Source of the DNA: an uncultured Arthrobacter sp.
GTDB taxonomy: Bacteria; Actinomycetota; Actinomycetes; Actinomycetales; Micrococcaceae
Length of the DNA stretch: 64,000 nt
Direction: 5' to 3'
NCBI RefSeq assembly: GCF_947493765.1
Contig: NZ_CANLSZ010000008.1
Coordinates: 1 to 64,000 of the forward strand
Part shown: positions 1-64,000 of the stretch, piece after piece
Layout of the letters: each line of letters opens with the position of its first letter
How positions within the stretch are numbered: the stretch's first letter is position 1
Notes under the pieces: generated by a model
What the model saw: only the letters and a program-made list of their open reading frames with translations
Database searches by the model: none
Told to the model about the DNA's origin: nothing
Made by a program: the position numbers and the translations under genes

Positions 1-217
1 GCCGGCTTGGCCGGACCTTAAAGCAGCGGGCCACTGATGTCCTCGCGTTCTTCGACCGCCCCGGCACTTCGAATGGCCCCACAGAGGCCATCAATGGGCG
101 ACTCGAGCACCTACGCGGATCAGCCCTCGGCTTCAGGAACCTCGCCCACTACATCGCCCGTAGCCTGCTCGAATCCGGCGGTTTCAGACCCGGCTACACC
201 TTGAAATCGGATGAGCC
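1..217 (+). mobile_element. Right end of an ISL3-family insertion sequence (partial)
   Basis: The window opens inside an insertion sequence. The left part encodes the C-terminal end of an ISL3-type transposase, and positions 201-217 read, on the opposite strand, as a terminus beginning GGCTCATCC, which fits the GGCTC start usual for ISL3-family inverted repeats. The left end lies outside the window, so length and target duplication cannot be judged. The element abuts the TIR genes and is the probable edge of a transferred segment. Confidence 0.7.
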
Positions 218-275
218 ACCAAAGCTCATCCGTTGCTTTACATCACTAAGTACTTGTGGGAGGTTCGGCGTATGA
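3..275 (+). pseudogene. ISL3-family transposase, C-terminal fragment with altered 3' end
   Basis: Reading from base 3, the frame gives a typical ISL3 transposase tail: LKQRATDVLAFFDRPGTSNG, then PTEAINGRLEHLRGSALGF and NYIARSLLE-type residues (here HYIARSLLESGG). The 5' part is cut by the window edge. After GGFRP at about base 190 the frame runs through the inverted repeat and stops only at 273-275. One additional C in the CCC run at 188-190 would give FRPRLHLEIG followed by a TGA at 211-213 inside the terminal repeat, the sort of ending expected for this family. A one-base deletion near 190 is therefore likely, so the copy is probably decayed. Confidence 0.65.
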
Positions 276-1438
276 CGAGTTACGCGAGCGCCGCCTCCCA
301 GATTCAAGCCTTCATCAGCTATGACCATGCTACCGATGACGACCTCCAGTTCGTCGAGCCGCTACACATCAGCTTGGTGAAGATGATTAAGGCAACTCAT
401 GGCCGTGACGTACAGATCTTCAGGGACAAGACCGGCATCAGATGGGGCGACCCTTTTCAGGACGCTATCAAGAGTGGTCTCACAGGCGCCAGCGTCCTCT
501 TCGTGATAGCTACTGTGGCGTACCTGGAGAGTGAGAACTGCCGAGACGAGTTCAATACGTTTCTGAACGCAGCTAACGCGAGCGGCTCGAAGGATCTCAA
601 GCGCCTGATTCTGCCGATCATGCCAATCAACGCACCGAAGGTCTTCAACGTTGATGCGGAGGATACGATTGCTCGTGAAATCGCCAAGATTCAGTACGAG
701 CAGATTGAGGATGCAGTTCTCGACGGCCCAGGGTCCCCCACTTGGAAGCACGCCATGGTTAGGCTAGCTCATCGATTCGTGGAAGTCGTAGAAGCGGCGG
801 AAGCCGCTATAGCTGAGTCTTCTACTGCGGAGTTGAAGCCTGCTTCGCCTAAGAAGGGATTAGCTGCGACAGGAACAAGCAGCGATCATGACAACGATGA
901 AGAAGACTCTGAAGACGACCGCGGCATCATGGATGCGATCCTCGACATCCATGATGACTTGGCCGAGGTGACTAATCTTGCAGAAAACATGACCGCCAAC
1001 ATGACCGCTGTTACTACCGCAGCATCGAGTGTCAGGTTGGACAACGTCAGCGATCCCCGGGAACTCGGAGTCAAGCTCCGAACGATAGCAGCGAAGATGT
1101 CCGGCCCAAGCAGTGCACTTGGGGAGGAAGGCGCGCAGATGCGCGATCGCGTGAATAAGATCGACGTCAGCCTCCGCCGGATGATCATGATTCAGGTCGA
1201 ACTCGATAACCAACCAAAACTGATGAAAGACCTTCAGGAGATTTCCGACAACTTGCAGGTCATCAACGGCGTTGATGAGCAGATGGAGGCCCTCCTCAAC
1301 AGCATGAGACAGGCCGAGTTGGCCTCCAGTGCCGTGAGGCGGTCACTACAGCCCATGAGGTCCGGGTTAACAGCGTTCAGAGACGCTGCGCGGATTATCA
1401 AGCAGTGGGGTCCCCAGATGGTCGACGATATTTACTGA
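272..1438 (+). CDS. TIR-domain protein with C-terminal helical region
   Basis: A 388-residue protein. Residues about 10-150 form a TIR-type fold: strand one is AFISYDHATDDD, followed by QIFRDKTGIRWG and the ENCRDEF segment whose Glu sits where TIR NADases keep their catalytic Glu. Residues about 190-225 are a low-complexity acidic linker (DNDEEDSEDD), and the rest is predicted helix with heptad-like leucines, perhaps for oligomerisation. Bacterial TIR proteins commonly make NAD-derived signals or deplete NAD in phage defence; that role is inferred here. The ATG at 272 has GGGAGG at 258-263 and is preferred to an in-frame ATG at 233, which would lie inside the insertion-sequence remnant. Base use is clearly less GC-rich than the core genes. 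No partner effector is seen. Confidence 0.75.
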   Translation: MTSYASAASQIQAFISYDHATDDDLQFVEPLHISLVKMIKATHGRDVQIFRDKTGIRWGDPFQDAIKSGLTGASVLFVIATVAYLESENCRDEFNTFLNAANASGSKDLKRLILPIMPINAPKVFNVDAEDTIAREIAKIQYEQIEDAVLDGPGSPTWKHAMVRLAHRFVEVVEAAEAAIAESSTAELKPASPKKGLAATGTSSDHDNDEEDSEDDRGIMDAILDIHDDLAEVTNLAENMTANMTAVTTAASSVRLDNVSDPRELGVKLRTIAAKMSGPSSALGEEGAQMRDRVNKIDVSLRRMIMIQVELDNQPKLMKDLQEISDNLQVINGVDEQMEALLNSMRQAELASSAVRRSLQPMRSGLTAFRDAARIIKQWGPQMVDDIY

Positions 1439-1518
1439 GGCTGCAAGGTGAATGAAGAGATTGACGGTCGGGCAAAATTTGCTGATATTATCTCCTCAAG
1501 CGGTATCGGAGGAGAGAT

Positions 1519-2355
1519 TTGAAGATTTTTATTAGTTGGTCCGGAGACCAGAGCAAGGCTGTCGCGAAGTTATTACGGCCTTGGCTTAAGAAGGTATTGC
1601 AGGCCACCGACCCGTGGATGAGCGATGAAGACATCGCACCGGGCACGCGGTGGGCTGAGCGAATCGCTAAGGAATTGGCAGTCACGGATTTTGGAATTTT
1701 GTGCGTCACGGCGGCAAACAGGAATTCAGAGTGGCTTAACTTCGAAGCAGGAGCGCTGTCGATGGCAATTAGCGACACAGAACGTCACGTGGTTCCGCTC
1801 CTTATCCGATTCGAGGAGAGAGGCGACCTTGGTTCCGGCCCCCTCTCCACCCTCAACACACTGGTATTTAAAAAAGATGACATGTTGAAACTTGTCGAAA
1901 CCATCAATCGCCAACTAGCAACGATGGTCGAAGCCGAAAATCTTCGGGAATCATTTGAGGCATTCTGGCCCGCACTAGACACGGCGGTGCGCTCAATCCA
2001 CATCGAGCACGCACCAAAGCCACCAGAGAAAAACGACAACGCTTACCTGCAGGAAATTCTTTCTTACGTCAAAGACATAAGTCAGCAGCAGTCGGACGTG
2101 CGACCAAAGAACCTCACTAGCATTACTAAGCCTGACGTTGATTCAGAATCAGGTCGTCTCACACCTCGGGAAACAGAGATAGCGGAGTTGGCCGCCCGGG
2201 GACTCACTAATCGTGAAATAGCTTCTGACTTGGGCATCAGCTCCCGGGTCGTTGAGGGACACCTCTACCGAATCTACACGAAACTAGAAGTCAATAGGCG
2301 GGACGAACTGGTCATGATGTTGCACGAATCAACTGATACCGGTGAAGACCGCTGA
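1519..2355 (+). CDS. TIR-like protein fused to a LuxR-type helix-turn-helix
   Basis: A 278-residue protein starting at TTG 1519 with GGAGGA at 1508-1513, 5 nt away. Residues 1-150 are TIR-like: KIFISWSGDQSKAVAKLLR, then ATDPWMSDEDIAPGTRW, and EWLNFEAGALS, which carries a Glu in the catalytic position of TIR enzymes. Residues about 210-275 are a GerE/LuxR DNA-binding domain: LTPRETEIAELAARGLTNRE, then IASDLGISSRVVEGHLYRIY. A TIR domain joined to a LuxR helix-turn-helix is unusual and suggests a TIR sensor or enzyme that acts on transcription. It lies 80 nt after the first TIR gene in the same orientation, so the two may be co-transcribed. Base composition is low in GC compared with the core. 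The domain calls are firm; the role is not known. Confidence 0.75.
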   Translation: MKIFISWSGDQSKAVAKLLRPWLKKVLQATDPWMSDEDIAPGTRWAERIAKELAVTDFGILCVTAANRNSEWLNFEAGALSMAISDTERHVVPLLIRFEERGDLGSGPLSTLNTLVFKKDDMLKLVETINRQLATMVEAENLRESFEAFWPALDTAVRSIHIEHAPKPPEKNDNAYLQEILSYVKDISQQQSDVRPKNLTSITKPDVDSESGRLTPRETEIAELAARGLTNREIASDLGISSRVVEGHLYRIYTKLEVNRRDELVMMLHESTDTGEDR

Positions 2356-2490
2356 CTGTTGGGGTCTGATAGACGGGCTCTTCTTACCTGACTCGTGCCA
2401 CTTGATGATTTCGTCGCGGTCGGGGTGGACTTTTCGGCCATTTTTCGGGGTCTTGGTGGGCTGAGTGACACACCCCGGGGCTCGTTAGAG
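2356..2490. other. Junction segment between the TIR island and a truncated helicase
   Basis: This 135-nt stretch resembles neither neighbour. It contains GGGCTCTTCTTACC at about 2375, which starts with the GGCTC seen at ISL3-family termini and at the insertion sequence end at base 217. It may be the remnant of a second element that removed the 5' half of the helicase. The match is only a few bases long, so this is a suggestion. Confidence 0.25.
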
Positions 2491-3984
2491 TTCGCGAAGA
2501 ACAACCGGCATGCCGAATACATCGCCACACGCTTCGACAAGAATTACCCGCACCTCAAAGGACACTTCGCCCGGGTGGTCACGTATCAGGTGAACTACGC
2601 ACAGAACCTCATCGACGAGTTCTCGCGCCGCGACGCCGACCCTCACATCGCGATCTCCGTGGACATGCTGGACACGGGCATCGACGTCCCCGAAGTCGTC
2701 AACCTGGTCTTCTTCAAGATGGTCCGGTCCAAGACCAAGTTCTGGCAGATGGTGGGCCGCGGCACGCGCCTGTGCCCCGACCTCTTCGGCCCCGGCGAGG
2801 ACAAGGAGGACTTCCTCATCTTCGACCTCTGCCGCAACGTCGAATACTTCAACGCCGGCATGCCCGGCAATGAAGGCTCCCTCGGCAAGTCCCTCGCGGA
2901 GAGCACCTTCGCCACGCGCGTGCGGCTGCTGCGTACGACGGCGGACCTCGCCTGGGATTCCGGCTCCCCCTTCGTCGTCAAGCTGCAGGAGTCGTTGAAG
3001 CACACCGTGGGCAGGCTGCCGCTGGAGAACTTCCTGGTGAGGCCTGCCCGGAAATGGGTGGAGAAGTTCACGGAGGAATCGACCTGGACGTCCCTGGACG
3101 GCGAGGACTTCGATGCGCTCGAGACCGAGGTGGCCCGGCTGGCATCCATCGGCGCCCTGCCGGACACGGAGGAGGCCAAGCGCTTCGACTATCTTGTATT
3201 GCGAACGGAACTGGCAGCACTCCAGGGGAGCCCCATGGGTCCGTTCCGAACGAAAGTGCAAGCGGTAGCCGCCGCATTGCAGGACCAGCCGGACGTTCCC
3301 GCCATCGCAGCGCAACTGCCGCTGATCGAGGCGATCCTCGACGACGCCGAGTGGGAGTCCGTGTCAGCGGGGTGGCTGGAGGACATCAGGCTCCGGCTCC
3401 GCGAACTCGTTCACCTGATCGAGAAACGCAAGCGGCACGTCGTCTACACGAACTTCCTGGATGAACTCGGCGAGCTCGAAGAAATCGACCTCGCAGGGGC
3501 ATCGAACGGCCATATGGACCCTGCCCGCTACCGCGAGAAGATCCGGCTGTACCTTACCGGTCACCAGGACCACGCCGCCATCCAGCGCCTGCGCCGGAAC
3601 AGGCAGCTCACAGCATTGGACCTCTCGGAGCTGGAACGCATCCTGCTGGAGAGCGGCCTCGGCTCGCGGGAAGATCTCGACAGGGCCGCGGCCGAGGGGC
3701 TCGGGCTGTACGTGCGGTCCCTCGTGGGCCTGGACCGCGACGCCGTGGAGGAAGCGCTGGCTGAATTCGTTGCGAATACCACGCTGACAGCCCAGCAGCT
3801 CGATTTCCTGCAGGTCCTCACGAACCACCTCGTCGACAACGGAACCGTGTCCCCGGGCGCGTTGTTCGACTCGCCCTACAATGAACTGGCTCCGGCAGGC
3901 CCCGATGTTCTCTTCGGCGAGGAGGGCGTCGTCAGGCTCTTTGGTGTCCTGCGAGCCATCGAGAGCCACGCACGCGTGAGCTGA
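2491..3984 (+). pseudogene. DEAD/DEAH-box helicase (HsdR-like), 5'-truncated
   Basis: The frame is open from 2395, but recognisable helicase sequence starts only at 2491 with FAKNNRHAEYIATRFDKNYP, which is normally internal. What remains is the second RecA-like domain, with SVDMLDTGIDVPEVVNLVFF and the motif VI core QMVGRGTR, followed by the roughly 330-residue C-terminal region typical of HsdR/EcoEI-R-like helicases. Walker A and the DEAD box, and any nuclease domain, are missing. The GTG at 2395 has no ribosome-binding site. The coding part has the high-GC composition of the core chromosome, so it looks like a resident gene cut by the arrival of the island. Whether a short product is made is unknown. 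Confidence 0.7.
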
Positions 3985-4081
3985 ACGGAATCGCAGACGG
4001 GAACCGACCAGCTTGCTGGCACCCATCAGCGGCTCCGTCTTGTAGGTGGGCGTGAGCAATGCCTCCGCGCCCTGCAGGATG

Positions 4082-4498
4082 CTAGCGCGAGCCTGGCAGT
4101 CTGAACCGCTTCTTCGCCTTCGGCTGGGTGAGCTGGAAGTAGTCGCTGCTCTGCGGCAGCCACATGAGCAGCACGGCGACGAGCATGGCCCCGGCGATCA
4201 GGGACAGGCCCGGCGTGCCACGGACCAGGATCGGCACGCCCATGAGGATGCCGATGGTGCTCAGGACCTCGCGGGCGCTCCTCCTGCCCCGGCGCAGCGG
4301 GAGCAGGAGAAGCAGCTGCAGGACGGCGAGCGCGCCGAAGAGTGCGCCAAGCCCGATGGATCCCGCCCGGTCGAGATCCTGCACCGCCGCCGAGCCCACG
4401 AAGGTCGCGGCGGCGACGAGCAGGAGCACCGCGATCGCGAGCCACAGGATCACCGCCGCACGCAGCGTGAAGGGTCGCGGCGGCAGGACCCGCGCCAA
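4082..4498 (-). CDS. Small integral membrane protein of unknown function
   Basis: About 138 residues with four hydrophobic segments: AVILWLAIAVLLLVAAATF, GLGALFGALAVLQLLLLL, a third around TIGILMGVPILV, and a fourth around LIAGAMLVAVLLMWLP, ending in a basic tail (KAKKRFRLPGSR). The TTG at 4498 places the start 7 nt after the stop of the amidohydrolase gene; longer in-frame starts would overlap that gene by up to 85 nt. It probably forms a two-gene operon with the amidohydrolase. No family was recognised and no catalytic motif is visible. Confidence 0.6.
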   Translation of the reverse strand: MARVLPPRPFTLRAAVILWLAIAVLLLVAAATFVGSAAVQDLDRAGSIGLGALFGALAVLQLLLLLPLRRGRRSAREVLSTIGILMGVPILVRGTPGLSLIAGAMLVAVLLMWLPQSSDYFQLTQPKAKKRFRLPGSR

Positions 4499-4505
4499 GG
4501 GGAGG

Positions 4506-5699
4506 CTAGCCCCGCGGAGCGACGGTGCTGCTGCCGCTCCCGGTGTCGTAGGAGTAGACCTCCGTGCCGCCGATCCACACCTGCAGGGCACGCTGCATGA
4601 CGTCGAGCGGGTCCCCGCTCCACAGCACCAGATCCGCGTCCTTCCCGACGGCGAGCGAACCCAGTCGGTCGGCCAGCCCCAGCACCCTGGCCGGGTTGAT
4701 GGTGATGGACCGCAGGGCCGTCTCGCGATCCAGCCCCTCCTTGACCGCGAGCGTGGCCTGGTGCACGAGGAAGTTGATCGGGATCACCGGGTGATCGGTG
4801 ATGATCGAGATCTCCACGCCCGCCTTCGCCAGCTTCCCCGGATTGGCGATCGATCGTCCACGCAGCTCCACCTTCGACTTCGTGGTGAACAGCGGACCGA
4901 TCAGCACCGGGGTACCGCGCTCCGCCAGGACGTCGGCCAGCAGATGCGCCTCGGTGCCGTGGTCGAGCACCAGGTCGTAGCCGAACTCGTCGGCGAGCCG
5001 GATCGCGGTGGCGATGTCGTCTGCGCGGTGCGCGTGCTGGCGCCAGGGGATCTCACGGCGCAGCACCATGGCCAGGGCCTCGAGATGCGGGTCGCGGGCG
5101 TTCTCATCGGCCTTGCCCAGGTAGTTCTGCGCCTTCATGAACGCCTCACGGATGACCAGCGCCGTGCCGAGCCGGGTGGAGGGCGTCTTGCCCTTGTCGC
5201 CGTAGACGCGCTTCGGGTTCTCGCCGAGCGCCGACTTCAGGCCGCTGGGGGAGCGCAGCACCATCTCCTCGAGATAGCGCCCGTGGGTGTGGAGGGCCAC
5301 GGCCTGTCCGCCGATGGGGTTGCCGGACCCGGGATTGACGTTCACCGTGGTCACGCCGCCGGCCAGGGCGTCGTCGAACCCCGGATCGTACGGGTTGACG
5401 GCGTCGATGGCCCGGACGCCCGCCATGTTGGGGTCGGTCATCTCGTTGGTGTCGTCGCCGGCGGAGCCCTCGCCTTCCTCGTGTGTTCCGAGGTGCACGT
5501 GGGCGTCGACGAACCCGGGCAGCAGCCATTTGCCTGCGGCGTCGACCACGGTGGCGCCGTCGGGCACGGTGACCGAGGCGCCCAGGGCCGAGATGCGGCC
5601 GTCCTCGACGAGGACCGTGCCGTCGAAGGCATCCCCGTCGATCGGGACCACATGGGCGTTCGTGATGGCTGTCATGGTGCTGCCGTTGGGGGAGGACAT
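4506..5699 (-). CDS. Amidohydrolase-family protein (imidazolonepropionase-like)
   Basis: A 397-residue metal-dependent hydrolase of the amidohydrolase superfamily. The metal site is visible in order: GFVDAHVHLG (HxH, about residue 65), QHAHRADD (about 223), DHGTEAHLL (about 250) and ITDHPVIP (the catalytic Asp, about 300). The C-terminal PARVLGLADRLGSLAVGKDA and DADLVLW are the usual composite beta-sandwich closing signature. The substrate cannot be told from sequence; members cleave cyclic amides or peptides. A downstream start (MTAITNAHV) is possible. It is transcribed away from the membrane transferase gene at 5849 and is followed by a small membrane protein. Confidence 0.8.
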   Translation of the reverse strand: MSSPNGSTMTAITNAHVVPIDGDAFDGTVLVEDGRISALGASVTVPDGATVVDAAGKWLLPGFVDAHVHLGTHEEGEGSAGDDTNEMTDPNMAGVRAIDAVNPYDPGFDDALAGGVTTVNVNPGSGNPIGGQAVALHTHGRYLEEMVLRSPSGLKSALGENPKRVYGDKGKTPSTRLGTALVIREAFMKAQNYLGKADENARDPHLEALAMVLRREIPWRQHAHRADDIATAIRLADEFGYDLVLDHGTEAHLLADVLAERGTPVLIGPLFTTKSKVELRGRSIANPGKLAKAGVEISIITDHPVIPINFLVHQATLAVKEGLDRETALRSITINPARVLGLADRLGSLAVGKDADLVLWSGDPLDVMQRALQVWIGGTEVYSYDTGSGSSTVAPRG

Positions 5700-5848
5700 C
5701 GGTGGATCGGCCTTTCCTGGAGGGGTGGGGTGATTTCCACCATATCCGCCCGCGACCTCCCACCCTGAGGCGGATGCCTACACTGGATGAGCTGTGGCCC
5801 CGGGTTTCGAGGGAACAGCGACAGACACCGGTTCCTCGGAAGGACAGC

Positions 5849-7159
5849 ATGAGCCAGCGCGGTACCCCGATGGCCGTCCGGGCGCTGGGCGTCGTCGGTG
5901 CGCTGGCCGTGGCGGTGGCGCTGATGTCCTGGGCCTATGCCTGGGCCGATGTGATCGGCCTCGACTTCAGGGTCTACCGGATGGGCGGACAGTCCGTGGT
6001 CGACGGCGACGGCTCGCTCTACACGCGGTCCTTCGGGGAGGGGGAGGGCTCGCTCCTGTTCACCTACCCACCGTTCGCGGCGCTGGTCTTCACCGCCCTG
6101 ACGCTCGTGAGCGCGGAGACTGGCGCCGCCCTGTTCGTGGGCCTGTCGGTGGTCGTCGCGGCCGTGACCGCCCTGCTCATCACGCGGTACCTCGGAGGGT
6201 TCCGCACCAGCACCGCGGTGCTCGCGCATCCGGTGGCGCTGCCGCTCGCCATCGCCGGTACCGGGCTGATCTGCCTGCTCGGCCCCTGGCGCGAGACGAT
6301 GGCGTTCTCCCAGATCAACATCCTGCTCTTCGCCATGATCGCCGCGGATCTGCTCTCGGGCCCGCACCGCCGGGTGCCCACCGGGCTGCTGACGGGGATC
6401 GCCGCGGGCATCAAACTGACGCCGCTGGTCTTCGGCCTGTACTTCCTGGTGCGCGGGGAATGGAAACAGCTGTTCACCATGGCCGCTGGCTTCTTCGGCA
6501 CCATCGCGGCCGGCTTCCTCTTCCTGCCGTCCGAGTCCCGCACCTACTGGCTGCAGATGCTCCGGGACACCGGGCGGATCGGAGGTGAGGGCTACGTGGA
6601 CAATCTCTCCGTCCGGGGCGCCATCCTGCACGTCATGGGCCCCGATTTCCCCGCCACCGTCCCGTGGCTGCTGATCTCGCTGCTGCTCGTGGCGGGCGCC
6701 GCCTACGTCATCCGGTCCGGCCGTCGTCGTGGTGACCGGTTCACGCCGATCGCGATGACGGCGCTGCTCATGCTGCTGATCTCCCCGATCTCCTGGTCCC
6801 ACCACTGGGTCTGGATCGCCGTCGTCCTGGCGGTGCTCGCGGGTCAGGCCGCCGGACTGCCGGTGGCACTGCGCGCCTACCGGACCGCGGCGGCGGCCCT
6901 GTTCGTCATCGCCCTCGTGGTCTTCGTCTACTCGCCGAAGACCATCGGCCTGCTCCTCGGGGCGGAGGACCTGAACTCCCAGGCCACCACCGGCTGGCTC
7001 GTCGCCTCCAGTGCCGGTGTGCTCTGCGCGCTGGCCATCACGGTGTTCTGGGTGCTCCTGACCCGCGCGCTGCGGCCCGGGGGTCTTCCCGACGCCGGGG
7101 TGGACGGTGGACCGGTGGCAGCCGGAGCGCACGCGGCCGTACCCGGGGTGGCGCGATGA
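5849..7159 (+). CDS. GT87-family polyprenol-phosphate-mannose-type mannosyltransferase (membrane)
   Basis: A 436-residue multi-spanning membrane protein of the DUF2029/GT87 type. It shows the early acidic motif VIGLDFRVYR after the first helix, TYPPFAALVF, a GIAAGIKLTPLVFGLYFL helix typical of the family, and about ten hydrophobic helices. In actinobacteria such enzymes transfer mannose from polyprenyl phosphate to lipoglycans or related envelope glycans; the exact acceptor is unknown. ATG 5849 is chosen for the GGAAGGA at 5838-5844; a TACACT box at 5778-5783 is a likely -10 element, which argues against a start at the earlier ATG (5774). The stop overlaps the MOSC gene by ATGA. Confidence 0.75.
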   Translation: MSQRGTPMAVRALGVVGALAVAVALMSWAYAWADVIGLDFRVYRMGGQSVVDGDGSLYTRSFGEGEGSLLFTYPPFAALVFTALTLVSAETGAALFVGLSVVVAAVTALLITRYLGGFRTSTAVLAHPVALPLAIAGTGLICLLGPWRETMAFSQINILLFAMIAADLLSGPHRRVPTGLLTGIAAGIKLTPLVFGLYFLVRGEWKQLFTMAAGFFGTIAAGFLFLPSESRTYWLQMLRDTGRIGGEGYVDNLSVRGAILHVMGPDFPATVPWLLISLLLVAGAAYVIRSGRRRGDRFTPIAMTALLMLLISPISWSHHWVWIAVVLAVLAGQAAGLPVALRAYRTAAAALFVIALVVFVYSPKTIGLLLGAEDLNSQATTGWLVASSAGVLCALAITVFWVLLTRALRPGGLPDAGVDGGPVAAGAHAAVPGVAR

Positions 7160-7812
7160 CCTCCGGCACCCTGCTGGCCGTCTGCCGCGTCCATGATCTG
7201 CGCCCCACGAAGGACGCCACCGGCGTGACCGCCATCGACAAGCGCGCGGTCGAGGGGCCTGTCACCGTGCACCCGCTGGGCCTCAGCGGCGACGTCCAGG
7301 CCAGCAGGAAGCATCACGGCGGGCCGCTGAAAGCCGTCTACGCCTACGGACAGGACGACGCCGACTTCTGGACGCAGCAGCTGGGACGGGACGTGAGCCC
7401 CGGCCTGTTCGGCGAGAACCTGCGGGTCGCCGGGATCGATGCCTCCGGGGCGGTCATCGGCGAGCGCTGGAGCATCGGGGAGCAGGTGGTCCTCCAGGTG
7501 ACCATGCCCCGCACACCCTGCAGCAACTTCGCCCGGTTCCTCGGCGAGAGGGCCTGGGTGAGGCGGTTCTCCGAGGCGAACCGGGTGGGCGCCTACCTCT
7601 CCGTGGTGTCCACGGGCAGCATCACGGCGGGGGACGCCATCCGCGTGGAGGATGTCCCCGCGCACGGCGTCACGGCGGCGCAGGTCTACACCGGGCTCGA
7701 CCGGGAACAGGCCGAGGCTCTCCTCGCCGCAGCGGCGGACGATCTCGTGACGCTCACCCCACAGGTCCGCCGGTCCGCGCAGCGCGCCCTGAGGCTGCCG
7801 TCCTCCACCTGA
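7156..7812 (+). CDS. MOSC-domain protein (YiiM-like)
   Basis: A 218-residue protein of the MOSC (molybdenum cofactor sulfurase C-terminal) superfamily. Visible hallmarks are KHHGGPLKAVYAYGQDDADF, GLFGENLRVAG, IGERWSIGEQVVLQVTMPR and the conserved Cys in TPCSNFARF, the residue thought to carry sulfur or bind the cofactor. YiiM-like members are linked to molybdenum-dependent reduction of N-hydroxylated compounds; that role is by family only. The start overlaps the preceding stop (ATGA), so the two genes are translationally coupled. Confidence 0.8.
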   Translation: MTSGTLLAVCRVHDLRPTKDATGVTAIDKRAVEGPVTVHPLGLSGDVQASRKHHGGPLKAVYAYGQDDADFWTQQLGRDVSPGLFGENLRVAGIDASGAVIGERWSIGEQVVLQVTMPRTPCSNFARFLGERAWVRRFSEANRVGAYLSVVSTGSITAGDAIRVEDVPAHGVTAAQVYTGLDREQAEALLAAAADDLVTLTPQVRRSAQRALRLPSST

Positions 7813-8171
7813 CGTATCCGGGGCCGCCCAGGGGCACGTGCGCAACGTCACCCCCGGAGGACGCCCGTGTGCGGACCAGGCGGACGGACGTGCCGTAGAC
7901 TAGGATCATCCCCCACACCGGTATTCCCGTCATGTCCGACCAGTAGGTCAGGATTCGTTGTGTTGGGGCTCGGAGCGCAGACTCGCGAGCAGATTCATCA
8001 GGGAGCGCCGGCTAGAGAAAAGTCGCACATCGCGAGTCACACGGACTCGCATCGATGTGGGACGAGGAGTCCCGGCGCGGGATTGAAACAGCGCCGGACT
8101 TCCATGTTCATCCGGCGCTTCGGGCTTCCTCCCGCAGGGCCGGCCGGCACCTACCTGGAGGACTCATTCCC
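7813..8171 (+). promoter_or_regulatory. Promoter and long 5' leader of the DEAD-box helicase gene
   Basis: A 359-nt gap with no convincing gene. A TAGACT/TAGGAT pair at about 7905-7915 could be the -10 region, giving a leader of roughly 250 nt. Positions 8091-8098 (GCGCCGGA) and 8111-8118 (TCCGGCGC) form a perfect 8-bp stem with a 12-nt loop about 55 nt before the start codon. Long structured leaders are common on cold-shock helicase mRNAs, which suggests temperature or autoregulatory control. Confidence 0.45.
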
Positions 8172-10100
8172 GTGCCTGAAAACCTGACCGAGCAGATCAC
8201 CGACACCACATCAGCAGCCGAAGCGGCACCGGCGGACTCCGCCCCGACGACGGGTGCCGCAGCCGTCGATGACGGCGTCGACATCCTCTTCACCGACCTC
8301 AAGCTCGACGGCCGCGTGCTCGCGGCGCTGTCCGACGTCGGCTACGAGAAGCCCTCTCCCATCCAGGCGGCAACGATTCCCGCGCTGCTCGACGGCCGCG
8401 ACGTCGTCGGCCTCGCGCAGACCGGAACCGGCAAGACGGCGGCCTTCGCCATCCCCGCGCTGTCGAAGATGGCCGAACTCGCCGACATCAACGGCGGGCC
8501 CAGCAAGAACACGCAGGTCCTGGTGCTCGCACCGACCCGCGAGCTCGCGCTCCAGGTGGCGGAAGCCTTCACGTCCTACGCCAAGCACATGGACGGGTTC
8601 ACCGTGCTTCCCGTCTACGGCGGCTCGCCCTACGGCCCGCAGCTCAACGGCCTCCGCCGCGGCGCGCAGGTTGTCGTCGGCACCCCGGGCCGCGTGATCG
8701 ACCACATCTCCAAGGGCTCGCTGGATCTGTCCAATCTCGAGTACGTGGTGCTCGACGAAGCGGACGAGATGCTGCGCATGGGCTTCGCCGAGGACGTGGA
8801 GCAGATCCTCTCCTCCACCCCGGACGAGAAGCAGGTGGCCCTGTTCTCCGCGACGATGCCCCCGGCCATCCGGCGCATCGCCAAGAAGTACCTGAACGAT
8901 CCGGCCGAGATCTCGGTCAAGGGCAAGACGACGACGGGTACGAACACGCGCCAGCGCTACCTGCAGGTCATGGGCCCGCACAAGCTGGACGCGCTGACGA
9001 GGATCCTCGAGGTGGAGGACTACGACGGCATCATCGCCTTCGTCCGCACCAAGATGGCGACCGAAGACCTGGCGGACAAGTTGCGTTCACGGGGCTTCTC
9101 GGCCGCAGCCATCAACGGAGACATCCCCCAGCAGCAGCGCGAGCGCACCGTCGAGGCCCTGCGTGACGGCAAGATCGACATCCTCGTGGCCACGGACGTC
9201 GCAGCCCGCGGTCTCGACGTGGACCGCATCTCGCTCGTCGTGAACTACGACATCCCGCACGACACGGAGTCCTACGTGCACCGCATCGGCCGCACCGGCC
9301 GCGCGGGCCGCTCGGGGGACGCGATCCTGTTCATCACGCCGCGGGAGAAGTACCTGCTCCGCTCCATCGAGAAGGCCACGCGCCAGCCCGTCGAGCAGAT
9401 GCAGCTCCCGTCCACCGCGAAGATCAACGAGCTGCGCCTGGGCAAGTTCGCCGACAGGATCACCCAGACCCTGTCCGGTGAGGACGTCTCCCTGTTCCGC
9501 GAGCTGATCGCGAACTACGAGCAGGAGCACGACGTTCCGGCCAGCGAGATCGCCGCGGCGCTCGCGGTCATGGCGCAGGGCGGCCAGCCGATCCTCGTCC
9601 AGGACATCCCGGTTGCCCCGGCAGGTCAGCGTGAGCGGGCCGAGGGGCGCAAGGACGGCTTCGGGTCGCGGGGCCCCACGCGGACGCTCACCGAGGGCAA
9701 CGCCACCTACCGCATCGCGGTGGGACGTCGCCAGCGCGTGATGCCCGGATCCATCGTGGGCGCCATCGCCAACGAGGGCGGGCTCTCCTCGGCGCAGATC
9801 GGCGGGATCGACATCCGCGCCGACCACAGCCTGGTGGAGCTCCCGGCCGATCTGTCCAAGGACCAGCTGCGCGCCCTGTCCCGCACGCGCATCGGCGGCG
9901 AACTCATCCACCTCGAGCTCGACAAGGGCCGCAAGCCCGCCGCCGGGCGCGGTGCGGGCGAGTTCAAGAAGCCTTTTCGGAAGGACTACCCGAAGCGCGA
10001 CGGCGACACCCGGTTCTCGGGCGACGCCACCCGCAAGCCGCGTCAGGGCAAGGGTGCCGGCGCCGGCACGGGCCGCTCCAGCGCGCAGTCCGAGCAGTAG
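8172..10100 (+). CDS. deaD: DEAD-box RNA helicase with DbpA-type RNA-binding domain
   Basis: A 642-residue ATP-dependent RNA helicase. Motifs in order: Q motif YEKPSPIQAATIP, Walker A AQTGTGKTAAF, PTRELALQV, TPGRVIDH, DEAD box VLDEADEMLRMGF, SAT motif LFSATMPP, and motif VI YVHRIGRTGRAGR. Residues about 505-580 match the DbpA/CsdA RNA-binding fold (YRIAVGRRQRVMPGSIVGAI), followed by a basic, glycine-rich tail (KPAAGRGAGEFKKPFRKDYP). This is the DeaD/CsdA type used in cold adaptation, ribosome assembly and RNA decay. The GTG at 8172 has GGAGGA at 8157-8162; earlier in-frame ATGs fall in the structured leader. Followed by a strong terminator. Confidence 0.9.
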   Translation: MPENLTEQITDTTSAAEAAPADSAPTTGAAAVDDGVDILFTDLKLDGRVLAALSDVGYEKPSPIQAATIPALLDGRDVVGLAQTGTGKTAAFAIPALSKMAELADINGGPSKNTQVLVLAPTRELALQVAEAFTSYAKHMDGFTVLPVYGGSPYGPQLNGLRRGAQVVVGTPGRVIDHISKGSLDLSNLEYVVLDEADEMLRMGFAEDVEQILSSTPDEKQVALFSATMPPAIRRIAKKYLNDPAEISVKGKTTTGTNTRQRYLQVMGPHKLDALTRILEVEDYDGIIAFVRTKMATEDLADKLRSRGFSAAAINGDIPQQQRERTVEALRDGKIDILVATDVAARGLDVDRISLVVNYDIPHDTESYVHRIGRTGRAGRSGDAILFITPREKYLLRSIEKATRQPVEQMQLPSTAKINELRLGKFADRITQTLSGEDVSLFRELIANYEQEHDVPASEIAAALAVMAQGGQPILVQDIPVAPAGQRERAEGRKDGFGSRGPTRTLTEGNATYRIAVGRRQRVMPGSIVGAIANEGGLSSAQIGGIDIRADHSLVELPADLSKDQLRALSRTRIGGELIHLELDKGRKPAAGRGAGEFKKPFRKDYPKRDGDTRFSGDATRKPRQGKGAGAGTGRSSAQSEQ

Positions 10101-10117
10101 CAGGAACGACGCCGGCT

Positions 10118-10160
10118 GGGCCGTGCGGAAGCCGTGAGAGACGCAGCTTCCGCACGGCCC
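10118..10160 (+). terminator. Terminator hairpin after deaD
   Basis: A perfect 15-bp stem (10118-10132 with 10146-10160) and a 13-nt loop lies 17 nt after the deaD stop. There is no T tract, as is common in high-GC actinobacteria. It separates deaD from the tRNA genes. Confidence 0.75.
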
Positions 10161-10231
10161 GCGGGCCCCTCCCTCGGAGCGGCCCGCGATTTCGCTCCAC
10201 CGGCGGAGAACTGGTAACGTAACGTGCTGTT

Positions 10232-10303
10232 GCCCCCCTAGCTCAGTGGTAGAGCGCGTTCTTGGTAAGAACGAGGTCACCGGATCGATTCCGGTGGGGG
10301 GCT
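10232..10303 (+). tRNA. tRNA-Thr(GGT)
   Basis: A 72-nt cloverleaf: acceptor GCCCCCC pairs with GGGGGGC, the D arm is GCTC/GAGC, the anticodon loop TTGGTAA sits in a CGTTC/GAACG stem (anticodon GGT), and the T arm is CCGGA-TCGATTC-CGG with a discriminator T. CCA is not encoded. Confidence 0.95.
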
Positions 10304-10357
10304 CATGAATGAGAGGCCCGTGACGATCCTCGGATCGGTGCGGGCACCCTCATTTAC

Positions 10358-10431
10358 GGCGGTGTAGCTCAGCTGGTTAGAGCGCACGACTCATAATCGT
10401 GAGGTCCCGGGATCGAGTCCCGGCACCGCTA
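10358..10431 (+). tRNA. tRNA-Met(CAT), elongator
   Basis: A 74-nt cloverleaf with acceptor GGCGGTG/CACCGCT, anticodon loop CTCATAA (CAT) in a CACGA/TCGTG stem, and T arm CCGGG/CCCGG. The pairing at position 1-72 (G with T) and the overall sequence fit an elongator rather than initiator tRNA. CCA is not encoded. Confidence 0.93.
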
Positions 10432-10436
10432 CAGAG

Positions 10437-10470
10437 GGAAGGCCCCGGAGCTCGTGCTCCGGGGCCTTCC
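10437..10470 (+). terminator. Terminator hairpin after the tRNA pair
   Basis: A perfect 15-bp stem (10437-10451 with 10456-10470) with loop TCGT begins 5 nt after tRNA-Met. It is palindromic, so it could also serve the minus-strand gene at 10568. Confidence 0.8.
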
Positions 10471-10473
10471 GCG

Positions 10474-10558
10474 TTCCATGATGAGTGTTCCACGGTGAGT
10501 CTTCCATGGTGAGTGTTCCACGGTGTGCGTTGTATCGGGTGCCTTGTATCGGGTGCGG
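10474..10558. repeat. Short tandem repeats (28 bp x2, 14 bp x2)
   Basis: Two 28-bp copies beginning TTCCATG at 10474 and 10502 share GAGTGTTCCACGGTG; then two 14-bp copies beginning TGTATCGGGTGC follow at 10531 and 10545. They lie between the terminator and the end of the minus-strand gene, in non-coding sequence. Confidence 0.7.
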
Positions 10559-10567
10559 GGGAACCCG

Positions 10568-11236
10568 CTACCGATCGCTCGTCGCAGCGGGCTTGCTCTT
10601 CGACGTCGACGTTGACGTTGCCGCTTCCCTGACGGACTGCGGTGTCTCGCGACCGAGCTGCTCGTCGAGTGCCACGCGCAGCCGCGCCTTGGCGGCGCTG
10701 ACGCGCGGGGTGTCGGCCGGTCGTCGGTAGCCGGGCTGCCCGTTCGGCGCTGGTCGTGCATGCGCTGTGTCGGTCATCGCCATGCCCTTCGGCTGTTGCG
10801 TGCCGCCCCCGGTGTCCGGCACCGTCGTCGGGCCGTCCAGCACGGCGACGGGATCGGCCAGCGGGTCGCGCGCCCAGATGGCATCGAGGATCAGGCGGTC
10901 CTCCTCCGTGGCGAGCTCGCTGTGGGACAGCCGGAGGAGGGCCTCCACACCTGCTTCCTGCCGTACCGGATCGAGGGAGGTCGCCGCGTCGATACCCCAC
11001 TGCGTGCGTCGCCACCACTCGGCGCGGTCGTCGGCCCGCCTCCTCTGCTCGAGTGCCGCGCGATCCGCCATGGCCCGCTGGCGCAGTGTCGCGAAGGCGG
11101 TGATCGCAGCCAGCACCGCGGCGAGCAGGACGGCCAGGGGCGCCAGGGCTCCGACGATCTCCCACCACTGCGGGCCCCCGGTGACGATCTCCACGGTGAT
11201 CGGATCGGGCGGCAGGGTGGCGGTCAGGACGTCCAT
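10568..11236 (-). CDS. Hypothetical protein with one N-terminal membrane helix
   Basis: A 222-residue protein not assigned to a family. A hydrophobic segment at about residues 28-50 (GALAPLAVLLAAVLAAITAF) is followed by a basic, Arg-rich helix (RAALEQRRRADDRAEWWRR), a helical region, and a low-complexity C-terminus with Ser/Thr/Lys repeats. The arrangement suggests a membrane anchor with a cytoplasmic tail. The ATG at 11236 lies 6 nt after TAGGCT (11243-11248), so the transcript is probably leaderless. No neighbour suggests a role. Confidence 0.6.
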   Translation of the reverse strand: MDVLTATLPPDPITVEIVTGGPQWWEIVGALAPLAVLLAAVLAAITAFATLRQRAMADRAALEQRRRADDRAEWWRRTQWGIDAATSLDPVRQEAGVEALLRLSHSELATEEDRLILDAIWARDPLADPVAVLDGPTTVPDTGGGTQQPKGMAMTDTAHARPAPNGQPGYRRPADTPRVSAAKARLRVALDEQLGRETPQSVREAATSTSTSKSKPAATSDR

Positions 11237-11281
11237 GGCGCCAGCCTAGCGGCCGGTCCTCCTGCTCCGACGGTGCGGCGC

Positions 11282-11911
11282 TCACCGTAGGCGGACGGCG
11301 TGCAGCACTGTGTCGCGGACGTCCACGGCCTGCCCGTCCGGCCCCCGTTCCGTGCGCGCCCGGGACTCGCTGATCCTGATGTCCCAGGCGTCGTCGAGGA
11401 GCCCGGCGATCTGGTCCGGAGTGTAGAACAGCTCGACCCGCGCCGGCCTTCCGATGCCGGTCTCGAGATCCGAGGGATGGTGGGCGACCACCAGGAGCGA
11501 GCCGCCCACTCCCACGAGGGTGGCGAGCGCGCCGAAGACGCTCGAGCGTTCCGGATCCGCGAGGTGCAGGAACTGCGCGGACACCAGATCGAGGTCGGTC
11601 GGGAGGTCGGGGGAGGCCGACAGATCCACACGGCGCCAGGTGAGGCGGTCGGCGACGGCCGGGTCCAGCTCCCCGGTGTGCGCACGGGCACGGGAGAGCG
11701 CCACGTCGGAGACATCGATGCCGAGGACGTCCCAGCCGCGCGTGGCGAGCCAGATCGCGTCCGCTCCCTCTCCACACCCGACGTCGAGCGCCGTCCCCGG
11801 CCTAAGATCTCCCGCCACCGCGACGAGCTGCCCGTTGGGCTCACCGCTCCACACCTGCGGGCGCTGCCGATAGCGGTCGTCCCAGAACTCCTGTGTGGCT
11901 CCGAGCTGCAT
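11282..11911 (-). CDS. Class I SAM-dependent methyltransferase
   Basis: A 209-residue protein with the Rossmann-like methyltransferase fold. The SAM-binding loop is ALDVGCGEGADAIWLA (motif I, about residues 41-56), followed by the acidic end of strand 2 in LGIDVSDVALSRARAH. FWDDRYR at the N-terminus is typical of the thiopurine/tellurite-type small methyltransferases and UbiE-like enzymes. The substrate is unknown. The start has AAGGAC about 8 nt upstream. Gene order gives no further clue. Confidence 0.8.
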   Translation of the reverse strand: MQLGATQEFWDDRYRQRPQVWSGEPNGQLVAVAGDLRPGTALDVGCGEGADAIWLATRGWDVLGIDVSDVALSRARAHTGELDPAVADRLTWRRVDLSASPDLPTDLDLVSAQFLHLADPERSSVFGALATLVGVGGSLLVVAHHPSDLETGIGRPARVELFYTPDQIAGLLDDAWDIRISESRARTERGPDGQAVDVRDTVLHAVRLR

Positions 11912-12112
11912 GGTGTGTCCTTCCTCGGCGGTCCCCGTCCGCAGGAACCCTCCGCGGCCTGCTCCGCTCCATCATGGCCCCTCCGCGGTGCGTCGGGGGA
12001 TCCGCGGAGAAGTTTCCCCTCCACCCCTACACGTAGCCCGATGCTGCCACCTAGGATGAGCGGACTATCGATGCGCGCCCGGTGCACGGGCCCCGACGGG
12101 GAAGCAGCCGCG

Positions 12113-13441
12113 ATGACCTACGACGAGTCCGTCCGCACGACCGAGGACCCACCTGGCGCCGCACGGCGACGGAGGAGCCACGACGGCGATCCGCCACGCT
12201 TCGCGGATCGCTTCACGGACGGGGAGGGCGGGAGGAGTCCCGTGCCCGACGACGTGCCCGAGGTCGTACGCGCCGTCGTACCCGCCGATGCTGCACCGTT
12301 CGCTGGCCGGCAGACGGCCGATGCTCCGCCGGTCCGGGATACGCCGGCCGGAGCGCCACCGACGGCCGATACGCCGGGCCGAGAGGCACCGTCCCCTGAC
12401 ACCCGGACCGCCGGCTCCCTGCACGTCGTGGCACCGCTGCAGCCCGACCCTGCGCTTCGAGCGCACCCTGACGATCCACCTTCGACGGCTCCGGCCACAG
12501 CCCCGACCGGCCTGCGCCCCAGGGAGGGGCGGCGGTCGTTCCTCGCCCCCGACGACGTCGTCGTCCCCGCCGAGACGGGCCTGCGCGGCTTCCTGGCGGG
12601 GCTCGGCATCCGGCTGCAACCCTCGGCGAGGGAGCGTGCGGTGAGGGCGGACATCGCCGCGGTGAGTCGGCACTGGCCGGGTCCGCGCACCATCGCGGTG
12701 GTGAACGGCAAGGGAGGGGCCAACAAGACCCCCACCGCGGTGCTGCTCGCGGCGGTCTTCGCCCGCAACGGTGGTGGACCGGTGCTGGCCTGGGACAACA
12801 ACGAGACCCGGGGGACCCTCGGCTGGCGTACCGAGCAGGGGCCGCACGAGGCCACCGTCCTCGATCTCCTGCCGCAGACCGACGCCCTGCTGGCCCCGTC
12901 CGCCCAGTCGGCCCTCCTGGCGCGGTACGTGCATCATCAGACGGCCGACAAGTTCGACGTGCTCCGGTCCAAGCCCGCCGTGCTGGCCTCCGAGCAGAAG
13001 ATCACGGCAGCGGACTTCGATGCCCTGCACGAGGTCGCCTCCAAGTACTTCCGCCTCAACGTCGTCGACTCCGGCAACGACGAGACGGCCGAGCGGTGGC
13101 TGCGCATGATCCATCACACGGATCAGCTGGTGATCGCGACCACCACGCTCGAGGAGCATGCAGAGGCAGGAGCGCTCCTGCTCGAGGCCCTGCGGGATCG
13201 CGGAGGTCGCTACGGCGACCTGGCACGGCAGGCCGTGGTGATCGTCAGCCAGTCGGACAAGAACGGCAGTCCGGCCCGGAGCCGGGCCATGGCGGACGGG
13301 TTCGACGAGCTCGCGCGGCGCTCGGTGATCATCCCGTTCGACGTCGCGCTGCTCAAGGGGCGCATCCGCTTCAGCGCCCTGAGGCCGGTCACGCAGCGGG
13401 CCTGGCTGCAGGCCGGGGCCGCCGTGGCGGAGGGACTCTGA
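12113..13441 (+). CDS. ParA/MinD-like P-loop ATPase with disordered N-terminus
   Basis: A 442-residue protein. The first about 170 residues are Pro/Ala/Asp-rich and probably disordered. From about residue 180 a ParA/MinD-type ATPase is seen: RTIAVVNGKGGANKTPTAVL holds the deviant Walker A, but with GGANKT in place of the usual GGVGKT, the signature first Lys being retained. LAWDNNETRGTLGWR and LNVVDSGND are the Walker A' and B regions. The family is involved in positioning or partition of cellular cargo; a ParB partner is not adjacent. The ATG at 12113 is preceded by GGGGAAG; a TAGGAT at 12052-12057 may be the -10 element, making earlier ATGs unlikely. Confidence 0.75.
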   Translation: MTYDESVRTTEDPPGAARRRRSHDGDPPRFADRFTDGEGGRSPVPDDVPEVVRAVVPADAAPFAGRQTADAPPVRDTPAGAPPTADTPGREAPSPDTRTAGSLHVVAPLQPDPALRAHPDDPPSTAPATAPTGLRPREGRRSFLAPDDVVVPAETGLRGFLAGLGIRLQPSARERAVRADIAAVSRHWPGPRTIAVVNGKGGANKTPTAVLLAAVFARNGGGPVLAWDNNETRGTLGWRTEQGPHEATVLDLLPQTDALLAPSAQSALLARYVHHQTADKFDVLRSKPAVLASEQKITAADFDALHEVASKYFRLNVVDSGNDETAERWLRMIHHTDQLVIATTTLEEHAEAGALLLEALRDRGGRYGDLARQAVVIVSQSDKNGSPARSRAMADGFDELARRSVIIPFDVALLKGRIRFSALRPVTQRAWLQAGAAVAEGL

Positions 13442-13597
13442 CGCGGTCCCCGGCTTGCGCGATCCTGGACACGGGCTGCTCACCAGCCGCGATCCCGGTG
13501 ACCTCGAGGCCTGGAACGACAGGCTCCGTGCGGAGATCGCGGAGGGTCCGCACGAGGGTCGGGCCCGGAGGGAGCGGGGATGCGGCAGGATCAGCAC

Positions 13598-14647
13598 ATG
13601 ACCGATCTGCCCTTCCCCCTCAGACCCATGCTCGCCAAGGCCGTCCGCGACGTCCCCGAGCCGGACGGCGTTGCGGGCGGTCTGGTGTACGAGCCGAAGT
13701 GGGACGGGTTCCGGGCGATCGTGAAGATCGAGGACGGCACCTGCGAGATCGGCAGCCGAGGCTCGAAGCTGCTCACCCGGTACTTCCCCGAACTCGTCGG
13801 GGCGTTGCTCCGGAATCTTCCGGACCGGTGCGTCGTCGACGGCGAGATCGTCATCCGGCAGGGCGACCCGGGAGCCGAGCGGCTCGACTGGGAGGCCCTG
13901 TCCCAGCGCATCCACCCCGCGGCGAGCAGGATCAGCCTGCTCGCCGAGCAGACGCCGGCGTCGTTCGTGGCCTTCGATCTCCCGGCCCTCGGTGACGACG
14001 ATCTGACCGCAGTCCCTTTTGCCGAGCGGCGAAAGGCGTTGGAACGCGTGGGTGCGGCGTTCTCCGCGCCGGTCCACCTGTCGCAGACCACGCGCGACGT
14101 CGGGCTGGCGCGGCGCTGGCTGGTCGAGTTCGAGGGAGCCGGCCTGGACGGAGTGGTGGCCAAGCCGCTCGGCGCGGCGTACGAGGCGAACAAGCGGCTC
14201 ATGCTCAAGATCAAGCACCACCGCAGCGCCGACACGGTGGTGCTCGGCTACCGTGTGCACACCTCCGGGCGGGGTGTCGGGTCGCTGCTGCTCGGCCTGT
14301 ACGACGACGACGGCGAACTGCGCAACGTGGGCGGTATTTCGGCGTTCCCGGACGCGCGGAGGCTCGCCCTGATCGAGGAGCTCGAGCCCGACGTGATGCG
14401 CGACGACGACGGCGAGGTGGTCCGCGGGGCCACGGAGCGCAATCGTTTCGCGTCCGCGAAGGACGTCTCCTTCGTCCGGCTGCAGCCGCGCCGCGTCGTC
14501 GAGGTGCGCTACGACCAGATGGAGGGCGCCCGCTTCCGGCACACCGTGCAGTTCGAGCGGTGGCGCCCGGACCGCGAGGCGCGCTCGTGCACCTTCGAGC
14601 AGCTGGAGATCCCCGCAGCGTACGACCTCAGCGAGGTGCTGGCCTGA
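13598..14647 (+). CDS. ligC: ATP-dependent DNA ligase (LigC-like)
   Basis: A 349-residue stand-alone ligase. The nucleotidyl-transferase motif I YEPKWDGFRAI carries the Lys that is adenylated (about residue 35). Also seen are CVVDGEIVI (motif III region), GLDGVVAKPL (motif IV) and LMLKIKHHRSADTVV (motif V), followed by an OB-fold domain. It lacks the polymerase and nuclease domains of LigD, so it resembles mycobacterial LigC, used in repair and end joining. The ATG at 13598 has GCAGGA 8 nt upstream; an in-frame ATG at 13580 would add six residues. Confidence 0.85.
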   Translation: MTDLPFPLRPMLAKAVRDVPEPDGVAGGLVYEPKWDGFRAIVKIEDGTCEIGSRGSKLLTRYFPELVGALLRNLPDRCVVDGEIVIRQGDPGAERLDWEALSQRIHPAASRISLLAEQTPASFVAFDLPALGDDDLTAVPFAERRKALERVGAAFSAPVHLSQTTRDVGLARRWLVEFEGAGLDGVVAKPLGAAYEANKRLMLKIKHHRSADTVVLGYRVHTSGRGVGSLLLGLYDDDGELRNVGGISAFPDARRLALIEELEPDVMRDDDGEVVRGATERNRFASAKDVSFVRLQPRRVVEVRYDQMEGARFRHTVQFERWRPDREARSCTFEQLEIPAAYDLSEVLA

Positions 14648-14694
14648 ACCCCACGCGGAGTCCGGACGGGGGAGGGCGCCCCTACGCTGGGGAC

Positions 14695-15711
14695 ATGGAA
14701 CAGACGTACCTCTGCAGCGGCGTGGACTGGCGTGCCGACGCCCCCGTCCTCTCCCTGCACCAGATCCTGCCGGCCCGCACCGCCCCGACGGGTGCGGCCG
14801 GGCAGCCCGGGGATGAGCAGACCGCGGCCGGTCCGACCGCGGGTGAGCGGACCGCGGCCGGGCACACCGCGGGTGAGCGGACCGCGGCCGGTCTGTCGCT
14901 CGCACCGGGCGTCAGAGTGGCGTTCGAGATCGCGGCCGAGGGCAGATTCTGCCTCGGGTTCCACCGGGTCCACGACCGGGACGAGCGAACCCAGGTGCCG
15001 TGCGAGGACCAGCTGCCGGCCGAGCGCGGCTACCAGTGCGGGCGCTGCTTCGCGCAGGACGACCTCCGCTTCATGCACGACTTCCACCGCTCCGGGATCG
15101 CACCGGCGGGTCTCAAGCGCTACCTGGACCAGCCGCACTGGCTCTATGTCGCGACCTTCGCCGACGGGGCGTCGAAGGTGGGCACGGCGTCGCACCTGCG
15201 GAAGCAGGCACGGCTCGTGGAGCAGGGCGCGGTCCTCGCGCAGTACGTGGCCTATGCGCGAGACGGCCGCGTGGTGCGGATCCTGGAGGACGAGGTGACG
15301 CGCTCCGTCGGGCTGCAGCAGGCTGTGCGTTCCGGGGCGAAGGCCGCAGCGCTCTGCGCGCCGCTACCCGCCGCCCAGCTCCAGGACATCAACGACGGTT
15401 TCGCGCTCGCCGCCCGCGGACTGCTCGCGGGAGGCATCGACGTGGACGGCTTCGAGGTGGTCCGGGAGGAGTTCGTGCCGCCGGTGGCCGACGTCGTCCT
15501 CGGCCACAGCGGACTGCAGCCCTACCCCGAGCCGCTGGGAACGGGTCGCCATGGCTTCACGATCCGCGAGGTGCTCGGCCCCTCCGCCCTGGTCTCGATC
15601 GACGGCTCCGCGCTCGTGTTCGTCGCCGATCTCGCCCAGCTCAAGGGGCGGCGTCTGGCCTTCGGAGATTTCGCCACCGGGGTTCCCGCCGTCCAGGAGT
15701 CGCTGTTCTGA
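14695..15711 (+). CDS. DUF2797 protein, possible GIY-YIG-like fold
   Basis: A 338-residue protein of the DUF2797 type. A Cys pair in GYQCGRCFAQDDLRFMHDF (about residues 112-120) may bind a metal. LYVATFADGASKVGTASHLR, then KQARLVEQGA, resembles the strand-strand-helix core of GIY-YIG/T5orf172 domains; that likeness is my inference. Residues about 43-66 are a TAGERTAAG repeat encoded by a 30-bp DNA repeat and look like an insertion in the family fold. A TACGCT box at 14683-14688 is 6 nt before the ATG, so the message is probably leaderless. Confidence 0.65.
   Translation: MEQTYLCSGVDWRADAPVLSLHQILPARTAPTGAAGQPGDEQTAAGPTAGERTAAGHTAGERTAAGLSLAPGVRVAFEIAAEGRFCLGFHRVHDRDERTQVPCEDQLPAERGYQCGRCFAQDDLRFMHDFHRSGIAPAGLKRYLDQPHWLYVATFADGASKVGTASHLRKQARLVEQGAVLAQYVAYARDGRVVRILEDEVTRSVGLQQAVRSGAKAAALCAPLPAAQLQDINDGFALAARGLLAGGIDVDGFEVVREEFVPPVADVVLGHSGLQPYPEPLGTGRHGFTIREVLGPSALVSIDGSALVFVADLAQLKGRRLAFGDFATGVPAVQESLF
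14821..14892 (+). repeat. In-frame 30-bp tandem repeat (2.4 copies)
   Basis: Copies at 14821-14850 and 14851-14880 differ at four positions or fewer, with a partial third copy to 14892. Each encodes ten residues including TAGERTAAG. The unit is a multiple of three and keeps the frame, so copy number can vary without breaking the gene. Confidence 0.85.
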
Positions 15712-15765
15712 GCAGCACGCGCAAGGTCCGGGACGGTCGCGGGACGACGACGGTAGAATCGGGCC

Positions 15766-15996
15766 ATGCTGAATACGCCCTGGGAGACCGGCTCGGACCT
15801 GTACCGCAAACTCGTGGTCTCCGCACTCGTCACGACGGCCGTCGGCATCCTCGTCGCCGTCGTCGGTGCCGGGACAGCCCGGAACAACCTGGTCTACACG
15901 GGTATCGCGGTGATCGTGGTGGGTATGAGCTGTCATGTGGCCGGCATGGTCATCCGGTCCCGCGACCTCAGGCGCCGCATGAAGAACCGGGGCTGA
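15766..15996 (+). CDS. Small two-helix membrane protein (possibly DUF3188)
   Basis: A 76-residue protein with two hydrophobic helices, LVVSALVTTAVGILVAVVGA and LVYTGIAVIVVGMSCHVAGM, and a basic C-terminus (RSRDLRRRMKNRG) that would stay in the cytoplasm. Length and layout resemble the DUF3188 group of actinobacterial proteins, though I could not confirm this. TAGAAT at 15754-15759 is 6 nt before the ATG, again pointing to a leaderless transcript. It stands just ahead of hadA. Confidence 0.65.
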   Translation: MLNTPWETGSDLYRKLVVSALVTTAVGILVAVVGAGTARNNLVYTGIAVIVVGMSCHVAGMVIRSRDLRRRMKNRG

Positions 15997-16073
15997 CCCC
16001 GCGTCGGACGCCGCACCATCATTCACAGCACCACCATCGATCCCAGCATCACATCGTTCCCATCGGAGGACCC

Positions 16074-16523
16074 ATGACCATCGCCCCGGACCTGCAGGGA
16101 CGAAGCTACCCGGCGGCAGAGCCCTACTCGGTGGGACGGGAATCCGTCCGCGACTTCGCCCGCGCGGTGAAGGCCACCCACCCCGCACACTTCGACGTCG
16201 CTGCCGCCGCGGCCCTCGGCCACGCGGACCTCGTCGCACCCCCGACCTTCGCGATCATCGTCGCCCAGCGCGCCGATGCGCAGCTCATCGCCGATCCCGA
16301 CGCCGGGATCGACTTCACCCGCGTGGTCCACGCCGACCAGCGCTTCATCCACCACCGCCCCATCCTCGCCGGCGACGAGCTCGTCGCCGAGCTCCACGTG
16401 GACCATGTGCGCGCGATGGGCGGGGGAGCGATGATCACCACGCGCGCCGAGATCTCCACCGTGGACGGCGCGCCCGTGGCCACGTCCACCTCATCCATCC
16501 TCGTCCGCGGAGAGGGCCAGTAG
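16074..16523 (+). CDS. hadA: MaoC-like (3R)-hydroxyacyl dehydratase subunit, HadA/HadC type
   Basis: A 149-residue FAS1-type dehydratase-domain protein (UPF0336). It has the hot-dog-fold features DLVAPPTFAIIVAQRA and the RVVHADQRFIHHRPILAGDE stretch typical of HadA/HadC subunits, which lack the catalytic Asp-His pair and bind the acyl chain. It would form a heterodimer with the following hadB product. In mycobacteria the pair belongs to FAS-II; in organisms lacking mycolate, as here, the role may be in general fatty-acid metabolism. GGAGGA at 16066-16070 supports the ATG. Two nt separate it from hadB. Confidence 0.85.
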   Translation: MTIAPDLQGRSYPAAEPYSVGRESVRDFARAVKATHPAHFDVAAAAALGHADLVAPPTFAIIVAQRADAQLIADPDAGIDFTRVVHADQRFIHHRPILAGDELVAELHVDHVRAMGGGAMITTRAEISTVDGAPVATSTSSILVRGEGQ

Positions 16524-16525
16524 TC

Positions 16526-16966
16526 ATGACCGTGTCAGTCACCACGCTCGAGGTGGGTCAGTCGATCGGCTCCACCACCGTCCACGTCACCCGGCAGGAT
16601 CTCGTGCGCTACGCCGGTGCGTCGGGGGACTTCAACCCGATCCACTGGAACCAGTCCTTCGCCGAGGGGGTCGGCCTTCCCGGGGTGATCGCCCATGGCA
16701 TGTTCACCATGGGCGCCGCCGTCCAGCTCGTCACCGACTGGGCCGGCGACCCTGCCGCCGTCGTCGACTACCAGACGCGGTTCACCAAGCCGGTGGTGGT
16801 CGAGGACACCACCGCCGAACCGGGCGAGCCGGGAGCCGTCGTGGAGGTGGCCGGGACGGTGGGTGCGATCGACACGGACGCGTCGACGGCGCGCATCGAC
16901 CTCACGGTGACCGCGGCCGGCCAGAAGGTGCTCGTGAAGGCGCAGGCCGTGGTGAGGCTGCCATGA
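16526..16966 (+). CDS. hadB: MaoC-like hydroxyacyl dehydratase, catalytic subunit HadB
   Basis: A 146-residue hot-dog-fold hydratase. The hydratase 2 motif is clear: YAGASGDFNPIHWN contains the catalytic Asp and His, and GVIAHGMFTMG follows in the expected place. It is the catalytic partner of the preceding HadA-type subunit. Its stop overlaps the murB start by ATGA, and the order hadA-hadB-murB is conserved across many Actinomycetota. Confidence 0.88.
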   Translation: MTVSVTTLEVGQSIGSTTVHVTRQDLVRYAGASGDFNPIHWNQSFAEGVGLPGVIAHGMFTMGAAVQLVTDWAGDPAAVVDYQTRFTKPVVVEDTTAEPGEPGAVVEVAGTVGAIDTDASTARIDLTVTAAGQKVLVKAQAVVRLP

Positions 16967-18051
16967 GTGCCTCGACGACCGGGACGCGGCTCGCCGATCT
17001 CACCACCGCCCGTGTCGGCGGTCCCGCGGGCACGCTCGTGGAGGCCTCGACCGAGCAGGAGATCGTCGACGCCGTCCGCGCCGCCGATGCCGCCGGCAGC
17101 CCCCTGCTGATCATCAGCGGCGGGTCGAATCTGCTGATCGGCGACGACGGCTTCAACGGCACGGTGGTCCACATCACCTCGACGGGCTTCACCGTCAACG
17201 ACGACGACGCGACGTGCGGCGGCGTCATGGTGAAGGTGCAGGCCGGCCAGGACTGGGACGAGCTCGTGGAGTACACCGTGCTGCACGCCTTCTCCGGGCT
17301 CGAGGCGCTCTCCGGCATTCCAGGCTCCACCGGTGCCACCCCCGTCCAGAACGTCGGCGCCTACGGATCCGACGTGTCCCAGACCATCGCGACGGTGCGC
17401 ACGTTCGACCGCCGGACCGACCGGATCAAGAGCTTCACGAACTTCGAACTGGGCTTCGGCTACCGGGACTCCCTCCTCAAGCGCAGCACCGTCGAGGGGT
17501 CACCGCGCTACGTGGTGCTCTCGGTCGAGTTCCAGCTGGCACTGGGCCGCATGAGCGCACCCATCCGGTACGCGGAACTGGCGCGGGTACTCGGCGTCGA
17601 GGCGGGCAAGCGGGCCTACTCCAACGACGTGCGCCGCGAGGTGCTGCGCCTGCGCGGGGGCAAGGGTATGGTGCTGGACGCCCCCGACCCGGACACCTGG
17701 AGCACGGGTTCCTTCTTCACGAATCCCATCGTCGCCGAGGACGTGGCTGCCGGACTGTCGGCGGATGCACCGCGATTCCCCGCCGGGGAGCACCGGGTGA
17801 AACTCAGCGCCGCCTGGCTGATCGAGCACGCGGGCTTCGGCAGGGGCTTCGGCCTGGCCGACGACGACGGCTATGCCGCCGCGGACGGGCGGGCAGCACT
17901 GTCCACGAAGCACACGCTCGCCCTGACCAACCGCGGCGGCGCGTCCACCGACGATCTGCTGGCTGTCGGACGGCTCGTCAGGGACGGCGTCGAACGGGTC
18001 TTCGGGATCCGGCTGGAGCCGGAGCCGCTGCTCATCAACTGCGCGCTGTAG
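16963..18051 (+). CDS. murB: UDP-N-acetylenolpyruvoylglucosamine reductase
   Basis: A 362-residue FAD enzyme that makes UDP-N-acetylmuramate, the second committed step of peptidoglycan precursor synthesis in the cytoplasm. It shows ISGGSNLLIGDDGF (FAD binding), GIPGSTGATPVQNVGAYG, GYRDSLLKR, the STGSFFTNPIV loop bearing the catalytic Ser, and AAWLIEHAGFGRGFG and STKHTLALTNRGGAS near the C-terminus. Length is normal for the type I enzyme. Translationally coupled to hadB. Confidence 0.93.
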   Translation: MSASTTGTRLADLTTARVGGPAGTLVEASTEQEIVDAVRAADAAGSPLLIISGGSNLLIGDDGFNGTVVHITSTGFTVNDDDATCGGVMVKVQAGQDWDELVEYTVLHAFSGLEALSGIPGSTGATPVQNVGAYGSDVSQTIATVRTFDRRTDRIKSFTNFELGFGYRDSLLKRSTVEGSPRYVVLSVEFQLALGRMSAPIRYAELARVLGVEAGKRAYSNDVRREVLRLRGGKGMVLDAPDPDTWSTGSFFTNPIVAEDVAAGLSADAPRFPAGEHRVKLSAAWLIEHAGFGRGFGLADDDGYAAADGRAALSTKHTLALTNRGGASTDDLLAVGRLVRDGVERVFGIRLEPEPLLINCAL

Positions 18052-18088
18052 CCACCCGTCGGCGGCGCCCGCCGCTCGGAGCCTGCTG

Positions 18089-18184
18089 CCGGCCGGGGCC
18101 TGCCGCTGGCCGGCGCGGCGCCCGTGTACTGGCGCGGTCCTTCGCTGGCCGGCGCCCGCCGGCCGGGGCTTGCTGCTGACCGGC
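18089..18184. repeat. GC-rich 26-bp direct repeat pair between murB and the next gene
   Basis: The copies at 18089-18114 and 18159-18184 begin CCGGCCGGGGC and differ at three positions; a third partial GCTGGCCGGCGC lies between. The 208-nt gap between the convergent murB and carboxyethylornithine synthase genes otherwise holds nothing recognisable. CCGGCC palindromes could form terminator-like hairpins. Confidence 0.5.
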
Positions 18185-18259
18185 ACGGTGTCCGTGGACT
18201 TGCGCGCTGCTGGGTGGTCGGGCCCATCTTCGCCGGATACGGGGGTCGTGCCGCAGGAG

Positions 18260-19402
18260 CTAGCTCCGCGGGTGGGGATACTCCGCAGTCCGGCCCTGGA
18301 AGGCGAGGATGCTCGGGTTGCGGATGACACCCTCACTGATCTCCACCGCGTACCGGAGGACGTCGTCGTTCTCCCACGCCGTGGGTCCGTCGAGGACCGT
18401 CCGGAGATAGGGCAGGAGCGCTTCGCTGACCTCCCAGGTGGCGGAGTCCCACAGGTACGACGGGCTGTGGTCCACGCCGTAGTAACGGACGTTGTTGCCG
18501 ACCCGGAACATCGGATCGTCGAACGACGTGGGCCGCGCCCAGCTGAACCCCATCCCCTCGTCGCAGGAGACGTCCACGATGAGCGTGCCCGGGGCGAGGG
18601 ACGGCAGGTCGGAGTCGACGAGGAACATGACCGGTTCGTTGGGATCCTGCAGGATGCAGTTCACGATCAGGTCGTGCCCGGCGAGGAAGCCGGCCAGCGG
18701 TACCGGGCCGTTCTCCTCGAGCACCACGCTGTTGCGGGAGTCCGCGGCGTCGTGCTCCACCTGCAGCATCCTGGCCGAATGGATGGGGGACCCGACCGCC
18801 GTGACCCCGCGTCCGGTGAGGACGTCGACGTCGTGGATGCCCTGGGCGTTCAGCGCCGTGACCGCGCCGCGCGCCGTGGCGCCGAAGCCGATCACCACGG
18901 CGTTCAGCTTCCGGCCGTAATCGCCCGTGGAGCCCACGAGCTGCAGGGCGTGCAGCACGGAGGAGTAGCCGGCCAGCTCGTTGTTCTTGTGGAAGACATG
19001 GAGGCTGAACGCGCCTGCTGCGGTCCAGTGGTTCATGGCCTCGAAGGCGATGAGGGTCAGGTGGCGGTCGATCGCGTGCTGGGTGAGTTCGGCGTCCTGG
19101 ACACAGTGCGGCCACCCCCACAGCACCTGGCCCTCCCGCAGCTGCGCGACGTCCGACGCCAGGGGCTTGGGCAGCAGGATCACGTCGCTCTCCGCGATGA
19201 GCTCCTCGCGCGTCGCGAAGCCGCCCACGAAGGGCGCGAGTTGCTCGTCCGGCACCCCGAAACGATCGCCGTACCCGTGCTCCAGCCGGATCCGCTGCTG
19301 CAGATCGTCGTCGATCCGGGAGAAGTGGTGCGGGTGGATGGGCAGCCGGCGCTCATTGGTCTTGCTTGAATGCGCCATAATTCCGAGGCTGAGCTGATTC
19401 AC
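18260..19402 (-). CDS. N5-(carboxyethyl)ornithine synthase (alanine-dehydrogenase-like)
   Basis: A 380-residue member of the alanine dehydrogenase/pyridine nucleotide transhydrogenase family. LSLGIMAHSSKTNERRLPIH at the start (Lys and Arg that bind the keto acid), GWPHCVQDAELTQHAIDR, FEAMNHWTAAG, and the NAD(P)-binding AVVIGFGATARGAVTAL fit N5-(carboxyethyl)ornithine synthase rather than true alanine dehydrogenase. It reductively condenses pyruvate with ornithine. The GTG at 19402 has AAGGAG just upstream. It stands alone between two repeat-rich gaps. Confidence 0.75.
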   Translation of the reverse strand: MNQLSLGIMAHSSKTNERRLPIHPHHFSRIDDDLQQRIRLEHGYGDRFGVPDEQLAPFVGGFATREELIAESDVILLPKPLASDVAQLREGQVLWGWPHCVQDAELTQHAIDRHLTLIAFEAMNHWTAAGAFSLHVFHKNNELAGYSSVLHALQLVGSTGDYGRKLNAVVIGFGATARGAVTALNAQGIHDVDVLTGRGVTAVGSPIHSARMLQVEHDAADSRNSVVLEENGPVPLAGFLAGHDLIVNCILQDPNEPVMFLVDSDLPSLAPGTLIVDVSCDEGMGFSWARPTSFDDPMFRVGNNVRYYGVDHSPSYLWDSATWEVSEALLPYLRTVLDGPTAWENDDVLRYAVEISEGVIRNPSILAFQGRTAEYPHPRS

Positions 19403-19490
19403 GCGTGCTCCTTCTGGTTACCCCCTGTCTAGCACGTCGGGGCGAAGCAGACGAGCGTCTCATGCGTCGGACTGCCTGGGCGGCCCGGGC

Positions 19491-19597
19491 GGGTACCGGC
19501 GGGGTATCGGGCTGCCCGGGTGGGTATCGGGGGGGGGGTACCGGGCTGCCCGGGTGGGTACCGGCGGGGTATCGGGCTGCCCGGGTGGGTACCGGGG
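19491..19597. repeat. 31-bp tandem repeat, three copies and a partial fourth
   Basis: Copies lie at 19491-19521, 19522-19555 (34 bp with a run of ten G) and 19556-19586, plus a partial at 19587-19597. The unit starts GGGTACCGGCGGGGTATCGG. It lies in the 238-nt gap between two minus-strand genes, where I see no gene. Confidence 0.8.
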
Positions 19598-19640
19598 AGC
19601 TGCCGGTGAGCTGTTGCGGTCGTCGGCGGCTCGACGGCCG

Positions 19641-20120
19641 TCAGCTGACCCGGCGAGACCGACGTCGTTCGATGGCCGCGGCGAGTTCCGTGGGGGCGTC
19701 GGTGGAGACGAGGACACTGGTGCTACCGGTCGAGATGCGCACTGCCGGTCCGCCGACCAGATAGCCGGTGGTGCTGTTCGGCATGATGCGCAGCCCCATG
19801 CCCGAGCCCAGTCCGGTCGCCTTCGCCGGCTGCACGCCGTCGATCCGGTGGTAGGGGATGGAGGTCCTGAAGGTGCGCGCAACGCTGATGCTCAGCTCCT
19901 CGGCGTCCAGGCGGACCACCGCCTGCATCATGACCGTCGCGACGAAGAGCAGTGCCATGAGGGCCCCGAGGATCAGTCCGATCCCGTTCAGTCCGCCCGC
20001 CATCATGCCTGCGGTGACCGAGATGGTGGACGCGGCCCCCAGGACCAGGAACCCTATCCGATACTTGAGCGGCATTCCGACGTGGAACGTCTCGGCGGCC
20101 CTCTGCTGGTCCTGGTCCAT
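19641..20120 (-). CDS. Membrane protein with PH-like domain, unknown function
   Basis: A 159-residue protein: two hydrophobic helices (about residues 22-40 and 43-65, with GLILGALMALLFVATVMMQA) followed by a small beta-rich domain (LDAEELSISVARTFRTSIPY, then HRIDGVQPAKATGLGSGMGL) reminiscent of bacterial PH-like domains. The start at 20120 gives MDQDQQRAAETFHVGMPLKY; longer in-frame starts would extend into the repeat array. No motif indicates an activity. Confidence 0.6.
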   Translation of the reverse strand: MDQDQQRAAETFHVGMPLKYRIGFLVLGAASTISVTAGMMAGGLNGIGLILGALMALLFVATVMMQAVVRLDAEELSISVARTFRTSIPYHRIDGVQPAKATGLGSGMGLRIMPNSTTGYLVGGPAVRISTGSTSVLVSTDAPTELAAAIERRRSRRVS

Positions 20121-20223
20121 GTGTTCATTCTGGTGACGGACTCCTGCCGCGTCCACCAGGAAGGCCTCGTGGTCGTGTGTGCGTGTCGCTCCTGCTGCTC
20201 CCTCCCGGCCTGCTGCTGCTCCC

Positions 20224-21055
20224 TCCCAGAGTTCGGGGTCCTGCAGTGGGATCGAAGGTCCTCCGCTGTTCCACACCCCTTCCGCCGGCCGCTCCCTCCC
20301 ACTGTTCGGCGTCCTGATGTGGGGGTGAGCGCTCTATCCCAGCGTTCGGGGTTGTGCAGTGGGATCAGAGGTCCTTCACCGCTCCCTCCCAGCGTTCGGG
20401 GTTGTGCAGTGGGATCGAAGGTCCTCCGCTGTTCCACACCCCTTCCGCCGGCCGCTCCCTCCCACTGTTCGGCGTCCTGGTGTGGGGGTGAGCGTTCAAT
20501 CCCAGCGTTCGGGGTCCTGCAGTGGGATAGACGCTGCTCTCTCTGCTCTTTCCCAGCGATGGGCGTCGGTTGGTGGGATCGGCGGTTCTCCACCGCCCCT
20601 TCCTCCGCTACCGCCCCTTCCTCCCAGCGTTCGGGGTTGTGCAGTGGGATCAGAGGTCCTTCACCGCTCCCTCCCAGCGCTCGGGGTCCTGCAGTGGGAT
20701 CGAAGGTCCTCCGCTGTTCCTTCCGCCGCTCCCTCCCACTGGTCGCGGCCATGGGGTGGGGGTGAGCGTTCAATCCCAGCATTCGGGGTTGTGCAGTGGG
20801 ATCGAAGGTCCTTCACCGCTCCCTCCCAGCGTTGGGGACCCTGCGGTGGGATCGAAGGTCCTCCGCTGTTCCTTCCGCCGCTCCCTCCCACTGGTCGAGG
20901 CCATTGGGTGGGGGTGAGCGCTCTATCCCAGCGTTCGGGGTTGTGCAGTGGGAAGGAGCGCCCTCCCACTGGTCCTCCCCAGCGATGGGCGTCGATGGGT
21001 GGGATCGGAGCCCCTCCATCACCCCACCCCGGCATCGGGGGTCGTGCAGGGGGGA
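20224..21055. repeat. Array of about sixteen imperfect repeats with inverted ends
   Basis: Units of about 28 nt open with TCCCA and close with TGGGA or TGGGG, at 20224, 20297, 20337, 20387, 20460, 20500, 20551, 20622, 20672, 20734, 20774, 20824, 20886, 20926, 20976 and about 21021. Three types are seen: AGCGTTCGGGGTTGTGCAG, ACTGTTCGGCGTCCTGGTG or similar, and AGCGATGGGCGTCGG cores, with linkers such as ATCGAAGGTCCTCCGCTGTT. Types recur in a partly alternating order, and larger blocks (for example 20224-20330 and 20387-20495) are near-duplicates. It fills the roughly 1-kb space between two minus-strand genes; open frames across it are by-products of periodicity. Confidence 0.85.
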
Positions 21056-21124
21056 ACGAGAGCTCCGACAGGCGCGCCACCGCACGGAATACGCCACCCG
21101 CACTCCGACGGACCGGCCGTAGGG

Positions 21125-21553
21125 CTAGATCGCGGGGGTGCGGCGGGCCTGCTCAGCGGCGGCCCGGGTGAGGACGACGTCGTCCCAGCTCAACTCGCGC
21201 TCGACGAGCTGGCGGGAGCACAACCACTGGGCCAGGCGCGAAGCGACGCTGATCTGGGCGAGCCGATCGTGGAAGTCGGGCAGGAGGTGCGGCTGTGCGA
21301 GGAAATCGGGCAACGCATGCAGCAGCGCCGGTGCACCCATGACCTGGGAGAAGGGGCAGGCCGTCCCGAACTGGCGTTCGAGGGCGAGCAGGTCCTGGTC
21401 CTCGACGGTCAACCGGGTCCGGGCGCTGTCCTCGAGATATACCCGGAGGTGGTCCTGGACCCGTTCGTAGCGCAGCAGACTCTCCGGATGACGGACGTGG
21501 GAACTCGACGCGAAGAAGCGCCGAAGGATGGTGTCTGCGTTCACGGGATCCAT
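21125..21553 (-). CDS. Hypothetical protein
   Basis: A 142-residue, mostly helical soluble protein (MDPVNADTILRRFFASSSHV and so on) that I do not recognise. It is rich in Leu, Arg and Asp, has one Cys near FGTACPFSQV and another in QWLCSRQL, and no membrane segment. The ATG at 21553 is the most internal sensible start; an upstream ATG adds 34 basic, proline-rich residues. It ends right beside the repeat array. Coding bias matches the chromosome. Confidence 0.55.
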   Translation of the reverse strand: MDPVNADTILRRFFASSSHVRHPESLLRYERVQDHLRVYLEDSARTRLTVEDQDLLALERQFGTACPFSQVMGAPALLHALPDFLAQPHLLPDFHDRLAQISVASRLAQWLCSRQLVERELSWDDVVLTRAAAEQARRTPAI

Positions 21554-21789
21554 GCGGTCATCCTGCCGCTGCCCACCGACCTTTTGCTCCAGGAGCCGTG
21601 GCGGAACTTCAGGTGGCCGGGCCACCAGGACCGGTGCGAGGCGCCGACGCCGCATCCTCGGCGGCCCTGCAGCTTCGGGTCCACGGCCGCCCGGATGACG
21701 TCATCGCCCTGCGGGCCTCGGTGCACAGTCCCGTGCCGGCCCGGCTGCCTCGAAGTACGGACCGGCCCGCGTTCCGTCGGTCCGGCCGC

Positions 21790-22929
21790 CTAGAGGTTCC
21801 CGGTCGCGATCAGCAGCATGCGGCGCAGCGGTTCTGCCGCTCCCCACAGCAGCTGGTCCCCCACGGTGAAGGCGCTGATGTACTCCGGCCCCATCTCGAG
21901 CTTGCGGATGCGGCCCACCGGGATCTCCAGCGAGCCCGTGGCCGCAATGGGGGTGAGACCGGCCACGGTATCGACCTTCGTGTTCGGGATGACCCGGACC
22001 CATTCGTTGTCGGCCGCGATGATCTCCTCGATCTCGTCGACGGGCAGATCCTGCGTGAGCTTCAGGGTCAGGGCCTGGGAGTGCGAGCGCATGGAGCCGA
22101 CGCGGACGCACAGGCCGTCGAAGGGGATGCGCGTGTCCGTCCCGAGGATCTTGTTCGTCTCCGCTCCGGCCTTCCATTCCTCCTTCGACTGCCCGTTGCC
22201 GAGATCCGCATCGATCCACGGGATCACGGACCCGGCGAGCGGCACCCCGAACTGCGTGGCGTCGAGGCTCGGGTGGCGCTGTTTCGCGAGGATGGCCCGG
22301 TCGATGTCGAGGATCGCCGAGGCGGGGTCGTCGAGATTCACGGCCACACTGCTGTGGAGGGCGCCGAACTGGCTCAGCAGCTCACGCATGTGCCGGGCGC
22401 CTCCACCCGACGCCGCCTGGTAGGTCATGGAGGTGCCCCACTCCACGAGGCCGTTGCGGAAGAGCCCGCCCAGACCCATGAGCATGCAGGAGACGGTGCA
22501 GTTCCCGCCGACGAAATCGCGGACACCGCCTGCGAGGCCTGCGTCGATGACGGACCGGTTGACCGGGTCGAGCACGATCACGCTCTGCTCGTCCATCCGC
22601 AGCGTCGACGCGGCATCGAGCCAGAGCCCGTCCCACCCGGCGGCACGCAGCCGGGGATGGACCTCTGCGGTGTAGTCGCCGCCCTGGGCGGTCACGATGA
22701 TCGGCAGGGTGGCCAGGGTCTCGACGTCGTACGCGTCCTGCAGCACCCCGGCACCGTCGGCGAACGACGGCGGGGCACCACCGGCAGCGGACGTGGAGAA
22801 GAAGATCGGGTTGATGCGGTCGAAGTCGTTCTCGTCCTGGAGGCGCTGCATGAGGACGGAGCCCACCATGCCGCGCCAGCCGACGAACCCGACGGACGGC
22901 AGGGCGGAGGTCGCGGGTACTGAAGTCAT
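21790..22929 (-). CDS. asd: Aspartate-semialdehyde dehydrogenase, proteobacterial type
   Basis: A 379-residue enzyme that reduces aspartyl phosphate to the semialdehyde for Lys, Thr, Met and diaminopimelate. [16 protein letters not shown] is the NADP loop, [19 protein letters not shown] holds the catalytic Cys, and [20 protein letters not shown] the catalytic His and Arg region. The sequence is close to the E. coli-type enzyme ([36 protein letters not shown]), not the short ask-linked form of mycobacteria. TAAGCT at 22937-22942 is 7 nt before ATG 22929, indicating a leaderless start. Confidence 0.92.
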
Positions 22930-23031
22930 GGGCACCAGCTTAGGCGTGACGCCCGGTCCTACCCTCCTTATGACGGAGGGACGGAGGGCCGGGCACTGAC
23001 GGATTTCGACCGGGGCCGGACGACGGCGCGG

Positions 23032-23592
23032 CTACGGCCGGCGGGTCCAGAGGCTGATGCGGTACCGGGAGCCGCTCGAGGACTCCAGCCAGCCCGTCTC
23101 GGGGGTGAGTGCGGCGAGCGCCCAGTCGGCGTCGAGGGACGGCGCCATCGTGTCGCCGTCCTCGGCTGACTCGATGACGGTGACGAGTGCGGCGTTGGCC
23201 AGCGCCATGGCGTCGGCGTAGACCTGTCCGCCCCCGATGATCCAGATCTCCTCCGCTCCCGGGCTCGCCCCGGCGGCCTCGATGGCGGCCTCGAGGGATC
23301 CGACGACGACGGCGCCCGGGAACGCACCGGGTTCGGAGCCGGAGATGACGATATTGGTGCGGTCGGGCAGCGGCCGGAATCTCTCCGGAAAGGACTCCCA
23401 CGTACGGCGGCCCATGATCACGGGATGGCCGATGGTGGTGGCCTTGAAGTGCGCCATGTCCTCGGGCACGTGCCAGGGGATTCCGCCGTCCCGACCGATC
23501 ACGCCGGCCTCGGTCTGCGCCCAGATCATGCCGATCACGGGGGAGGACCCGACGGCGTCGGGCACGCTCAGGCTGTCGGCCGCTGCACTCAT
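23032..23592 (-). CDS. folA: Dihydrofolate reductase
   Basis: A 186-residue enzyme regenerating tetrahydrofolate from the dihydrofolate made by thymidylate synthase. Seen are [20 protein letters not shown] (substrate loop), [20 protein letters not shown] with the catalytic acidic residue, [19 protein letters not shown] and [14 protein letters not shown]. The start ATG overlaps the thyA stop by ATGA, so the two act as one unit. An approximately 16-residue N-terminal extension is present. Confidence 0.93.
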
Positions 23593-24416
23593 ACGGCCAC
23601 CGGTGCCTTGATGGTGGGGTGGTGCCGGTAGTCGATCACGGCGAAGTCCTCCAGGGTGTAGTCGAAGATGCTCGCGGGTTTCCGGGCCAGCTCCAGGCGC
23701 GGGTAGGGGTAGGGCGTGCGGGAGAGCTGCTCGCGGACCTGCTCCACGTGGTTGTCGTACACGTGCACGTCGCCGCCGGTCCAGATGAACTCGCCGGGCT
23801 CCAGACCGGTCTGCTGGGCCACCATGAGGGTCAGCAGGGCGTAGGAGGCGATGTTGAACGGTACGCCGAGGAAGGTGTCGGCGGAGCGCTGGTACAGCTG
23901 GCAGGAGAGCCTGCCGGGCGCGCCGTCGACGCCGGGGCTCACGTAGAACTGGAAGAAGACGTGGCACGGGGGCAGGGCCATGGACTCCAGTTCGGACACG
24001 TTCCATGCCGAGACGAGGTGGCGCCGCGAATCGGGTGTGTCCTTCAGCGCCTCGACCACCTGCGCGATCTGGTCGATGTGGCCGCCGTCGGGCGTGGGCC
24101 ACGAGCGCCACTGGACGCCGTAGACCGGGCCGAGCTCGCCGTCGTCGTCCGCCCACTCGTTCCAGATGGAGACACCGCGTTCCTGGAGCCAACGGACATT
24201 CGAGTCGCCGCGGAGGAACCAGAGCAGCTCGAGCGCCACGGACTTGAAGTGCACGCGCTTGGTGGTGATCAGGGGGAAGGACTCGGTCAGGTCGAAGCGC
24301 AGCTGGCGCCCGAAGACACTCCGCGTGCCGGTGCCCGTCCGGTCACTCTTGGCGATGCCGTTGTCCATGACGTCGCGCAGCAGGTCCTCGTACGGCGTGG
24401 GGAGGGGAGTGTTCAC
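23589..24416 (-). CDS. thyA: Thymidylate synthase
   Basis: A 275-residue enzyme methylating dUMP with methylene-tetrahydrofolate. The catalytic Cys is in [73 protein letters not shown] and [11 protein letters not shown] are all standard. Length is close to the E. coli enzyme, so this is ThyA rather than flavin-dependent ThyX. GTG at 24416 is 6 nt after TAGACT (24423-24428): probably leaderless. Followed by folA. Confidence 0.95.
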
Positions 24417-24448
24417 CCGGACAGTCTAGCGATCGGCGGGACAGGTGC

Positions 24449-26047
24449 TCACGACGCCGACACCTGCTCCGGAGCCACCGGGCGCCTGGCTCCGGGTGAC
24501 CTCACGGGCAGCACCGCGACGACGACGGCGGCGAGGAACAGGGCGATCACGAGGGCGCTGAGCTGGCCCGCTCCCGGAGAATAGGGCACTGCCTGCATGA
24601 GGGCGTCGTCCGGCACCAGGGCCGCACGATTGTCCGAGAGGACGAAGGCAGCGAGGGCGAGCATGCCGGAGACGGTCATGAGCAGGGTGCGCGCCGCCAC
24701 CGCCGCGCGCAGGGACCGGTCCTCGGTCTCGGAAGCTAGACGCAGCCGAGGCCGGGTCAGCGTGAGAAACAGCACGGCGACGGAGCCGGTCAGGAGCAGG
24801 GCGAAGGACACCCACCAGGGAGCGGTCAGGGTCGACGCACCCGGCAGCGACCCCACCCAGAGCGCCAGCCAGGCCGTGCCGATCACCATCACGAGTGCCG
24901 GGACGCCGAGCGCAAGGAGCGCCGCCGGCAGTCGCGGCCGGACGCGCTGAGCCGACGGCAGCCCGTGGTTCCGCAGCAGGATCACCTCGGCCCACAGCTG
25001 GACACCGAGGAACGCGAGATAGGCAACGGTCAGCATGCCGAGCTGCAGCGGGCCACCCAGTGGCACACCGAGGGAGAACAGCAGCGGCACGACGCCGAGA
25101 CACCACACCGCGTAGCCGATGCGTTGCCCGCTGCCGACCAGGCTCCGGGCTCGTGGGAGCGACCCGGCGGGTGCCGGGGGCCGGTCCGCGTCGGGGAGGT
25201 GGGGAGGCTCGAAGCGTGGCCGGGCCGCGATGACCATGAGGAGGGTCGTCACCGAGAGAAGTCCCACTCCGAAGCGGAGAGGGTCCCAGGCCGGCCCTGC
25301 GCTCGGCGGAGCCGCGAACTCCAGGCAGGCGCCCACCACCAGCACCGTGACCAGGGCCGTGGTCCGCAGCAGGCGGTTGACGAACACGCCGCGCATGATG
25401 ATGTCCTCCATCTGCGTGAGGGCGGCCACACGCCGACGGCGCACGATCACCTGCAGGGTCAGGACCACGCCGACGATCAGCATGGTGTAGGAGATGCCGG
25501 CGATCGAGGCGAAGTAGGGTCCCGGGACGCGCGAGGTGGAGGGGGCGAACCCCCCGACCGGAGCGTCCTGCGGGTCGAGGGGGGAAACGGGCACCGTCAG
25601 GGCGATCGCGGCGAAGCCGACCAGCACCAGCATCCCCGTGAACGCCGTCAGGTAGCGCGGCAGGTACTCGCGCACGTGCCTCGCCCTCCGGTCGGCGTCG
25701 TGATCTCCGGCGCATCGCGGACCGGTGAACTGCGCGATCAGATAGATGCCGACGATCGAGAGGAGGGGCGTCAGGGTGTCGGTCAGGTCCAGGGAGAACA
25801 CTGCACCCCGGGCTGCCCCGGACGCAGGCGGCCAGGGCGTGGCCAACGCGTGCAGGGGTGGGGGCCCGAGGACGCCACCGGCCGCGAGGGCGAGGAAGGC
25901 CGCCACCATCGCATGGCGCCTGGCCGCGCGCATCGGGGGTCTCTCCGGTCGGCCGGTGCGGAGCGCCAGGCGAAGCACCGCGTACACCGGGAGGGCGCCT
26001 ATGAGGAGATCCACGCCCGTCGACACGACAATCCCGGTTGTGGTCAT
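24449..26047 (-). CDS. Large polytopic membrane protein, unknown function
   Basis: A 532-residue protein with about twelve hydrophobic segments, for example GILLIGALPVYAVLRLAL-type helices at the N-terminus and SALVIALFLAAVVVAVLPV near the C-terminus. Loops are rich in Arg, Pro and Asp. No transporter signature is evident and no family was recognised. The ATG at 26047 has GGGGGGAG just upstream. It sits 32 nt upstream of the thyA start on the same strand end, but thyA has its own promoter-like box, so an operon is doubtful. Confidence 0.6.
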   Translation of the reverse strand: MTTTGIVVSTGVDLLIGALPVYAVLRLALRTGRPERPPMRAARRHAMVAAFLALAAGGVLGPPPLHALATPWPPASGAARGAVFSLDLTDTLTPLLSIVGIYLIAQFTGPRCAGDHDADRRARHVREYLPRYLTAFTGMLVLVGFAAIALTVPVSPLDPQDAPVGGFAPSTSRVPGPYFASIAGISYTMLIVGVVLTLQVIVRRRRVAALTQMEDIIMRGVFVNRLLRTTALVTVLVVGACLEFAAPPSAGPAWDPLRFGVGLLSVTTLLMVIAARPRFEPPHLPDADRPPAPAGSLPRARSLVGSGQRIGYAVWCLGVVPLLFSLGVPLGGPLQLGMLTVAYLAFLGVQLWAEVILLRNHGLPSAQRVRPRLPAALLALGVPALVMVIGTAWLALWVGSLPGASTLTAPWWVSFALLLTGSVAVLFLTLTRPRLRLASETEDRSLRAAVAARTLLMTVSGMLALAAFVLSDNRAALVPDDALMQAVPYSPGAGQLSALVIALFLAAVVVAVLPVRSPGARRPVAPEQVSAS

Positions 26048-26114
26048 CGTCTCTCCCCCCCGGATGCTCCCCCAAGCTTTCGACACCGGCAGTGCGGCGT
26101 CAAGCCCCGAGGCT

Positions 26115-27080
26115 CTAGTCGTCGTACGCCCGGTACTGCTCCACGGACACGATCCGCCCGGGGTCGGCGCTGCTGACCTGGCAGATCAGGGCCTCGCCGG
26201 GCGCCAGATAGGGGTCCTCGGTGGGAAGGAGGGCCCGCAGGCGCTTCGTCAGGTGGTCCTCCAGGACGTCGAAGACCAGCGGCAGGACGGGGCGGTGCGT
26301 GCAGATCGCCACGGGACGGCGCTTGTCGAGCACGCGCTCGACGGCGGCCCTGGTCCGTCCGGGCTTCCGCGCGGCGTCGCGCTCGGTCAGGGCGTCCACG
26401 AGCTTGAGCTTGGCGCTGCGCCGGTTCACATAGGGCGAGACGGTCTGGACGCAGCGCACCCACGGACTGCTGATCACCCGCTCCGGATTCCACGCCTGCA
26501 GCAGGCGGCTCACCGCGACGGACTGCCGCCTGCCGGTGGCTGCGAGCGGGCGGTCGCCCTCGGCCAGGCTCCAGGAGGAGCGGGGTTTCGCCTTCGCGTG
26601 CCGCACCACGATCACCGGCCACGTCTGGAGGTCGTCGGAGTCGTGCGCCTCGACGAGGGCGTCCAGGGGTTCGACGTCGGAGGGGTTGCTCAGCATGGTG
26701 CGGGCCTTCTGCGGGGTCACCCACTCCACGCGGTCGACCTCCTTGCCGTCCGGGACGGGGGAGAGGCGCCGGATGCCTGCCGCCCAGTACTGGACGACCT
26801 TCTCCCCCGAGTTCACCGCATACCGGATCGTCGCGAGCGGGATCCCAAGCTCGACCTGGAGACCCACCTCCTCGAAGGTCTCGCGGACCGCGCACTCCGG
26901 CGTGGTCTCGCCCTCGTCGAGCTTGCCCTTGGGCCAGGACCAGTCCCCGTAGCGCGGCCGGTGGATGAGCAGGACCTCGAGCCGACTCTTCTCGATCCGC
27001 CAGCACAGGGTGCCGGCAGCGATCACGGCGGGGTCGCCCGACGGCATGCCGGAGGCCGGGTCTTTCGTCGAGGAGGCCAT
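26115..27080 (-). CDS. mutT1: NUDIX hydrolase fused to histidine phosphatase (MutT1-like)
   Basis: A 321-residue two-domain protein. Residues about 20-150 are NUDIX: GKLDEGETTPECAVRETFEE, then EVG, gives the GX5EX7REUXEEXGU box. Residues about 160-310 are a histidine phosphatase with VIVVRHAKAKPRSSW (RHG-like motif, here RHA) and CTHRPVLP near the C-terminus. This is the layout of mycobacterial MutT1, which degrades 8-oxo-dGTP and diadenosine polyphosphates. The ATG overlaps the ppk stop by one base (TGATG), linking it to polyphosphate metabolism. Confidence 0.85.
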   Translation of the reverse strand: MASSTKDPASGMPSGDPAVIAAGTLCWRIEKSRLEVLLIHRPRYGDWSWPKGKLDEGETTPECAVRETFEEVGLQVELGIPLATIRYAVNSGEKVVQYWAAGIRRLSPVPDGKEVDRVEWVTPQKARTMLSNPSDVEPLDALVEAHDSDDLQTWPVIVVRHAKAKPRSSWSLAEGDRPLAATGRRQSVAVSRLLQAWNPERVISSPWVRCVQTVSPYVNRRSAKLKLVDALTERDAARKPGRTRAAVERVLDKRRPVAICTHRPVLPLVFDVLEDHLTKRLRALLPTEDPYLAPGEALICQVSSADPGRIVSVEQYRAYDD

Positions 27081-29302
27081 CAGCGGCGCGACACCGCTTG
27101 CTGACGGGTCCTGGAGGCGAGCAGCCACGACTGGATGTCCTCGAGGGGCACGCCCTCGTCGTCGCGGTGGTGACGGGTCCAGCACCCGGTCTCGTCGAGG
27201 TGCCAGCTGGAGACGGACGGATCCATGTAGCGGTCCATGAGATTCATCAGGTAGGAGATGTCCTCCGGGGCGCTGAGCTGTACCAGGGCCTCGACCCGGC
27301 GGTCCAGGTTGCGGTGCATCATGTCGGCCGAGCCGATGAAGACCGCCGGCTCACCCCCGTTCGCGAAGGCGAAGACCCGTGAGTGCTCCAGGAAGCGGCC
27401 GAGGACTGAGCGTACCGTCACGTTCTCGCTCAGGCCGGGAACACCGGGGCGCACGGAGCAGATGCCGCGCACGATCACGTCCACCGCGACGCCGGCCTGC
27501 GAGGCGCGGTACAGCGAATCGATGATCGCCTCGTCCACGATGGAGTTGACCTTGATCACCACACGCGCCGGCAGACCCGCCCGGCTGTTCGTGATCTCCT
27601 GCTCGATCCGCTCCATCAGGCCCGAGCGGACGGACCGCGGCGCCACGAGGAGCCGCTTGAAGGTGGACTTCGGTGCGTACCCGGAGAGCTGGTTGAACAG
27701 GCGCGACAGGTCCAGGCCCACCTGGTCGTTCGCGGTGAGCAGGCCCAGGTCCTCGTAGTACCTCGCGGTGCGCGGGTGGTAGTTGCCCGTGCCGATGTGG
27801 CAGTACCGCCGCAGCCCGTTGATCTCCTGCCGCACCACGAGCGAGAGCTTGCAGTGCGTCTTCAGGCCCACGATCCCGTACACCACGTGGACGCCGGCCT
27901 GCTCGAGCTTCCGTGCCCAGGAGATGTTGGCCTGCTCGTCGAAGCGCGCCTTGATCTCCACCAGGGCCAGGACCTGCTTGCCCGCCTCGGCGGCGTCGAT
28001 CAGCGCGTCGACGATGGGGGAGTCGCCCGACGTCCGGTAGAGCGTCTGCTTGATGGCCTGGACCTTGGGGTCGGCTGCGGCCTGCTCGAGGAAGGCCTGG
28101 ACCGACGTCGAGAAGGAGTCGTACGGGTGGTGCAGCAGGATGTCCCGGCGGCGCATGGCGGCGAAGACGTTGGCGGCCTTGGAGGTCTCGCTCTCGTTCA
28201 GGTGCCGGCTCGTGTGCGGGACGTGCTTGGGGTAGTGCAGGTCGCCGCGGTCGATCGCGGCGATGACGCTGAGACCGCGCAGGTCCAGCGGGGCCGGGAG
28301 GGCGTAGACCTCGTCCTCCTCCACCCCGAGCTCGCGGGAGAGCAGCGCGCGGATGCTCGGGTTGATGTCCGTCGTCACCTCGAGGCGGACCGGCGGGCCG
28401 AACCGGCGGCGCAGCAGTTCCTTCTCGAGGGCCTGGAGCAGGTTCTCGGCGTCGTCCTCCTCGACCTCGAGGTCCTCGTTGCGCGTGACCCGGAACAGGT
28501 GGTGCTCGAGCACCTCCATCCCGGGGAAGAGCTGGTCGAGGTGGACGGCGATGACCTCCTCGAGCGGGATGAAGCGCGCGATCCGTCCGGCGACGTTCCC
28601 CGCACGGGGCCCGTCGACGGACACCAGGCGCGGGAGCTGGTCGGGGACCTTCAGGCGCGCGAAGAGCTCCTTCTCGCTGATCGGGTTGCGCACCACGACG
28701 GCGAGATTCAGCGACAGTCCGGAGATGTAGGGGAAGGGGTGCGCAGGGTCCACGGCGAGCGGCGTGAGGATCGGGAAGACCTTCTCGGCGAACATCGTGT
28801 GCAGATCGGCCCGCGCTGCGTCGTCCAGCTCGTCCCACGAGGTGAGGTGGATCTGCTCCTGGGCGAGGGCGGGGCGGATGTGCTCGGTGAACACGGCGGC
28901 GTGGCGCTGCTGCAGCACGTAGCCGTCGTGCATGATCTTCTCGAGCTGCTCGATGGGGCTGAGCCCGGCGGCCGAGGGCACGGCGAGTCCGGTGGCGATG
29001 CGCCGCTTCAGCCCTGCCACGCGCACCATGAAGAACTCGTCGAGGTTCGACGCGAAGATGGACAGGAAGTTGATGCGCTCGAGCAGATAGAGATTCGGGT
29101 CCTCGGCCAGTTCGAGGACCCGGGCGTTGAAGTCCAGCCAGCTGATCTCGCGGTCCAGGAAACGGTCCGGGCCGACCTCTCCCTCGGGCACGAGGCTCGG
29201 CGGGAAGTCCGGGATGTCGATGCGGTCCTGGGTGGCCCGCGCGGGGGTCGATTCGGACGAGCCGTACAGCGACGCGGTGCGGCGGGTGGTCTTCGAATCC
29301 AT
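27080..29302 (-). CDS. ppk: Polyphosphate kinase 1
   Basis: A 740-residue enzyme that polymerises the gamma phosphate of ATP into polyphosphate. The N-terminal domain has [19 protein letters not shown] and [20 protein letters not shown]; the catalytic His region is [20 protein letters not shown], and the second conserved His lies near [12 protein letters not shown]. The C-terminal [20 protein letters not shown] is standard. The ATG at 29302 has GGAGGAG 7 nt upstream. mutT1 follows directly, a pairing common in actinobacteria. Confidence 0.94.
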
Positions 29303-29388
29303 TGCGTCTCCTCCAGCAGCGGGCACGGGCAGGGCGGGTCTCCTGCTCCGAACGGCAGGGGCGCCCCGATGAAACACTACAAGGTGGC

Positions 29389-30345
29389 TCAGGCCGCCTT
29401 GCCGGCGTACATCACGTCCACGTCCCAGCGCGTGAACCCGAGCTTCCGGTACAGCGCGACGGCGGCCGTGTTGTCCGCGTCCACGTACAGCATGATCGCC
29501 TGCAGCCCGGCGCCGTGCAGATGCTCGATGCCCGCGATCGTGAGGGCCTTGCCGAGTCCCGTGCCCTGCGCGTCCGGCGCCACGCCCACCACGTAGACCT
29601 CACCCATCGCCGCCCGGTCACCGGTTCCCGCGTGGATCTTCGTCCAGTGGAAGCCCAGCAGCCGTCCGTCCTCCTCGCTGACGGCGAGCAGGAAGCCGTC
29701 GGCGTCGAACCAGTCCTCGTCCATGCGTGCCTCGAGGTCCGCGCGGGTGGTGGCGCCCTGTTCCGGATGGTCCGCGAAGGCGGCCGCATTGGTGGCCAGC
29801 CACGCGTCCTCGTCCTGCCCGCGGACGAAGGACCTGAGGGCCACGCCCGCGGGCAACCGGAGCGCGGGCACCGATTCCTCGACGGCGGCGCGGGTCAGGC
29901 GCATGCGCCACAGCTCGCGGACCGGCTCGAAGCCGAAGCGCTCGGCGAGGTCCGCCGCGGCCGAGTGGTTGCCGTGCGACCAGCCGCGCAGATCGCTGAT
30001 GCCCTCCCCGAGGACCCCCTCGATGAGCGCCGTCCCGGCTCCCTCGCCGCGGCAGTCCGGCCCGACGACGAGTTCGAGGACCGCTGCGTCCTCGCCCCGG
30101 GTGATCACGGCGACCCCTGCGAGGTCGCTGTCCTCGTGGCCCGCGACGCGCGCGGTCAGGACCAGCAGCCGCTCCCCGGCCTCACGGTCGCGGAGCGTCA
30201 CGAGTGTCTGCTCGGACAAGGGACGATTGCCGTCCGACTCGGCGGCCGCGGAGGCGAGATCCAGGATCTCCCCGAGGACGGCCTGCTCCGGTGCGCCGGA
30301 GATCCTGTCGATGGACCAGGTGTGAGCATGCTGCGCGGTCGTCAT
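29389..30345 (-). CDS. mshD: Mycothiol synthase
   Basis: A 318-residue tandem GNAT protein. The C-terminal acetyltransferase half carries [20 protein letters not shown] (acetyl-CoA loop) and [20 protein letters not shown]; the N-terminal half has [20 protein letters not shown]. It acetylates Cys-GlcN-Ins with acetyl-CoA in the last step of mycothiol synthesis. It lies next to a GlnR-type regulator, as in mycobacteria (Rv0818-Rv0819), which supports the call. TAGGCT at 30352-30357 is 6 nt before the ATG: leaderless. Confidence 0.92.
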
Positions 30346-30379
30346 GCGCCCAGCCTAGTCCCCGCGCCGCGGCACCGGT

Positions 30380-30408
30380 TTGGCCCGTGGCCGCGGCTGC
30401 GGTAGTGT
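30380..30408 (+). promoter_or_regulatory. Promoter-like sequence facing the glnR-mshD gap
   Basis: TTGGCC (30380-30385), a 17-nt spacer and TAGTGT (30403-30408) make a good sigma-70-type promoter on the plus strand, opposite to both neighbours. It overlaps the region just behind the mshD promoter. Start of transcription would be near 30415. Confidence 0.5.
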
Positions 30409-30414
30409 CGTGAA

Positions 30415-30527
30415 CTGCTCGAGGGGGATGCACCAGTGGGGTGCCCGCGATACGTTCGACCCGTATGTCCTCCACCACGAAACCGGTTCGTCCGGTCATG
30501 AAGCCCCCGCCCGCCGGCGGGGGCTTC
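30415..30527 (+). ncRNA. Candidate small RNA between mshD and glnR
   Basis: The predicted transcript from about 30415 would end at the hairpin 30500-30527, about 110 nt. Both genes around it are on the other strand, so it serves no obvious mRNA. It contains an ATG at 30429 right after GAGGGGG, but the spacing is too short and the frame runs through the hairpin into low-complexity residues. A small RNA is the simplest reading. Sequence evidence alone. Confidence 0.35.
30500..30527 (+). terminator. Strong hairpin in the mshD-glnR gap
   Basis: A perfect 12-bp stem (30500-30511 with 30516-30527) and CGCC loop. It lies about 85 nt after the end of glnR on the minus strand and about 90 nt after the plus-strand promoter-like box, so it may work in both directions. 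There is no T tract. Confidence 0.65.
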
Positions 30528-30611
30528 GTCGTGTCCGGGGTGGGTGTTCGGATTCCGGCCCGTGTCCGGGCCCGGTCGGTGAAGCCCCATCCGTGAGCGG
30601 ACCGACGTTTG

Positions 30612-31319
30612 TCAGGCGTCCTGCCCCACCGCCGTGCGTTCCTCGCCCGAGCGGTTGCGCGTGAACCTGTACCCGACGTTGCGCACGGTGCCGATCAGCT
30701 GCTCGTGGTCGGCTCCGAGCTTCGCGCGCAGGCGCCGCACGTGCACATCGACCGTGCGTGAGCCGCCGTAGTAGTCATAGCCCCAGACCTCCTGGAGAAG
30801 CTGGTCGCGCGTGAACACCCGTCCCGGATGCTGCACGAGGTACTTCAGGAGCTCGAACTCCTTGTACGTCAGATTCAGGGGTTCCCCGTCCACCTTCGCG
30901 GTGTAGCCGACGTCGTCGACCACGACGCCGGAGGCACGGATGGCGGTGTCGGTCTCCCTCACCGCGGCCCGGGAGCGCCCGATGGCCAGCCGCAGCCGGG
31001 CCTCCACCTCGGCCGGACCGGCCGAGTCCAGCACGACGTCGTCCGCTTCCCAGGCCGCCGTCACCGCAGCCAGGCCGCCCTCGGTGAGCACGAGGACGAG
31101 CGGTGCGCCCGGTCCCGTGGCCCGGAGGAGCAGTGTCAGGGACCGCGCACCGCGCAGGTCCTCGCGGGCGTCCACCAGCACGACGTCGCAGGGTTCGGTG
31201 GTCAGGAGCGCCGCGGGCTCCGCGGGAAGGATGTGCACCCTGTGGTCGAGCAGTTCGAGCGCGGGGAGGACGTCGACGGAGGATCCGGTGCTGTTGGTGA
31301 GCATGAGGATGTGCGGCAT
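30612..31319 (-). CDS. glnR: GlnR-type orphan response regulator (nitrogen regulator)
   Basis: A 235-residue OmpR-family regulator. The receiver is atypical: [20 protein letters not shown], with the conserved Asp in [20 protein letters not shown] but few of the other acidic-pocket residues, as in GlnR. The winged helix is clear: [54 protein letters not shown] and [10 protein letters not shown]. No kinase is adjacent. Position upstream of mshD matches Rv0818. GlnR controls ammonium assimilation genes. GGAGGA precedes the ATG. Confidence 0.82.
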
Positions 31320-31524
31320 GGGTCCTCCATGGATCAGGAGTGCACGGGTCGGGTGTGCAGGGATCAGGAGTGCGCATCATCGGGCAACGGCGTCGTCCTG
31401 CCCGGTGAGAAGCGGGACACGCTCCCACGAGTATAGACGCCGGCGTGTGACGTACCCCACGCCGCAGTCCGCCGGCGGGGAGCGGATGGTCCCTTGCCCC
31501 CTGCGCGTAGGGCAGTATTGCAGG

Positions 31525-32268
31525 GTGAAGAGGACGAGTGTGGCAGTCGCGGCAGCCGGAGCCACCGCCCTGGTGGTTGCGGCGTCGTACCTCTCGCTGA
31601 CCGCTGTGGCGCTCTCGGTGGGAGCCCTGTGCGTCCTCGCCGCCATCGGTTGGACCCATCTCCTCGGCGTGCCGGCGCGCAAGAGCCAGTCCGCGGCGAT
31701 CGGGCTCAGCGCACTCCTCGCCGTGAGCCTCACCGCTCTCGTCCCGGCTCCGTCCTTCCTGGCATGGTTCCCCGCCTGCGTGGCGCTCGGCGTCGGGGCC
31801 GTCTTCATGATCCAGCTCGTGCGGGGTACGGGCCAGAGTTTCCGCCTCGAGTCGACGCTCGGGGCCAGCTCCGGGGTGGTCGCCGTGGGGATGGGCTCGG
31901 GCTGGGTCGCCACCGAGCGACTGACCGCCAACGCCACCGATTCAGGCATGACGCTCGTGACCGGCGTCAGCATCCTGGTGGCCATCGCCGTGTCCCTCCT
32001 GCCGTTCCCGGACCGCCTCATCGCTCCTGCCGCCGTCGCCCTCGCCGCTCTCGCGGGCCCCCTGGGTGCCCTGCTCTTCACCGATGTGCCGGCGCTCGCC
32101 GCGGCCGTCGTGGGTCTGGTCTGCGGTGCGGTGATCGCCGCGACCCGGCGGCTCCTCGTGGCGCGAGGGACGCCGCTGCCGGTGCTGGCCGCGGTCTCCG
32201 CGGGTCTCACCCCCGTGCTCGCCGTCGGCGCCGTCGTCTACTTCCTCGACGGTCTCTTCCTCGCCTGA
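31525..32268 (+). CDS. Membrane protein (possible permease), unknown function
   Basis: A 247-residue protein of seven to eight hydrophobic helices (for example ATALVVAASYLSLTAVALSV, LIAPAAVALAALAGPLGALL) and little else. The GTG at 31525 starts VKRTSVAVAAAG; there is no ribosome-binding site, and a leaderless start is likely. Divergent from glnR. Family not recognised. Confidence 0.6.
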   Translation: MKRTSVAVAAAGATALVVAASYLSLTAVALSVGALCVLAAIGWTHLLGVPARKSQSAAIGLSALLAVSLTALVPAPSFLAWFPACVALGVGAVFMIQLVRGTGQSFRLESTLGASSGVVAVGMGSGWVATERLTANATDSGMTLVTGVSILVAIAVSLLPFPDRLIAPAAVALAALAGPLGALLFTDVPALAAAVVGLVCGAVIAATRRLLVARGTPLPVLAAVSAGLTPVLAVGAVVYFLDGLFLA

Positions 32269-32343
32269 GGAGCTCCCGCGTGGCCCGCACCGGGGGAGGG
32301 CGGCGCCCGGGACATCCGTTGCCGCGCTGTCGGAGGTGCACGT

Positions 32344-32349
32344 TAGGAT
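32344..32349 (+). promoter_or_regulatory. -10 box for a leaderless mini-gene
   Basis: TAGGAT six nt before the ATG at 32356, with TTGCCG at 32319-32324 as a possible -35 (19-nt spacer). The transcript would start at or next to the initiation codon. Confidence 0.5.
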
Positions 32350-32355
32350 GACAGC

Positions 32356-32469
32356 ATGTCCATCCTCGCTCTTGAAATCTTCTTCATCTCGCTGCTGGTC
32401 GTCGCCGGTCTCGGCATGGCGGGTTTCGCAGCCCTCGTGATCGCCCGCCTGTACAAGGGCCAGAAGTAG
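32356..32469 (+). CDS. 37-residue single-span membrane peptide
   Basis: MSILALEIFFISLLVVAGLG begins this 37-residue product, which ends in the basic tail RLYKGQK. Residues 5-28 form one membrane helix; the tail would lie in the cytoplasm. It has a good -10 box 6 nt ahead of the ATG and stops 20 nt before the nitrobindin-like gene, so the two may share a message. No family name is known to me. The length, clean start and charge pattern make a real gene more likely than chance. Confidence 0.55.
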   Translation: MSILALEIFFISLLVVAGLGMAGFAALVIARLYKGQK

Positions 32470-32489
32470 CCGGTCGGCCCGGACTCCCC

Positions 32490-33089
32490 ATGTCGATCGA
32501 TCTACCCACCGACCTCACGCCCGAGCTCGTCCCCCTGTCCTGGCTGCTCGGGACCTGGGAGGGTACGGGCATGCTCGGTGAAGGGACCGCAGGATCGGAA
32601 CGCTTCTTCCAGCGGGTCGAATTCACCCAGAACGGCCTGCCCTATCTCCGGTACAGCGCCGAATCATGGCTCGTGGACGAGCACGACGTACACCTGCGGC
32701 CGCTGTCCGTCGAGACGGGCTTCTGGGCGCTCGACCGCAAGCTGAACGACGCCGACGTCGGACCGGGGCTGAGGCCCGCCGACATGGTGCCGGCCCTGAA
32801 GACGGCCGACGAGGTGGAGCAGTTCCGCAACGATGCCGGGGGCTTCGACATCACGGCCACCGTCGTCCACCCCGGCGGTATCGCGGAGCTGTACTACGGG
32901 AGCATCAAGGGTCCGCAGGTCCAGCTCAGCACCGACCTCGTGATGCGCGGACAGCAGTCCAAGGAGTACACCGCCGCCACCCGCCTGTTCGGCCTCGTGG
33001 AGGGCGATCTCTACTGGCGCTGGGACGTCGCGGCCGACGGCGGATCCCTCGAGGCCCACGCCTCCGCGATCCTGCGCAAGGCCTCCTGA
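32490..33089 (+). CDS. Nitrobindin-like heme-binding beta-barrel protein (THAP4/FABP-like)
   Basis: A 199-residue protein of the DUF1794/nitrobindin family, a fatty-acid-binding-protein-like barrel. LSWLLGTWEGTGMLGEG holds the GxWxGxG signature; the C-terminal LYWRWDVAADGGSLEAHASA is also typical. Homologs bind heme and can isomerise peroxynitrite or carry NO; a His ligand is expected near the C-terminus (EAHAS). Lies downstream of the 37-residue peptide gene. Confidence 0.8.
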   Translation: MSIDLPTDLTPELVPLSWLLGTWEGTGMLGEGTAGSERFFQRVEFTQNGLPYLRYSAESWLVDEHDVHLRPLSVETGFWALDRKLNDADVGPGLRPADMVPALKTADEVEQFRNDAGGFDITATVVHPGGIAELYYGSIKGPQVQLSTDLVMRGQQSKEYTAATRLFGLVEGDLYWRWDVAADGGSLEAHASAILRKAS

Positions 33090-33168
33090 CCGCAGCGGGC
33101 GCAGGACCTCCCGGGCTCCCGGGCCGGCGGCCGGAGGAATAGTCCCTCCCATAAGGCGTTATACGGAT

Positions 33169-34257
33169 ATGACCTCACAGAGCCCATTCCTGGAACGTCC
33201 CGGCGCCGTGGCCGGCGGTGGGGCCGATTCCGGCGTCGCCTCCCACTACGGCGACCCCTTCCGAGAGCAGCGGCTCCTCGCCGACGGACAGGCGGTGGTG
33301 GATCTCTCCCAGCGCGGCGTGGTCACCATCTCCGGTCCTGACCGGCTCAGCTGGCTCAACACCCTCTCCTCCCAGCTGCTCCTCGGCCTGCAGCCGGGGC
33401 AGGGCTCGGAGACGCTGCTGCTCACCGTGCAGGGCAGGATCGAGCACTGGGCCCACGTGGTGGACGACGGCGCCACCACCTGGCTGATCACCGAGGGCGG
33501 CGAGGCAGCCCCGATGGCCGGCTGGCTGGACAGGATGAAGTTCACGCTGCGCGTCGAGGTGACCGATGTGTCGCAGGACTGGTCGGTGCTCGGTGCCACG
33601 CGCGCCCTGCCCGGTCTCGGCGACACGGTCGTGTGGGAGGACCCGTGGCCGTCCGTCGGGGTGGGTGGATACGCCTACTCGGGCGTCGCCGACGACGAGC
33701 ACCCCGGTGCGGAGCGGCCGTGGTTCGAGTACCTCGTACCCCGCGACGGCGTCGAGGACGCCGTGAGCTCGACGGGTCTGGCGCTCGCCGGTACCCTCGC
33801 GGCCGAGGCCCTCCGGGTCGCCGCATGGCGCCCCCGTCCGGGCTTCGAGACCGACGAGAAGACCATCCCGCACGAACTCGATCTGATGCGCACCGCGGTC
33901 CACCTCGCGAAGGGCTGCTACAAGGGGCAGGAGACCATCGCGCGGGTCCACAACCTGGGGCATCCACCCCGCCGCCTGACGTTCCTCCACCTCGACGGCA
34001 GCCAGCACACCCTGCCCGCCGGAGGGAGTGCCGTCGTCGTCGAGGGACGCACCGTGGGCAGGGTCACCTCCGTGGCGCACCACTACGAGATGGGCCCGAT
34101 CGCTCTCGCCGTCCTCAAGCGGTCCGTCGATCCGGCGGCCGCACTGCTCGTGCAGGACGGCGAGGAGACCTACGCCGCCGCGCAGGAGGTCATCGTCACC
34201 CCGGATGCCGGCCAGGTCGTGGGCCGGGCCACCGGCTTCCTGCGGGCACCGCGATGA
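33169..34257 (+). CDS. ygfZ: YgfZ/GcvT-family folate-binding Fe-S repair protein
   Basis: A 362-residue protein with the YgfZ signature KGCYKGQETIARVHNLGHPP, in which the Cys is conserved, and a GcvT-like three-domain fold (LSQRGVVTISGPDRLSWLNT near the N-terminus). These tetrahydrofolate-binding proteins help assemble or repair Fe-S enzymes such as MiaB. The start at 33169 has no close ribosome-binding site; GGAGGA lies 30 nt upstream. The stop overlaps the ankyrin gene by ATGA. Confidence 0.85.
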   Translation: MTSQSPFLERPGAVAGGGADSGVASHYGDPFREQRLLADGQAVVDLSQRGVVTISGPDRLSWLNTLSSQLLLGLQPGQGSETLLLTVQGRIEHWAHVVDDGATTWLITEGGEAAPMAGWLDRMKFTLRVEVTDVSQDWSVLGATRALPGLGDTVVWEDPWPSVGVGGYAYSGVADDEHPGAERPWFEYLVPRDGVEDAVSSTGLALAGTLAAEALRVAAWRPRPGFETDEKTIPHELDLMRTAVHLAKGCYKGQETIARVHNLGHPPRRLTFLHLDGSQHTLPAGGSAVVVEGRTVGRVTSVAHHYEMGPIALAVLKRSVDPAAALLVQDGEETYAAAQEVIVTPDAGQVVGRATGFLRAPR

Positions 34258-34724
34258 GCGCCGGGAACGACGGCGTGACCGGCGAGGACAACGGCGCGGC
34301 CGGGAGAAACCGCGCGACCGGGACCACCAGCACGACCGAGAACGACGACGCCGCAGCGGCCATCGCCCTGGCCCACGCCCTCTTCGATGCCGCCCGGAAC
34401 GGGGACAGCGGCATGCTGGTGCGGTATCTCGACGCCGGGGTGCCGATCACCCTGACGACGGCGGCCGGGGACAGCCTCCTCATGCTCGCGGCCTACAACG
34501 GACATGCGGCGATCGTCGAGGACCTCCTCCGCCGCGGCTCCGCCGTCGATCAGGCGAACGACCGCGGTCAGACGCCCCTCGCCGGCGCGGTGTTCAAGGG
34601 CTACACGGACGTGGTGGAGCTGCTGGCGGCGGCCGGGGCGGACCCCGACGCGGGGACGCCTTCTGCCCGCGCCACGGCGGAGATGTTCGGCCGGACCGAG
34701 ATGGTGGAGCTCTTCGACCGGTAG
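34254..34724 (+). CDS. Ankyrin-repeat protein
   Basis: A 156-residue protein. After a Gly/Thr/Asn-rich lead of about 35 residues, three to four ankyrin repeats follow: AAGDSLLMLAAYNGHAAIVE with DLLRRGSAVD, then NDRGQTPLAGAVFKGYTDVV with ELLAAAGADPD, then the last half-repeat at ATAEMFGRTEMVELF. Ankyrin proteins mediate protein contacts; small ones beside catalases or Fe-S genes are common. Coupled to ygfZ by a 4-nt overlap. Confidence 0.8.
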   Translation: MSAGNDGVTGEDNGAAGRNRATGTTSTTENDDAAAAIALAHALFDAARNGDSGMLVRYLDAGVPITLTTAAGDSLLMLAAYNGHAAIVEDLLRRGSAVDQANDRGQTPLAGAVFKGYTDVVELLAAAGADPDAGTPSARATAEMFGRTEMVELFDR

Positions 34725-34783
34725 CTCTCACGTCTGCCGCGCGGGGTCTGTGCCGCCGTCGTGGTGATTGTTCCGCCGCGGGT

Positions 34784-34863
34784 GCGGCCTCGAACTGCTG
34801 CGGCCTCGAATTGGTGCGACCTCGAACTGCTGCGACCTCGAACCGATACGGCGTCGAACGGTA
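34784..34863. repeat. 16-bp tandem repeat containing CTCGAAC, five copies
   Basis: Copies start at 34784, 34800, 34816, 34832 and 34848; the consensus is GCGRCCTCGAACTGCT, with the last copy degenerate. It lies in the 300-nt non-coding space (34725-35024) between the convergent ankyrin and GNAT genes. The rest of that space contains three GGCACCGAAGACCCC-like copies at about 34940-35000 and no gene. Confidence 0.75.
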
Positions 34864-35024
34864 CACATCCGGGGAGATTGCCCGAGCAGGGATGCCAATG
34901 CCCGGTGTGTCGCGTCCCGACACGCGCTTGAGGGCACCGAAGACCCCGGATCTATGACGCTCCAGGGCACCGAAGACCCCGCACCGGCACCGAAGACTCC
35001 GGACCGGCGCATCCCGTACCGGGC

Positions 35025-35759
35025 TCAGTCCCGGGGCAGGGCCACCGACGTCTGGGTGCCCGCGTACGCGAAGCCCGCCCTGCGCGCCGTCCGCTGGGAT
35101 GCGGTGTTGTCGGTGCGGGCACGCCACTGGGGCACGAGCCCGGCGGCCATCGCCTCCTCGACCGCGACGGCGGTGATGCGTTGCGCGTAACCCCTGCCCC
35201 GCTTGTCCGGCGGCGTGAGGACTGCCATGTGTGCCAGGATGCCTTCCCAGAGGTCGTACCCCGCGCCGGCCAGCGGCGTCGGTGAGGCGTCGTCCTCCGG
35301 AGTGTCCTCGCCCAGGAGGACGACGGCGTTCTCCATCCGCGCGAGGTTCGCCTCGGCGACGTCGTCGGGCGGGCACCGCTGCTCGAGCGCACGGACGAGG
35401 GCCGCCTCGGAGGACACGACGGCCGGCGCCCCCTCCAGGTGAGGCAGTGTGTCGCAGAAATAGAGCTGGGCCTCCCCGAGTCCCCGGCCCCCGTGGTCGC
35501 GGCTGAGGGCGAGCAGCGTGGAGTGCTGCCTCAGCTCGGCTCCCGGGAGGTCCCGGGCGGCGTCCACGGCCCAGCCGGGGCCGGAGAGGATCTCCCGGCC
35601 GAAGAGGGTCACGAAGGTCAGCACCGTGGCGTCGTCGTCGGCATGCCGGAGCCGGTCCGTGCTGCCGTCGCCGAGCGCGTCGTCGTCGAGCCCCAGCAGC
35701 CTGGCCCAGGCGAAGCGGACGATGGCCACCGTGCCGGTCTCGAGCTCCAGCTCGCTCAT
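35025..35759 (-). CDS. GNAT-family N-acetyltransferase
   Basis: A 244-residue protein. The C-terminal third holds the acetyltransferase core: AVLTPPDKRGRGYAQRITAV (acetyl-CoA pyrophosphate loop) and WRARTDNTASQRTARRAGFA (motif B region). The N-terminal part is less typical. The substrate is unknown. The ATG overlaps the pfkA stop (ATGA), so it is co-translated with the glycolytic gene, an arrangement whose meaning is unclear. Confidence 0.75.
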   Translation of the reverse strand: MSELELETGTVAIVRFAWARLLGLDDDALGDGSTDRLRHADDDATVLTFVTLFGREILSGPGWAVDAARDLPGAELRQHSTLLALSRDHGGRGLGEAQLYFCDTLPHLEGAPAVVSSEAALVRALEQRCPPDDVAEANLARMENAVVLLGEDTPEDDASPTPLAGAGYDLWEGILAHMAVLTPPDKRGRGYAQRITAVAVEEAMAAGLVPQWRARTDNTASQRTARRAGFAYAGTQTSVALPRD

Positions 35760-36781
35760 CCGAACAGGATCGCGGCTTCGTCGTAGCGGTGCTGCGGGAC
35801 CCGCTTGAGGTTCCCGAGCGCCGCCTCGAAGCCCACGTGGACGATCTCGGTGCCCTCCAGCGCAACCATGGTGCCCCAGAGTCCGTCCATGACGGAGTCG
35901 ACCGCCGCCATGCCCAGGCGCGTGGCCAGGACGCGGTCGAACGACGACGGCACGCCGCCGCGCTGGATGTGGCCCAGGATCGTGGCGCGGGTCTCGATAC
36001 CGGTACGGGCCTCGATCTCGGGGGCGAGCTGCTCCGCGATACCGCCCAGCCGGGGGCGGCCGAAGGTGTCGAGCCCGCGCTCGGAGTGCGCCTGCTCCAG
36101 GTGCGAGGGCACGAACCCCTCGGCGACGACGACGAGGGGAGCGCGCCCGCGGGAGTTCGCCATGGACACCCACTCGGTGATCTGCTCGATGCTGGTCCGC
36201 TGCTCGGGCATCAGGATGGCGTGGGCGCCGGAGGCCATGCCCGCGTGCAGGGCGATCCAGCCGACATGGCGGCCCATGACCTCGGCGATCATGCAGCGGC
36301 TGTGGGACTCACCCGTGGTGCGCAGCCTGTCGATCGCCTCGGTGGCGATCTGCACGGCGGTGTCGAACCCGAACGTGTAGTCGGTGGCGTCGAGGTCGTT
36401 GTCGACGGTCTTGGGCACGCCCACGATCTTCAGCCCGAGATCCGTGAGGCGCTTCGCCGCAGCCAGGGTCCCCTCACCACCGATCGCGATGATCGCGTCG
36501 ATGCCCAGGCGCTCCAGGTTCGCGGCGATGGCCTCTGCGCCGCCGTTCCCCTCGAAGGGGTTGGTCCTGGACGTGCCGAGGATGGTGCCGCCCTGCTTGG
36601 AGATACCGCGCACCGCGTGACGGGGCAGGTCGATGACGTCGCCCTCGACCACGCCCCGCCAGCCGTCGCGGAAGCCGACGAACTCCTGGTCGTGCACCTT
36701 GATGCCCTTGAGCACGGCGCCGCGGATGACGGCGTTCAGTCCGGGGCAGTCGCCCCCGCTGGTGAGGATTCCGATCTTCAT
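35756..36781 (-). CDS. pfkA: 6-phosphofructokinase
   Basis: A 341-residue glycolytic kinase. MKIGILTSGGDCPGLNAVIR is the nucleotide loop, IAIGGEGTLAAA and GVPKTVDNDLDATDYTFGFD bear the catalytic Asp residues, and GHIQRGGVPSSFDRVLATRL binds fructose 6-phosphate. PKTVDND rather than PGTIDND places it in the group that includes actinobacterial ATP enzymes and pyrophosphate-dependent ones, so the phosphoryl donor cannot be fixed by eye. AAGGAACCAGGA precedes the ATG. Confidence 0.9.
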   Translation of the reverse strand: MKIGILTSGGDCPGLNAVIRGAVLKGIKVHDQEFVGFRDGWRGVVEGDVIDLPRHAVRGISKQGGTILGTSRTNPFEGNGGAEAIAANLERLGIDAIIAIGGEGTLAAAKRLTDLGLKIVGVPKTVDNDLDATDYTFGFDTAVQIATEAIDRLRTTGESHSRCMIAEVMGRHVGWIALHAGMASGAHAILMPEQRTSIEQITEWVSMANSRGRAPLVVVAEGFVPSHLEQAHSERGLDTFGRPRLGGIAEQLAPEIEARTGIETRATILGHIQRGGVPSSFDRVLATRLGMAAVDSVMDGLWGTMVALEGTEIVHVGFEAALGNLKRVPQHRYDEAAILFG

Positions 36782-36947
36782 GTGTCCTGGTTCCTTACGA
36801 CGAGGTTGGGTCCATCGCGAGCACGCCGTCGGGCCCACCCACGAGTCTAGACTCAGCGGTCGCCGCGCTCCCCGGGGGCCCGGCCGCCGGTGCGGACCGA
36901 CCGCACCGGCGGCGTCCTGCGGGTGCTCCGGCGTCGGCGGGAGCACG

Positions 36948-36953
36948 TAGGCT
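36948..36953 (+). promoter_or_regulatory. -10 box before the lycopene elongase gene
   Basis: TAGGCT about 74 nt before the GTG start at 37027; it would give a 65-70-nt leader containing GAGGAGGA. No clear -35 is visible. Confidence 0.4.
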
Positions 36954-37026
36954 GGTGCCATCCTGCGCACGGGGGACCGAGGTCCCCACGCGCGCGTGCC
37001 CAGCCCGTCCGAGGAGGACATCGACC

Positions 37027-37893
37027 GTGCCCCAGGCAGGTTCCGCGCCGGCAGCGCTGCGCATGGTCCACATCTCCAGGCCGGTGCTGTGGATCAACGC
37101 CCTGGGGACCGGCGTGATCGGGCTCTGGCTCACCGGGAGCCTGTGGCGGGCCGACGCCCTGGTGCTCCTGATCTGGCTGACGCTGCCGTTCAACCTGCTC
37201 ATCTACGGCGTGAACGACATCTTCGACCAGGACACCGACGCCCTCAACCCCCGCAAGGGCTCCCTCGAGGGCGCCCTGATCAGGGCCACCGAGGTGCGCG
37301 CCATCTGGATCTCGGTGCTCGTGGCCAACGTGCCGTTCCTGGTCTGGTTCGCCCTGACGCTGCCCCCGGCGGCCCTGGCCTGGATCGCGGCCTACGCTCT
37401 CGTCTTCGTCTTCTACTCCGCACCGCCCCTGCGCTTCAAGGCCCGCCCCTATCTCGATTCGATCAGCAACGCGGCCTACGCCTTCCCGCTCGTCATCGTG
37501 CCCTACGCGCTCGGGGACGCTCCGGTGTGGGCGGCTGCCCTCGGCCTCATGGCCTGGAGTGCCGCGAAGCACACGTTCGACGCCGTCCAGGACATCGACG
37601 AGGACAGATCGGTGGGGATCACGACGACGGCGGTCCGGCTGGGCGCCCGCGGCGTCGTCGCCTGGAGCGGTGCATGGTGGCTCGCGTCCACCGTCTGCTT
37701 CGCGCTCGTCAACATCCCGGTCGCCGTGGTCAACGCGGTGATCGCCGGAGGCCTGCTGCTCGCCCTGTCCCGGGATCCCCGGCCCGAGACCGGGCACCGC
37801 CTGTACCGGTACTCCATCGCGTTCCCGTACGTGGCCGGGACGGTCGCCGGGGTCCAGCTCGTCGTCGCCCTCACCCTGGATCTGCTGCCGTGA
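37027..37893 (+). CDS. UbiA-family lycopene elongase/hydratase (LyeJ/CrtEb-like)
   Basis: A 288-residue membrane prenyltransferase. The two Asp-rich Mg-diphosphate motifs are LIYGVNDIFDQDTDALNPRK (NDxxDxxxD) and FDAVQDIDEDRSVGI; about eight membrane helices surround them. UbiA enzymes of this size next to a carotenoid desaturase add C5 units to lycopene to form C50 skeletons. The neighbouring desaturase and CruF-like gene point to a bacterioruberin-type elongase rather than one making a cyclic product. GTG at 37027 has GAGGAGGA at about 37011-37018. The stop overlaps the next start (GTGA). Confidence 0.82.
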   Translation: MPQAGSAPAALRMVHISRPVLWINALGTGVIGLWLTGSLWRADALVLLIWLTLPFNLLIYGVNDIFDQDTDALNPRKGSLEGALIRATEVRAIWISVLVANVPFLVWFALTLPPAALAWIAAYALVFVFYSAPPLRFKARPYLDSISNAAYAFPLVIVPYALGDAPVWAAALGLMAWSAAKHTFDAVQDIDEDRSVGITTTAVRLGARGVVAWSGAWWLASTVCFALVNIPVAVVNAVIAGGLLLALSRDPRPETGHRLYRYSIAFPYVAGTVAGVQLVVALTLDLLP

Positions 37894-39320
37894 GCCGCGT
37901 CGTCGTCGTCGGCGGGGGGATCGGCGGTCTCACGGCCGCCGCGCTGCTGGGACGTGCCGGGCACCGCGTGACCGTGCTGGAGGCAGCGGACCGCGTGGGC
38001 GGCAAGAGTCGCCGCATCGACCTGGCGGGGCAGCGGGCCGACACCGGTCCGTCCCTGTTCACGTTCCCGGGCGTCTGGGACGAGCTCCTGCGCCGGCTCG
38101 ATGCCGCAGGGCCGCGGGGCGCACGGAGCGCCGCGGAGGTCGCGGATCTGCGCCTGGAACGGCTCGCGGAGGTCGGGACCTACTTCTACCGTGGCGAGCA
38201 GTGCTCGCTGCCCGTCCCCGAGGGCCACCCCTGGCACGCGGCCTGGACCCGTTTCGCCGCCGAGCACGGCATCCTCGGTCCGGACGTGGCCCGGTTGCTG
38301 ACCACCGGCCCGCTGGAGGCGGGCTCGTACCCGGCGCTCGCACGGCTGGCGGGCCTGTACGGTCCGCGGCTGACCACGCGCAGCTACCTGGACAGCCTCG
38401 CCTGGCTGCCCGACGGGCTGCGGGAGGTCATCGCCATCCACACCCTCAACGCCGGGGTCAGCCCCACCCGCACACCGGCGCTCTATGCCAGCATGCCGGC
38501 GATCATGGCCCACGACGGCGTCTGGATCCCGGAGGGTGGCATCTTCGAACTGGTGCTGGCCCTCGAACGGATCGCGCTCGACGCCGGTGTGGAGATCCGG
38601 ACCTCGGAATCGGCGCAGCGCATCGGGCGGCACCGGGTGGTGACGCACCGGGGCACCTACCCGGCGGACGCCGTTGTCAGTGGCCTCGACGCGCACCGCC
38701 TGGCAGGCCTGCTGGGTGGCCGCGCGTCCAGGACGCCGCGGAAGCTCACCTGCTCCGCCGTCGGGATCTACGCGGTGCTGTCCCGGCCCCTGCCGGCGGG
38801 CACGGCGCGTCACGGCGTGATCATGCCCGACGACCCCGCGGAGCTCTACGCGGCCCTCGAGGCGGGCAGGGAGCCCGAGCAGACCATGGCCTTCGCCAAC
38901 TACTACCCGGCCCACGAGGTGTATCCGAACGCGTCGGCCACCCTGGCGCTGCTCCTCACCGCTCCGGGCAACGGCCGGACCTACTCCCTCGAGGACCCGT
39001 TCGTGCGGCGCGAACTCGAGCGGACCACACGCGTGCTGGGGCTGCAGGAGCCCCTCGAGGACCATTTCGCGTCCCACGAGATCCTCGACCCCGGGTATTT
39101 CGGCGAGCGCGGCTCCGCCGGAGGTGCCCTGTACGGGGCGGTGCACCCGGTGTGGATGAGTGGCCCGTTCCACGTGCCGCCCTACGCGGACCCGCTGCGC
39201 CCCTGGCTCTGGCGGGTCGGAGCCTCGGTGCATCCGGGTGGGGGCCTGCCCGCGGTGCTCGGCGGAGCGATGATGTCCACGCAGAAGCTCCTGGCCGGGC
39301 TCGGCCCCGCCGTGCGCTGA
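37890..39320 (+). CDS. crtD: Carotenoid 3,4-desaturase (CrtD-like FAD oxidoreductase)
   Basis: A 476-residue phytoene-desaturase-family protein. The FAD loop VVVVGGGIGGLTAAALLGRA and VLEAADRVGGKSRR start the protein, and GGGLPAVLGGAMMSTQKLL closes it. It diverges clearly from the CrtI encoded at 62540. Between a UbiA elongase and a CruF homolog, the likely reaction is 3,4-desaturation of the hydrated C45/C50 intermediates on the path to bacterioruberin. Function is inferred from family and context. Confidence 0.8.
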   Translation: MSRVVVVGGGIGGLTAAALLGRAGHRVTVLEAADRVGGKSRRIDLAGQRADTGPSLFTFPGVWDELLRRLDAAGPRGARSAAEVADLRLERLAEVGTYFYRGEQCSLPVPEGHPWHAAWTRFAAEHGILGPDVARLLTTGPLEAGSYPALARLAGLYGPRLTTRSYLDSLAWLPDGLREVIAIHTLNAGVSPTRTPALYASMPAIMAHDGVWIPEGGIFELVLALERIALDAGVEIRTSESAQRIGRHRVVTHRGTYPADAVVSGLDAHRLAGLLGGRASRTPRKLTCSAVGIYAVLSRPLPAGTARHGVIMPDDPAELYAALEAGREPEQTMAFANYYPAHEVYPNASATLALLLTAPGNGRTYSLEDPFVRRELERTTRVLGLQEPLEDHFASHEILDPGYFGERGSAGGALYGAVHPVWMSGPFHVPPYADPLRPWLWRVGASVHPGGGLPAVLGGAMMSTQKLLAGLGPAVR

Positions 39321-39331
39321 GCGCGAGCGGC

Positions 39332-40147
39332 TCAGGGGTTGCGGACGGCGTCCTGCGCCTCGACCGCACCGGTGGGTGCGGTCCGGGACCGGGTCAGCTG
39401 CAGCCGGCGGCGAGCGATCAGGACGATCAGCGCCGCAGCGAGCACGGCGGGGACCACGAGGCCGGAGAAGATGCACACGCTCAGCCACAGGACCATGGAG
39501 ACGAGCAGGCTGTCGAGCAGTCCCGGGCGAAGGGGTACCTCGGTGAGGTGCCGCCCTCCGATCCACGTCACGAGGGCGGACGCGATCAGCCCGGAGATCA
39601 GCCATCCGCCGTAGTTGGAGAGCGGGACCCCGTAGTACGGTCCGCCGCCCGGCCAGATCCAGAACCCGAGGGCCGCGGCTCCCGGGTCGAGGACGCCGTC
39701 GATCACGACCAGCAGCAGCCCGCCGAGCACGATCCTGCGCAGCGCGGTACCGCTGCCGGACACGACGGCGACGGCCCCGATGACGAGCGGCACGTAGGAC
39801 AGCGGCAGCAGATAGGGAACGAGTCCGAGGATGGTGGGACCGAGCGGGTCCCCGTAGTAGAACTCGCCGTACGGCATGTGGGTCGCGACGCCGAATCCCT
39901 CGATGAGATACCCGAAGACGGACACGGCGGCCAGCGCACCCACACCGCGGGCGGGGCCGAACTGCCGGACGATCGCGACGAAGGCGGGCAGGGCGATAAG
40001 CAGATTGAAGCCGTAGGACGCGTAGCTCGCCCCCTCGACATCCGGGAACCGGACCAGGAAGAAGCCGGAGACGAACAGGAACACGCCAGCCGCGATGAGC
40101 AGGCGGGGGAAGCGACGGGCGGCTGGGGTCTTCGGCACGGCACCCAT
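39332..40147 (-). CDS. cruF: CruF-type C50 carotenoid hydratase (DUF422)
   Basis: A 271-residue protein of seven to eight membrane helices of the carotenoid biosynthesis protein family (DUF422). Typical stretches are GYLIEGFGVATHMPYGEFYY, LVPYLLPLSYVPLVIGAVAV and VVIDGVLDPGAAALGFWIWP. In haloarchaea the homolog is bisanhydrobacterioruberin hydratase, which finishes bacterioruberin. It converges on crtD, with only 11 nt between stops. A GTG at 40138 has better spacing from GAGAGG than the ATG at 40147. Confidence 0.8.
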   Translation of the reverse strand: MGAVPKTPAARRFPRLLIAAGVFLFVSGFFLVRFPDVEGASYASYGFNLLIALPAFVAIVRQFGPARGVGALAAVSVFGYLIEGFGVATHMPYGEFYYGDPLGPTILGLVPYLLPLSYVPLVIGAVAVVSGSGTALRRIVLGGLLLVVIDGVLDPGAAALGFWIWPGGGPYYGVPLSNYGGWLISGLIASALVTWIGGRHLTEVPLRPGLLDSLLVSMVLWLSVCIFSGLVVPAVLAAALIVLIARRRLQLTRSRTAPTGAVEAQDAVRNP

Positions 40148-40215
40148 CCTCTCAGGTGCCCGGAGGCGAGGGCGCATCCGGCGCTGGAGCACTCCGTATG
40201 CGCCGGGCTCGCGTG

Positions 40216-40455
40216 TCAGCGGTTCAGCAGCGTCTCGAGGGCGATCGTCCCGTCGGTCTTTGGGAGCAGGAGCCACAGCACCCCGTAGAGCGGGAGGCTG
40301 ATGAAGGGGAGGAGGAAGCTGAGCAGCATCCCGATCCGCACGTAGGAGACGCGCCAGCCGAACTGCTGGGCGATACCGGAGGCTATGCCGCCGAGGAGAC
40401 CTCCCGGAGCCCGTTTGAGGGGGGAGGAGCGCAGGACGCGGTAGAAGGTCTGCAT
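40216..40455 (-). CDS. PspC-domain small membrane protein
   Basis: A 79-residue PspC domain: LKRAPGGLLGGIASGIAQQF followed by GWRVSYVRIGMLLSFLLPF and PLYGVLWLLLPK, the usual amphipathic segment plus two helices. PspC proteins sense or buffer envelope stress. It is the last gene of a minus-strand group of three (40216-42221). Confidence 0.82.
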   Translation of the reverse strand: MQTFYRVLRSSPLKRAPGGLLGGIASGIAQQFGWRVSYVRIGMLLSFLLPFISLPLYGVLWLLLPKTDGTIALETLLNR

Positions 40456-40497
40456 GGTCTGCCTTTCGATGAGGGGGTGCCCGGGACGGGAGGGGAG

Positions 40498-40848
40498 CTA
40501 GCCCTTCCAGTATCCCGGACTCCCGTCGGTCCCAGTGTCTGAACGGTCCGGGTCCGAGTGGTCCAGGTACGAGCGATCCCAGTCGGCGTGGTCCGGGTCC
40601 GAGCGGTCCCGGTCGGCGCCGTCCCGGTCCGCCCCGGAGAGGTGGCGCGAGCGGAGCGAGAGGATGCCGCCGATCACGAGGGACAGCCCGACGCCCACGA
40701 GCAGGCCGAGCGTGAGGATCACCGGATCGATGGAGAGGGCGAAGAACTGCCCGGCGAGGACCAGGGCGGCGATGATCAGGAGCACCGTCCCCCACACGAC
40801 GGTCGTCACGCGTGGGCTGGGTTCCGGCGGGGTGAGGGAGGTGCTCAT
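40498..40848 (-). CDS. Two-helix membrane protein with charged Asp/Arg repeat tail
   Basis: A 116-residue protein: helices at about residues 16-36 (VVWGTVLLIIAALVLAGQFF) and 42-64, then a tail of about 45 residues in which Asp, Arg, Ser and His alternate (ADRDGADRDRSDPDHADWDR). The tail is probably disordered and repeats with a roughly five-residue period. Start overlaps the upstream gene's stop (ATGA). The family is unknown; context ties it to PspC-related envelope sensing. Confidence 0.65.
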   Translation of the reverse strand: MSTSLTPPEPSPRVTTVVWGTVLLIIAALVLAGQFFALSIDPVILTLGLLVGVGLSLVIGGILSLRSRHLSGADRDGADRDRSDPDHADWDRSYLDHSDPDRSDTGTDGSPGYWKG

Positions 40849-42221
40849 GGGGTCTCTCCTGTCGGGGTCGGGTCGACGGTCGCGGGGGGTCCGGGATCCA
40901 CGGGGGCCGGCACCCTGACGAGCGTCACGTCGCTCAGCGCGCCGCCCAGGTCGAGGACGATCGCGGGACCGGCGGTATCGGGTGTCACCTCGTCCCGGCC
41001 CAGATCGAGGGCTCCGACGTCGCCGTCGGCGAAACGTGCGGTGGTGTCGGGCCCGCGGACGCTCACGCTGCTCAACGGCATGCCTCCCCGCAGTTCGACC
41101 GCCACGTCCTCGGGGACCCGCACGGTGACCTCGCTGGCGAGGGAGTTCACCGGCACGACGAGGTCCCGTTCGGGAGCGGGGAGGCCGGTGAGATCGATGG
41201 TGCTCGCTGCCGCGACATTGCCGTACCCCTGCGCCGCCGTCTCGGGGGACCCCGGCCGGGCGATGGTCTGCTGGGCCAGGGCGAGGGTCCCGCCGACGAC
41301 CGCGAAGGAGGCGACGAGTGCGCCGATCGCCGCCACGGCCGCCGTGGCGCCGACGAGGCCGGAGGTCCGGCCCCGCACCCCGAGGGCGATCACGGCGAGC
41401 GCCAGGATGATCGCGGCGGTGGCGAGCGCCACGACCGGGGCGTCGGCGAAGCGGAGGACACCGGTGTGGTCCAGGGCGAGCACGAGGGCGGCGACGGTGA
41501 TCGCTCCACCGACGAGCAGCGCGGTGACGGGCCCGGACGGACGGAGGGGACGCCGCCGCTGCGGCAGCGGATCGGTCCGTTGTCGCAGCGGTCCACCCGG
41601 GCTGCCGGCGGAGGATGCGAACGACGAGCCGGCCCAGGCGCCCTGACCGGGCTGGTAGGGCAGCGGATAGGGCAGGTCCTCCGGCGGCGCCGGCCGGTCC
41701 TCCGGCGCCGCGTCCGCCCGGTCCGGCACTCCCGGCCGGGGCCCGGACCTGCCCGAGCGGTTGACGACCCAGTACACGAAGAGCACGACGGCGCCGATCC
41801 AGAACAGGGCCCACAGCAGCCCGCTCCCGTCGTCCCCGAGGCCGGGGAGGTCGGGCCGCAGCAGCCCCAGGGCCACCAGGACGGAGGCTCCCGTCAGGCC
41901 GGTGGTCCAGGAACCACGCCCCGCCTGCTCCACGTGGATCCGCCCGTCCGGTTCGGGCAGCAGCGCCCACGCGAGGCCGTACAGGAGCACGCCGATGCCG
42001 CCGAAGATCACGAGGACCACGATCAGCCCGCGAACCAGGGCCAGATCGAGGCCGGTGCGGCGGGCCACGCCACCGGCGACACCTCCCACCCAGCGATCCT
42101 GCGTCCGGACGACGTGCAGGCCCCGGATCCAGCGGAAGAACGCGGACGAGGCGGGAGGGTGGTGCTGATCGGCGTGGTCCGGTTCCCGTTGCTCGGCCGG
42201 CCCGCCCGGTGATGGGTTCAT
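40845..42221 (-). CDS. PspC-domain multi-span membrane protein with adhesin-like C-terminus
   Basis: A 458-residue protein. An N-terminal PspC domain (RWVGGVAGGVARRTGLDLAL, followed by two helices ending WALLPEPDG) precedes two further helix pairs and a Pro-rich linker. The last about 130 residues are beta-rich (LVVPVNSLASEVTVRVPEDV, then AVELRGGMPLSSVSVRGPD), resembling the repeated-beta fold found in cell-wall-active and LiaF-like proteins. Divergent from the PspC-histidine kinase; probably part of the same sensory module. Confidence 0.75.
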   Translation of the reverse strand: MNPSPGGPAEQREPDHADQHHPPASSAFFRWIRGLHVVRTQDRWVGGVAGGVARRTGLDLALVRGLIVVLVIFGGIGVLLYGLAWALLPEPDGRIHVEQAGRGSWTTGLTGASVLVALGLLRPDLPGLGDDGSGLLWALFWIGAVVLFVYWVVNRSGRSGPRPGVPDRADAAPEDRPAPPEDLPYPLPYQPGQGAWAGSSFASSAGSPGGPLRQRTDPLPQRRRPLRPSGPVTALLVGGAITVAALVLALDHTGVLRFADAPVVALATAAIILALAVIALGVRGRTSGLVGATAAVAAIGALVASFAVVGGTLALAQQTIARPGSPETAAQGYGNVAAASTIDLTGLPAPERDLVVPVNSLASEVTVRVPEDVAVELRGGMPLSSVSVRGPDTTARFADGDVGALDLGRDEVTPDTAGPAIVLDLGGALSDVTLVRVPAPVDPGPPATVDPTPTGETP

Positions 42222-42345
42222 GCCTCCATCCTTCCGCCGGGAGCGCGCGGGTGCCATCGGGGACTGCCCTGAGTGGACCCTGAGCTGCCCCTGATTCTGC
42301 TCCGGGTGCCGTGCCGCCTGCGTGCCCGCGTGGTCTCATGGAGTG

Positions 42346-43737
42346 ATGAGACCACCCCTGGTGCGCGGGCGCGACGGCGTGATCGCCGGAGTGTGCGCCG
42401 GACTCGCCGTCCACCTGGGGATCGCCGCGGGCTGGATCCGCCTCGCCATGGTCCTGCTCACCCTCGCGTCCGGGGCAGGCGTGGTCCTCTACGGCTGGCT
42501 GTGGCTCTTCGTCCCCACCACCGCCGACCGGGCGGACCTCGACCGCCGGAGCGGCCCTGCCTCGTACATGCGCGACGCCGGCCCCGCCGCAGTCACGCCT
42601 CCGGGTGGGCGGCAGGTCGCGGGACGGGACGCCGGCGCCGGCGCGACAGCACCGGGGCCGCCGCAATCACGCCCGACGCCGACCCAGCCCGGTCCGGGCG
42701 AGCCGGAATCCTGGGGTGAGCGGGCGCGCCGGGCCGGTCGGCGGGAGATCCTGTTCGGCGCGGGACTGCTCATCGCGGCCGCGGTGCTCCTGGCGCAGGT
42801 GCTCGGCGTGCAGGTGGACTGGGCGTTCCTCGTCCCGGTCTCCGTGGTCGTCATCGGCGCGGCGCTCGCCTGGTCCCAGCTCGACGACGCCCGGCGGGCC
42901 CGGCTGGTCAGCCAGGCCCGCGCCGGGAGGCCCGGCTGGGGCGTGCGCCTCGGGGCGGGCATCGTCCTCGTCGTCGCCGGTGTCCTCGTGGCACTGTCCA
43001 GCAGCACGTCGCTGTCCCTGACGATGACCACCCTGATCGCCGTCGTCGCCGTCCTCGCCGGCGTGGGCCTGGTCCTCGCCCCCTGGGGCCTGAAGTTCTG
43101 GCGCGATCTGGAGAGTGAACGGGCATCGCGGGTGCGGGAGGCGGAGCGGGCCGAGATCGCCGCCCATCTGCACGACTCGGTGCTGCAGACGCTCGCCCTG
43201 ATCCAGAACAGGGCGGACTCCGAGACCGACGTGCTGCGCCTCGCCCGGGCCCAGGAGCGGGAACTCCGTCGATGGCTGTTCGCCGATCCTTCCCGGGACC
43301 CGGGCAGCCTGTCCGAGCGCCTCCGCGCGACGGCCGGCGAGATCGAGGATCTCTACGGCCATCCCGTCTCGGTGGTCGCCGTGGGCGATGCCGCCCTCGG
43401 ACCCGCCGAGGACGCCCTCTCCCAGGCGGCGAGGGAGGCCGTGCTGAACGCCGCGAAGCACGCGGACGTGGCCGTCTCGGTGTACCTCGAGGCCGGCCCG
43501 GACAGTATCGAGGTGTTCGTCCGGGACCGTGGTCGCGGCTTCGATCCCGACCAGGTGCCGGCCGACCGCGCCGGGATCCGCGACTCCATCCGCAGCCGGA
43601 TGCTGCGCTACGGCGGCTCGACAGAGCTCAGGACCGGTCCCGACGGCACCGAGGTGCACCTCCGGCTCCCGCGGACCGCCGCCGGTACCGACCGGAGCGG
43701 AGCCTCCGGGGCGGGGAGCGGGAGGGACGCCGGATGA
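42346..43737 (+). CDS. PspC-domain sensor histidine kinase
   Basis: A 463-residue kinase. The N-terminus is a PspC domain (VIAGVCAGLAVHLGIAAGWI), then a Pro/Gly-rich linker, and two helix pairs near residues 140-245. The HisKA_3 box ERAEIAAHLHDSVLQTLALI carries the phosphorylated His; the ATPase domain shows AAREAVLNAAKHADVAVSVY (N box) and FVRDRGRGFDP (G1). It is the NarL-type kinase for the following regulator, joined by ATGA overlap. Likely input is envelope stress through the PspC domain. Confidence 0.87.
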   Translation: MRPPLVRGRDGVIAGVCAGLAVHLGIAAGWIRLAMVLLTLASGAGVVLYGWLWLFVPTTADRADLDRRSGPASYMRDAGPAAVTPPGGRQVAGRDAGAGATAPGPPQSRPTPTQPGPGEPESWGERARRAGRREILFGAGLLIAAAVLLAQVLGVQVDWAFLVPVSVVVIGAALAWSQLDDARRARLVSQARAGRPGWGVRLGAGIVLVVAGVLVALSSSTSLSLTMTTLIAVVAVLAGVGLVLAPWGLKFWRDLESERASRVREAERAEIAAHLHDSVLQTLALIQNRADSETDVLRLARAQERELRRWLFADPSRDPGSLSERLRATAGEIEDLYGHPVSVVAVGDAALGPAEDALSQAAREAVLNAAKHADVAVSVYLEAGPDSIEVFVRDRGRGFDPDQVPADRAGIRDSIRSRMLRYGGSTELRTGPDGTEVHLRLPRTAAGTDRSGASGAGSGRDAG

Positions 43738-44408
43738 CCCGGGAACCGACGGGCCCGGCAGGCGGCGCGCGCGTCTCCGTGGTGATCGTCGACGACCACG
43801 GCATCTTCCGGTCCGGCCTGCGCGCCACGCTGGGCGCGACGATCGACGTGCTCGGTGAGGCGTCCACGGTGGAGGAGGCCGAGGCGGTCGTCCGGGCCAC
43901 CGAGCCCGACGTCGTGCTCCTCGACGTCCACCTGCCGGGCGGACGCGGGGGAGGCGGGGCGGAGGTCATCCTCCGGTGCGCCGCGTCCGGTGCGGGGTCC
44001 CGCTTCCTGGCCCTGAGCGTCTCGGACGCCGCGGAGGACGTGGTCGCCGTGATCCGGGCCGGCGCTCGCGGCTACGTCACGAAGACCATCTCCGGGCCGG
44101 ACATCACGGCCGCCGTCCACCGGGTCGCCACGGGCGATGCCGTCTTCTCACCCCGACTCGCGGGGTTCGTCCTCGATGCGTTCGGCACCGCAGCGGTCGC
44201 CGTCGACGACGAACTCGACCGCCTCTCCGCACGCGAACTCGAGGTCATGCGCCTGATCGCCCGCGGCTACACCTACAGGGAGACGGCGCAGGAACTGTTC
44301 ATCTCGATCAAGACGGTCGAGACCCATGTGTCCGCCGTGCTCCGCAAACTCCAGCTCTCCTCGCGCCACGAGCTGACCCGCTGGGCCTCGGAGCGACGGC
44401 TCCTCTGA
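43734..44408 (+). CDS. LuxR/NarL-family response regulator
   Basis: A 224-residue regulator. The receiver has VSVVIVDDHGIFRSGLRATL, the phosphorylated Asp in DVVLLDVHLPGG and the Lys in GYVTKTISG; the output is a GerE domain, LSARELEVMRLIARGYTYRE and KTVETHVSAVLRKLQLSSRH. A Gly-rich insertion (GGRGGGGAE) follows the Asp. Partner of the PspC kinase; target genes probably include the divergent PspC genes. Confidence 0.9.
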   Translation: MTREPTGPAGGARVSVVIVDDHGIFRSGLRATLGATIDVLGEASTVEEAEAVVRATEPDVVLLDVHLPGGRGGGGAEVILRCAASGAGSRFLALSVSDAAEDVVAVIRAGARGYVTKTISGPDITAAVHRVATGDAVFSPRLAGFVLDAFGTAAVAVDDELDRLSARELEVMRLIARGYTYRETAQELFISIKTVETHVSAVLRKLQLSSRHELTRWASERRLL

Positions 44409-44461
44409 GCCGGGGTCCGTGCGCCCGGACCCCGGCGGCGCATCGTGCCGATCCTGCGTGA

Positions 44462-45898
44462 CTACAGGCCGGCCAGGGCCCCCTCGAGGGCCGGCCAGGC
44501 AGCGCCGGCCCCCACACCGCCCACCAGGACGACGCCTCCCGCGACGAGGGCCACGGTGGCCGGCCATCGCCGAGGCGCCGGACCGGGCCCGGGCGCGTCC
44601 TGATCGCACTCCGCGGGCCGGAAGACGGGGGCGAGCCAGCGCAGGTAGTAGAACAGGCTCGCTGCCGTATTGAGCGCCGCCACCACGACCAGCCAGGCGA
44701 AACCGCCGTCCCAGCCCGCGGTGAAGGTGGTGAGTTTCCCGACGAACACGACGGTGGGTGGCGTGCCGACGAGGCTCAGGAGGCAGACCACCAGGACGCC
44801 GGCCAGCCACGGGCTCCTCCGCGCGAGGCCCCGGTACCGCCCGAGCTCGTCGTGTCCGGTGGCGGCGACGACGGCGAAGGCGCCGAGGTTCGACACGGCG
44901 TAGGCGGCCAGGTAGAAGAGCAGGGAGGGAAGCGCCAGCGCACCGGTCCCGACGACGGCCACGGGGACCAGCAGGTAGCCCGCCTGGCTGACCGTGGACC
45001 AGCCCAGCAGGCGGCGGACGTCGGTCTGGGAGAAGGCGGCGAAGTTGCCGATGGTCATGCTGGCGGCAGCCAGGACGGCGATCAGCAGGGCTGCGTCCAC
45101 GGTGGCAGGGATCGTGGTGAGGAGCCGGTAGGCCGCGACGAGTGCCCCGATCTTCGGCACGGTGGTCAGGAACGCGGCCACGGCGACCCCCGCGCCCTGC
45201 GCGGCATCGGGGACCCAGAAGTGGCCCGGCACCGCACCGGCCTTGAAGGCGATCCCGGCCAGCACTCCGAGGAGACCCGCGGCGACGGCGCCCGACGGTA
45301 CGTCGACCAGCCCGGCACGCAGCTGGTCGTAGGCGCTCGCCCCGGCGAGGGCGTACAGGATGGTGGCGCCGAGGAGCAGGGCGATCCCGAGGAAGGCGCC
45401 CAGGAGATAGGTCTTCAGGGCGGCCTCGGCGGCGCCGGGTGAGCGGCCCATGCCGATCAGGGCGTAGAGGGGGATGCTGGCGAGCAGATAGGCCACTGCG
45501 AGGATCAGCAGGTCGTCGGTCCCTGCCAGCACCATGGCGCCCAGCGCGGAGAGGAGCATCAGCGCGTACGTCTCGCTCTCCCTCGGGGTGCCGCCGAGTT
45601 CGTCACCTCCCAGGCAGATGACCAGGAGCGTCGCCGAGCAGATGACCAGGCGCGCGACGGCGGTGGGGGTGTCGAGCGCGAAGCTGCCCTCGAACACCGT
45701 CCGCGCCGTCCCGGACAGTCCGGCCCCGGCGCTGACCGCACCCCCGGCCAGCGCGGTGAGCGCGATCAGGCGGGTGAGGCCCTGCCGGGTCCGGGGCAGG
45801 AAGGAGCCCGCGAGCAGGGCGGTGATCGCCCCGGCGAGCACGATCATCTCCGGGAGGAGGGCCGCGAAGTCCGCGTCCATGCTCATGCCGGCATCCAC
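44462..45898 (-). CDS. nuoN: NADH-quinone oxidoreductase subunit N-like antiporter
   Basis: A 478-residue Mrp/Nuo antiporter-like subunit with fourteen helices. AFKAGAVPGHFWVPDAAQGA holds the conserved Lys and His-rich broken helix, and the TM5 region reads LLILAVAYLLASIPLYALIG, where the Glu expected in proton-pumping NuoN (LELLSLPLY) is replaced. Last gene of the operon. GTG at 45898 is uncertain; ATGs at 45886 and 45880 are alternatives. It lies convergent with the PspC two-component system, 53 nt apart. Confidence 0.85.
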   Translation of the reverse strand: MDAGMSMDADFAALLPEMIVLAGAITALLAGSFLPRTRQGLTRLIALTALAGGAVSAGAGLSGTARTVFEGSFALDTPTAVARLVICSATLLVICLGGDELGGTPRESETYALMLLSALGAMVLAGTDDLLILAVAYLLASIPLYALIGMGRSPGAAEAALKTYLLGAFLGIALLLGATILYALAGASAYDQLRAGLVDVPSGAVAAGLLGVLAGIAFKAGAVPGHFWVPDAAQGAGVAVAAFLTTVPKIGALVAAYRLLTTIPATVDAALLIAVLAAASMTIGNFAAFSQTDVRRLLGWSTVSQAGYLLVPVAVVGTGALALPSLLFYLAAYAVSNLGAFAVVAATGHDELGRYRGLARRSPWLAGVLVVCLLSLVGTPPTVVFVGKLTTFTAGWDGGFAWLVVVAALNTAASLFYYLRWLAPVFRPAECDQDAPGPGPAPRRWPATVALVAGGVVLVGGVGAGAAWPALEGALAGL

Positions 45899-45901
45899 GG
45901 G

Positions 45902-47398
45902 TCAGCGTCCCACGAGCTCGACGACGGCTGCCGCCGCCGGCTCGACGAGGTCCAGCAGCGGGCGCGGGAAGATGCCGATGAGCAGTGACAGGAGCAGGAG
46001 GGGGCCGATGGACAGCAGCTCCGGTGCCCGCAGATCCGTGACGTCGAAGGCCTTGCCGCGCACCGGCCCGGTCAGGAGGCGTTGCGTGGCGAGGAGGAAC
46101 AGGGCGGCCGTGACCAGGATGCCGGGCAGCGCGAGTGCGGTCCAGGGAACCGTACCGATCGCCCCGGCGAAGATCTGGAACTCCGCGATGAACCCGCTGA
46201 AACCCGGCAGGCCCAGGGAGGCGAACGCCCCGACGGCGAAGAGGACGGAGAACTTCGGTGCCACCGCGGCGATCCCGCCGAACGACCCCATGTGGTAGGT
46301 CCCCGCCCTGCCCCGCAGCACCCCGGCCAGCAGGAACAGGGCGGCCGTGATGAGTCCGTGGCTCACCATCTGGGTGAGTGCCCCCGTGACCGCCACCTGC
46401 CGCGCCTGCGCATCGGTCCCTCCGGCCACCCCGGCGGCTCCGACCGCGAGGACCACGTAGCCCATGTGGTTCACCGAGGTGTAGGCGATCATCCGCTTGA
46501 GATCGGTCTGGGCCAGGGCCACCAGGGCTCCGTAGAGCACGGAGACGATCCCGACGACGATGATGACCCAGGCCCAGTCCCGCCAGGCCTCGGGGAGCAT
46601 GGGCATCGCGATCCGGACGAAGCCGTACGTGCCGAGCTTCAGCAGGATCCCGGCGAGGACCGCGGATCCGATCGCCGGTGCGTCCGTGTGGGCGGGTGGG
46701 AGCCAGGTGTGGAAGGGGAAGGTGGGGGTCTTGATGGCCAGCCCGAGCAGGATCGCCCCGAGGACGAGCCCGCCTGCCAGGGGACTGCCGTCCAGCGGTG
46801 CCGCTGCGGCCAGCTCGACCATGTCGAAGGTCCGCGGTTCCGAGGCGAGGTAGAGCCCGATGAAGCCCAGGAGCAGGGCGAGGGATCCCAGGAAGGTGTA
46901 CAGGAAGAACTTCAGGGCGGAGGAGGCGGCATTGTCGTGCCCCCAGCCCGCGATCACGAAGTACATCCCCACGATCGACAGGTCGAAGAAGAGGAAGAAC
47001 AGGATGAGGTCCTGTGCGGCGAACACCCCCAGGCACGAGGTCTGCAGGAACAGGAACAGGGCGGCCTGCGGACGTGGCCTGTCCTGTTCCCGGACCGCGT
47101 AGACGGCGCAGGCGAGGAACACCACGGCGGTGAGGGCCAGCAAGGGCAGGGACAGTCCGTCCACCCCCACGTGATAGCTGCTGCCCACCGTCGGGATCCA
47201 CGCCACCTGCTCCTCGAACGCCACACCGCCGTCGCCCGGAGGCTCGAACGCCGCCCACAGCGCAGTGACGAGAACCGCCTCCACGGCCGTGACCGCCACC
47301 CACGCCCACCGTGCCGCAGCGTCCGGGATCCGCGGGAGGGCCGCCAGGACGAGGGCGGCGGCAAGGGGCAGGAAAACGACGAGACTGAGCACGGTCAC
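45902..47398 (-). CDS. nuoM: NADH-quinone oxidoreductase subunit M-like antiporter
   Basis: A 498-residue antiporter-like subunit. IKTPTFPFHTWLPPAHTDAP with IGSAVLAGILLKLGTYGFVR is the classic NuoM block with the central Lys. The TM5 motif reads LFFDLSIVGMYFVIAGWG, so the usual Glu is Asp. The GTG at 47398 overlaps the nuoL stop (GTGA). Sits between nuoL and nuoN in normal order. Confidence 0.87.
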   Translation of the reverse strand: MTVLSLVVFLPLAAALVLAALPRIPDAAARWAWVAVTAVEAVLVTALWAAFEPPGDGGVAFEEQVAWIPTVGSSYHVGVDGLSLPLLALTAVVFLACAVYAVREQDRPRPQAALFLFLQTSCLGVFAAQDLILFFLFFDLSIVGMYFVIAGWGHDNAASSALKFFLYTFLGSLALLLGFIGLYLASEPRTFDMVELAAAAPLDGSPLAGGLVLGAILLGLAIKTPTFPFHTWLPPAHTDAPAIGSAVLAGILLKLGTYGFVRIAMPMLPEAWRDWAWVIIVVGIVSVLYGALVALAQTDLKRMIAYTSVNHMGYVVLAVGAAGVAGGTDAQARQVAVTGALTQMVSHGLITAALFLLAGVLRGRAGTYHMGSFGGIAAVAPKFSVLFAVGAFASLGLPGFSGFIAEFQIFAGAIGTVPWTALALPGILVTAALFLLATQRLLTGPVRGKAFDVTDLRAPELLSIGPLLLLSLLIGIFPRPLLDLVEPAAAAVVELVGR

Positions 47399-49326
47399 CT
47401 CACGAGGAGCAGGAGGACGAGCGCCGCCACGAGGAACGCGGTGGCCTGGGCATAGTAGTGGTGGACCTGACCGGTCTGGGGCCGGCGGACCAGACCGCCG
47501 AAGCGGCGCGCGCCCCGACCCGTCGCCCGCACCACGGCGTCGACGCCATCGGCATCGATCCGTGCCGTCGCCGTGGCGCTCCGGCGCCCACCGCGCGAGG
47601 CCGCCGCCACGGCCCGGTCGAGCCCGGCGTCGTCGAAGCGGGCGGCCCCCCGTCCCGCTCGTGCAGCGAGGAGTGCGCCGGCCAGTACGCCGCGATCCAC
47701 CACGCGGTCGTCGAAGCGTGCCAGGGCCACCGAGAGCGAGAGGACGGGACGGACCACGAGCGCGTGCACCGCGGTCTCGAGGCCGAACCACCGGAGGGCC
47801 CACCGCGGCTCCACCACGCCGAACCGGGCCACGACGGCGAGCACGATCAGCGCCAGCACGGCGGAGAGGATCAGTTCTCCCCGGGAGGCTGCGGGGGAGC
47901 CCCCGTCCCCGAGGGCGGCACGGACGGAGTCGGCCAGCGGGGGGAGTGCCAGGACGCCGAGACCCACCGCACCGACGGCCAGGACGACCAGGGGGATCCG
48001 CTGCCGGAGGCCGATCCGGCGGGTGCCCCGTTCCTCGGTGTCCCAGGTGCCGGAAGTACCCGGCCCGGGGCGACGCCACACGAGGACCAGGGCCTTGCCC
48101 GCGTACGCCGCGGAGAGCGCCGACGCCACGAGTCCCACGCCGTACAGTGCCGGTGATGCTTCCAGTGCAGCCGCGAGTACCCCGTCCTTGGTCGCCCACA
48201 GGGCGAGCGGAGCCACCCCGGCCAGGCTCAGCGCACCGAGGCTGAAGGCGACGCCCACCAGGGGCCAGTGGCGCCCCGCCCCGCGCAGGCCCCTCAGCTT
48301 CTTCGTCCCGAGCGCGGAGAGCCAGGCGCCCGCGACCAGGAACAGGAGGGCCTTCGTCGCCGCATGGGCGATCAGGTGCGCCGTCCCGCCGGCCACCGCG
48401 CCGAGGCCCGCGCCCAGCACCACGAAACCGAGCTGCGCCGCCGTCGACGCGGCCAGCAACTGCTTGAGGTCCTTCTGCGCCACGGCGACGACCCCCAGGA
48501 CCAGCGCCGTCGTGACGCCCACCCACGAGGTGACCGGGCCGGCCCATCCCGTCGCCTGGAGCAGGGGCGCCACACGCAGCAGCAGGTAGCCGCCCATGGC
48601 GACCATGGCCGCCGAATGGAGCAGGGCGCTCACCGGACTCGGGCCCTCCATGGCCCGCGAGAGCCAGAAGCTGAACGGCAGCTGGGCCGCCTTGCCCAGG
48701 GCTGCCAGGAGGATCCCGGCGGTGATGACGGTCCTCCAGCCCTCGGGGGCGGCGGACAGCTCCCGGAAGGCGGCACCTGTCCCTGCGGCGAGCGCTGCTC
48801 CTGCCGCCACGTAGAGCCCGAGATCGGCCGCCCGGGTGGTCAGGAAAGCGGTCAGTCCCGCCGACACCCGGTGCTGGTCCTGCCACCGGAAACCGATGAG
48901 GGCGTAGGACATGGCGCCCATGAGCTCCCAGGCGAAGAGGAGGGCCGGGAGGGTGGTCGCGGTCACCGTCACCACCACCGCGGCGACGAAGAGGAGCATC
49001 AGTCCGTGGAACCCTGCCGGCGGCGAGACCTCCGCCGCCGTGCCCGAGGCCGAGGCGAAGATCAGGACCAGCAGGGCCACGAGCGCCACCGACGGGAGGA
49101 CGAGGGCCGAGAGGGCATCGACGGCCAGGCCGAAGCCGGCGCCGCCGATGAAGGGGAGCTCCAGCGCCGGACGGCGCGCCCCCGCCACCACGGACAGCAC
49201 GAGGACCAGCGAGACCACCGACACGGACACGGGGGCGGCCGACGTCGCCAGGCGGCGCCCGCCCAGGCAGAGCACCGCTCCGGCCAGCGCCGGCAGGCCG
49301 ACGAGGGACCACAGCAGCACGCTCAT
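47395..49326 (-). CDS. nuoL: NADH-quinone oxidoreductase subunit L-like antiporter
   Basis: A 643-residue antiporter-like subunit. LLFAWELMGAMSYALIGFRW keeps the TM5 Glu; GKAAQLPFSFWLSRAMEGPS, then PVSALLHSAAMVAMGGYLLL, carries the TM7 Lys and TM8 His. The C-terminal part has the long helix region expected of NuoL, though the sequence there is Ala/Arg-rich. ATGA overlap with nuoK. Confidence 0.88.
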   Translation of the reverse strand: MSVLLWSLVGLPALAGAVLCLGGRRLATSAAPVSVSVVSLVLVLSVVAGARRPALELPFIGGAGFGLAVDALSALVLPSVALVALLVLIFASASGTAAEVSPPAGFHGLMLLFVAAVVVTVTATTLPALLFAWELMGAMSYALIGFRWQDQHRVSAGLTAFLTTRAADLGLYVAAGAALAAGTGAAFRELSAAPEGWRTVITAGILLAALGKAAQLPFSFWLSRAMEGPSPVSALLHSAAMVAMGGYLLLRVAPLLQATGWAGPVTSWVGVTTALVLGVVAVAQKDLKQLLAASTAAQLGFVVLGAGLGAVAGGTAHLIAHAATKALLFLVAGAWLSALGTKKLRGLRGAGRHWPLVGVAFSLGALSLAGVAPLALWATKDGVLAAALEASPALYGVGLVASALSAAYAGKALVLVWRRPGPGTSGTWDTEERGTRRIGLRQRIPLVVLAVGAVGLGVLALPPLADSVRAALGDGGSPAASRGELILSAVLALIVLAVVARFGVVEPRWALRWFGLETAVHALVVRPVLSLSVALARFDDRVVDRGVLAGALLAARAGRGAARFDDAGLDRAVAAASRGGRRSATATARIDADGVDAVVRATGRGARRFGGLVRRPQTGQVHHYYAQATAFLVAALVLLLLVR

Positions 49327-49625
49327 CCGCTCAGGTCCGTCGCCATGTCCGTCATGTCGGACTTCCTGGACCGGTTGAGCAGCGTCGCGACGGCGAAGCC
49401 CATGGCCATCTCCACGGTCATCGCCGCGATGACCACCAGCAGGAGGACCTGACCGTCGGGGGCCGGCGAGAGGAACCACCACAGACCCGCCGCGGCGAGG
49501 ATCACGCCGTTGAGCATCAGCTCCAGGCCCATCATCACCATGACGACGACCTGCTGGGACAGCGCCCCGTAGACGCCGACGGAGAACAGGGCGGCCGCGA
49601 TCACCAGGACGGTATCGAGCGTCAT
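49323..49625 (-). CDS. nuoK: NADH-quinone oxidoreductase subunit K
   Basis: A 100-residue, three-helix subunit of the membrane arm, with VMMGLELMLNGVILAAAGLW containing the TM2 Glu and VIAAMTVEMAMGFAVATLLN containing the TM3 Glu, both of the proton path. Overlaps nuoL and nuoJ by ATGA at each end. Confidence 0.9.
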   Translation of the reverse strand: MTLDTVLVIAAALFSVGVYGALSQQVVVMVMMGLELMLNGVILAAAGLWWFLSPAPDGQVLLLVVIAAMTVEMAMGFAVATLLNRSRKSDMTDMATDLSG

Positions 49626-50191
49626 GCCTGCTCACCCCGCTCGCCGGGACCCCTCGGCGTCGTCGCACGCAGGTCGTCGCCGAATCTGTCGTAGCGTCCG
49701 CGCGGGTTGGCCAGGACCAGCGCGGCCACGAGCGTGGCGAACAGGAGCGGGCTGACGGTGAGCATGACCAGCATCTTCGAGCCCATGACGGCCTCCCCCA
49801 GCGACCGGGTCAGCTCCCCGGCCGGTTCACCGCGGCGTTCGGGCCAGTCGACGAGCAGCGCGCCCCCCGCCAGGACGACGAACACCCCGAGGGCGAGGAC
49901 CAGCGATCCCACCCTGTTGTGCACCATGCTCATGGGCATGAGGGCCGGGTTCATGCCCATGAACATGATCATGAAGATGGCCATCACCGCCATCTCCATG
50001 ACCATCATCAGGATGGTGATCACCCCGATGTACTCGAGGTTCAGCAGCAACAGCATGGCGCCGACGGCCACGAAGGAGACCGCCAGGGCATAGGTGGCCC
50101 GGGCCATCGAATCCACCCGGAACACGGCGATGCCCGCGGCGACGGAGATCACGGCGAGGACCCAGAAGACGGCATCGAGCACGGGACTCAT
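49622..50191 (-). CDS. nuoJ: NADH-quinone oxidoreductase subunit J
   Basis: A 189-residue, five-helix subunit. NLEYIGVITILMMVMEMAVM corresponds to the NuoJ TM3 with its pi-bulge (usual sequence FLAVVQILVYAGAIMVLFVF); here it is unusually Met-rich: MEMAVMAIFMIMFMGMNPAL then MPMSMV. The Met clusters recall those of other subunits in this operon. ATGA overlaps on both sides. Confidence 0.85.
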   Translation of the reverse strand: MSPVLDAVFWVLAVISVAAGIAVFRVDSMARATYALAVSFVAVGAMLLLLNLEYIGVITILMMVMEMAVMAIFMIMFMGMNPALMPMSMVHNRVGSLVLALGVFVVLAGGALLVDWPERRGEPAGELTRSLGEAVMGSKMLVMLTVSPLLFATLVAALVLANPRGRYDRFGDDLRATTPRGPGERGEQA

Positions 50192-51120
50192 CGGACCACC
50201 ACCACACTGACGAGAAGGAGCTGGAGCAGGACTGCGGGCAGCACGACGATCCAGGCGACCTCCGCCAGACGGTCGGGCCGTACGACGGGCAGGAGCCGCC
50301 GCACCCCGACGAGGATCGCCAGGACGGCGAGGGTCTTCACGAGCGTCCACACCCACGCGGGGGCGAACGGACCGGATCCGCCCCCGAGGAACAGGGCGAC
50401 GGCGAATCCGGCCCCGGCGCTCAGCAGCGCGTACCGGCCCGCCAGCAGCAGGAGGCGGTCGACGCCCGACAGCTCGGCGAGGACACCGCCCGCGATGTCC
50501 CCGCCCGCGGCCGCACCGAAGGGCCCCCAGACGGAGAAGGCCACCACTCCTGCACAGAAGACGAGGAAGGCCACCGGCATCCAGACCACGAACCAGAGCT
50601 CCTCCTGGGCCGCGACCACCTCACCCACCCGCAGGCTCCCGGCGGCAATGGCCGGGCCGGTCAGGGCGAACATCAGCGGCAGTTCGTACGAGAGCGCCTG
50701 TCCGAGGAAGCGGTACCCGCCGATCAGTGCGTGGGCGCTGTTCGCTCCCCACCCCACGAGCCACACCAAAGCCCACACCATGACGTCCATGGCGTTGAAC
50801 CACACCACGCCCACGGAGAGATCGGCGACGGTCCAGGCGCCGAGGGGGACGACCGCGACCTTCAGCAGTGCCACCACGAGCAGGCCCACGACGCCGATCC
50901 GCCACAGCAGGGAGTCGGCGGCCACGATCGTCCGGCGCCGCTGCCTGAGCAGCCGGGCACCCTCCCACACCGGTGCAGCTGCTCCCGGGAGGGCACGTCG
51001 ACCCTGGAGCCGCGCACCCACGGCGCCGTCGAAGCCCGCGGCCAGCACAGCGACGACCCCGAGGAGCACGGTGGCGATGACGGTGCCCAGCGGACCCACC
51101 TGGAGGATGCCGTCAGCCAC
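50188..51120 (-). CDS. nuoH: NADH-quinone oxidoreductase subunit H-like protein
   Basis: A 310-residue, eight-helix subunit. GGYRFLGQALSYELPLMFAL is the typical NuoH core. The loop that in canonical NuoH reads EAESELVxGxxxEYSG is here AAAGGDIAGGVLAELSGVDR, so the acidic quinone-channel residues are mostly lost. GTG at 51120 overlaps the stop of the preceding gene and has GGAGGG upstream. The altered loop suggests an electron partner other than ubiquinone-type coupling. Confidence 0.82.
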   Translation of the reverse strand: MADGILQVGPLGTVIATVLLGVVAVLAAGFDGAVGARLQGRRALPGAAAPVWEGARLLRQRRRTIVAADSLLWRIGVVGLLVVALLKVAVVPLGAWTVADLSVGVVWFNAMDVMVWALVWLVGWGANSAHALIGGYRFLGQALSYELPLMFALTGPAIAAGSLRVGEVVAAQEELWFVVWMPVAFLVFCAGVVAFSVWGPFGAAAGGDIAGGVLAELSGVDRLLLLAGRYALLSAGAGFAVALFLGGGSGPFAPAWVWTLVKTLAVLAILVGVRRLLPVVRPDRLAEVAWIVVLPAVLLQLLLVSVVVVR

Positions 51121-52207
51121 GATCGGAACCCTCCGCGGCGACAACCGCCGTGTCCAGTCCGAGGGACGCGATCACGAGCCGTGCGCCCGCGACGTCGAGA
51201 CCCGTGATCAACCCCGGTATCCGCTCCAGGCGTTCGGTCTCGGCAGCGGGGGAGCGGAGGGGAGCCGCGGTGTCGGCATCGCCGAGCAGTGCGGTCCTGG
51301 CGCCGTCCAGCAGGGCGATCAGCCGTTCGTGGACACCCGGCAGATCCTGGACGGACCAGCTCAGCGTCCGGGATCGGCGGAGCCGCTCACCGAGACGCTC
51401 CACCTCCGCCGCCACCTTCCCGATCGGCACGTCGTCCAGCACCGCGTCCCGAAGGCGGATCGCCCGCAGCGACAGCCGTTCGAGATCCAGCAGAGCCAGC
51501 ACGCCGGCCGCCTGATCGCAGTACCGTGCGCTCTCGGACCGCGCGGTGCCATGCAGTGCCCCTGCACCGTCATGGGTCCGGTCCAGGTGCCACCCGGCGG
51601 CAGGGAGGACCTCCACGGCGGCGTCGGTGACGACGTCGCCCTGGAGCGAGCAGCGCACCACGAGTCCCGCGGGCCAGTGCTGCAGGACCGGACCCAGCCG
51701 GACCTGCAGCACATCCAGGTCGAGGCCGTCCCGGTCGGTTCCTCCCTCGGCCAGACCGATCCCCCCGGGCATCGGCATGTCGATGTCCCCGTCGTCCATG
51801 TCCTCGTGGTCCATGTCCTCGTGGTCCATGTCCCCGTGCTCGTCGGGAGTCCCACCGGCTGCTGCGGTCCGGGCCTCGGCGTCCTCGCGCTGAACCGTGC
51901 CGTCGAGCAGCGCTCGCCGGGACCCGTCGAGCAGCCCGGGCACCTGATCCCCTTCCGTCGCACCGATGCGCACTCTCGGACCGGGCAGCTGGTCCCAGAC
52001 CGGGTCGACGATCTCGCTGAACTCCGGGCCCGGTGTCCCGCAGGTGAGCAGGATGTCGGCGTCGGCCGGTGAGTTCGCGGGTACCCAGCCCCGCCGGCGG
52101 AGTTCACGCTCGGCGGTCATCCGGGTACGGCCCCATCCCGGGACCTCGACGACGAGGACATGGGGGCGCCGGACAGCCATGCGGGCGACGACGGCCGTCA
52201 GGTCCAC
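51113..52207 (-). CDS. Degenerate NuoB/NuoD-like soluble subunit with Met/His/Asp-rich segment
   Basis: A 364-residue protein in the place where nuoB, C and D are expected. Residues about 40-90 resemble the NuoB fold (NSPADADILLTCGTPGPEF, then VWDQLPGPRVRIGA), yet only one Cys is present, so the N2 cluster cannot form. Residues 122-147 read as acidic/Met/His repeats (DMDHEDMDHEDMDDGDIDMP), a possible metal-binding segment encoded by a 15-bp repeat. GLDLDVLQVRLGPVLQHWPA resembles regions of NuoD-like proteins; the NuoD quinone His is not apparent. GTG at 52207 (AAGGGG upstream) is preferred to ATG at 52180. Confidence 0.55.
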   Translation of the reverse strand: MDLTAVVARMAVRRPHVLVVEVPGWGRTRMTAERELRRRGWVPANSPADADILLTCGTPGPEFSEIVDPVWDQLPGPRVRIGATEGDQVPGLLDGSRRALLDGTVQREDAEARTAAAGGTPDEHGDMDHEDMDHEDMDDGDIDMPMPGGIGLAEGGTDRDGLDLDVLQVRLGPVLQHWPAGLVVRCSLQGDVVTDAAVEVLPAAGWHLDRTHDGAGALHGTARSESARYCDQAAGVLALLDLERLSLRAIRLRDAVLDDVPIGKVAAEVERLGERLRRSRTLSWSVQDLPGVHERLIALLDGARTALLGDADTAAPLRSPAAETERLERIPGLITGLDVAGARLVIASLGLDTAVVAAEGSDRG

Positions 52208-52548
52208 CGGAGTGCCCCTTCGCGCCAGGCCCAGACGACGCCGGCCATCAGGACGCCCAGGAAGACGAACATCTCGATGACGGCGCCGATCCCGGTATCG
52301 GCGACGATGACCGCCCACGGATACATGAAGAGCATCTCCACGTCGAAGGCCAGGAAGAGCATGGCCAGGGGATAGTACCGCGCGTGGTAGCGGGACAGCG
52401 CGTGCTCGGACGGTTCCCAGCCGGACTGGAAGGGCAGGCTCGTCAGCGGGTCCCGCGCCACGGTGACGAGCCGTGCCACGCCGTACAGGCACCCCGCGAC
52501 GAGGAGCGCGACGAGGAGCATGACGAGGATGTTCAGATATCCGGACAC
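52198..52548 (-). CDS. nuoA: NADH-quinone oxidoreductase subunit A
   Basis: A 116-residue, three-helix subunit. SGWEPSEHALSRYHARYYPL is the conserved loop, although the Cys of the usual YECG motif is replaced (SGWEP), and AMLFLAFDVEMLFMYPWAVI keeps the Asp-Glu pair of TM2. GTG at 52548 has CAGGAGG at a good distance; a TTG 30 nt earlier lacks one. First gene of the nuoA-X-H-J-K-L-M-N operon. Confidence 0.87.
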   Translation of the reverse strand: MSGYLNILVMLLVALLVAGCLYGVARLVTVARDPLTSLPFQSGWEPSEHALSRYHARYYPLAMLFLAFDVEMLFMYPWAVIVADTGIGAVIEMFVFLGVLMAGVVWAWREGALRWT

Positions 52549-52686
52549 GACGGCCTCCTGCTGGTCGACGAGCTGCAACGACGGCTGTGCTGATCGGTCC
52601 CGTCCCGCACAGGTCCACGACCCGCCGCGCGACCCGAACGCGCCGCCGCCCGGTGGCTCCGCGAGGAAGGGCTACAGATCGTCGAG

Positions 52687-52692
52687 ACTATA
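52687..52692 (-). promoter_or_regulatory. -10 box of the nuo operon
   Basis: On the minus strand this reads TATAGT, an unusually AT-rich and near-consensus -10 for this genome. It would start a leader of about 130 nt before nuoA. The -35 is unclear. Confidence 0.55.
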
Positions 52693-52707
52693 CCCTATGG
52701 GGGTATA
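52689..52707. promoter_or_regulatory. CsoR-family-type operator overlapping the nuo promoter
   Basis: A perfect 7-bp inverted repeat TATACCC-TATGG-GGGTATA. CsoR/RcnR/CstR tetramers bind such AT-flanked G-tract palindromes. It overlaps the -10 box, so binding would block transcription of the nuo-like operon until a metal (Cu) or persulfide releases the repressor. No csoR gene lies in the window. Confidence 0.6.
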
Positions 52708-52773
52708 CGTGAAGGGGTTCCTCCCGGGATCCCTCGGTCGCCCGACCGGGCCGCCGGACGCGCGGGTGCTGCT

Positions 52774-54009
52774 TCAGCGGGTGGAGCCGAGGAACTCCTG
52801 CAACCGGGCCACACCCGTCGCGAGATCCTCGTCGCCGAGCGCGTACGAGAGCCGGAGGTAGCCGCTGGGCCCGAAGGCCTCACCGGGGACGACGGCGACC
52901 TCGGCCTTCTCCAGGATCAGCGCGGCGAGCTCGGCCGAGGACCCCGGCCGGACGCCGTCGAAGCTGCGGCCGAGGAGGCCCCGGATATCGGCATAGGCGT
53001 AGAAGGCGCCGTGCGGGGTGGGACACTCGACGCCGTCGATGGCATTCAGCCCGGCAACCATGGCGCGGCGGCGGCGGTCGAACGCCACCTTCATCTCGTC
53101 CACCGCGGTGAGCGGTCCGGACACCGCCGCGAGGGCCGCCATCTGCGGCACGTTGGAGACGTTCGAGGTGGCATGGGACTGCAGATTGGTGGCCGCCCCG
53201 ACGAGGTCCTGCGGGCCGATCATCCAGCCGACGCGCCAGCCGGTCATGGCGTACGTCTTCGCGACGCCGTTGAGGATCACCACCTTGTCCCCCAGCGACG
53301 GCGCGGCGGTCGCGATGGAGGTGAAGGGGACGTCGTCGTACGTGAGGTGCTCGTAGATCTCGTCCGTGACGACCCAGAGACCGCGTGCGGCCGCCCATTC
53401 GCCGATCTCGCGCACTGCCTCCGCGGCATGGACCGCTCCCGTCGGGTTGGAGGGGGAGACGAAGAGAAGCACCTTCGTGCGGGGGGTCAGCGCCGCCTCG
53501 AGCTGGTCGACGGTGACGAGATATCCCTGCTCGGGGCCGGCGAACACCTCGACGGGCACGCCGCCCGCGAGACGGATGGCCTCGGGATAGGTGGTCCAGA
53601 ACGGGGTGGGGAGGAGCACCTCGTCCCCCGGGTCGAGGAGAGCGGCGAAGGACTCGTACACGGCCTGCTTGCCGCCGTTGGTCACGAGGACCTGGGCCGG
53701 ATCGACCGCGTATCCCGAGTCACGCAGTGTCTTCTCCGCGATGGCCTGCTTGAGCTCCGGGAGTCCGCCCGCGGGCGAGTAGCGGTGGAAGCGCGGTTGC
53801 CGGGCCGCGTCGACGGCCGCCTCGACGATGTAGTCCGGGGTGGGGAAGTCGGGCTCCCCGGCCCCGAAGCCGATGACCGGACGACCGGCGGCTTTCAGGG
53901 CTTTCGCCTTCGCATCGACGGCCAGGGTCGCGGACTCGGCGATGGAGCCGATCCGCTCCGAGATCCGGGGGAGCGCTGCGCGGAGGGAGTCGTCGGTCGT
54001 CGCGTTCAT
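52774..54009 (-). CDS. aspC: Pyridoxal-phosphate aspartate aminotransferase (class I/II)
   Basis: A 411-residue aminotransferase. The PLP Lys is in [78 protein letters not shown] and [14 protein letters not shown] are typical of the prokaryotic AspAT subgroup I-beta, which transfers amino groups between aspartate and 2-oxoglutarate. It sits directly upstream of tRNA-Trp and secE on the opposite strand, a layout seen in many actinobacteria. Confidence 0.9.
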
Positions 54010-54256
54010 CGTGCCCCGTTCAGTGAGGTTCCATGGATGCGTCCAGCTTATGCGGTGCATGCCGCGGGACCTCATATCCGCGCGATCGCGCGGGCCCGGG
54101 CTCGGGGTCAGCACCGGGCACGGGCGCCCGGCGGCCGCGCGCGCCGTCGGGTTCGACGTTCAGCGGCGCAATGCGTAGACTTGACCCTTGGTGTTGGACA
54201 CCATGATGGATCGTGCCCGGACAGGGTGGTCCCGAGTGGGTACGGTCCGGCATCGA

Positions 54257-54329
54257 AGGGTAGTGGCGCAATTGGTAGCGCAGCGGTCTCCAAAACCGCA
54301 GGTTGCAGGTTCGAGTCCTGTCTGCCCTG
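54257..54329 (+). tRNA. tRNA-Trp(CCA)
   Basis: A 73-nt cloverleaf: acceptor AGGGTAG pairs with CTGCCCT (one G-T pair), D arm GCGC/GCGC, anticodon loop CTCCAAA in a GCGGT/ACCGC stem, T arm GCAGG-TTCGAGT-CCTGT, discriminator G. Its position just before secE is conserved. Confidence 0.95.
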
Positions 54330-54474
54330 CGCGTGGTCCCCACGGAAGAGTCGTGGGGACGCGGCAGAAACAGATCACGAAGATCCGGCGCGTCCGCGGT
54401 CGGCGGTAGACATGATCAGCTGGGGCGCCGCGCGGTGGTCCCGCTGGCACCCACACAGATTGATGAGGTTGACG

Positions 54475-54732
54475 GTGACCGACACGGCTGCGAGCAGCTC
54501 CAGGGGCGGGTCTCGGGACAGCAAGGCTCCCCGACGCGGCTTCTTCGGACGCATCATCCTGTTCGTCCGCCAGGTGTTCGCGGAGCTCGGGAAGGTCGTC
54601 ACGCCGACGCGCCGCGAACTGGTGCGATTCACCATCACGGTCCTCATCTTCCTGGTCATCATGATGCTTCTCGTCACCGGCCTGGACCTGTTGTTCGGAG
54701 CCGGCGCGGTCTGGGTGTTCGGCGACGGCTGA
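54475..54732 (+). CDS. secE: Preprotein translocase subunit SecE
   Basis: An 85-residue single-span subunit of the SecYEG channel. RIILFVRQVFAELGKVVTPT is the amphipathic conserved SecE segment, followed by RRELVRFTITVLIFLVIMML, the membrane helix. GTG at 54475 has GATGAGG 6 nt upstream; the ATG at 54463 is an alternative. First gene of the secE-nusG-rplKA run. Confidence 0.9.
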   Translation: MTDTAASSSRGGSRDSKAPRRGFFGRIILFVRQVFAELGKVVTPTRRELVRFTITVLIFLVIMMLLVTGLDLLFGAGAVWVFGDG

Positions 54733-54811
54733 TCACGGTTCCGGCCGCCCGTCAGGAGCCCGGAACAGACAAGCAAGACAACTTCCGAAGAATGTCAGAA
54801 AGCAGGGCTAG

Positions 54812-55711
54812 GTGTCCGAGCAAGAACTCGAACAGCAGATCACTTCCGAGGACGGTCTGGAGAACGAGGAGCACGCAGGGGAAGGGACCGTCGCGGCGGC
54901 CTCCGAGCCCGGCGTGCCTGCTGACGACTCCGGGGCAGCATTCAACGACGGTGCGGACGACGACGGTGCGGACGAGGACGGTGCGGCAACGCCGGCCGAA
55001 CCGGAGGGCGACGACGACTCCACCGACAGCTCGGACGAGGTCGACGGAACGGACGACGACCCCACCGACAGCTCGGACGCCGACGCAGTCACCGACGAGG
55101 AGCCCGCTGCGGATCCGGTCGCGGACTTCCGGGCCAAGCTCCGCCGCCAGGAGGGCGACTGGTTCGTCATCCACTCCTACGCCGGGTACGAGAATCGTGT
55201 GAAGGCGAACCTGGAGACCCGCATCCAGACGCTGGACATGGAGGATTTCATCTTCGAGATCCAGGTGCCGATGGAAGAAGTGGTGGAGATCAAGAACACC
55301 ACCCGGAAGATCGTCAACCGCGTGCGCATCCCCGGCTACGTCCTGGTCCGCATGGAGCTCACCGACGAGTCGTGGGGAGCCGTGCGGCACACCCCCGGCG
55401 TCACAGGCTTCGTGGGCAACGCGCACAACCCGGTCCCGCTGAGCCTGGCCGAGGTGTTCTCGATGCTCGAGCACACCATCGTGCACATGGACGCCGAGTC
55501 GGGCAAGCCCGTCCAGCCCCAGTTCACGCCGGCAACGGTGAACTTCGAGGTCGGGGAGTCCGTGACCGTCAACGAGGGGCCGTTCGAGACCCTCCCGGCG
55601 TCCATCTCCGAGATCAAGCACGAGTCCCAGCAGCTCGTGGTGCTCGTGTCGATCTTCGAGCGCGAGACCCCGGTCACGCTGTCCTACAGCCAGGTCACCA
55701 AGATCCAGTAA
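54812..55711 (+). CDS. nusG: Transcription termination/antitermination factor NusG
   Basis: A 299-residue protein. The first about 105 residues are an acidic, Asp/Glu/Ser-rich extension ([20 protein letters not shown]); then the NGN domain ([50 protein letters not shown]) and the KOW domain ([20 protein letters not shown]). NusG binds RNA polymerase and couples it to the ribosome or Rho. Long acidic N-termini are usual in actinobacterial NusG. GTG start. Confidence 0.95.
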
Positions 55712-55831
55712 AGCTTCGACGCCTCCGGCCTCCTCGGCCGGGAGCGTCGCAAGGGCCGTCACGCCATGACGGCCACCACCGTCGGGACGCTCCTGTCCCG
55801 GCGAACCACACTGCAAGAGAAGGACCCTTTC

Positions 55832-56263
55832 ATGGCCCCCAAGAAAAAGGTCACCGGACTCATCAAGCTGCAGATCAATGCGGGCGCCGCCAACCCGGCT
55901 CCTCCCATCGGTCCTGCCCTTGGACAGCACGGTGTCAACATCATGGAATTCTGCAAGGCCTACAACGCGGCCACGGAATCCCAGCGCGGGAATGTCATCC
56001 CGGTCGAGATCACGGTGTACGAGGACCGCTCGTTCACCTTCATCACCAAGACGCCTCCGGCGGCCGAGCTGATCAAGAAGGCAGCGGGAGTCGCCAAGGG
56101 TTCGGGTACGCCGCACACCGTCAAGGTCGCGAAGCTCACCAGCGCCCAGGTCGAGGAGATCGCCACCATGAAGATGGAGGACCTCAACGCCAACGACGTC
56201 GAGGGTGCGGCGAAGATCATCGCCGGTACGGCCCGCTCCATGGGCATCACCGTCGAGGGCTGA
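55832..56263 (+). CDS. rplK: 50S ribosomal protein L11
   Basis: A 143-residue protein: [20 protein letters not shown], then [20 protein letters not shown], identify L11 of the GTPase centre, the site of thiopeptide action and RelA activation. ATG 55832 follows GAGAAGGA; an ATG at 55766 lies in a hairpin-rich leader (55717-55774) and is not used. Precedes rplA. Confidence 0.97.
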
Positions 56264-56402
56264 CAGACCCTCACCTGCGCGGGCCGTGACATCGGTCTGC
56301 GCACCACCATTCATCAGACGAGAGGCGCCGGAGCGGCGCCGCTCGTCAGTGGCAGGGCCGAGCGCGGTCCGACGACCACGACTGCATAAGGAGAACAGGC
56401 AG

Positions 56403-57107
56403 ATGGCACAGCGCAGCAAGGCATACAGAGGAGCCGCGGCGAAGATCGACGCGGACAAGCAGTACGCACCCCTCGAGGCGGTCGGTCTGGCGAAGGACAC
56501 GAATCCCTCCTCGTTCGACGCCACGGTGGAGGTGTCCTTCCGTCTCGGAGTGGACCCCCGCAAGGCGGACCAGATGGTCCGCGGCACCGTGAACCTGCCG
56601 CACGGCACGGGCAAGACCGCCCGCGTCCTCGTCTTCGCGACCGGCGAGAAGGCCGAGGCGGCCATCGCCGCGGGTGCCGACTTCGTGGGGTCGGACGACA
56701 TGATCGAGAAGGTCTCGGGCGGCTGGACCGACTTCGACGCCGCCGTGGCCACACCGGATCTGATGGGCAAGGTGGGCCGCCTGGGCAAGATCCTCGGCCC
56801 CCGCAACCTCATGCCGAACCCGAAGACCGGCACCGTCACCGCGGACGTCGCGAAGGCCGTGACGGACATCAAGGGCGGCAAGATCGACTTCCGGGTGGAC
56901 AAGCACTCCAACCTGCACTTCATCATCGGCAAGGTCTCCTTCGAGGAGCAGAAGCTCGGCGAGAACTACGCCGCTGCGCTCGAGGAGATCCTCCGCCTGA
57001 AGCCGTCCGCGTCGAAGGGCCGGTACATCCAGAAGGCCACCGTCTCCACCACGTTCGGTCCGGGCATCCCCGTGGACCCGAACGTCACGAAGGTCTTCGC
57101 GAGCTGA
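56403..57107 (+). CDS. rplA: 50S ribosomal protein L1
   Basis: A 234-residue L1-stalk protein. [20 protein letters not shown] starts it, with [20 protein letters not shown] and [20 protein letters not shown], the conserved RNA-binding loop. It also autoregulates the L11 operon by binding its mRNA in bacteria studied. AAGGAG precedes the ATG. Followed by a terminator. Confidence 0.97.
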
Positions 57108-57115
57108 CCGACGTC

Positions 57116-57149
57116 GAAGAGCCCCGCAGCGCCCGCTGCGGGGCTCTTC
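57116..57149 (+). terminator. Terminator hairpin after rplA
   Basis: A perfect 15-bp stem (57116-57130 with 57135-57149), loop GCCC, 9 nt after the rplA stop; no T tract. It ends the secE-nusG-rplKA unit. Confidence 0.8.
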
Positions 57150-57183
57150 CACGTTCGGGGCGATCCCGGGTGCTGTACGTGAT

Positions 57184-57212
57184 TTGGCGGGGCTGGGCAC
57201 CTCACGTAGGCT
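57184..57212 (+). promoter_or_regulatory. Promoter of the rplJ-rplL operon
   Basis: TTGGCG (57184-57189), 17-nt spacer, TAGGCT (57207-57212). Transcription from about 57219 would give a leader of some 215 nt containing the L10 leader structure. The 325-nt gap before rplJ holds this promoter, the leader and an attenuator, no gene. Confidence 0.7.
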
Positions 57213-57359
57213 GGTGGTACCAAAGACCGTCGGTCGACCAGGTCCCACTCCACGCACGCATGTCGCACAGGAGAAGGGGCTGGGTCCGAAAGCTCCGAGA
57301 AGGAGCGGCCTACGCAGGTGAACGAAGCTCCTCCCCGGGACGACCTCCCGGTGGGCCAA

Positions 57360-57388
57360 GCCCCGTGCATCTGCGCGGGGCGTTTTTT
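57360..57388 (+). terminator. Intrinsic terminator/attenuator in the rplJ leader
   Basis: A 9-bp stem (57360-57368 with 57373-57381, one G-U pair), ATCT loop, then G and six T (57383-57388). It is the only hairpin with a T tract seen in this window. It lies 45 nt before the rplJ start, so it must be read through; it fits attenuation control through the L10 leader. Confidence 0.75.
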
Positions 57389-57432
57389 ATTGGGGCGGGA
57401 ACAACCGGCGCACAATCCCCGGAAGGAGGGTT

Positions 57433-58029
57433 ATGGCAACGCCGACAAAGGTTTCTGCAGTGGACGAGATCACCACAGATTTCAACGATTCCACCGCCGC
57501 TGTCCTGACCGAATACCGCGGGCTCTCCGTTGCACAGCTCAAGGAACTGCGTCGCGCCCTGGGCGCCGACACCAAGTTCTCCGTCGTCAAGAACACCTTG
57601 ACCGGCATCGCGGCGAAGGAAGCCGGCATCGACGCGTTCGATGGCCAGCTCTCCGGTCCCACCGCGATCGCCTTCATCAAGGGTGACGCGGTTGCAGCGG
57701 CCAAGAGCCTCACGGATTTCGCGAAAGCCAACCCGAAGCTCATCATCAAGACCGGCATCTTCGAGGGCAAGGCCCTCGACGCTGCCGCCGTGGCCGCACT
57801 CGCGGCCCTGGAATCGCGCGAACTCCAGCTCGCCCGGGTGGCCGGTGTCCTCAAGGCACCGATGTCCAGCCTGGCGCGTACCGTCGACGCGCTGCGCGTC
57901 AAGCTCGAGGAGACGAACGGCGCTGCGCCCGTAGCGGACGCTCCTGCAGCCACCGAGGAAGCCGACGCGCCAGCAGAAGCTGCCACGGAGGCCCCGGTCG
58001 AGGAAGTCGCAGCACCCGAGGAGAACTAG
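57433..58029 (+). CDS. rplJ: 50S ribosomal protein L10
   Basis: A 198-residue stalk base protein: TAAVLTEYRGLSVAQLKELR, FSVVKNTLTGIAAKEAGIDA and the C-terminal helix that binds L7/L12 dimers, with an Ala/Glu/Pro tail (AEAATEAPVEEVAAPEEN). The L10(L12) complex normally represses its own operon by binding the leader. GGAGG 8 nt before the ATG. Confidence 0.96.
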   Translation: MATPTKVSAVDEITTDFNDSTAAVLTEYRGLSVAQLKELRRALGADTKFSVVKNTLTGIAAKEAGIDAFDGQLSGPTAIAFIKGDAVAAAKSLTDFAKANPKLIIKTGIFEGKALDAAAVAALAALESRELQLARVAGVLKAPMSSLARTVDALRVKLEETNGAAPVADAPAATEEADAPAEAATEAPVEEVAAPEEN

Positions 58030-58086
58030 CTTCTCCCGTTCCACACACTGAAGGTGCCGTGCACCACTAAAGGAAGGACGCCTCCC

Positions 58087-58464
58087 ATGGCGAAGCTCAG
58101 CAACGAAGAGCTCATCGAAGCTTTCAAGGAACTGTCGATCATCGAACTCTCGGACTTCGTGAAGTTGTTCGAGGAGACGTTCGACGTCACTGCCGCTGCG
58201 GTAGCAGTTGCAGGCCCCGCAGGCGGCGGAGCCGTCGCGGAGGAAGAGGAGCAAACGGCGTTCGACGTCATCCTCGAGGCTGCCGGCGACAAGAAGATCG
58301 CCGTCATCAAGGAGGTCCGCGCGCTCACCTCGCTGGGCCTGAAGGAGGCCAAGGACGTCGTGGACAGCGCCCCCAAGGCCGTCCTCGAAGGTGCCACCAA
58401 GGAAGCTGCGGACAAGGCCAAGGAGTCCCTCGAGGCTGCCGGCGCCACCGTCACCCTCAAGTAG
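58087..58464 (+). CDS. rplL: 50S ribosomal protein L7/L12
   Basis: A 125-residue stalk protein: N-terminal dimer domain ([20 protein letters not shown]), Ala-rich hinge, and the C-terminal factor-binding domain [20 protein letters not shown], then [20 protein letters not shown]. Follows rplJ by 57 nt, with AAGGAAGGA before the ATG. Confidence 0.97.
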
Positions 58465-58510
58465 CATCAGCTGCCCCGTCGCGGTGCATCACGCACGCGA
58501 CACAGCAGCA

Positions 58511-58544
58511 GAAGAGCCCCGCTTCACCCGAAGCGGGGCTCTTC
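58511..58544 (+). terminator. Terminator hairpin after rplL
   Basis: A 14-bp stem (58511-58524 with 58531-58544), loop CACCCG, between the convergent rplL and thiolase genes; probably bidirectional. No T tract. Confidence 0.8.
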
Positions 58545-58575
58545 CACGTCCGGAGCCGGTTCGGCGGTGTTCCGC

Positions 58576-59775
58576 TCAGCGCCAGAGCAGCAGTGCCTCA
58601 CCCTGACCTCCGCCGCCGCAGAGGCTCACGGCCGATCGTCCGCTCCCGCGGCGGGAGAGCTCCATGGCGGCGTGGAGCGCGAGCCGGGCACCCGAGGCGC
58701 CTATCGGGTGTCCCAGGGCGATGGCTCCGCCGTGGAGGTTGCACTGCTCCAGCGGGTAGTCGAGGTCCTTCAGCGACTGGCATGCCACCGAGCCGAAGGC
58801 CTCGTTGATCTCGATGAAGTCGAGATCTCCCACGAGCCAGTCCGCGCGAGCGAGGGCGTGCTTGATGGCTTCCGACGGCTGGGAGTGCAGTGAATTGTCG
58901 GGTCCGGCCACCTGGCCTGGTTGCCCGAGGACGGCCAGCACCCGGAGGTCCTTCTCCTCGGCGTAGGCGCGTGTGGTGACCACCAGAGCCGCGGCGCCGT
59001 CCGAGAGCGGGGAGGAATTGCCCGCGGTGATCGCACCGTCCGGGTTGAAGGCCGGTCGCAGCCTGGCGAGCGACTCGACGGTGGTCGTCGGGCGGATCCC
59101 CTCGTCGGCGGTGAGGACGATGTCGTCACCCTTCCGCTGCTTCACCGTGACCGGGACGATCTCCTCACCGAGGACGCCGTTCTCGGTGGCCTCGGCCGCG
59201 CGCCGGTGCGACGCGGCGGCCACCGAATCCTGTGCGGTGCGGTCGATCTCGAGCCGGACGTTCCCGCGCTCGGTCGAGGCTCCCATGGAGTCGTGGTCGA
59301 AGGCGTCGGTGAGGCCGTCGTGGGCCACGGAATCGAGTGCCTGGATGGAGCCGTAGTTCCATCCCTGGCGTGAGCCGGGCAGCAGGTGCGGCCCGCGCGT
59401 CATGGACTCCTGGCCGCCGGCCACGACCACGCGTGCCTCACCGCTGCGGATCAGCCGGGCGGCGTCGATCACGGCGGTGAGGCCGGACAGGCAGACCTTG
59501 TTCAGGGTGACCGCCGGGACGTTCCAGGGGATCCCCGCCTCGACGGCGGTCTGCCGGGCGGGATTCTGGCCGCAACCGGCCTGGACCACGTGCCCCATGA
59601 TGACGGCGTCGACCGCTCCGGCCTCCACGCCCGAGCGCTCCAGCGCACCTGTGACGGCCCGCGCGCCCAGTTCCACGGCGGTGAAGGAGGCCAGCTGTCC
59701 GTTGAGCCGCCCGAGCGGAGTGCGGGCGCCTCCGACGATCACGACGTCGTCGGGGGATGGCGTGGGTGTTGCCAT
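58576..59775 (-). CDS. Acetyl-CoA acetyltransferase (thiolase II)
   Basis: A 399-residue biosynthetic-type thiolase. Catalytic residues: Cys in LNKVCLSGLTAVIDAARLI, His in ALGHPIGASGARLALH, and Cys in SLCGGGGQGEALLL. It condenses two acetyl-CoA to acetoacetyl-CoA or the reverse. It follows idi by 71 nt on the same strand and may be co-transcribed; no other mevalonate gene is present, so a role in isoprenoid supply is not implied. Confidence 0.9.
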   Translation of the reverse strand: MATPTPSPDDVVIVGGARTPLGRLNGQLASFTAVELGARAVTGALERSGVEAGAVDAVIMGHVVQAGCGQNPARQTAVEAGIPWNVPAVTLNKVCLSGLTAVIDAARLIRSGEARVVVAGGQESMTRGPHLLPGSRQGWNYGSIQALDSVAHDGLTDAFDHDSMGASTERGNVRLEIDRTAQDSVAAASHRRAAEATENGVLGEEIVPVTVKQRKGDDIVLTADEGIRPTTTVESLARLRPAFNPDGAITAGNSSPLSDGAAALVVTTRAYAEEKDLRVLAVLGQPGQVAGPDNSLHSQPSEAIKHALARADWLVGDLDFIEINEAFGSVACQSLKDLDYPLEQCNLHGGAIALGHPIGASGARLALHAAMELSRRGSGRSAVSLCGGGGQGEALLLWR

Positions 59776-59846
59776 GGCGGAACTCTCTTTCGTCGTCGAA
59801 TGGTGCTATCAGACTAGGGGTTCCGTGGCCGTGCCGCCGCTGGAGC

Positions 59847-60446
59847 TCAGGAGGCGTCCCGCGGACCCGGTCCGTCGGCGCCCTGCGGGTACAGCAACGG
59901 CAGCTGGAGCGTGAGCCACGGGCTGAAGGCCCACGGCGTGCTCGTGACGGCCGGGACGAGATCGGCCGGGTGCACCCAGTGGAGGTCCATGACCTCGGCG
60001 GGCAGCGGATCCACCGGGGTCTCGGCGATCGCGGTGTAGACCGGGCAGATCTCGTTCTCGACGATCCCCGAGGCGTCGACGGCGCGGTACCTGAAGTCGG
60101 GCAGCGCCGGTCGGATGTCGCGGACCGTGAAGCCGAGCTCCTGCGCGGCGCGGCGCCGCACGGCGTCCTCGAAGGTCTCGCCGGGGGCAGGGTGCCCACA
60201 GAACGAATTGGTCCAGACGCCCGGCCAGGCCTTCTTGTCCAGGGCCCGGCGTGTCACGAGGATCCGCCCGGTGTCGTCGAAGACGTGGGTGGAGAAGGCC
60301 AGGTGGAGGGGCGTCTCGCTCGTGTGTACCGTCGCCTTGTCCTGGGTGCCGATCGGGGTCCCGTCCTCGGCGAGCAGCACCACCACCTCCGCGCCCCCGG
60401 GCCCCTCGGTCGCACCCAGTTCCATGGTTCCTGCTCCGCTCGCCAT
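59847..60446 (-). CDS. idi: Isopentenyl-diphosphate delta-isomerase, type 1
   Basis: A 199-residue NUDIX-fold isomerase. TNSFCGHPAPGETFEDAVRR contains the active-site Cys and the metal-binding region; EIWENEICPVY-type sequence (here GIVENEICPVYTA) carries the catalytic Glu. It interconverts IPP and DMAPP and so primes carotenoid synthesis. It is divergent from crtE with a 129-nt shared intergenic region, consistent with co-regulation. GAAGGTG precedes the ATG. Confidence 0.92.
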   Translation of the reverse strand: MASGAGTMELGATEGPGGAEVVVLLAEDGTPIGTQDKATVHTSETPLHLAFSTHVFDDTGRILVTRRALDKKAWPGVWTNSFCGHPAPGETFEDAVRRRAAQELGFTVRDIRPALPDFRYRAVDASGIVENEICPVYTAIAETPVDPLPAEVMDLHWVHPADLVPAVTSTPWAFSPWLTLQLPLLYPQGADGPGPRDAS

Positions 60447-60575
60447 CGTGACACCTTCTCGCTGATCTGCTCGCTGATCGTCCGCCCGGGTGGGTCGTCG
60501 TGGCACGGTCGAGTGGTCCGGCTACCACCGCCCGACGTTTCGTCAGGGGCGCCCTATCCGTTGTTTACTTTACCT

Positions 60576-61643
60576 ATGGACATGGACACTCTGCTGGTCG
60601 AGCCCGCCGGGCTGGAGCAGGTCGAGAGTGCACTCGGGCGGTTCTTCGAGGAGTCCAAGCAGCGCGCGGTCAGGATCAGTCCCGGATACCACGGCCTGTG
60701 GGAGACCCTGGAGCAGTGCACCGCAGGCGGGAAGCGCTTCCGCCCCCGCCTGGTGATGTCCGCCCACCAGATGCTCGGCGGGTCCGACGTCGGCAACGCG
60801 GCCGAGGTCGGCGCCGCGTTCGAGCTGCTCCACACCGCCCTGATCGTGCACGACGACGTCATCGACAGGGACTTCGTCCGCCGTGGGATCCCGAACGTGT
60901 CCGGCCGGTACCGCATGATCGCCGAGAAGGCCGGCCTGAGCCCCGGGGAAGCGCGGCATGTCGGATTCTCCGCGGGAGTCATCGCCGGCGATCTCGCGCT
61001 GTCCAATGCCCACCGCCTGCTGGAGCGGGTGGAGACCACGGCCGGGATCCGGCGCCGGCTGGGAGAGATCCTCGACGAAGCGGTGTTCGCCTCGGCGGCG
61101 GGGGAGTTCCTCGACATCGAGACCTCCTTCGACACCGCCGTCCCGCCCCTCGAGGACATCGTCCACATGGCACGCCTGAAGACCTCGGTCTACTCCTTCG
61201 AGGGCCCGCTGCAGGCCGGAGCGGTGCTCGCGGGTGCGGAGGAGGACGTCATCACCCGGCTGGGTGACTTCGGCCGGGACGCCGGGATCGCCTACCAGGT
61301 GGCCGACGACATCCTCGGGGTCTTCGGGAACGAGACCCGCACGGGCAAGACGAACTGGGGAGACCTCCGCGAGGGCAAGCGCACGGCGCTGATGTCCTTC
61401 GTGTCCACGCGCCCCGAGTGGGAGAGCATCTCGTCCCTCGTCGGCAACCCGGCCATGTCCGCGGCGGACGCCGACTACGTGCGGCGCATCCTCGTGGACT
61501 CCGGCGCCAGGGACTACTCGGCGGACCTGGCCGCCGACTACGCGGCACGAGCCCGCACGCACCTCGAGTCCGACGCCGTGCCGCCCGCCCTGCGTACGGT
61601 CCTCGATCCCGTGGTGTCCGCCGTCGTCGACAGGGTGCACTGA
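60576..61643 (+). CDS. crtE: Geranylgeranyl diphosphate synthase
   Basis: A 355-residue trans-prenyl transferase. First Asp-rich motif IVHDDVIDRDFVRRGIPNVS (DDxxD), second QVADDILGVFGNETRTGKTN; GGKRFRPRLVMSAHQMLGG is the IPP site. It supplies C20 precursors for phytoene. TTTACT at 60564-60569 is 6 nt before the ATG, in a locally AT-rich stretch that may hold an operator. A second ATG follows two codons later. First gene of crtE-crtB-crtI. Confidence 0.92.
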   Translation: MDMDTLLVEPAGLEQVESALGRFFEESKQRAVRISPGYHGLWETLEQCTAGGKRFRPRLVMSAHQMLGGSDVGNAAEVGAAFELLHTALIVHDDVIDRDFVRRGIPNVSGRYRMIAEKAGLSPGEARHVGFSAGVIAGDLALSNAHRLLERVETTAGIRRRLGEILDEAVFASAAGEFLDIETSFDTAVPPLEDIVHMARLKTSVYSFEGPLQAGAVLAGAEEDVITRLGDFGRDAGIAYQVADDILGVFGNETRTGKTNWGDLREGKRTALMSFVSTRPEWESISSLVGNPAMSAADADYVRRILVDSGARDYSADLAADYAARARTHLESDAVPPALRTVLDPVVSAVVDRVH

Positions 61644-62543
61644 GTGGGTATCGACGACTCGCTGCAGCGCTACAGTGCTGCCGCCCTGAAGACCTCCGCG
61701 GAGGTCATCCGTTGCTACTCCACGTCCTTCGGGATGGCCTCGCGCATCCTGGACCGGACCACCCGGGGACACATCGAGGCGGTGTACGCGCTCGTGCGCA
61801 TCGCGGACGAGATCGTCGACGGCGCGGCGGCCGGGGCCGGCCTCACGCCGGACGACGTCGCCCGCCTCCTCGACGACCTCGAGCGCGACACCGAGACGGC
61901 GCTGCGCACCGGTTACAGCACCAACCTCGTGGTCCACGCGTTCGCCGTGACGGCACGCACCACGGGTATCGGCACCGAGCTCACGCAGCCCTTCTTCGCC
62001 TCGATGCGCGCGGACATCGTCCGGAACGAGCACACCCAGGAGTCCTTCGAGCTGTACGTCTACGGGTCCGCCGAAGTCGTCGGCCTGATGTGCCTGCGGG
62101 CCTTCCTGGTGGGACGGCGCGTGACCGACCGCCAGGACGCCGTCCTCTCCGACGGTGCCCGGCACCTGGGCGCGGCCTTCCAGAAGATCAACTTCCTGCG
62201 CGACCTGGCCGAGGACTTCTCCGTCCTCGGGCGCAGCTACTTCCCCGGCATCAGCCCCGGGAGCTTCTCCGAGGCGGACAAGCTCCGCCTGCTGGACGAC
62301 ATCGACGAGGACCTGCGGATCTCCGCCGCCGCGCTGCCAGGGCTGCCCGCGAACGCGCGCCGTGCGGTCTCCCTCGCCCAGGGTCTGTTCGCCGAGCTCG
62401 CCACCAGACTGCGGCGTACCCCCGCCGAGGAGCTCCTCAGGGCGAGGATCCGGGTGCCCAACCCGGTCAAGCTCCGCATCATGGCGAAAGCCTTCACCGG
62501 TCGCGCGGTACCGGAACTCGCCGCGCAGGAGAGGACGGCATGA
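61644..62543 (+). CDS. crtB: Phytoene synthase
   Basis: A 299-residue squalene/phytoene synthase. IEAVYALVRIADEIVDGAAA (DxxxD-type site), YVYGSAEVVGLMCLRAFLVG and LGAAFQKINFLRDLAEDFSV with GRSYFPG are standard. It joins two GGPP into phytoene. GTG at 61644 directly follows the crtE stop, with no spacer, so translation is coupled. Stop overlaps crtI by ATGA. Confidence 0.94.
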   Translation: MGIDDSLQRYSAAALKTSAEVIRCYSTSFGMASRILDRTTRGHIEAVYALVRIADEIVDGAAAGAGLTPDDVARLLDDLERDTETALRTGYSTNLVVHAFAVTARTTGIGTELTQPFFASMRADIVRNEHTQESFELYVYGSAEVVGLMCLRAFLVGRRVTDRQDAVLSDGARHLGAAFQKINFLRDLAEDFSVLGRSYFPGISPGSFSEADKLRLLDDIDEDLRISAAALPGLPANARRAVSLAQGLFAELATRLRRTPAEELLRARIRVPNPVKLRIMAKAFTGRAVPELAAQERTA

Positions 62544-64000
62544 CGTCAGAGCAGAGCGGGCAGGTCCGGGCGGGTGCGCAGGAGGTCGTGGTGATCGGCG
62601 CCGGGATCGGTGGCCTCGCCACCGCGGCCCTGCTGGCGCGGGAGGGCCACCGGGTGACCCTGCTGGAGAAGCGGGACGAGGTCGGTGGCCGCGCGGGGTC
62701 GTGGGAGCAGGACGGCTTCCGCTTCGACACGGGGCCGTCGTGGTACCTGATGCCCGAGGTGATCGACCACTTCTTCAAGTTGATGGGCACGAGTGCGTCC
62801 GAGCAGCTCGACCTCCGGAAACTGGATCCCGGCTACCGGGTGGTCTTCGAGGACGGGCTCGACACCGTGGACGTGCCGGCCGACCGCGAGGCCGTCACGA
62901 AGCTCTTCGAGTCGATGGAGGCCGGGGCGGGCGAGCAGCTCTCGCGGTATCTCGACTCGGCCGAGGACGCCTACGAGATGGCCAAGAAGCGTTTCCTCTA
63001 CTCCACCTTCGAATCCTTCGTGCCGTTCCTCAGGGCGGACGTGCTCAGGCGGCTCCCACGGATCGGCGCCCTGCTCCTGCAGTCCCTGCACTCCTTCGTC
63101 GCCAGGCGCTTCACGGACCCCCGGATCCGGCAGATCCTCGGCTACCCCGCGGTCTTCCTCGGCAGTTCCCCGTTCGACGCGCCGAGCATGTACCACCTCA
63201 TGAGCCACCTGGACCTCGACGACGGCGTGCTCTACCCGATAGGCGGGTTCACCACGCTCATCGCAGCGATGCGCCGCGTCGCGGTCGAGGCCGGCGTGGA
63301 GATCCGGACCGGGGCCGACGTCGTCTCGATCGACACCGACGCGCGCACTCCCGGGAGATCACCCCTGGACCGCCGGACGGCATCGGTCCGCGGTGTCCGC
63401 TACCGGACGGGGGACCGGGAGTCCTCCGTCCCGGCCGATCTCGTGGTCTCCGCGGCTGACCTCCATCACACGGAGACCACACTGCTGCCCGGGGACCTGC
63501 AGACCTATCCGGAGAAGTACTGGCAGAAGCGCGTGCCGGGTCCGAGCGCGCTCCTGCTCTACCTCGGGGTGCGGGGCGGGCTGCCGCAGCTCGAGCACCA
63601 CACCCTGCTGTTCACCACGGACTGGCGCGAGAACTTCGGCAGGATCTTCGGCAGGGAGACCTCCGTCCCGTCACCGGCGTCGCTCTACGTGTGCCGTCCC
63701 AGCGCCACCGATCCCTCGGTGGCACCGGAGGGCCACGAGAACGTCTTCGTGCTCGTGCCGATCCCGGCGGACGTGGGGATCGGCAGGGGCGGCGTGGAGC
63801 GCGGGGGGGACGCGCGGGTCGAGGCGCTCGCCGACGAGGTGATCGGCCAGATCTCCGCGTGGGCCGGCATCCCCGATCTCGCCGAGCGCGTGGTGGTACG
63901 CCGCAGCTATGGCCCCCAGGACTTCGCCGAGGACCTCAACGCATGGCGGGGCACCTCCCTGGGCCCGGCGCACATCCTGCGGCAGAGCGCCTTCTTCCGC
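62540..64000 (+). CDS. crtI: Phytoene desaturase (3' end outside the window)
   Basis: 487 codons are present, open to the last base. FAD loop EVVVIGAGIGGLATAALLAR, LLEKRDEVGGRAGSWEQDGF, RFDTGPSWYLMPEVIDHFF, then YPIGGFTTLIAAMRRVAVEA; the last visible residues, GPAHILRQSAFFR, are close to the family's C-terminal region, so about 30-60 codons are missing. It desaturates phytoene to lycopene, the substrate of the elongase at 37027. Confidence 0.93.
   Translation, partial: MTSEQSGQVRAGAQEVVVIGAGIGGLATAALLAREGHRVTLLEKRDEVGGRAGSWEQDGFRFDTGPSWYLMPEVIDHFFKLMGTSASEQLDLRKLDPGYRVVFEDGLDTVDVPADREAVTKLFESMEAGAGEQLSRYLDSAEDAYEMAKKRFLYSTFESFVPFLRADVLRRLPRIGALLLQSLHSFVARRFTDPRIRQILGYPAVFLGSSPFDAPSMYHLMSHLDLDDGVLYPIGGFTTLIAAMRRVAVEAGVEIRTGADVVSIDTDARTPGRSPLDRRTASVRGVRYRTGDRESSVPADLVVSAADLHHTETTLLPGDLQTYPEKYWQKRVPGPSALLLYLGVRGGLPQLEHHTLLFTTDWRENFGRIFGRETSVPSPASLYVCRPSATDPSVAPEGHENVFVLVPIPADVGIGRGGVERGGDARVEALADEVIGQISAWAGIPDLAERVVVRRSYGPQDFAEDLNAWRGTSLGPAHILRQSAFFR

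Follow-up and report, generated by a model that had tools for sequence, protein, structure and literature searches.

What drives a complex I-type membrane arm when the subunits that normally feed it with electrons are missing? The question is raised by a single operon at positions 44462-52548 (minus strand, gene order nuoA-BD-H-J-K-L-M-N, from ORF and Pfam calls) of the window, i.e. the whole stretch of 64,000 nucleotides that was analyzed, which belongs to an Arthrobacter-like genome of 2.99 Mb in 31 contigs (99.99% complete). Pfam assigns A, H, J, K, L, M and N. Adjacent genes share 4-10 bp except for M and N, which are separated by a gap of 3 bp, in agreement with the first-pass annotation, which had described the seven nuo genes as one tightly overlapping operon. 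The features are, in the direction of transcription:

52690-52707, minus strand: CsoR-type operator TATACCCCCATAGGGTAT (TAC-X9-GTA), some 140 bp before the GTG of nuoA
52198-52548, minus strand: nuoA-like gene (PF00507, 5.5e-27)
51113-52207, minus strand: BD gene (GTG start, 364 aa), with a NuoB-like N-terminal domain, a His/Met/Asp-rich linker and a NuoD-like C-terminal domain; Fe-S ligands absent
51766-51844, minus strand: His/Met/Asp-rich linker of BD (DEHGDMDHEDMDHEDMDDGDIDMPMP), joining the two domains
50188-51120, minus strand: nuoH-like gene (PF00146, 4.7e-45)
49622-50191, minus strand: nuoJ-like gene (PF00499, 2e-12); start 50191 taken from relatives, gene caller 50182
49919-50008, minus strand: methionine stripe, NuoJ residues 62-91, predicted TM3 and the next loop, including a new Glu66
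49323-49625, minus strand: nuoK-like gene (PF00420, 1.3e-12)
47395-49326, minus strand: nuoL-like antiporter subunit (PF00361, 1.1e-48)
45902-47398, minus strand: nuoM-like antiporter subunit (TIGR01972, above cut-off)
44462-45898, minus strand: nuoN-like antiporter subunit (PF00361, 1.8e-50)

Neither nuoE, nuoF, nuoG and nuoI nor normal nuoB, nuoC and nuoD were called in the operon, and a genome-wide search with the NuoB, NuoC, NuoD, NuoE and NuoF families (E 0.001; NuoG and NuoI lay outside this search) gave 0 matches. The NADH module is thus represented neither by E, F or G within the operon nor by E or F elsewhere in the genome; of the Fe-S relay formed by B and I in complex I, NuoB is unmatched in the genome and BD does not carry the NuoB cysteine set. 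The absences noted in the first pass, and its conclusion that NADH cannot be oxidized in the known way, hold up accordingly, and the second locus with normal subunits that would have spoken against it was sought and not found for B, C, D, E or F.

The second gene of the operon encodes a fused NuoB-NuoD protein devoid of Fe-S ligands. This bears out its earlier description as a degenerate NuoB/NuoD-like protein with a DMDHEDMDHEDM repeat, which is of a metal-binding type, while the single cysteine claimed for it has to be corrected to three, at positions 56, 186 and 230 (start residue counted). Among 61 BD proteins no cysteine is invariant, and the two that are at least 90% conserved, C56 and C186, lie apart, unlike the NuoB set. 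The NuoD part is too diverged for sequence alignment and matches by fold only. The His/Met/Asp-rich linker is present in nearly all family members: at least six His and Met residues are found in 74 of 78 parsed linkers (L097 not parsed; L035 left out of the BD alignments, its frame being broken by a run of N), with a median share of 22% vs 4% elsewhere in the protein. Of the four apparently poor linkers those of L094, L100 and L111 are His- and Met-poor, and that of L044 was mis-parsed, the alignment displaying a rich linker. The chemistry of this segment would also fit Ag, Ni or Zn.

The seven membrane subunits of complex I are present in this operon, and the proton-pump residues of L, M, N and K are retained; Ec Glu144 of NuoM is replaced by Asp in 80 of 81 sequences. 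NuoH retains Ec E157, E228 and K274 and has lost R37, D213, E216, E218 and R291, with K233 and E241 charge-swapped (the N-terminal and loop columns being alignment-dependent); of the quinone site, formed in complex I by NuoD and the NuoH loop, the loop is partly lost, and the NuoD part can be aligned by fold only.

NuoJ and NuoK deviate from complex I in their methionines. Methionine accounts for 10.0% of NuoJ residues vs 3.5% in canonical NuoJ and for 10.1 vs 5.4% in NuoK, while its share in H, L, M and N lies below the canonical value (10-14 canonical sequences per subunit). NuoJ contains 16 methionine columns that are at least 90% conserved, and 95% conservation is reached by 16 of 18 Met positions vs 22 of 91 L/I/V/F/A positions; since many loci are close kin, the Fisher values for this enrichment and for the linker are descriptive. 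The stripe consists of M62, 63, 65, 67, 70, 74, 76, 78, 80, 85, 87, 89 and H91, in a low-confidence helical model (pLDDT 65.7). At the position of Ec Tyr59, all 83 sequences carry Met; in the consulted portions of PMC7419157 Tyr59 is treated as the counterpart of MrpA Glu706, an essential residue, and the Na+ path is placed in that domain. NuoK keeps Glu35 and Glu72 and has Met29, 31, 69, 73, 75 and 91, which are not found in canonical NuoK. In NuoA (counted from the TTG at 52578 that starts the longer ORF) H59 is present in 83/83 sequences (His also in 5/14 canonical ones) and H65 in 81/83, together with M82, M85 and M103 (83/83 each). Methionines in helices can also serve packing.

A genome scan yielded 286 relatives, of which the best 80, all actinobacterial and no random sample, were kept. 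Of 86 loci, 66 have calls for the complete set of eight genes and 78 for the seven nuo genes (incomplete: L044, L046, L047, L056, L062, L068, L092 and L119); a further 12 loci lack the BD call only, a simple gene caller having been used. L033 and L091 represent one contig, and NuoM is identical within L046/L047 and L088/L089. In a NuoM tree of 41 family rows (the window and alternate loci, with short rows removed) and 14 canonical sequences, with E. coli on a long branch, a 100/100 branch sets the family rows apart from the canonical ones. Given 286 relatives and all eight genes called in most loci, the operon is no remnant. A degraded or misassembled fragment of ordinary complex I, to which one might ascribe the missing subunits and a copy on a Streptomyces NBC_00080 plasmid that looks truncated (its gene table is incomplete), was rejected as barely credible in view of the conservation across many actinobacterial genera, the NuoM branch and the invariant residues.

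The connection of this operon to copper, which the first-pass annotation did not contain, is strong. The putative operator upstream of nuoA follows the TAC-X9-GTA rule given for S. lividans CsoR in the consulted part of PMC3902906 and overlaps a TATAGT -10-like hexamer (by eye; an automatic scan reported no sigma-70 promoter here). The genome contains four X9 sites, three of them intergenic, and all three precede copper genes or the nuoA-BD operon, the other two lying before csoR-copZ-copA/DUF305 and a DUF6153-like/DUF305 pair. As the reversed pattern also gives 2 sites in this genome, an X9 match is too frequent to be telling by itself, and position and neighbors have to be taken into account. 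Among the best 80 of 286 loci, TACCC-N5-GGGTA (X9) occurs within 2.5 kb upstream of BD in 25, with about 3/80 expected from its density elsewhere in the same loci (1.72 per 100 kb), and a perfect site is missing there in 55; other spacings give 0 (X6-X8, X10, X11, X13) or 1 (X12). All upstream X9 sites lie outside called genes (28/28), and 34 control loci (667 kb) contain no X9 and two X8 sites. Two CsoR-family proteins are encoded in the genome. One (L039, 9511-9831, PF02583; best NCBIfam match RicR, under that model's cut-off) adjoins copZ-copA, and the other belongs to a rhodanese locus, where the site is X8. A G-tract operator in the promoter and, in the same genome, a CsoR-family protein beside copZ-copA, taken to be the copper sensor, are features of a CsoR regulon, and we infer that CsoR would bind the operon site and copper would induce transcription.

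Copper-type genes, for which the ATPase and HMA seeds may also pick up Zn/Cd or Hg systems, occur in 47 of 87 neighborhoods vs 0 of 33 controls (20 chosen 20-kb stretches and 13 canonical nuo loci without L136; drawn from the window's genome and from relatives in its genus and order, a narrower set than that tested). The other 40, including that of the window itself, contain no gene of the five copper families. On the Curtobacterium plasmid pC1a the operon comes after genes for a regulator that senses metals, an HMA protein and a heavy-metal ATPase, and the same island also encodes a multicopper oxidase and DUF305; comparable gene sets are found on plasmids of Pseudonocardia, Arthrobacter FB24 and M. 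avium.

The reading we prefer, with a probability of roughly 0.55, is that the product of the operon is a membrane machine derived from complex I, free of Fe-S clusters and belonging to the CsoR copper regulon, which exports Cu(I) at the expense of proton inflow; its direction is inferred from the regulation only, and the mechanism proposed for it is as follows. Cytosolic Cu(I) would load CsoR and free the observed operator, so that the operon is made. The cytosolic BD linker, with its His, Met and Asp residues, would then collect Cu(I) and pass it to the histidines of the NuoA loop. From there Cu(I) may cross the membrane along the methionines gained in NuoJ TM3 and the Met/Glu sites that NuoK and NuoA contribute, a route that would substitute for complex I's quinone-coupled E-channel. 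Proton inflow through NuoL, M and N, whose proton-channel residues are in place, could power the uphill export as in Mrp with Na+, and on the outside the multicopper oxidase and DUF305/CopM proteins, whose genes are often found next to the operon, may handle the copper.

The first pass had left the driving reaction general, proposing another electron donor or a different reaction; its soluble NuoB/NuoD-derived subunit and the lack of NADH oxidation stand, and the evidence now favors copper, which is most probably the ion being transported and not the electron donor, on account of the operator, the copper-gene neighborhoods, the NuoJ/K methionine stripe and the loss of the Fe-S ligands and, in part, of the NuoH quinone loop. 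A redox pump, in which BD-bound Cu(I) passes electrons to quinone (or quinol reduces copper) at the BD-NuoH interface, would profit from the retained NuoB/NuoD/NuoH architecture, the residues of NuoK, L, M and N and the multicopper oxidases in 15 of 87 loci. It is nevertheless improbable, as BD lacks Fe-S ligands, NuoH has lost D213, E216, E218 and R291 with K233 and E241 swapped, and the NuoD part has diverged beyond sequence alignment; moreover, the Cu(II)/Cu(I) potential is unfavorable relative to menaquinone. Instead of detoxification, the same Cu(I) path might serve import or delivery to cytochrome oxidase or multicopper oxidases, a supply function suggested by several copies adjoining multicopper oxidases and by ccdA- and resB-type genes next to the L028/L029 copies. 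This is unlikely in turn, the promoter site being of the type bound by a repressor that excess copper releases, and common to copZ-copA.

Quite improbable, too, is the published interpretation as a partial NDH-1 pumping protons or Na+ in marine or osmotic adaptation. The intact antiporter subunits and the occurrence of the same gene order in marine Salinispora, in Streptomyces and in Kocuria (PMC3314556, PMC4018334, PMC6002675 and PMC6676996, in the parts consulted) agree with it, but it offers no driving reaction, leaves the operator, the stripe, the linker and the copper islands unexplained, and sits poorly with plasmid carriers from sputum, soil, sediment and glacier samples and with the published carrier SM254, described in the available text as originating from copper-rich fluids. 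Least expected of the functional readings is a copper-gated proton or ion channel or a device tuning the proton motive force: gating could use the same Met and His sites, and the pump residues are kept, but nine conserved methionines in one predicted helix, with further ones in the loop and in later helices, seem excessive for sites that sense copper without carrying it.

If the export reading is true, a soft metal ion can power, or be served by, the complex I fold, a natural membrane arm without quinone chemistry becomes available for directly testing how changes in NuoJ/K couple to the proton channels, a proton-driven copper exporter joins Gram-positive copper resistance, and the published marine/osmotic reading of the actinobacterial nuoAHJKLMN operon is superseded. 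In the accessible portions of that literature the latter is given as nuoA, a hypothetical gene and nuoH, J, K, L, M and N, the same set and order as here, likened by gene order rather than by sequence; a copper role was found neither in these sources nor by literature searches, and Kocuria soli (L118) and Micromonospora members belong to the present family. With complex I (NDH-1) the operon shares the order of A, H, J, K, L, M and N, the L/M/N/K pump residues and the NuoB- and NuoD-type folds of BD, but it has no C, E, F, G or I, its B and D are fused and cluster-free, the NuoH loop is altered, NuoJ and NuoK are Met-rich and the operator is of copper type. Mrp antiporters have antiporter subunits of the complex I kind, and in the consulted part of PMC7419157 their cation path lies beside a NuoJ-like domain and H+ inflow can drive cation efflux; unlike them, the operon comprises NuoA, BD, H, J, K, L, M and N only, i.e. 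NuoH, A, M, N and BD instead of MrpE/F/G and the MrpA-G set, and the essential MrpA Glu706 corresponds to Met. An H+/Cu(I) antiport, in which a Met path replaces the E-channel and is loaded by a cluster-free NuoB-NuoD copper collector, would add to the complex I superfamily a third type of energy coupling, distinct both from the redox-driven one and from Na+/H+ antiport; we would put the odds of this at about even.

CusA binds Cu(I) by Met ligands, as proposed here, and the P1B ATPase CopA resembles the operon in its CsoR-type control, as for copZ-copA. Unlike CopA and the RND protein CusA, the operon encodes neither an ATPase domain nor an RND protein but a multi-subunit proton machine.

The membrane-arm operon of the first-pass annotation is real, with A, H, J, K, L, M and N all assigned by Pfam:

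44462-52548, minus strand: operon nuoA-BD-H-J-K-L-M-N
51113-52207, minus strand: BD, 364 residues, NuoB-like N-terminal domain, His/Met/Asp-rich linker and NuoD-like C-terminal domain

BD matched no Pfam family, and its residues 30-82 give only a weak match to NuoB; it contains three cysteines, not the single one counted initially. Among the subunits described as absent, NuoB, NuoC, NuoD, NuoE and NuoF indeed gave no match, here or at a second locus, in a search of the whole own genome (G000; 2,986,442 bases, 99.99% complete) for these five families.

Of 57 genomes from the genus and order, 10 (counting the own genome) contain a BD match, and a scan of a genome collection (84,980 species) found relatives encoded on 286 stretches. 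The top 80 of these 286 are all actinobacterial, with Arthrobacter echini closest and Mycobacterium, Mycolicibacterium, Cryobacterium, Micromonospora, Nocardioides, Dietzia, Gordonia, Kocuria, Janibacter and more among the other genera. Together with six loci from relatives they form a set of 86, of which 66 show the order A-BD-H-J-K-L-M-N with all eight genes called and a further 12 possess the seven nuo genes with the BD call missing. In the NuoM tree the 41 family rows constitute one side of a 100/100 branch, whose stem measures 2.0 changes per site, opposite 13 canonical actinobacterial NuoM and that of E. coli. The view of the operon as a remnant was rejected in favor of a conserved family of many loci. 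As the NuoF family was matched in the BD-containing genomes G035, G051 and G056 but not in G001, G016, G017, G024, G028 and the own genome, all likewise with BD, the BD system is independent of complex I; in G014 a NuoF-family match of 54.6 bits lies above the cut-off.

The operon is already in print, since Penn and Jensen (2012; PMC3314556) report a seven-gene partial NDH-1 of Salinispora as a marine adaptation, followed by work on Streptomyces and Kocuria (Ian et al. 2014, PMC4018334; Sun et al. 2018, PMC6002675; the 2019 SM17/SM18 paper, PMC6676996). In the latter the gene order is nuoA, hypothetical, nuoH-J-K-L-M-N, and the operon is noted in SM254, a strain from copper-rich fluids, with osmotic stress as its authors' reading. 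From gene order and genera we infer that these published operons are akin to the present family. The identity of BD, copper control, a Met stripe and a copper-transport reading were not found in the literature searched.

Evidence for copper begins at the promoter side of the operon:

52690-52707: CsoR-type site TATACCCCCATAGGGTAT, upstream of nuoA

For S. lividans CsoR a 5'-TAC/GTA-3' repeat across 9 bp of G-tracts (TAC-X9-GTA) is reported as the requirement (PMC3902906). The corresponding pattern TACCC-N5-GGGTA (X9) occurs four times in the own genome:

Site 1: separating csoR-copZ-copA from a divergent DUF305 gene
Site 2: ahead of a gene pair, DUF6153-like first and DUF305/CopM second
Site 3: ahead of the nuoA-BD operon
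Site 4: within a coding frame

The reversed pattern matches twice, so that rarity alone is not the argument; for the longer form TATACCC-gap-GGGTAT the reversed pattern is without match in this genome. Two CsoR-family proteins are encoded, one adjoining copZ-copA with the copper sensor RicR as best match, under the model's cut-off, and one, assigned no confident name, adjoining a rhodanese gene and an X8 site. The locus of this second regulator (L040, contig C6, 6871-10408), which contains three X8 sites and genes of rhodanese type, is probably a sulfur (CstR-like) regulon and offers a natural control for the spacing of the copper X9 site. Within 2.5 kb upstream of BD, X9 sites are found in 25 of 80 loci, compared with none of spacing X6-X8, X10, X11 or X13 and one X12; the X9 background in the rest of these loci is 1.72 per 100 kb, and 34 control loci (667 kb) contain no X9 and two X8 sites. 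None of the 28 upstream X9 sites of the 25 loci falls inside a called gene, and in several cases the site separates the operon from a divergently oriented HMA/copZ-type, ATPase, DUF305-type or csoR gene (named by eye). In locus L117 the distance from the site is 32 bp to a CsoR-like gene on one side and 94 bp to the next forward gene on the other.

Copper-type genes are present in 47 of 87 loci versus 0 of 33 control stretches, as copper-type ATPase (19), HMA/CopZ (24), CsoR (9), DUF305/CopM (18) and multicopper oxidase (15), with seeds verified by Pfam/NCBIfam, those for ATPase and HMA possibly catching other heavy-metal systems too. In the window no gene of the five classes lies within 40-57 kb. 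The clearest copper neighbourhoods are those of annotated plasmids (seven examined of the 16 plasmid records in which BD was matched).

Neighbourhoods of operon copies
Curtobacterium pC1a: multicopper oxidase, DUF305, metal-sensing regulator, HMA protein, heavy-metal ATPase and nuoA-BD-H-J-K-L-M-N, flanked by recombinases
Pseudonocardia: divergently oriented regulator, HMA and ATPase genes; DUF6153 and DUF305 following the operon
Arthrobacter FB24: sulfocyanin-like protein, DUF305 and multicopper oxidase ahead of the operon
M. avium pMAH135 (L159): heavy-metal ATPase and HMA protein beside the operon
Ornithinimicrobium: DUF305 gene about 10 kb away
Rhodococcus: no copper gene annotated within 14 kb on each side (incomplete gene table)

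On pMAH135, one of the clinical mycobacterial plasmids, a nocobactin synthase gene and ISMav6 also lie near the operon. The Streptomyces NBC_00080 plasmid (L167) has a partial BD match and nuoA as sole annotated nuo gene (incomplete gene table), and seems to be a truncated copy that lost the remaining operon. An F510_1955 'glycosylhydrolase', recurring in 17 of the clustered loci (L116, 5037-5876, and 16 others), may be a copper-island protein so far unrecognised. In two A. echini genomes the operon is present twice (L027 and L030 vs L028 and L029), once in the window's chromosomal setting at about 69% GC and once in a common island at about 60% GC with DUF6153-like, DUF305, ccdA- and resB-type genes. 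At 42379-44408 a histidine kinase with a PspC domain and a response regulator of LuxR type (Pfam) face nuoN, and they remain next to the operon in two A. echini relatives (L027, 18321-19999; L030, 17856-19873). A likely carotenoid cluster lies at 60576-64000, where genes for a polyprenyl synthetase and a squalene/phytoene synthase precede a desaturase-like frame (by eye).

Compared with E. coli, gaps set aside, NuoL keeps E144, D178, K229, H254, H338 and K399, with His (41/84) or Gln (39/84) at H334. NuoM keeps K234 (80/81), K265, H322, H348 and E407, and E144 is Asp in 80/81. NuoN keeps K247 and K395, K217 is retained in 57/81 and Glu in 23, and E133, a landmark residue, is Leu in 78/81. NuoK keeps E36 and E72 (84/85). 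NuoH keeps E157, E228 and K274; R37, D213, E216, E218 and R291 are lost, K233 is replaced by Asp and E241 by Arg, N-terminal and loop columns varying between two alignments.

Methionine is enriched relative to canonical actinobacterial subunits in NuoJ (10.0% vs 3.5%), NuoK (10.1% vs 5.4%) and NuoA (5.1% vs 3.4%), and lower in NuoH (2.8 vs 3.1%), NuoL (1.8 vs 4.3%), NuoM (2.4 vs 3.5%) and NuoN (2.0 vs 2.7%). NuoJ has 16 Met columns of at least 90% conservation, 12 of them within residues 62-89, versus 3 in canonical NuoJ. At 95% conservation stand 16 of 18 Met positions vs 22 of 91 L/I/V/F/A positions in NuoJ, and 9 of 10 (counting the start Met) vs 22 of 50 in NuoK. Residues 62-80 of NuoJ lie inside a single predicted helix, 54-80 (low-confidence model), on which ideal-helix angles place M63, 67, 70, 74 and 78 within 80 degrees and M62, 65, 76 and 80 within 60. 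Furthermore, Glu66 newly replaces Ala in 83/83.

Operator sequence, neighbourhoods, residues and folds are observed. The system is very probably part of copper homeostasis (about 0.93). A proton-driven Cu(I) exporter is the best fit to control by excess copper, through CsoR predicted to bind the operator; to the cytosolic BD linker of copper-binding type, situated at the entry point of NADH electrons; to a putative Met path in the coupling region of complex I; and to the intact proton channels, which would drive Cu(I) outwards. This mechanism we hold at slightly better than even odds.

An essential tyrosine of complex I (E. coli Tyr59), located on the TM3 pi-bulge, is reported to stand where MrpA has its essential Glu706, in the domain of the traced Na+ path (eLife Mrp paper, PMC7419157). 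In NuoJ of the present family this position is Met63 in 83/83. A site of cation transport in one branch (Mrp, Glu706) and of coupling in the other (complex I, Tyr59) has thus become a putative soft-metal ligand here.
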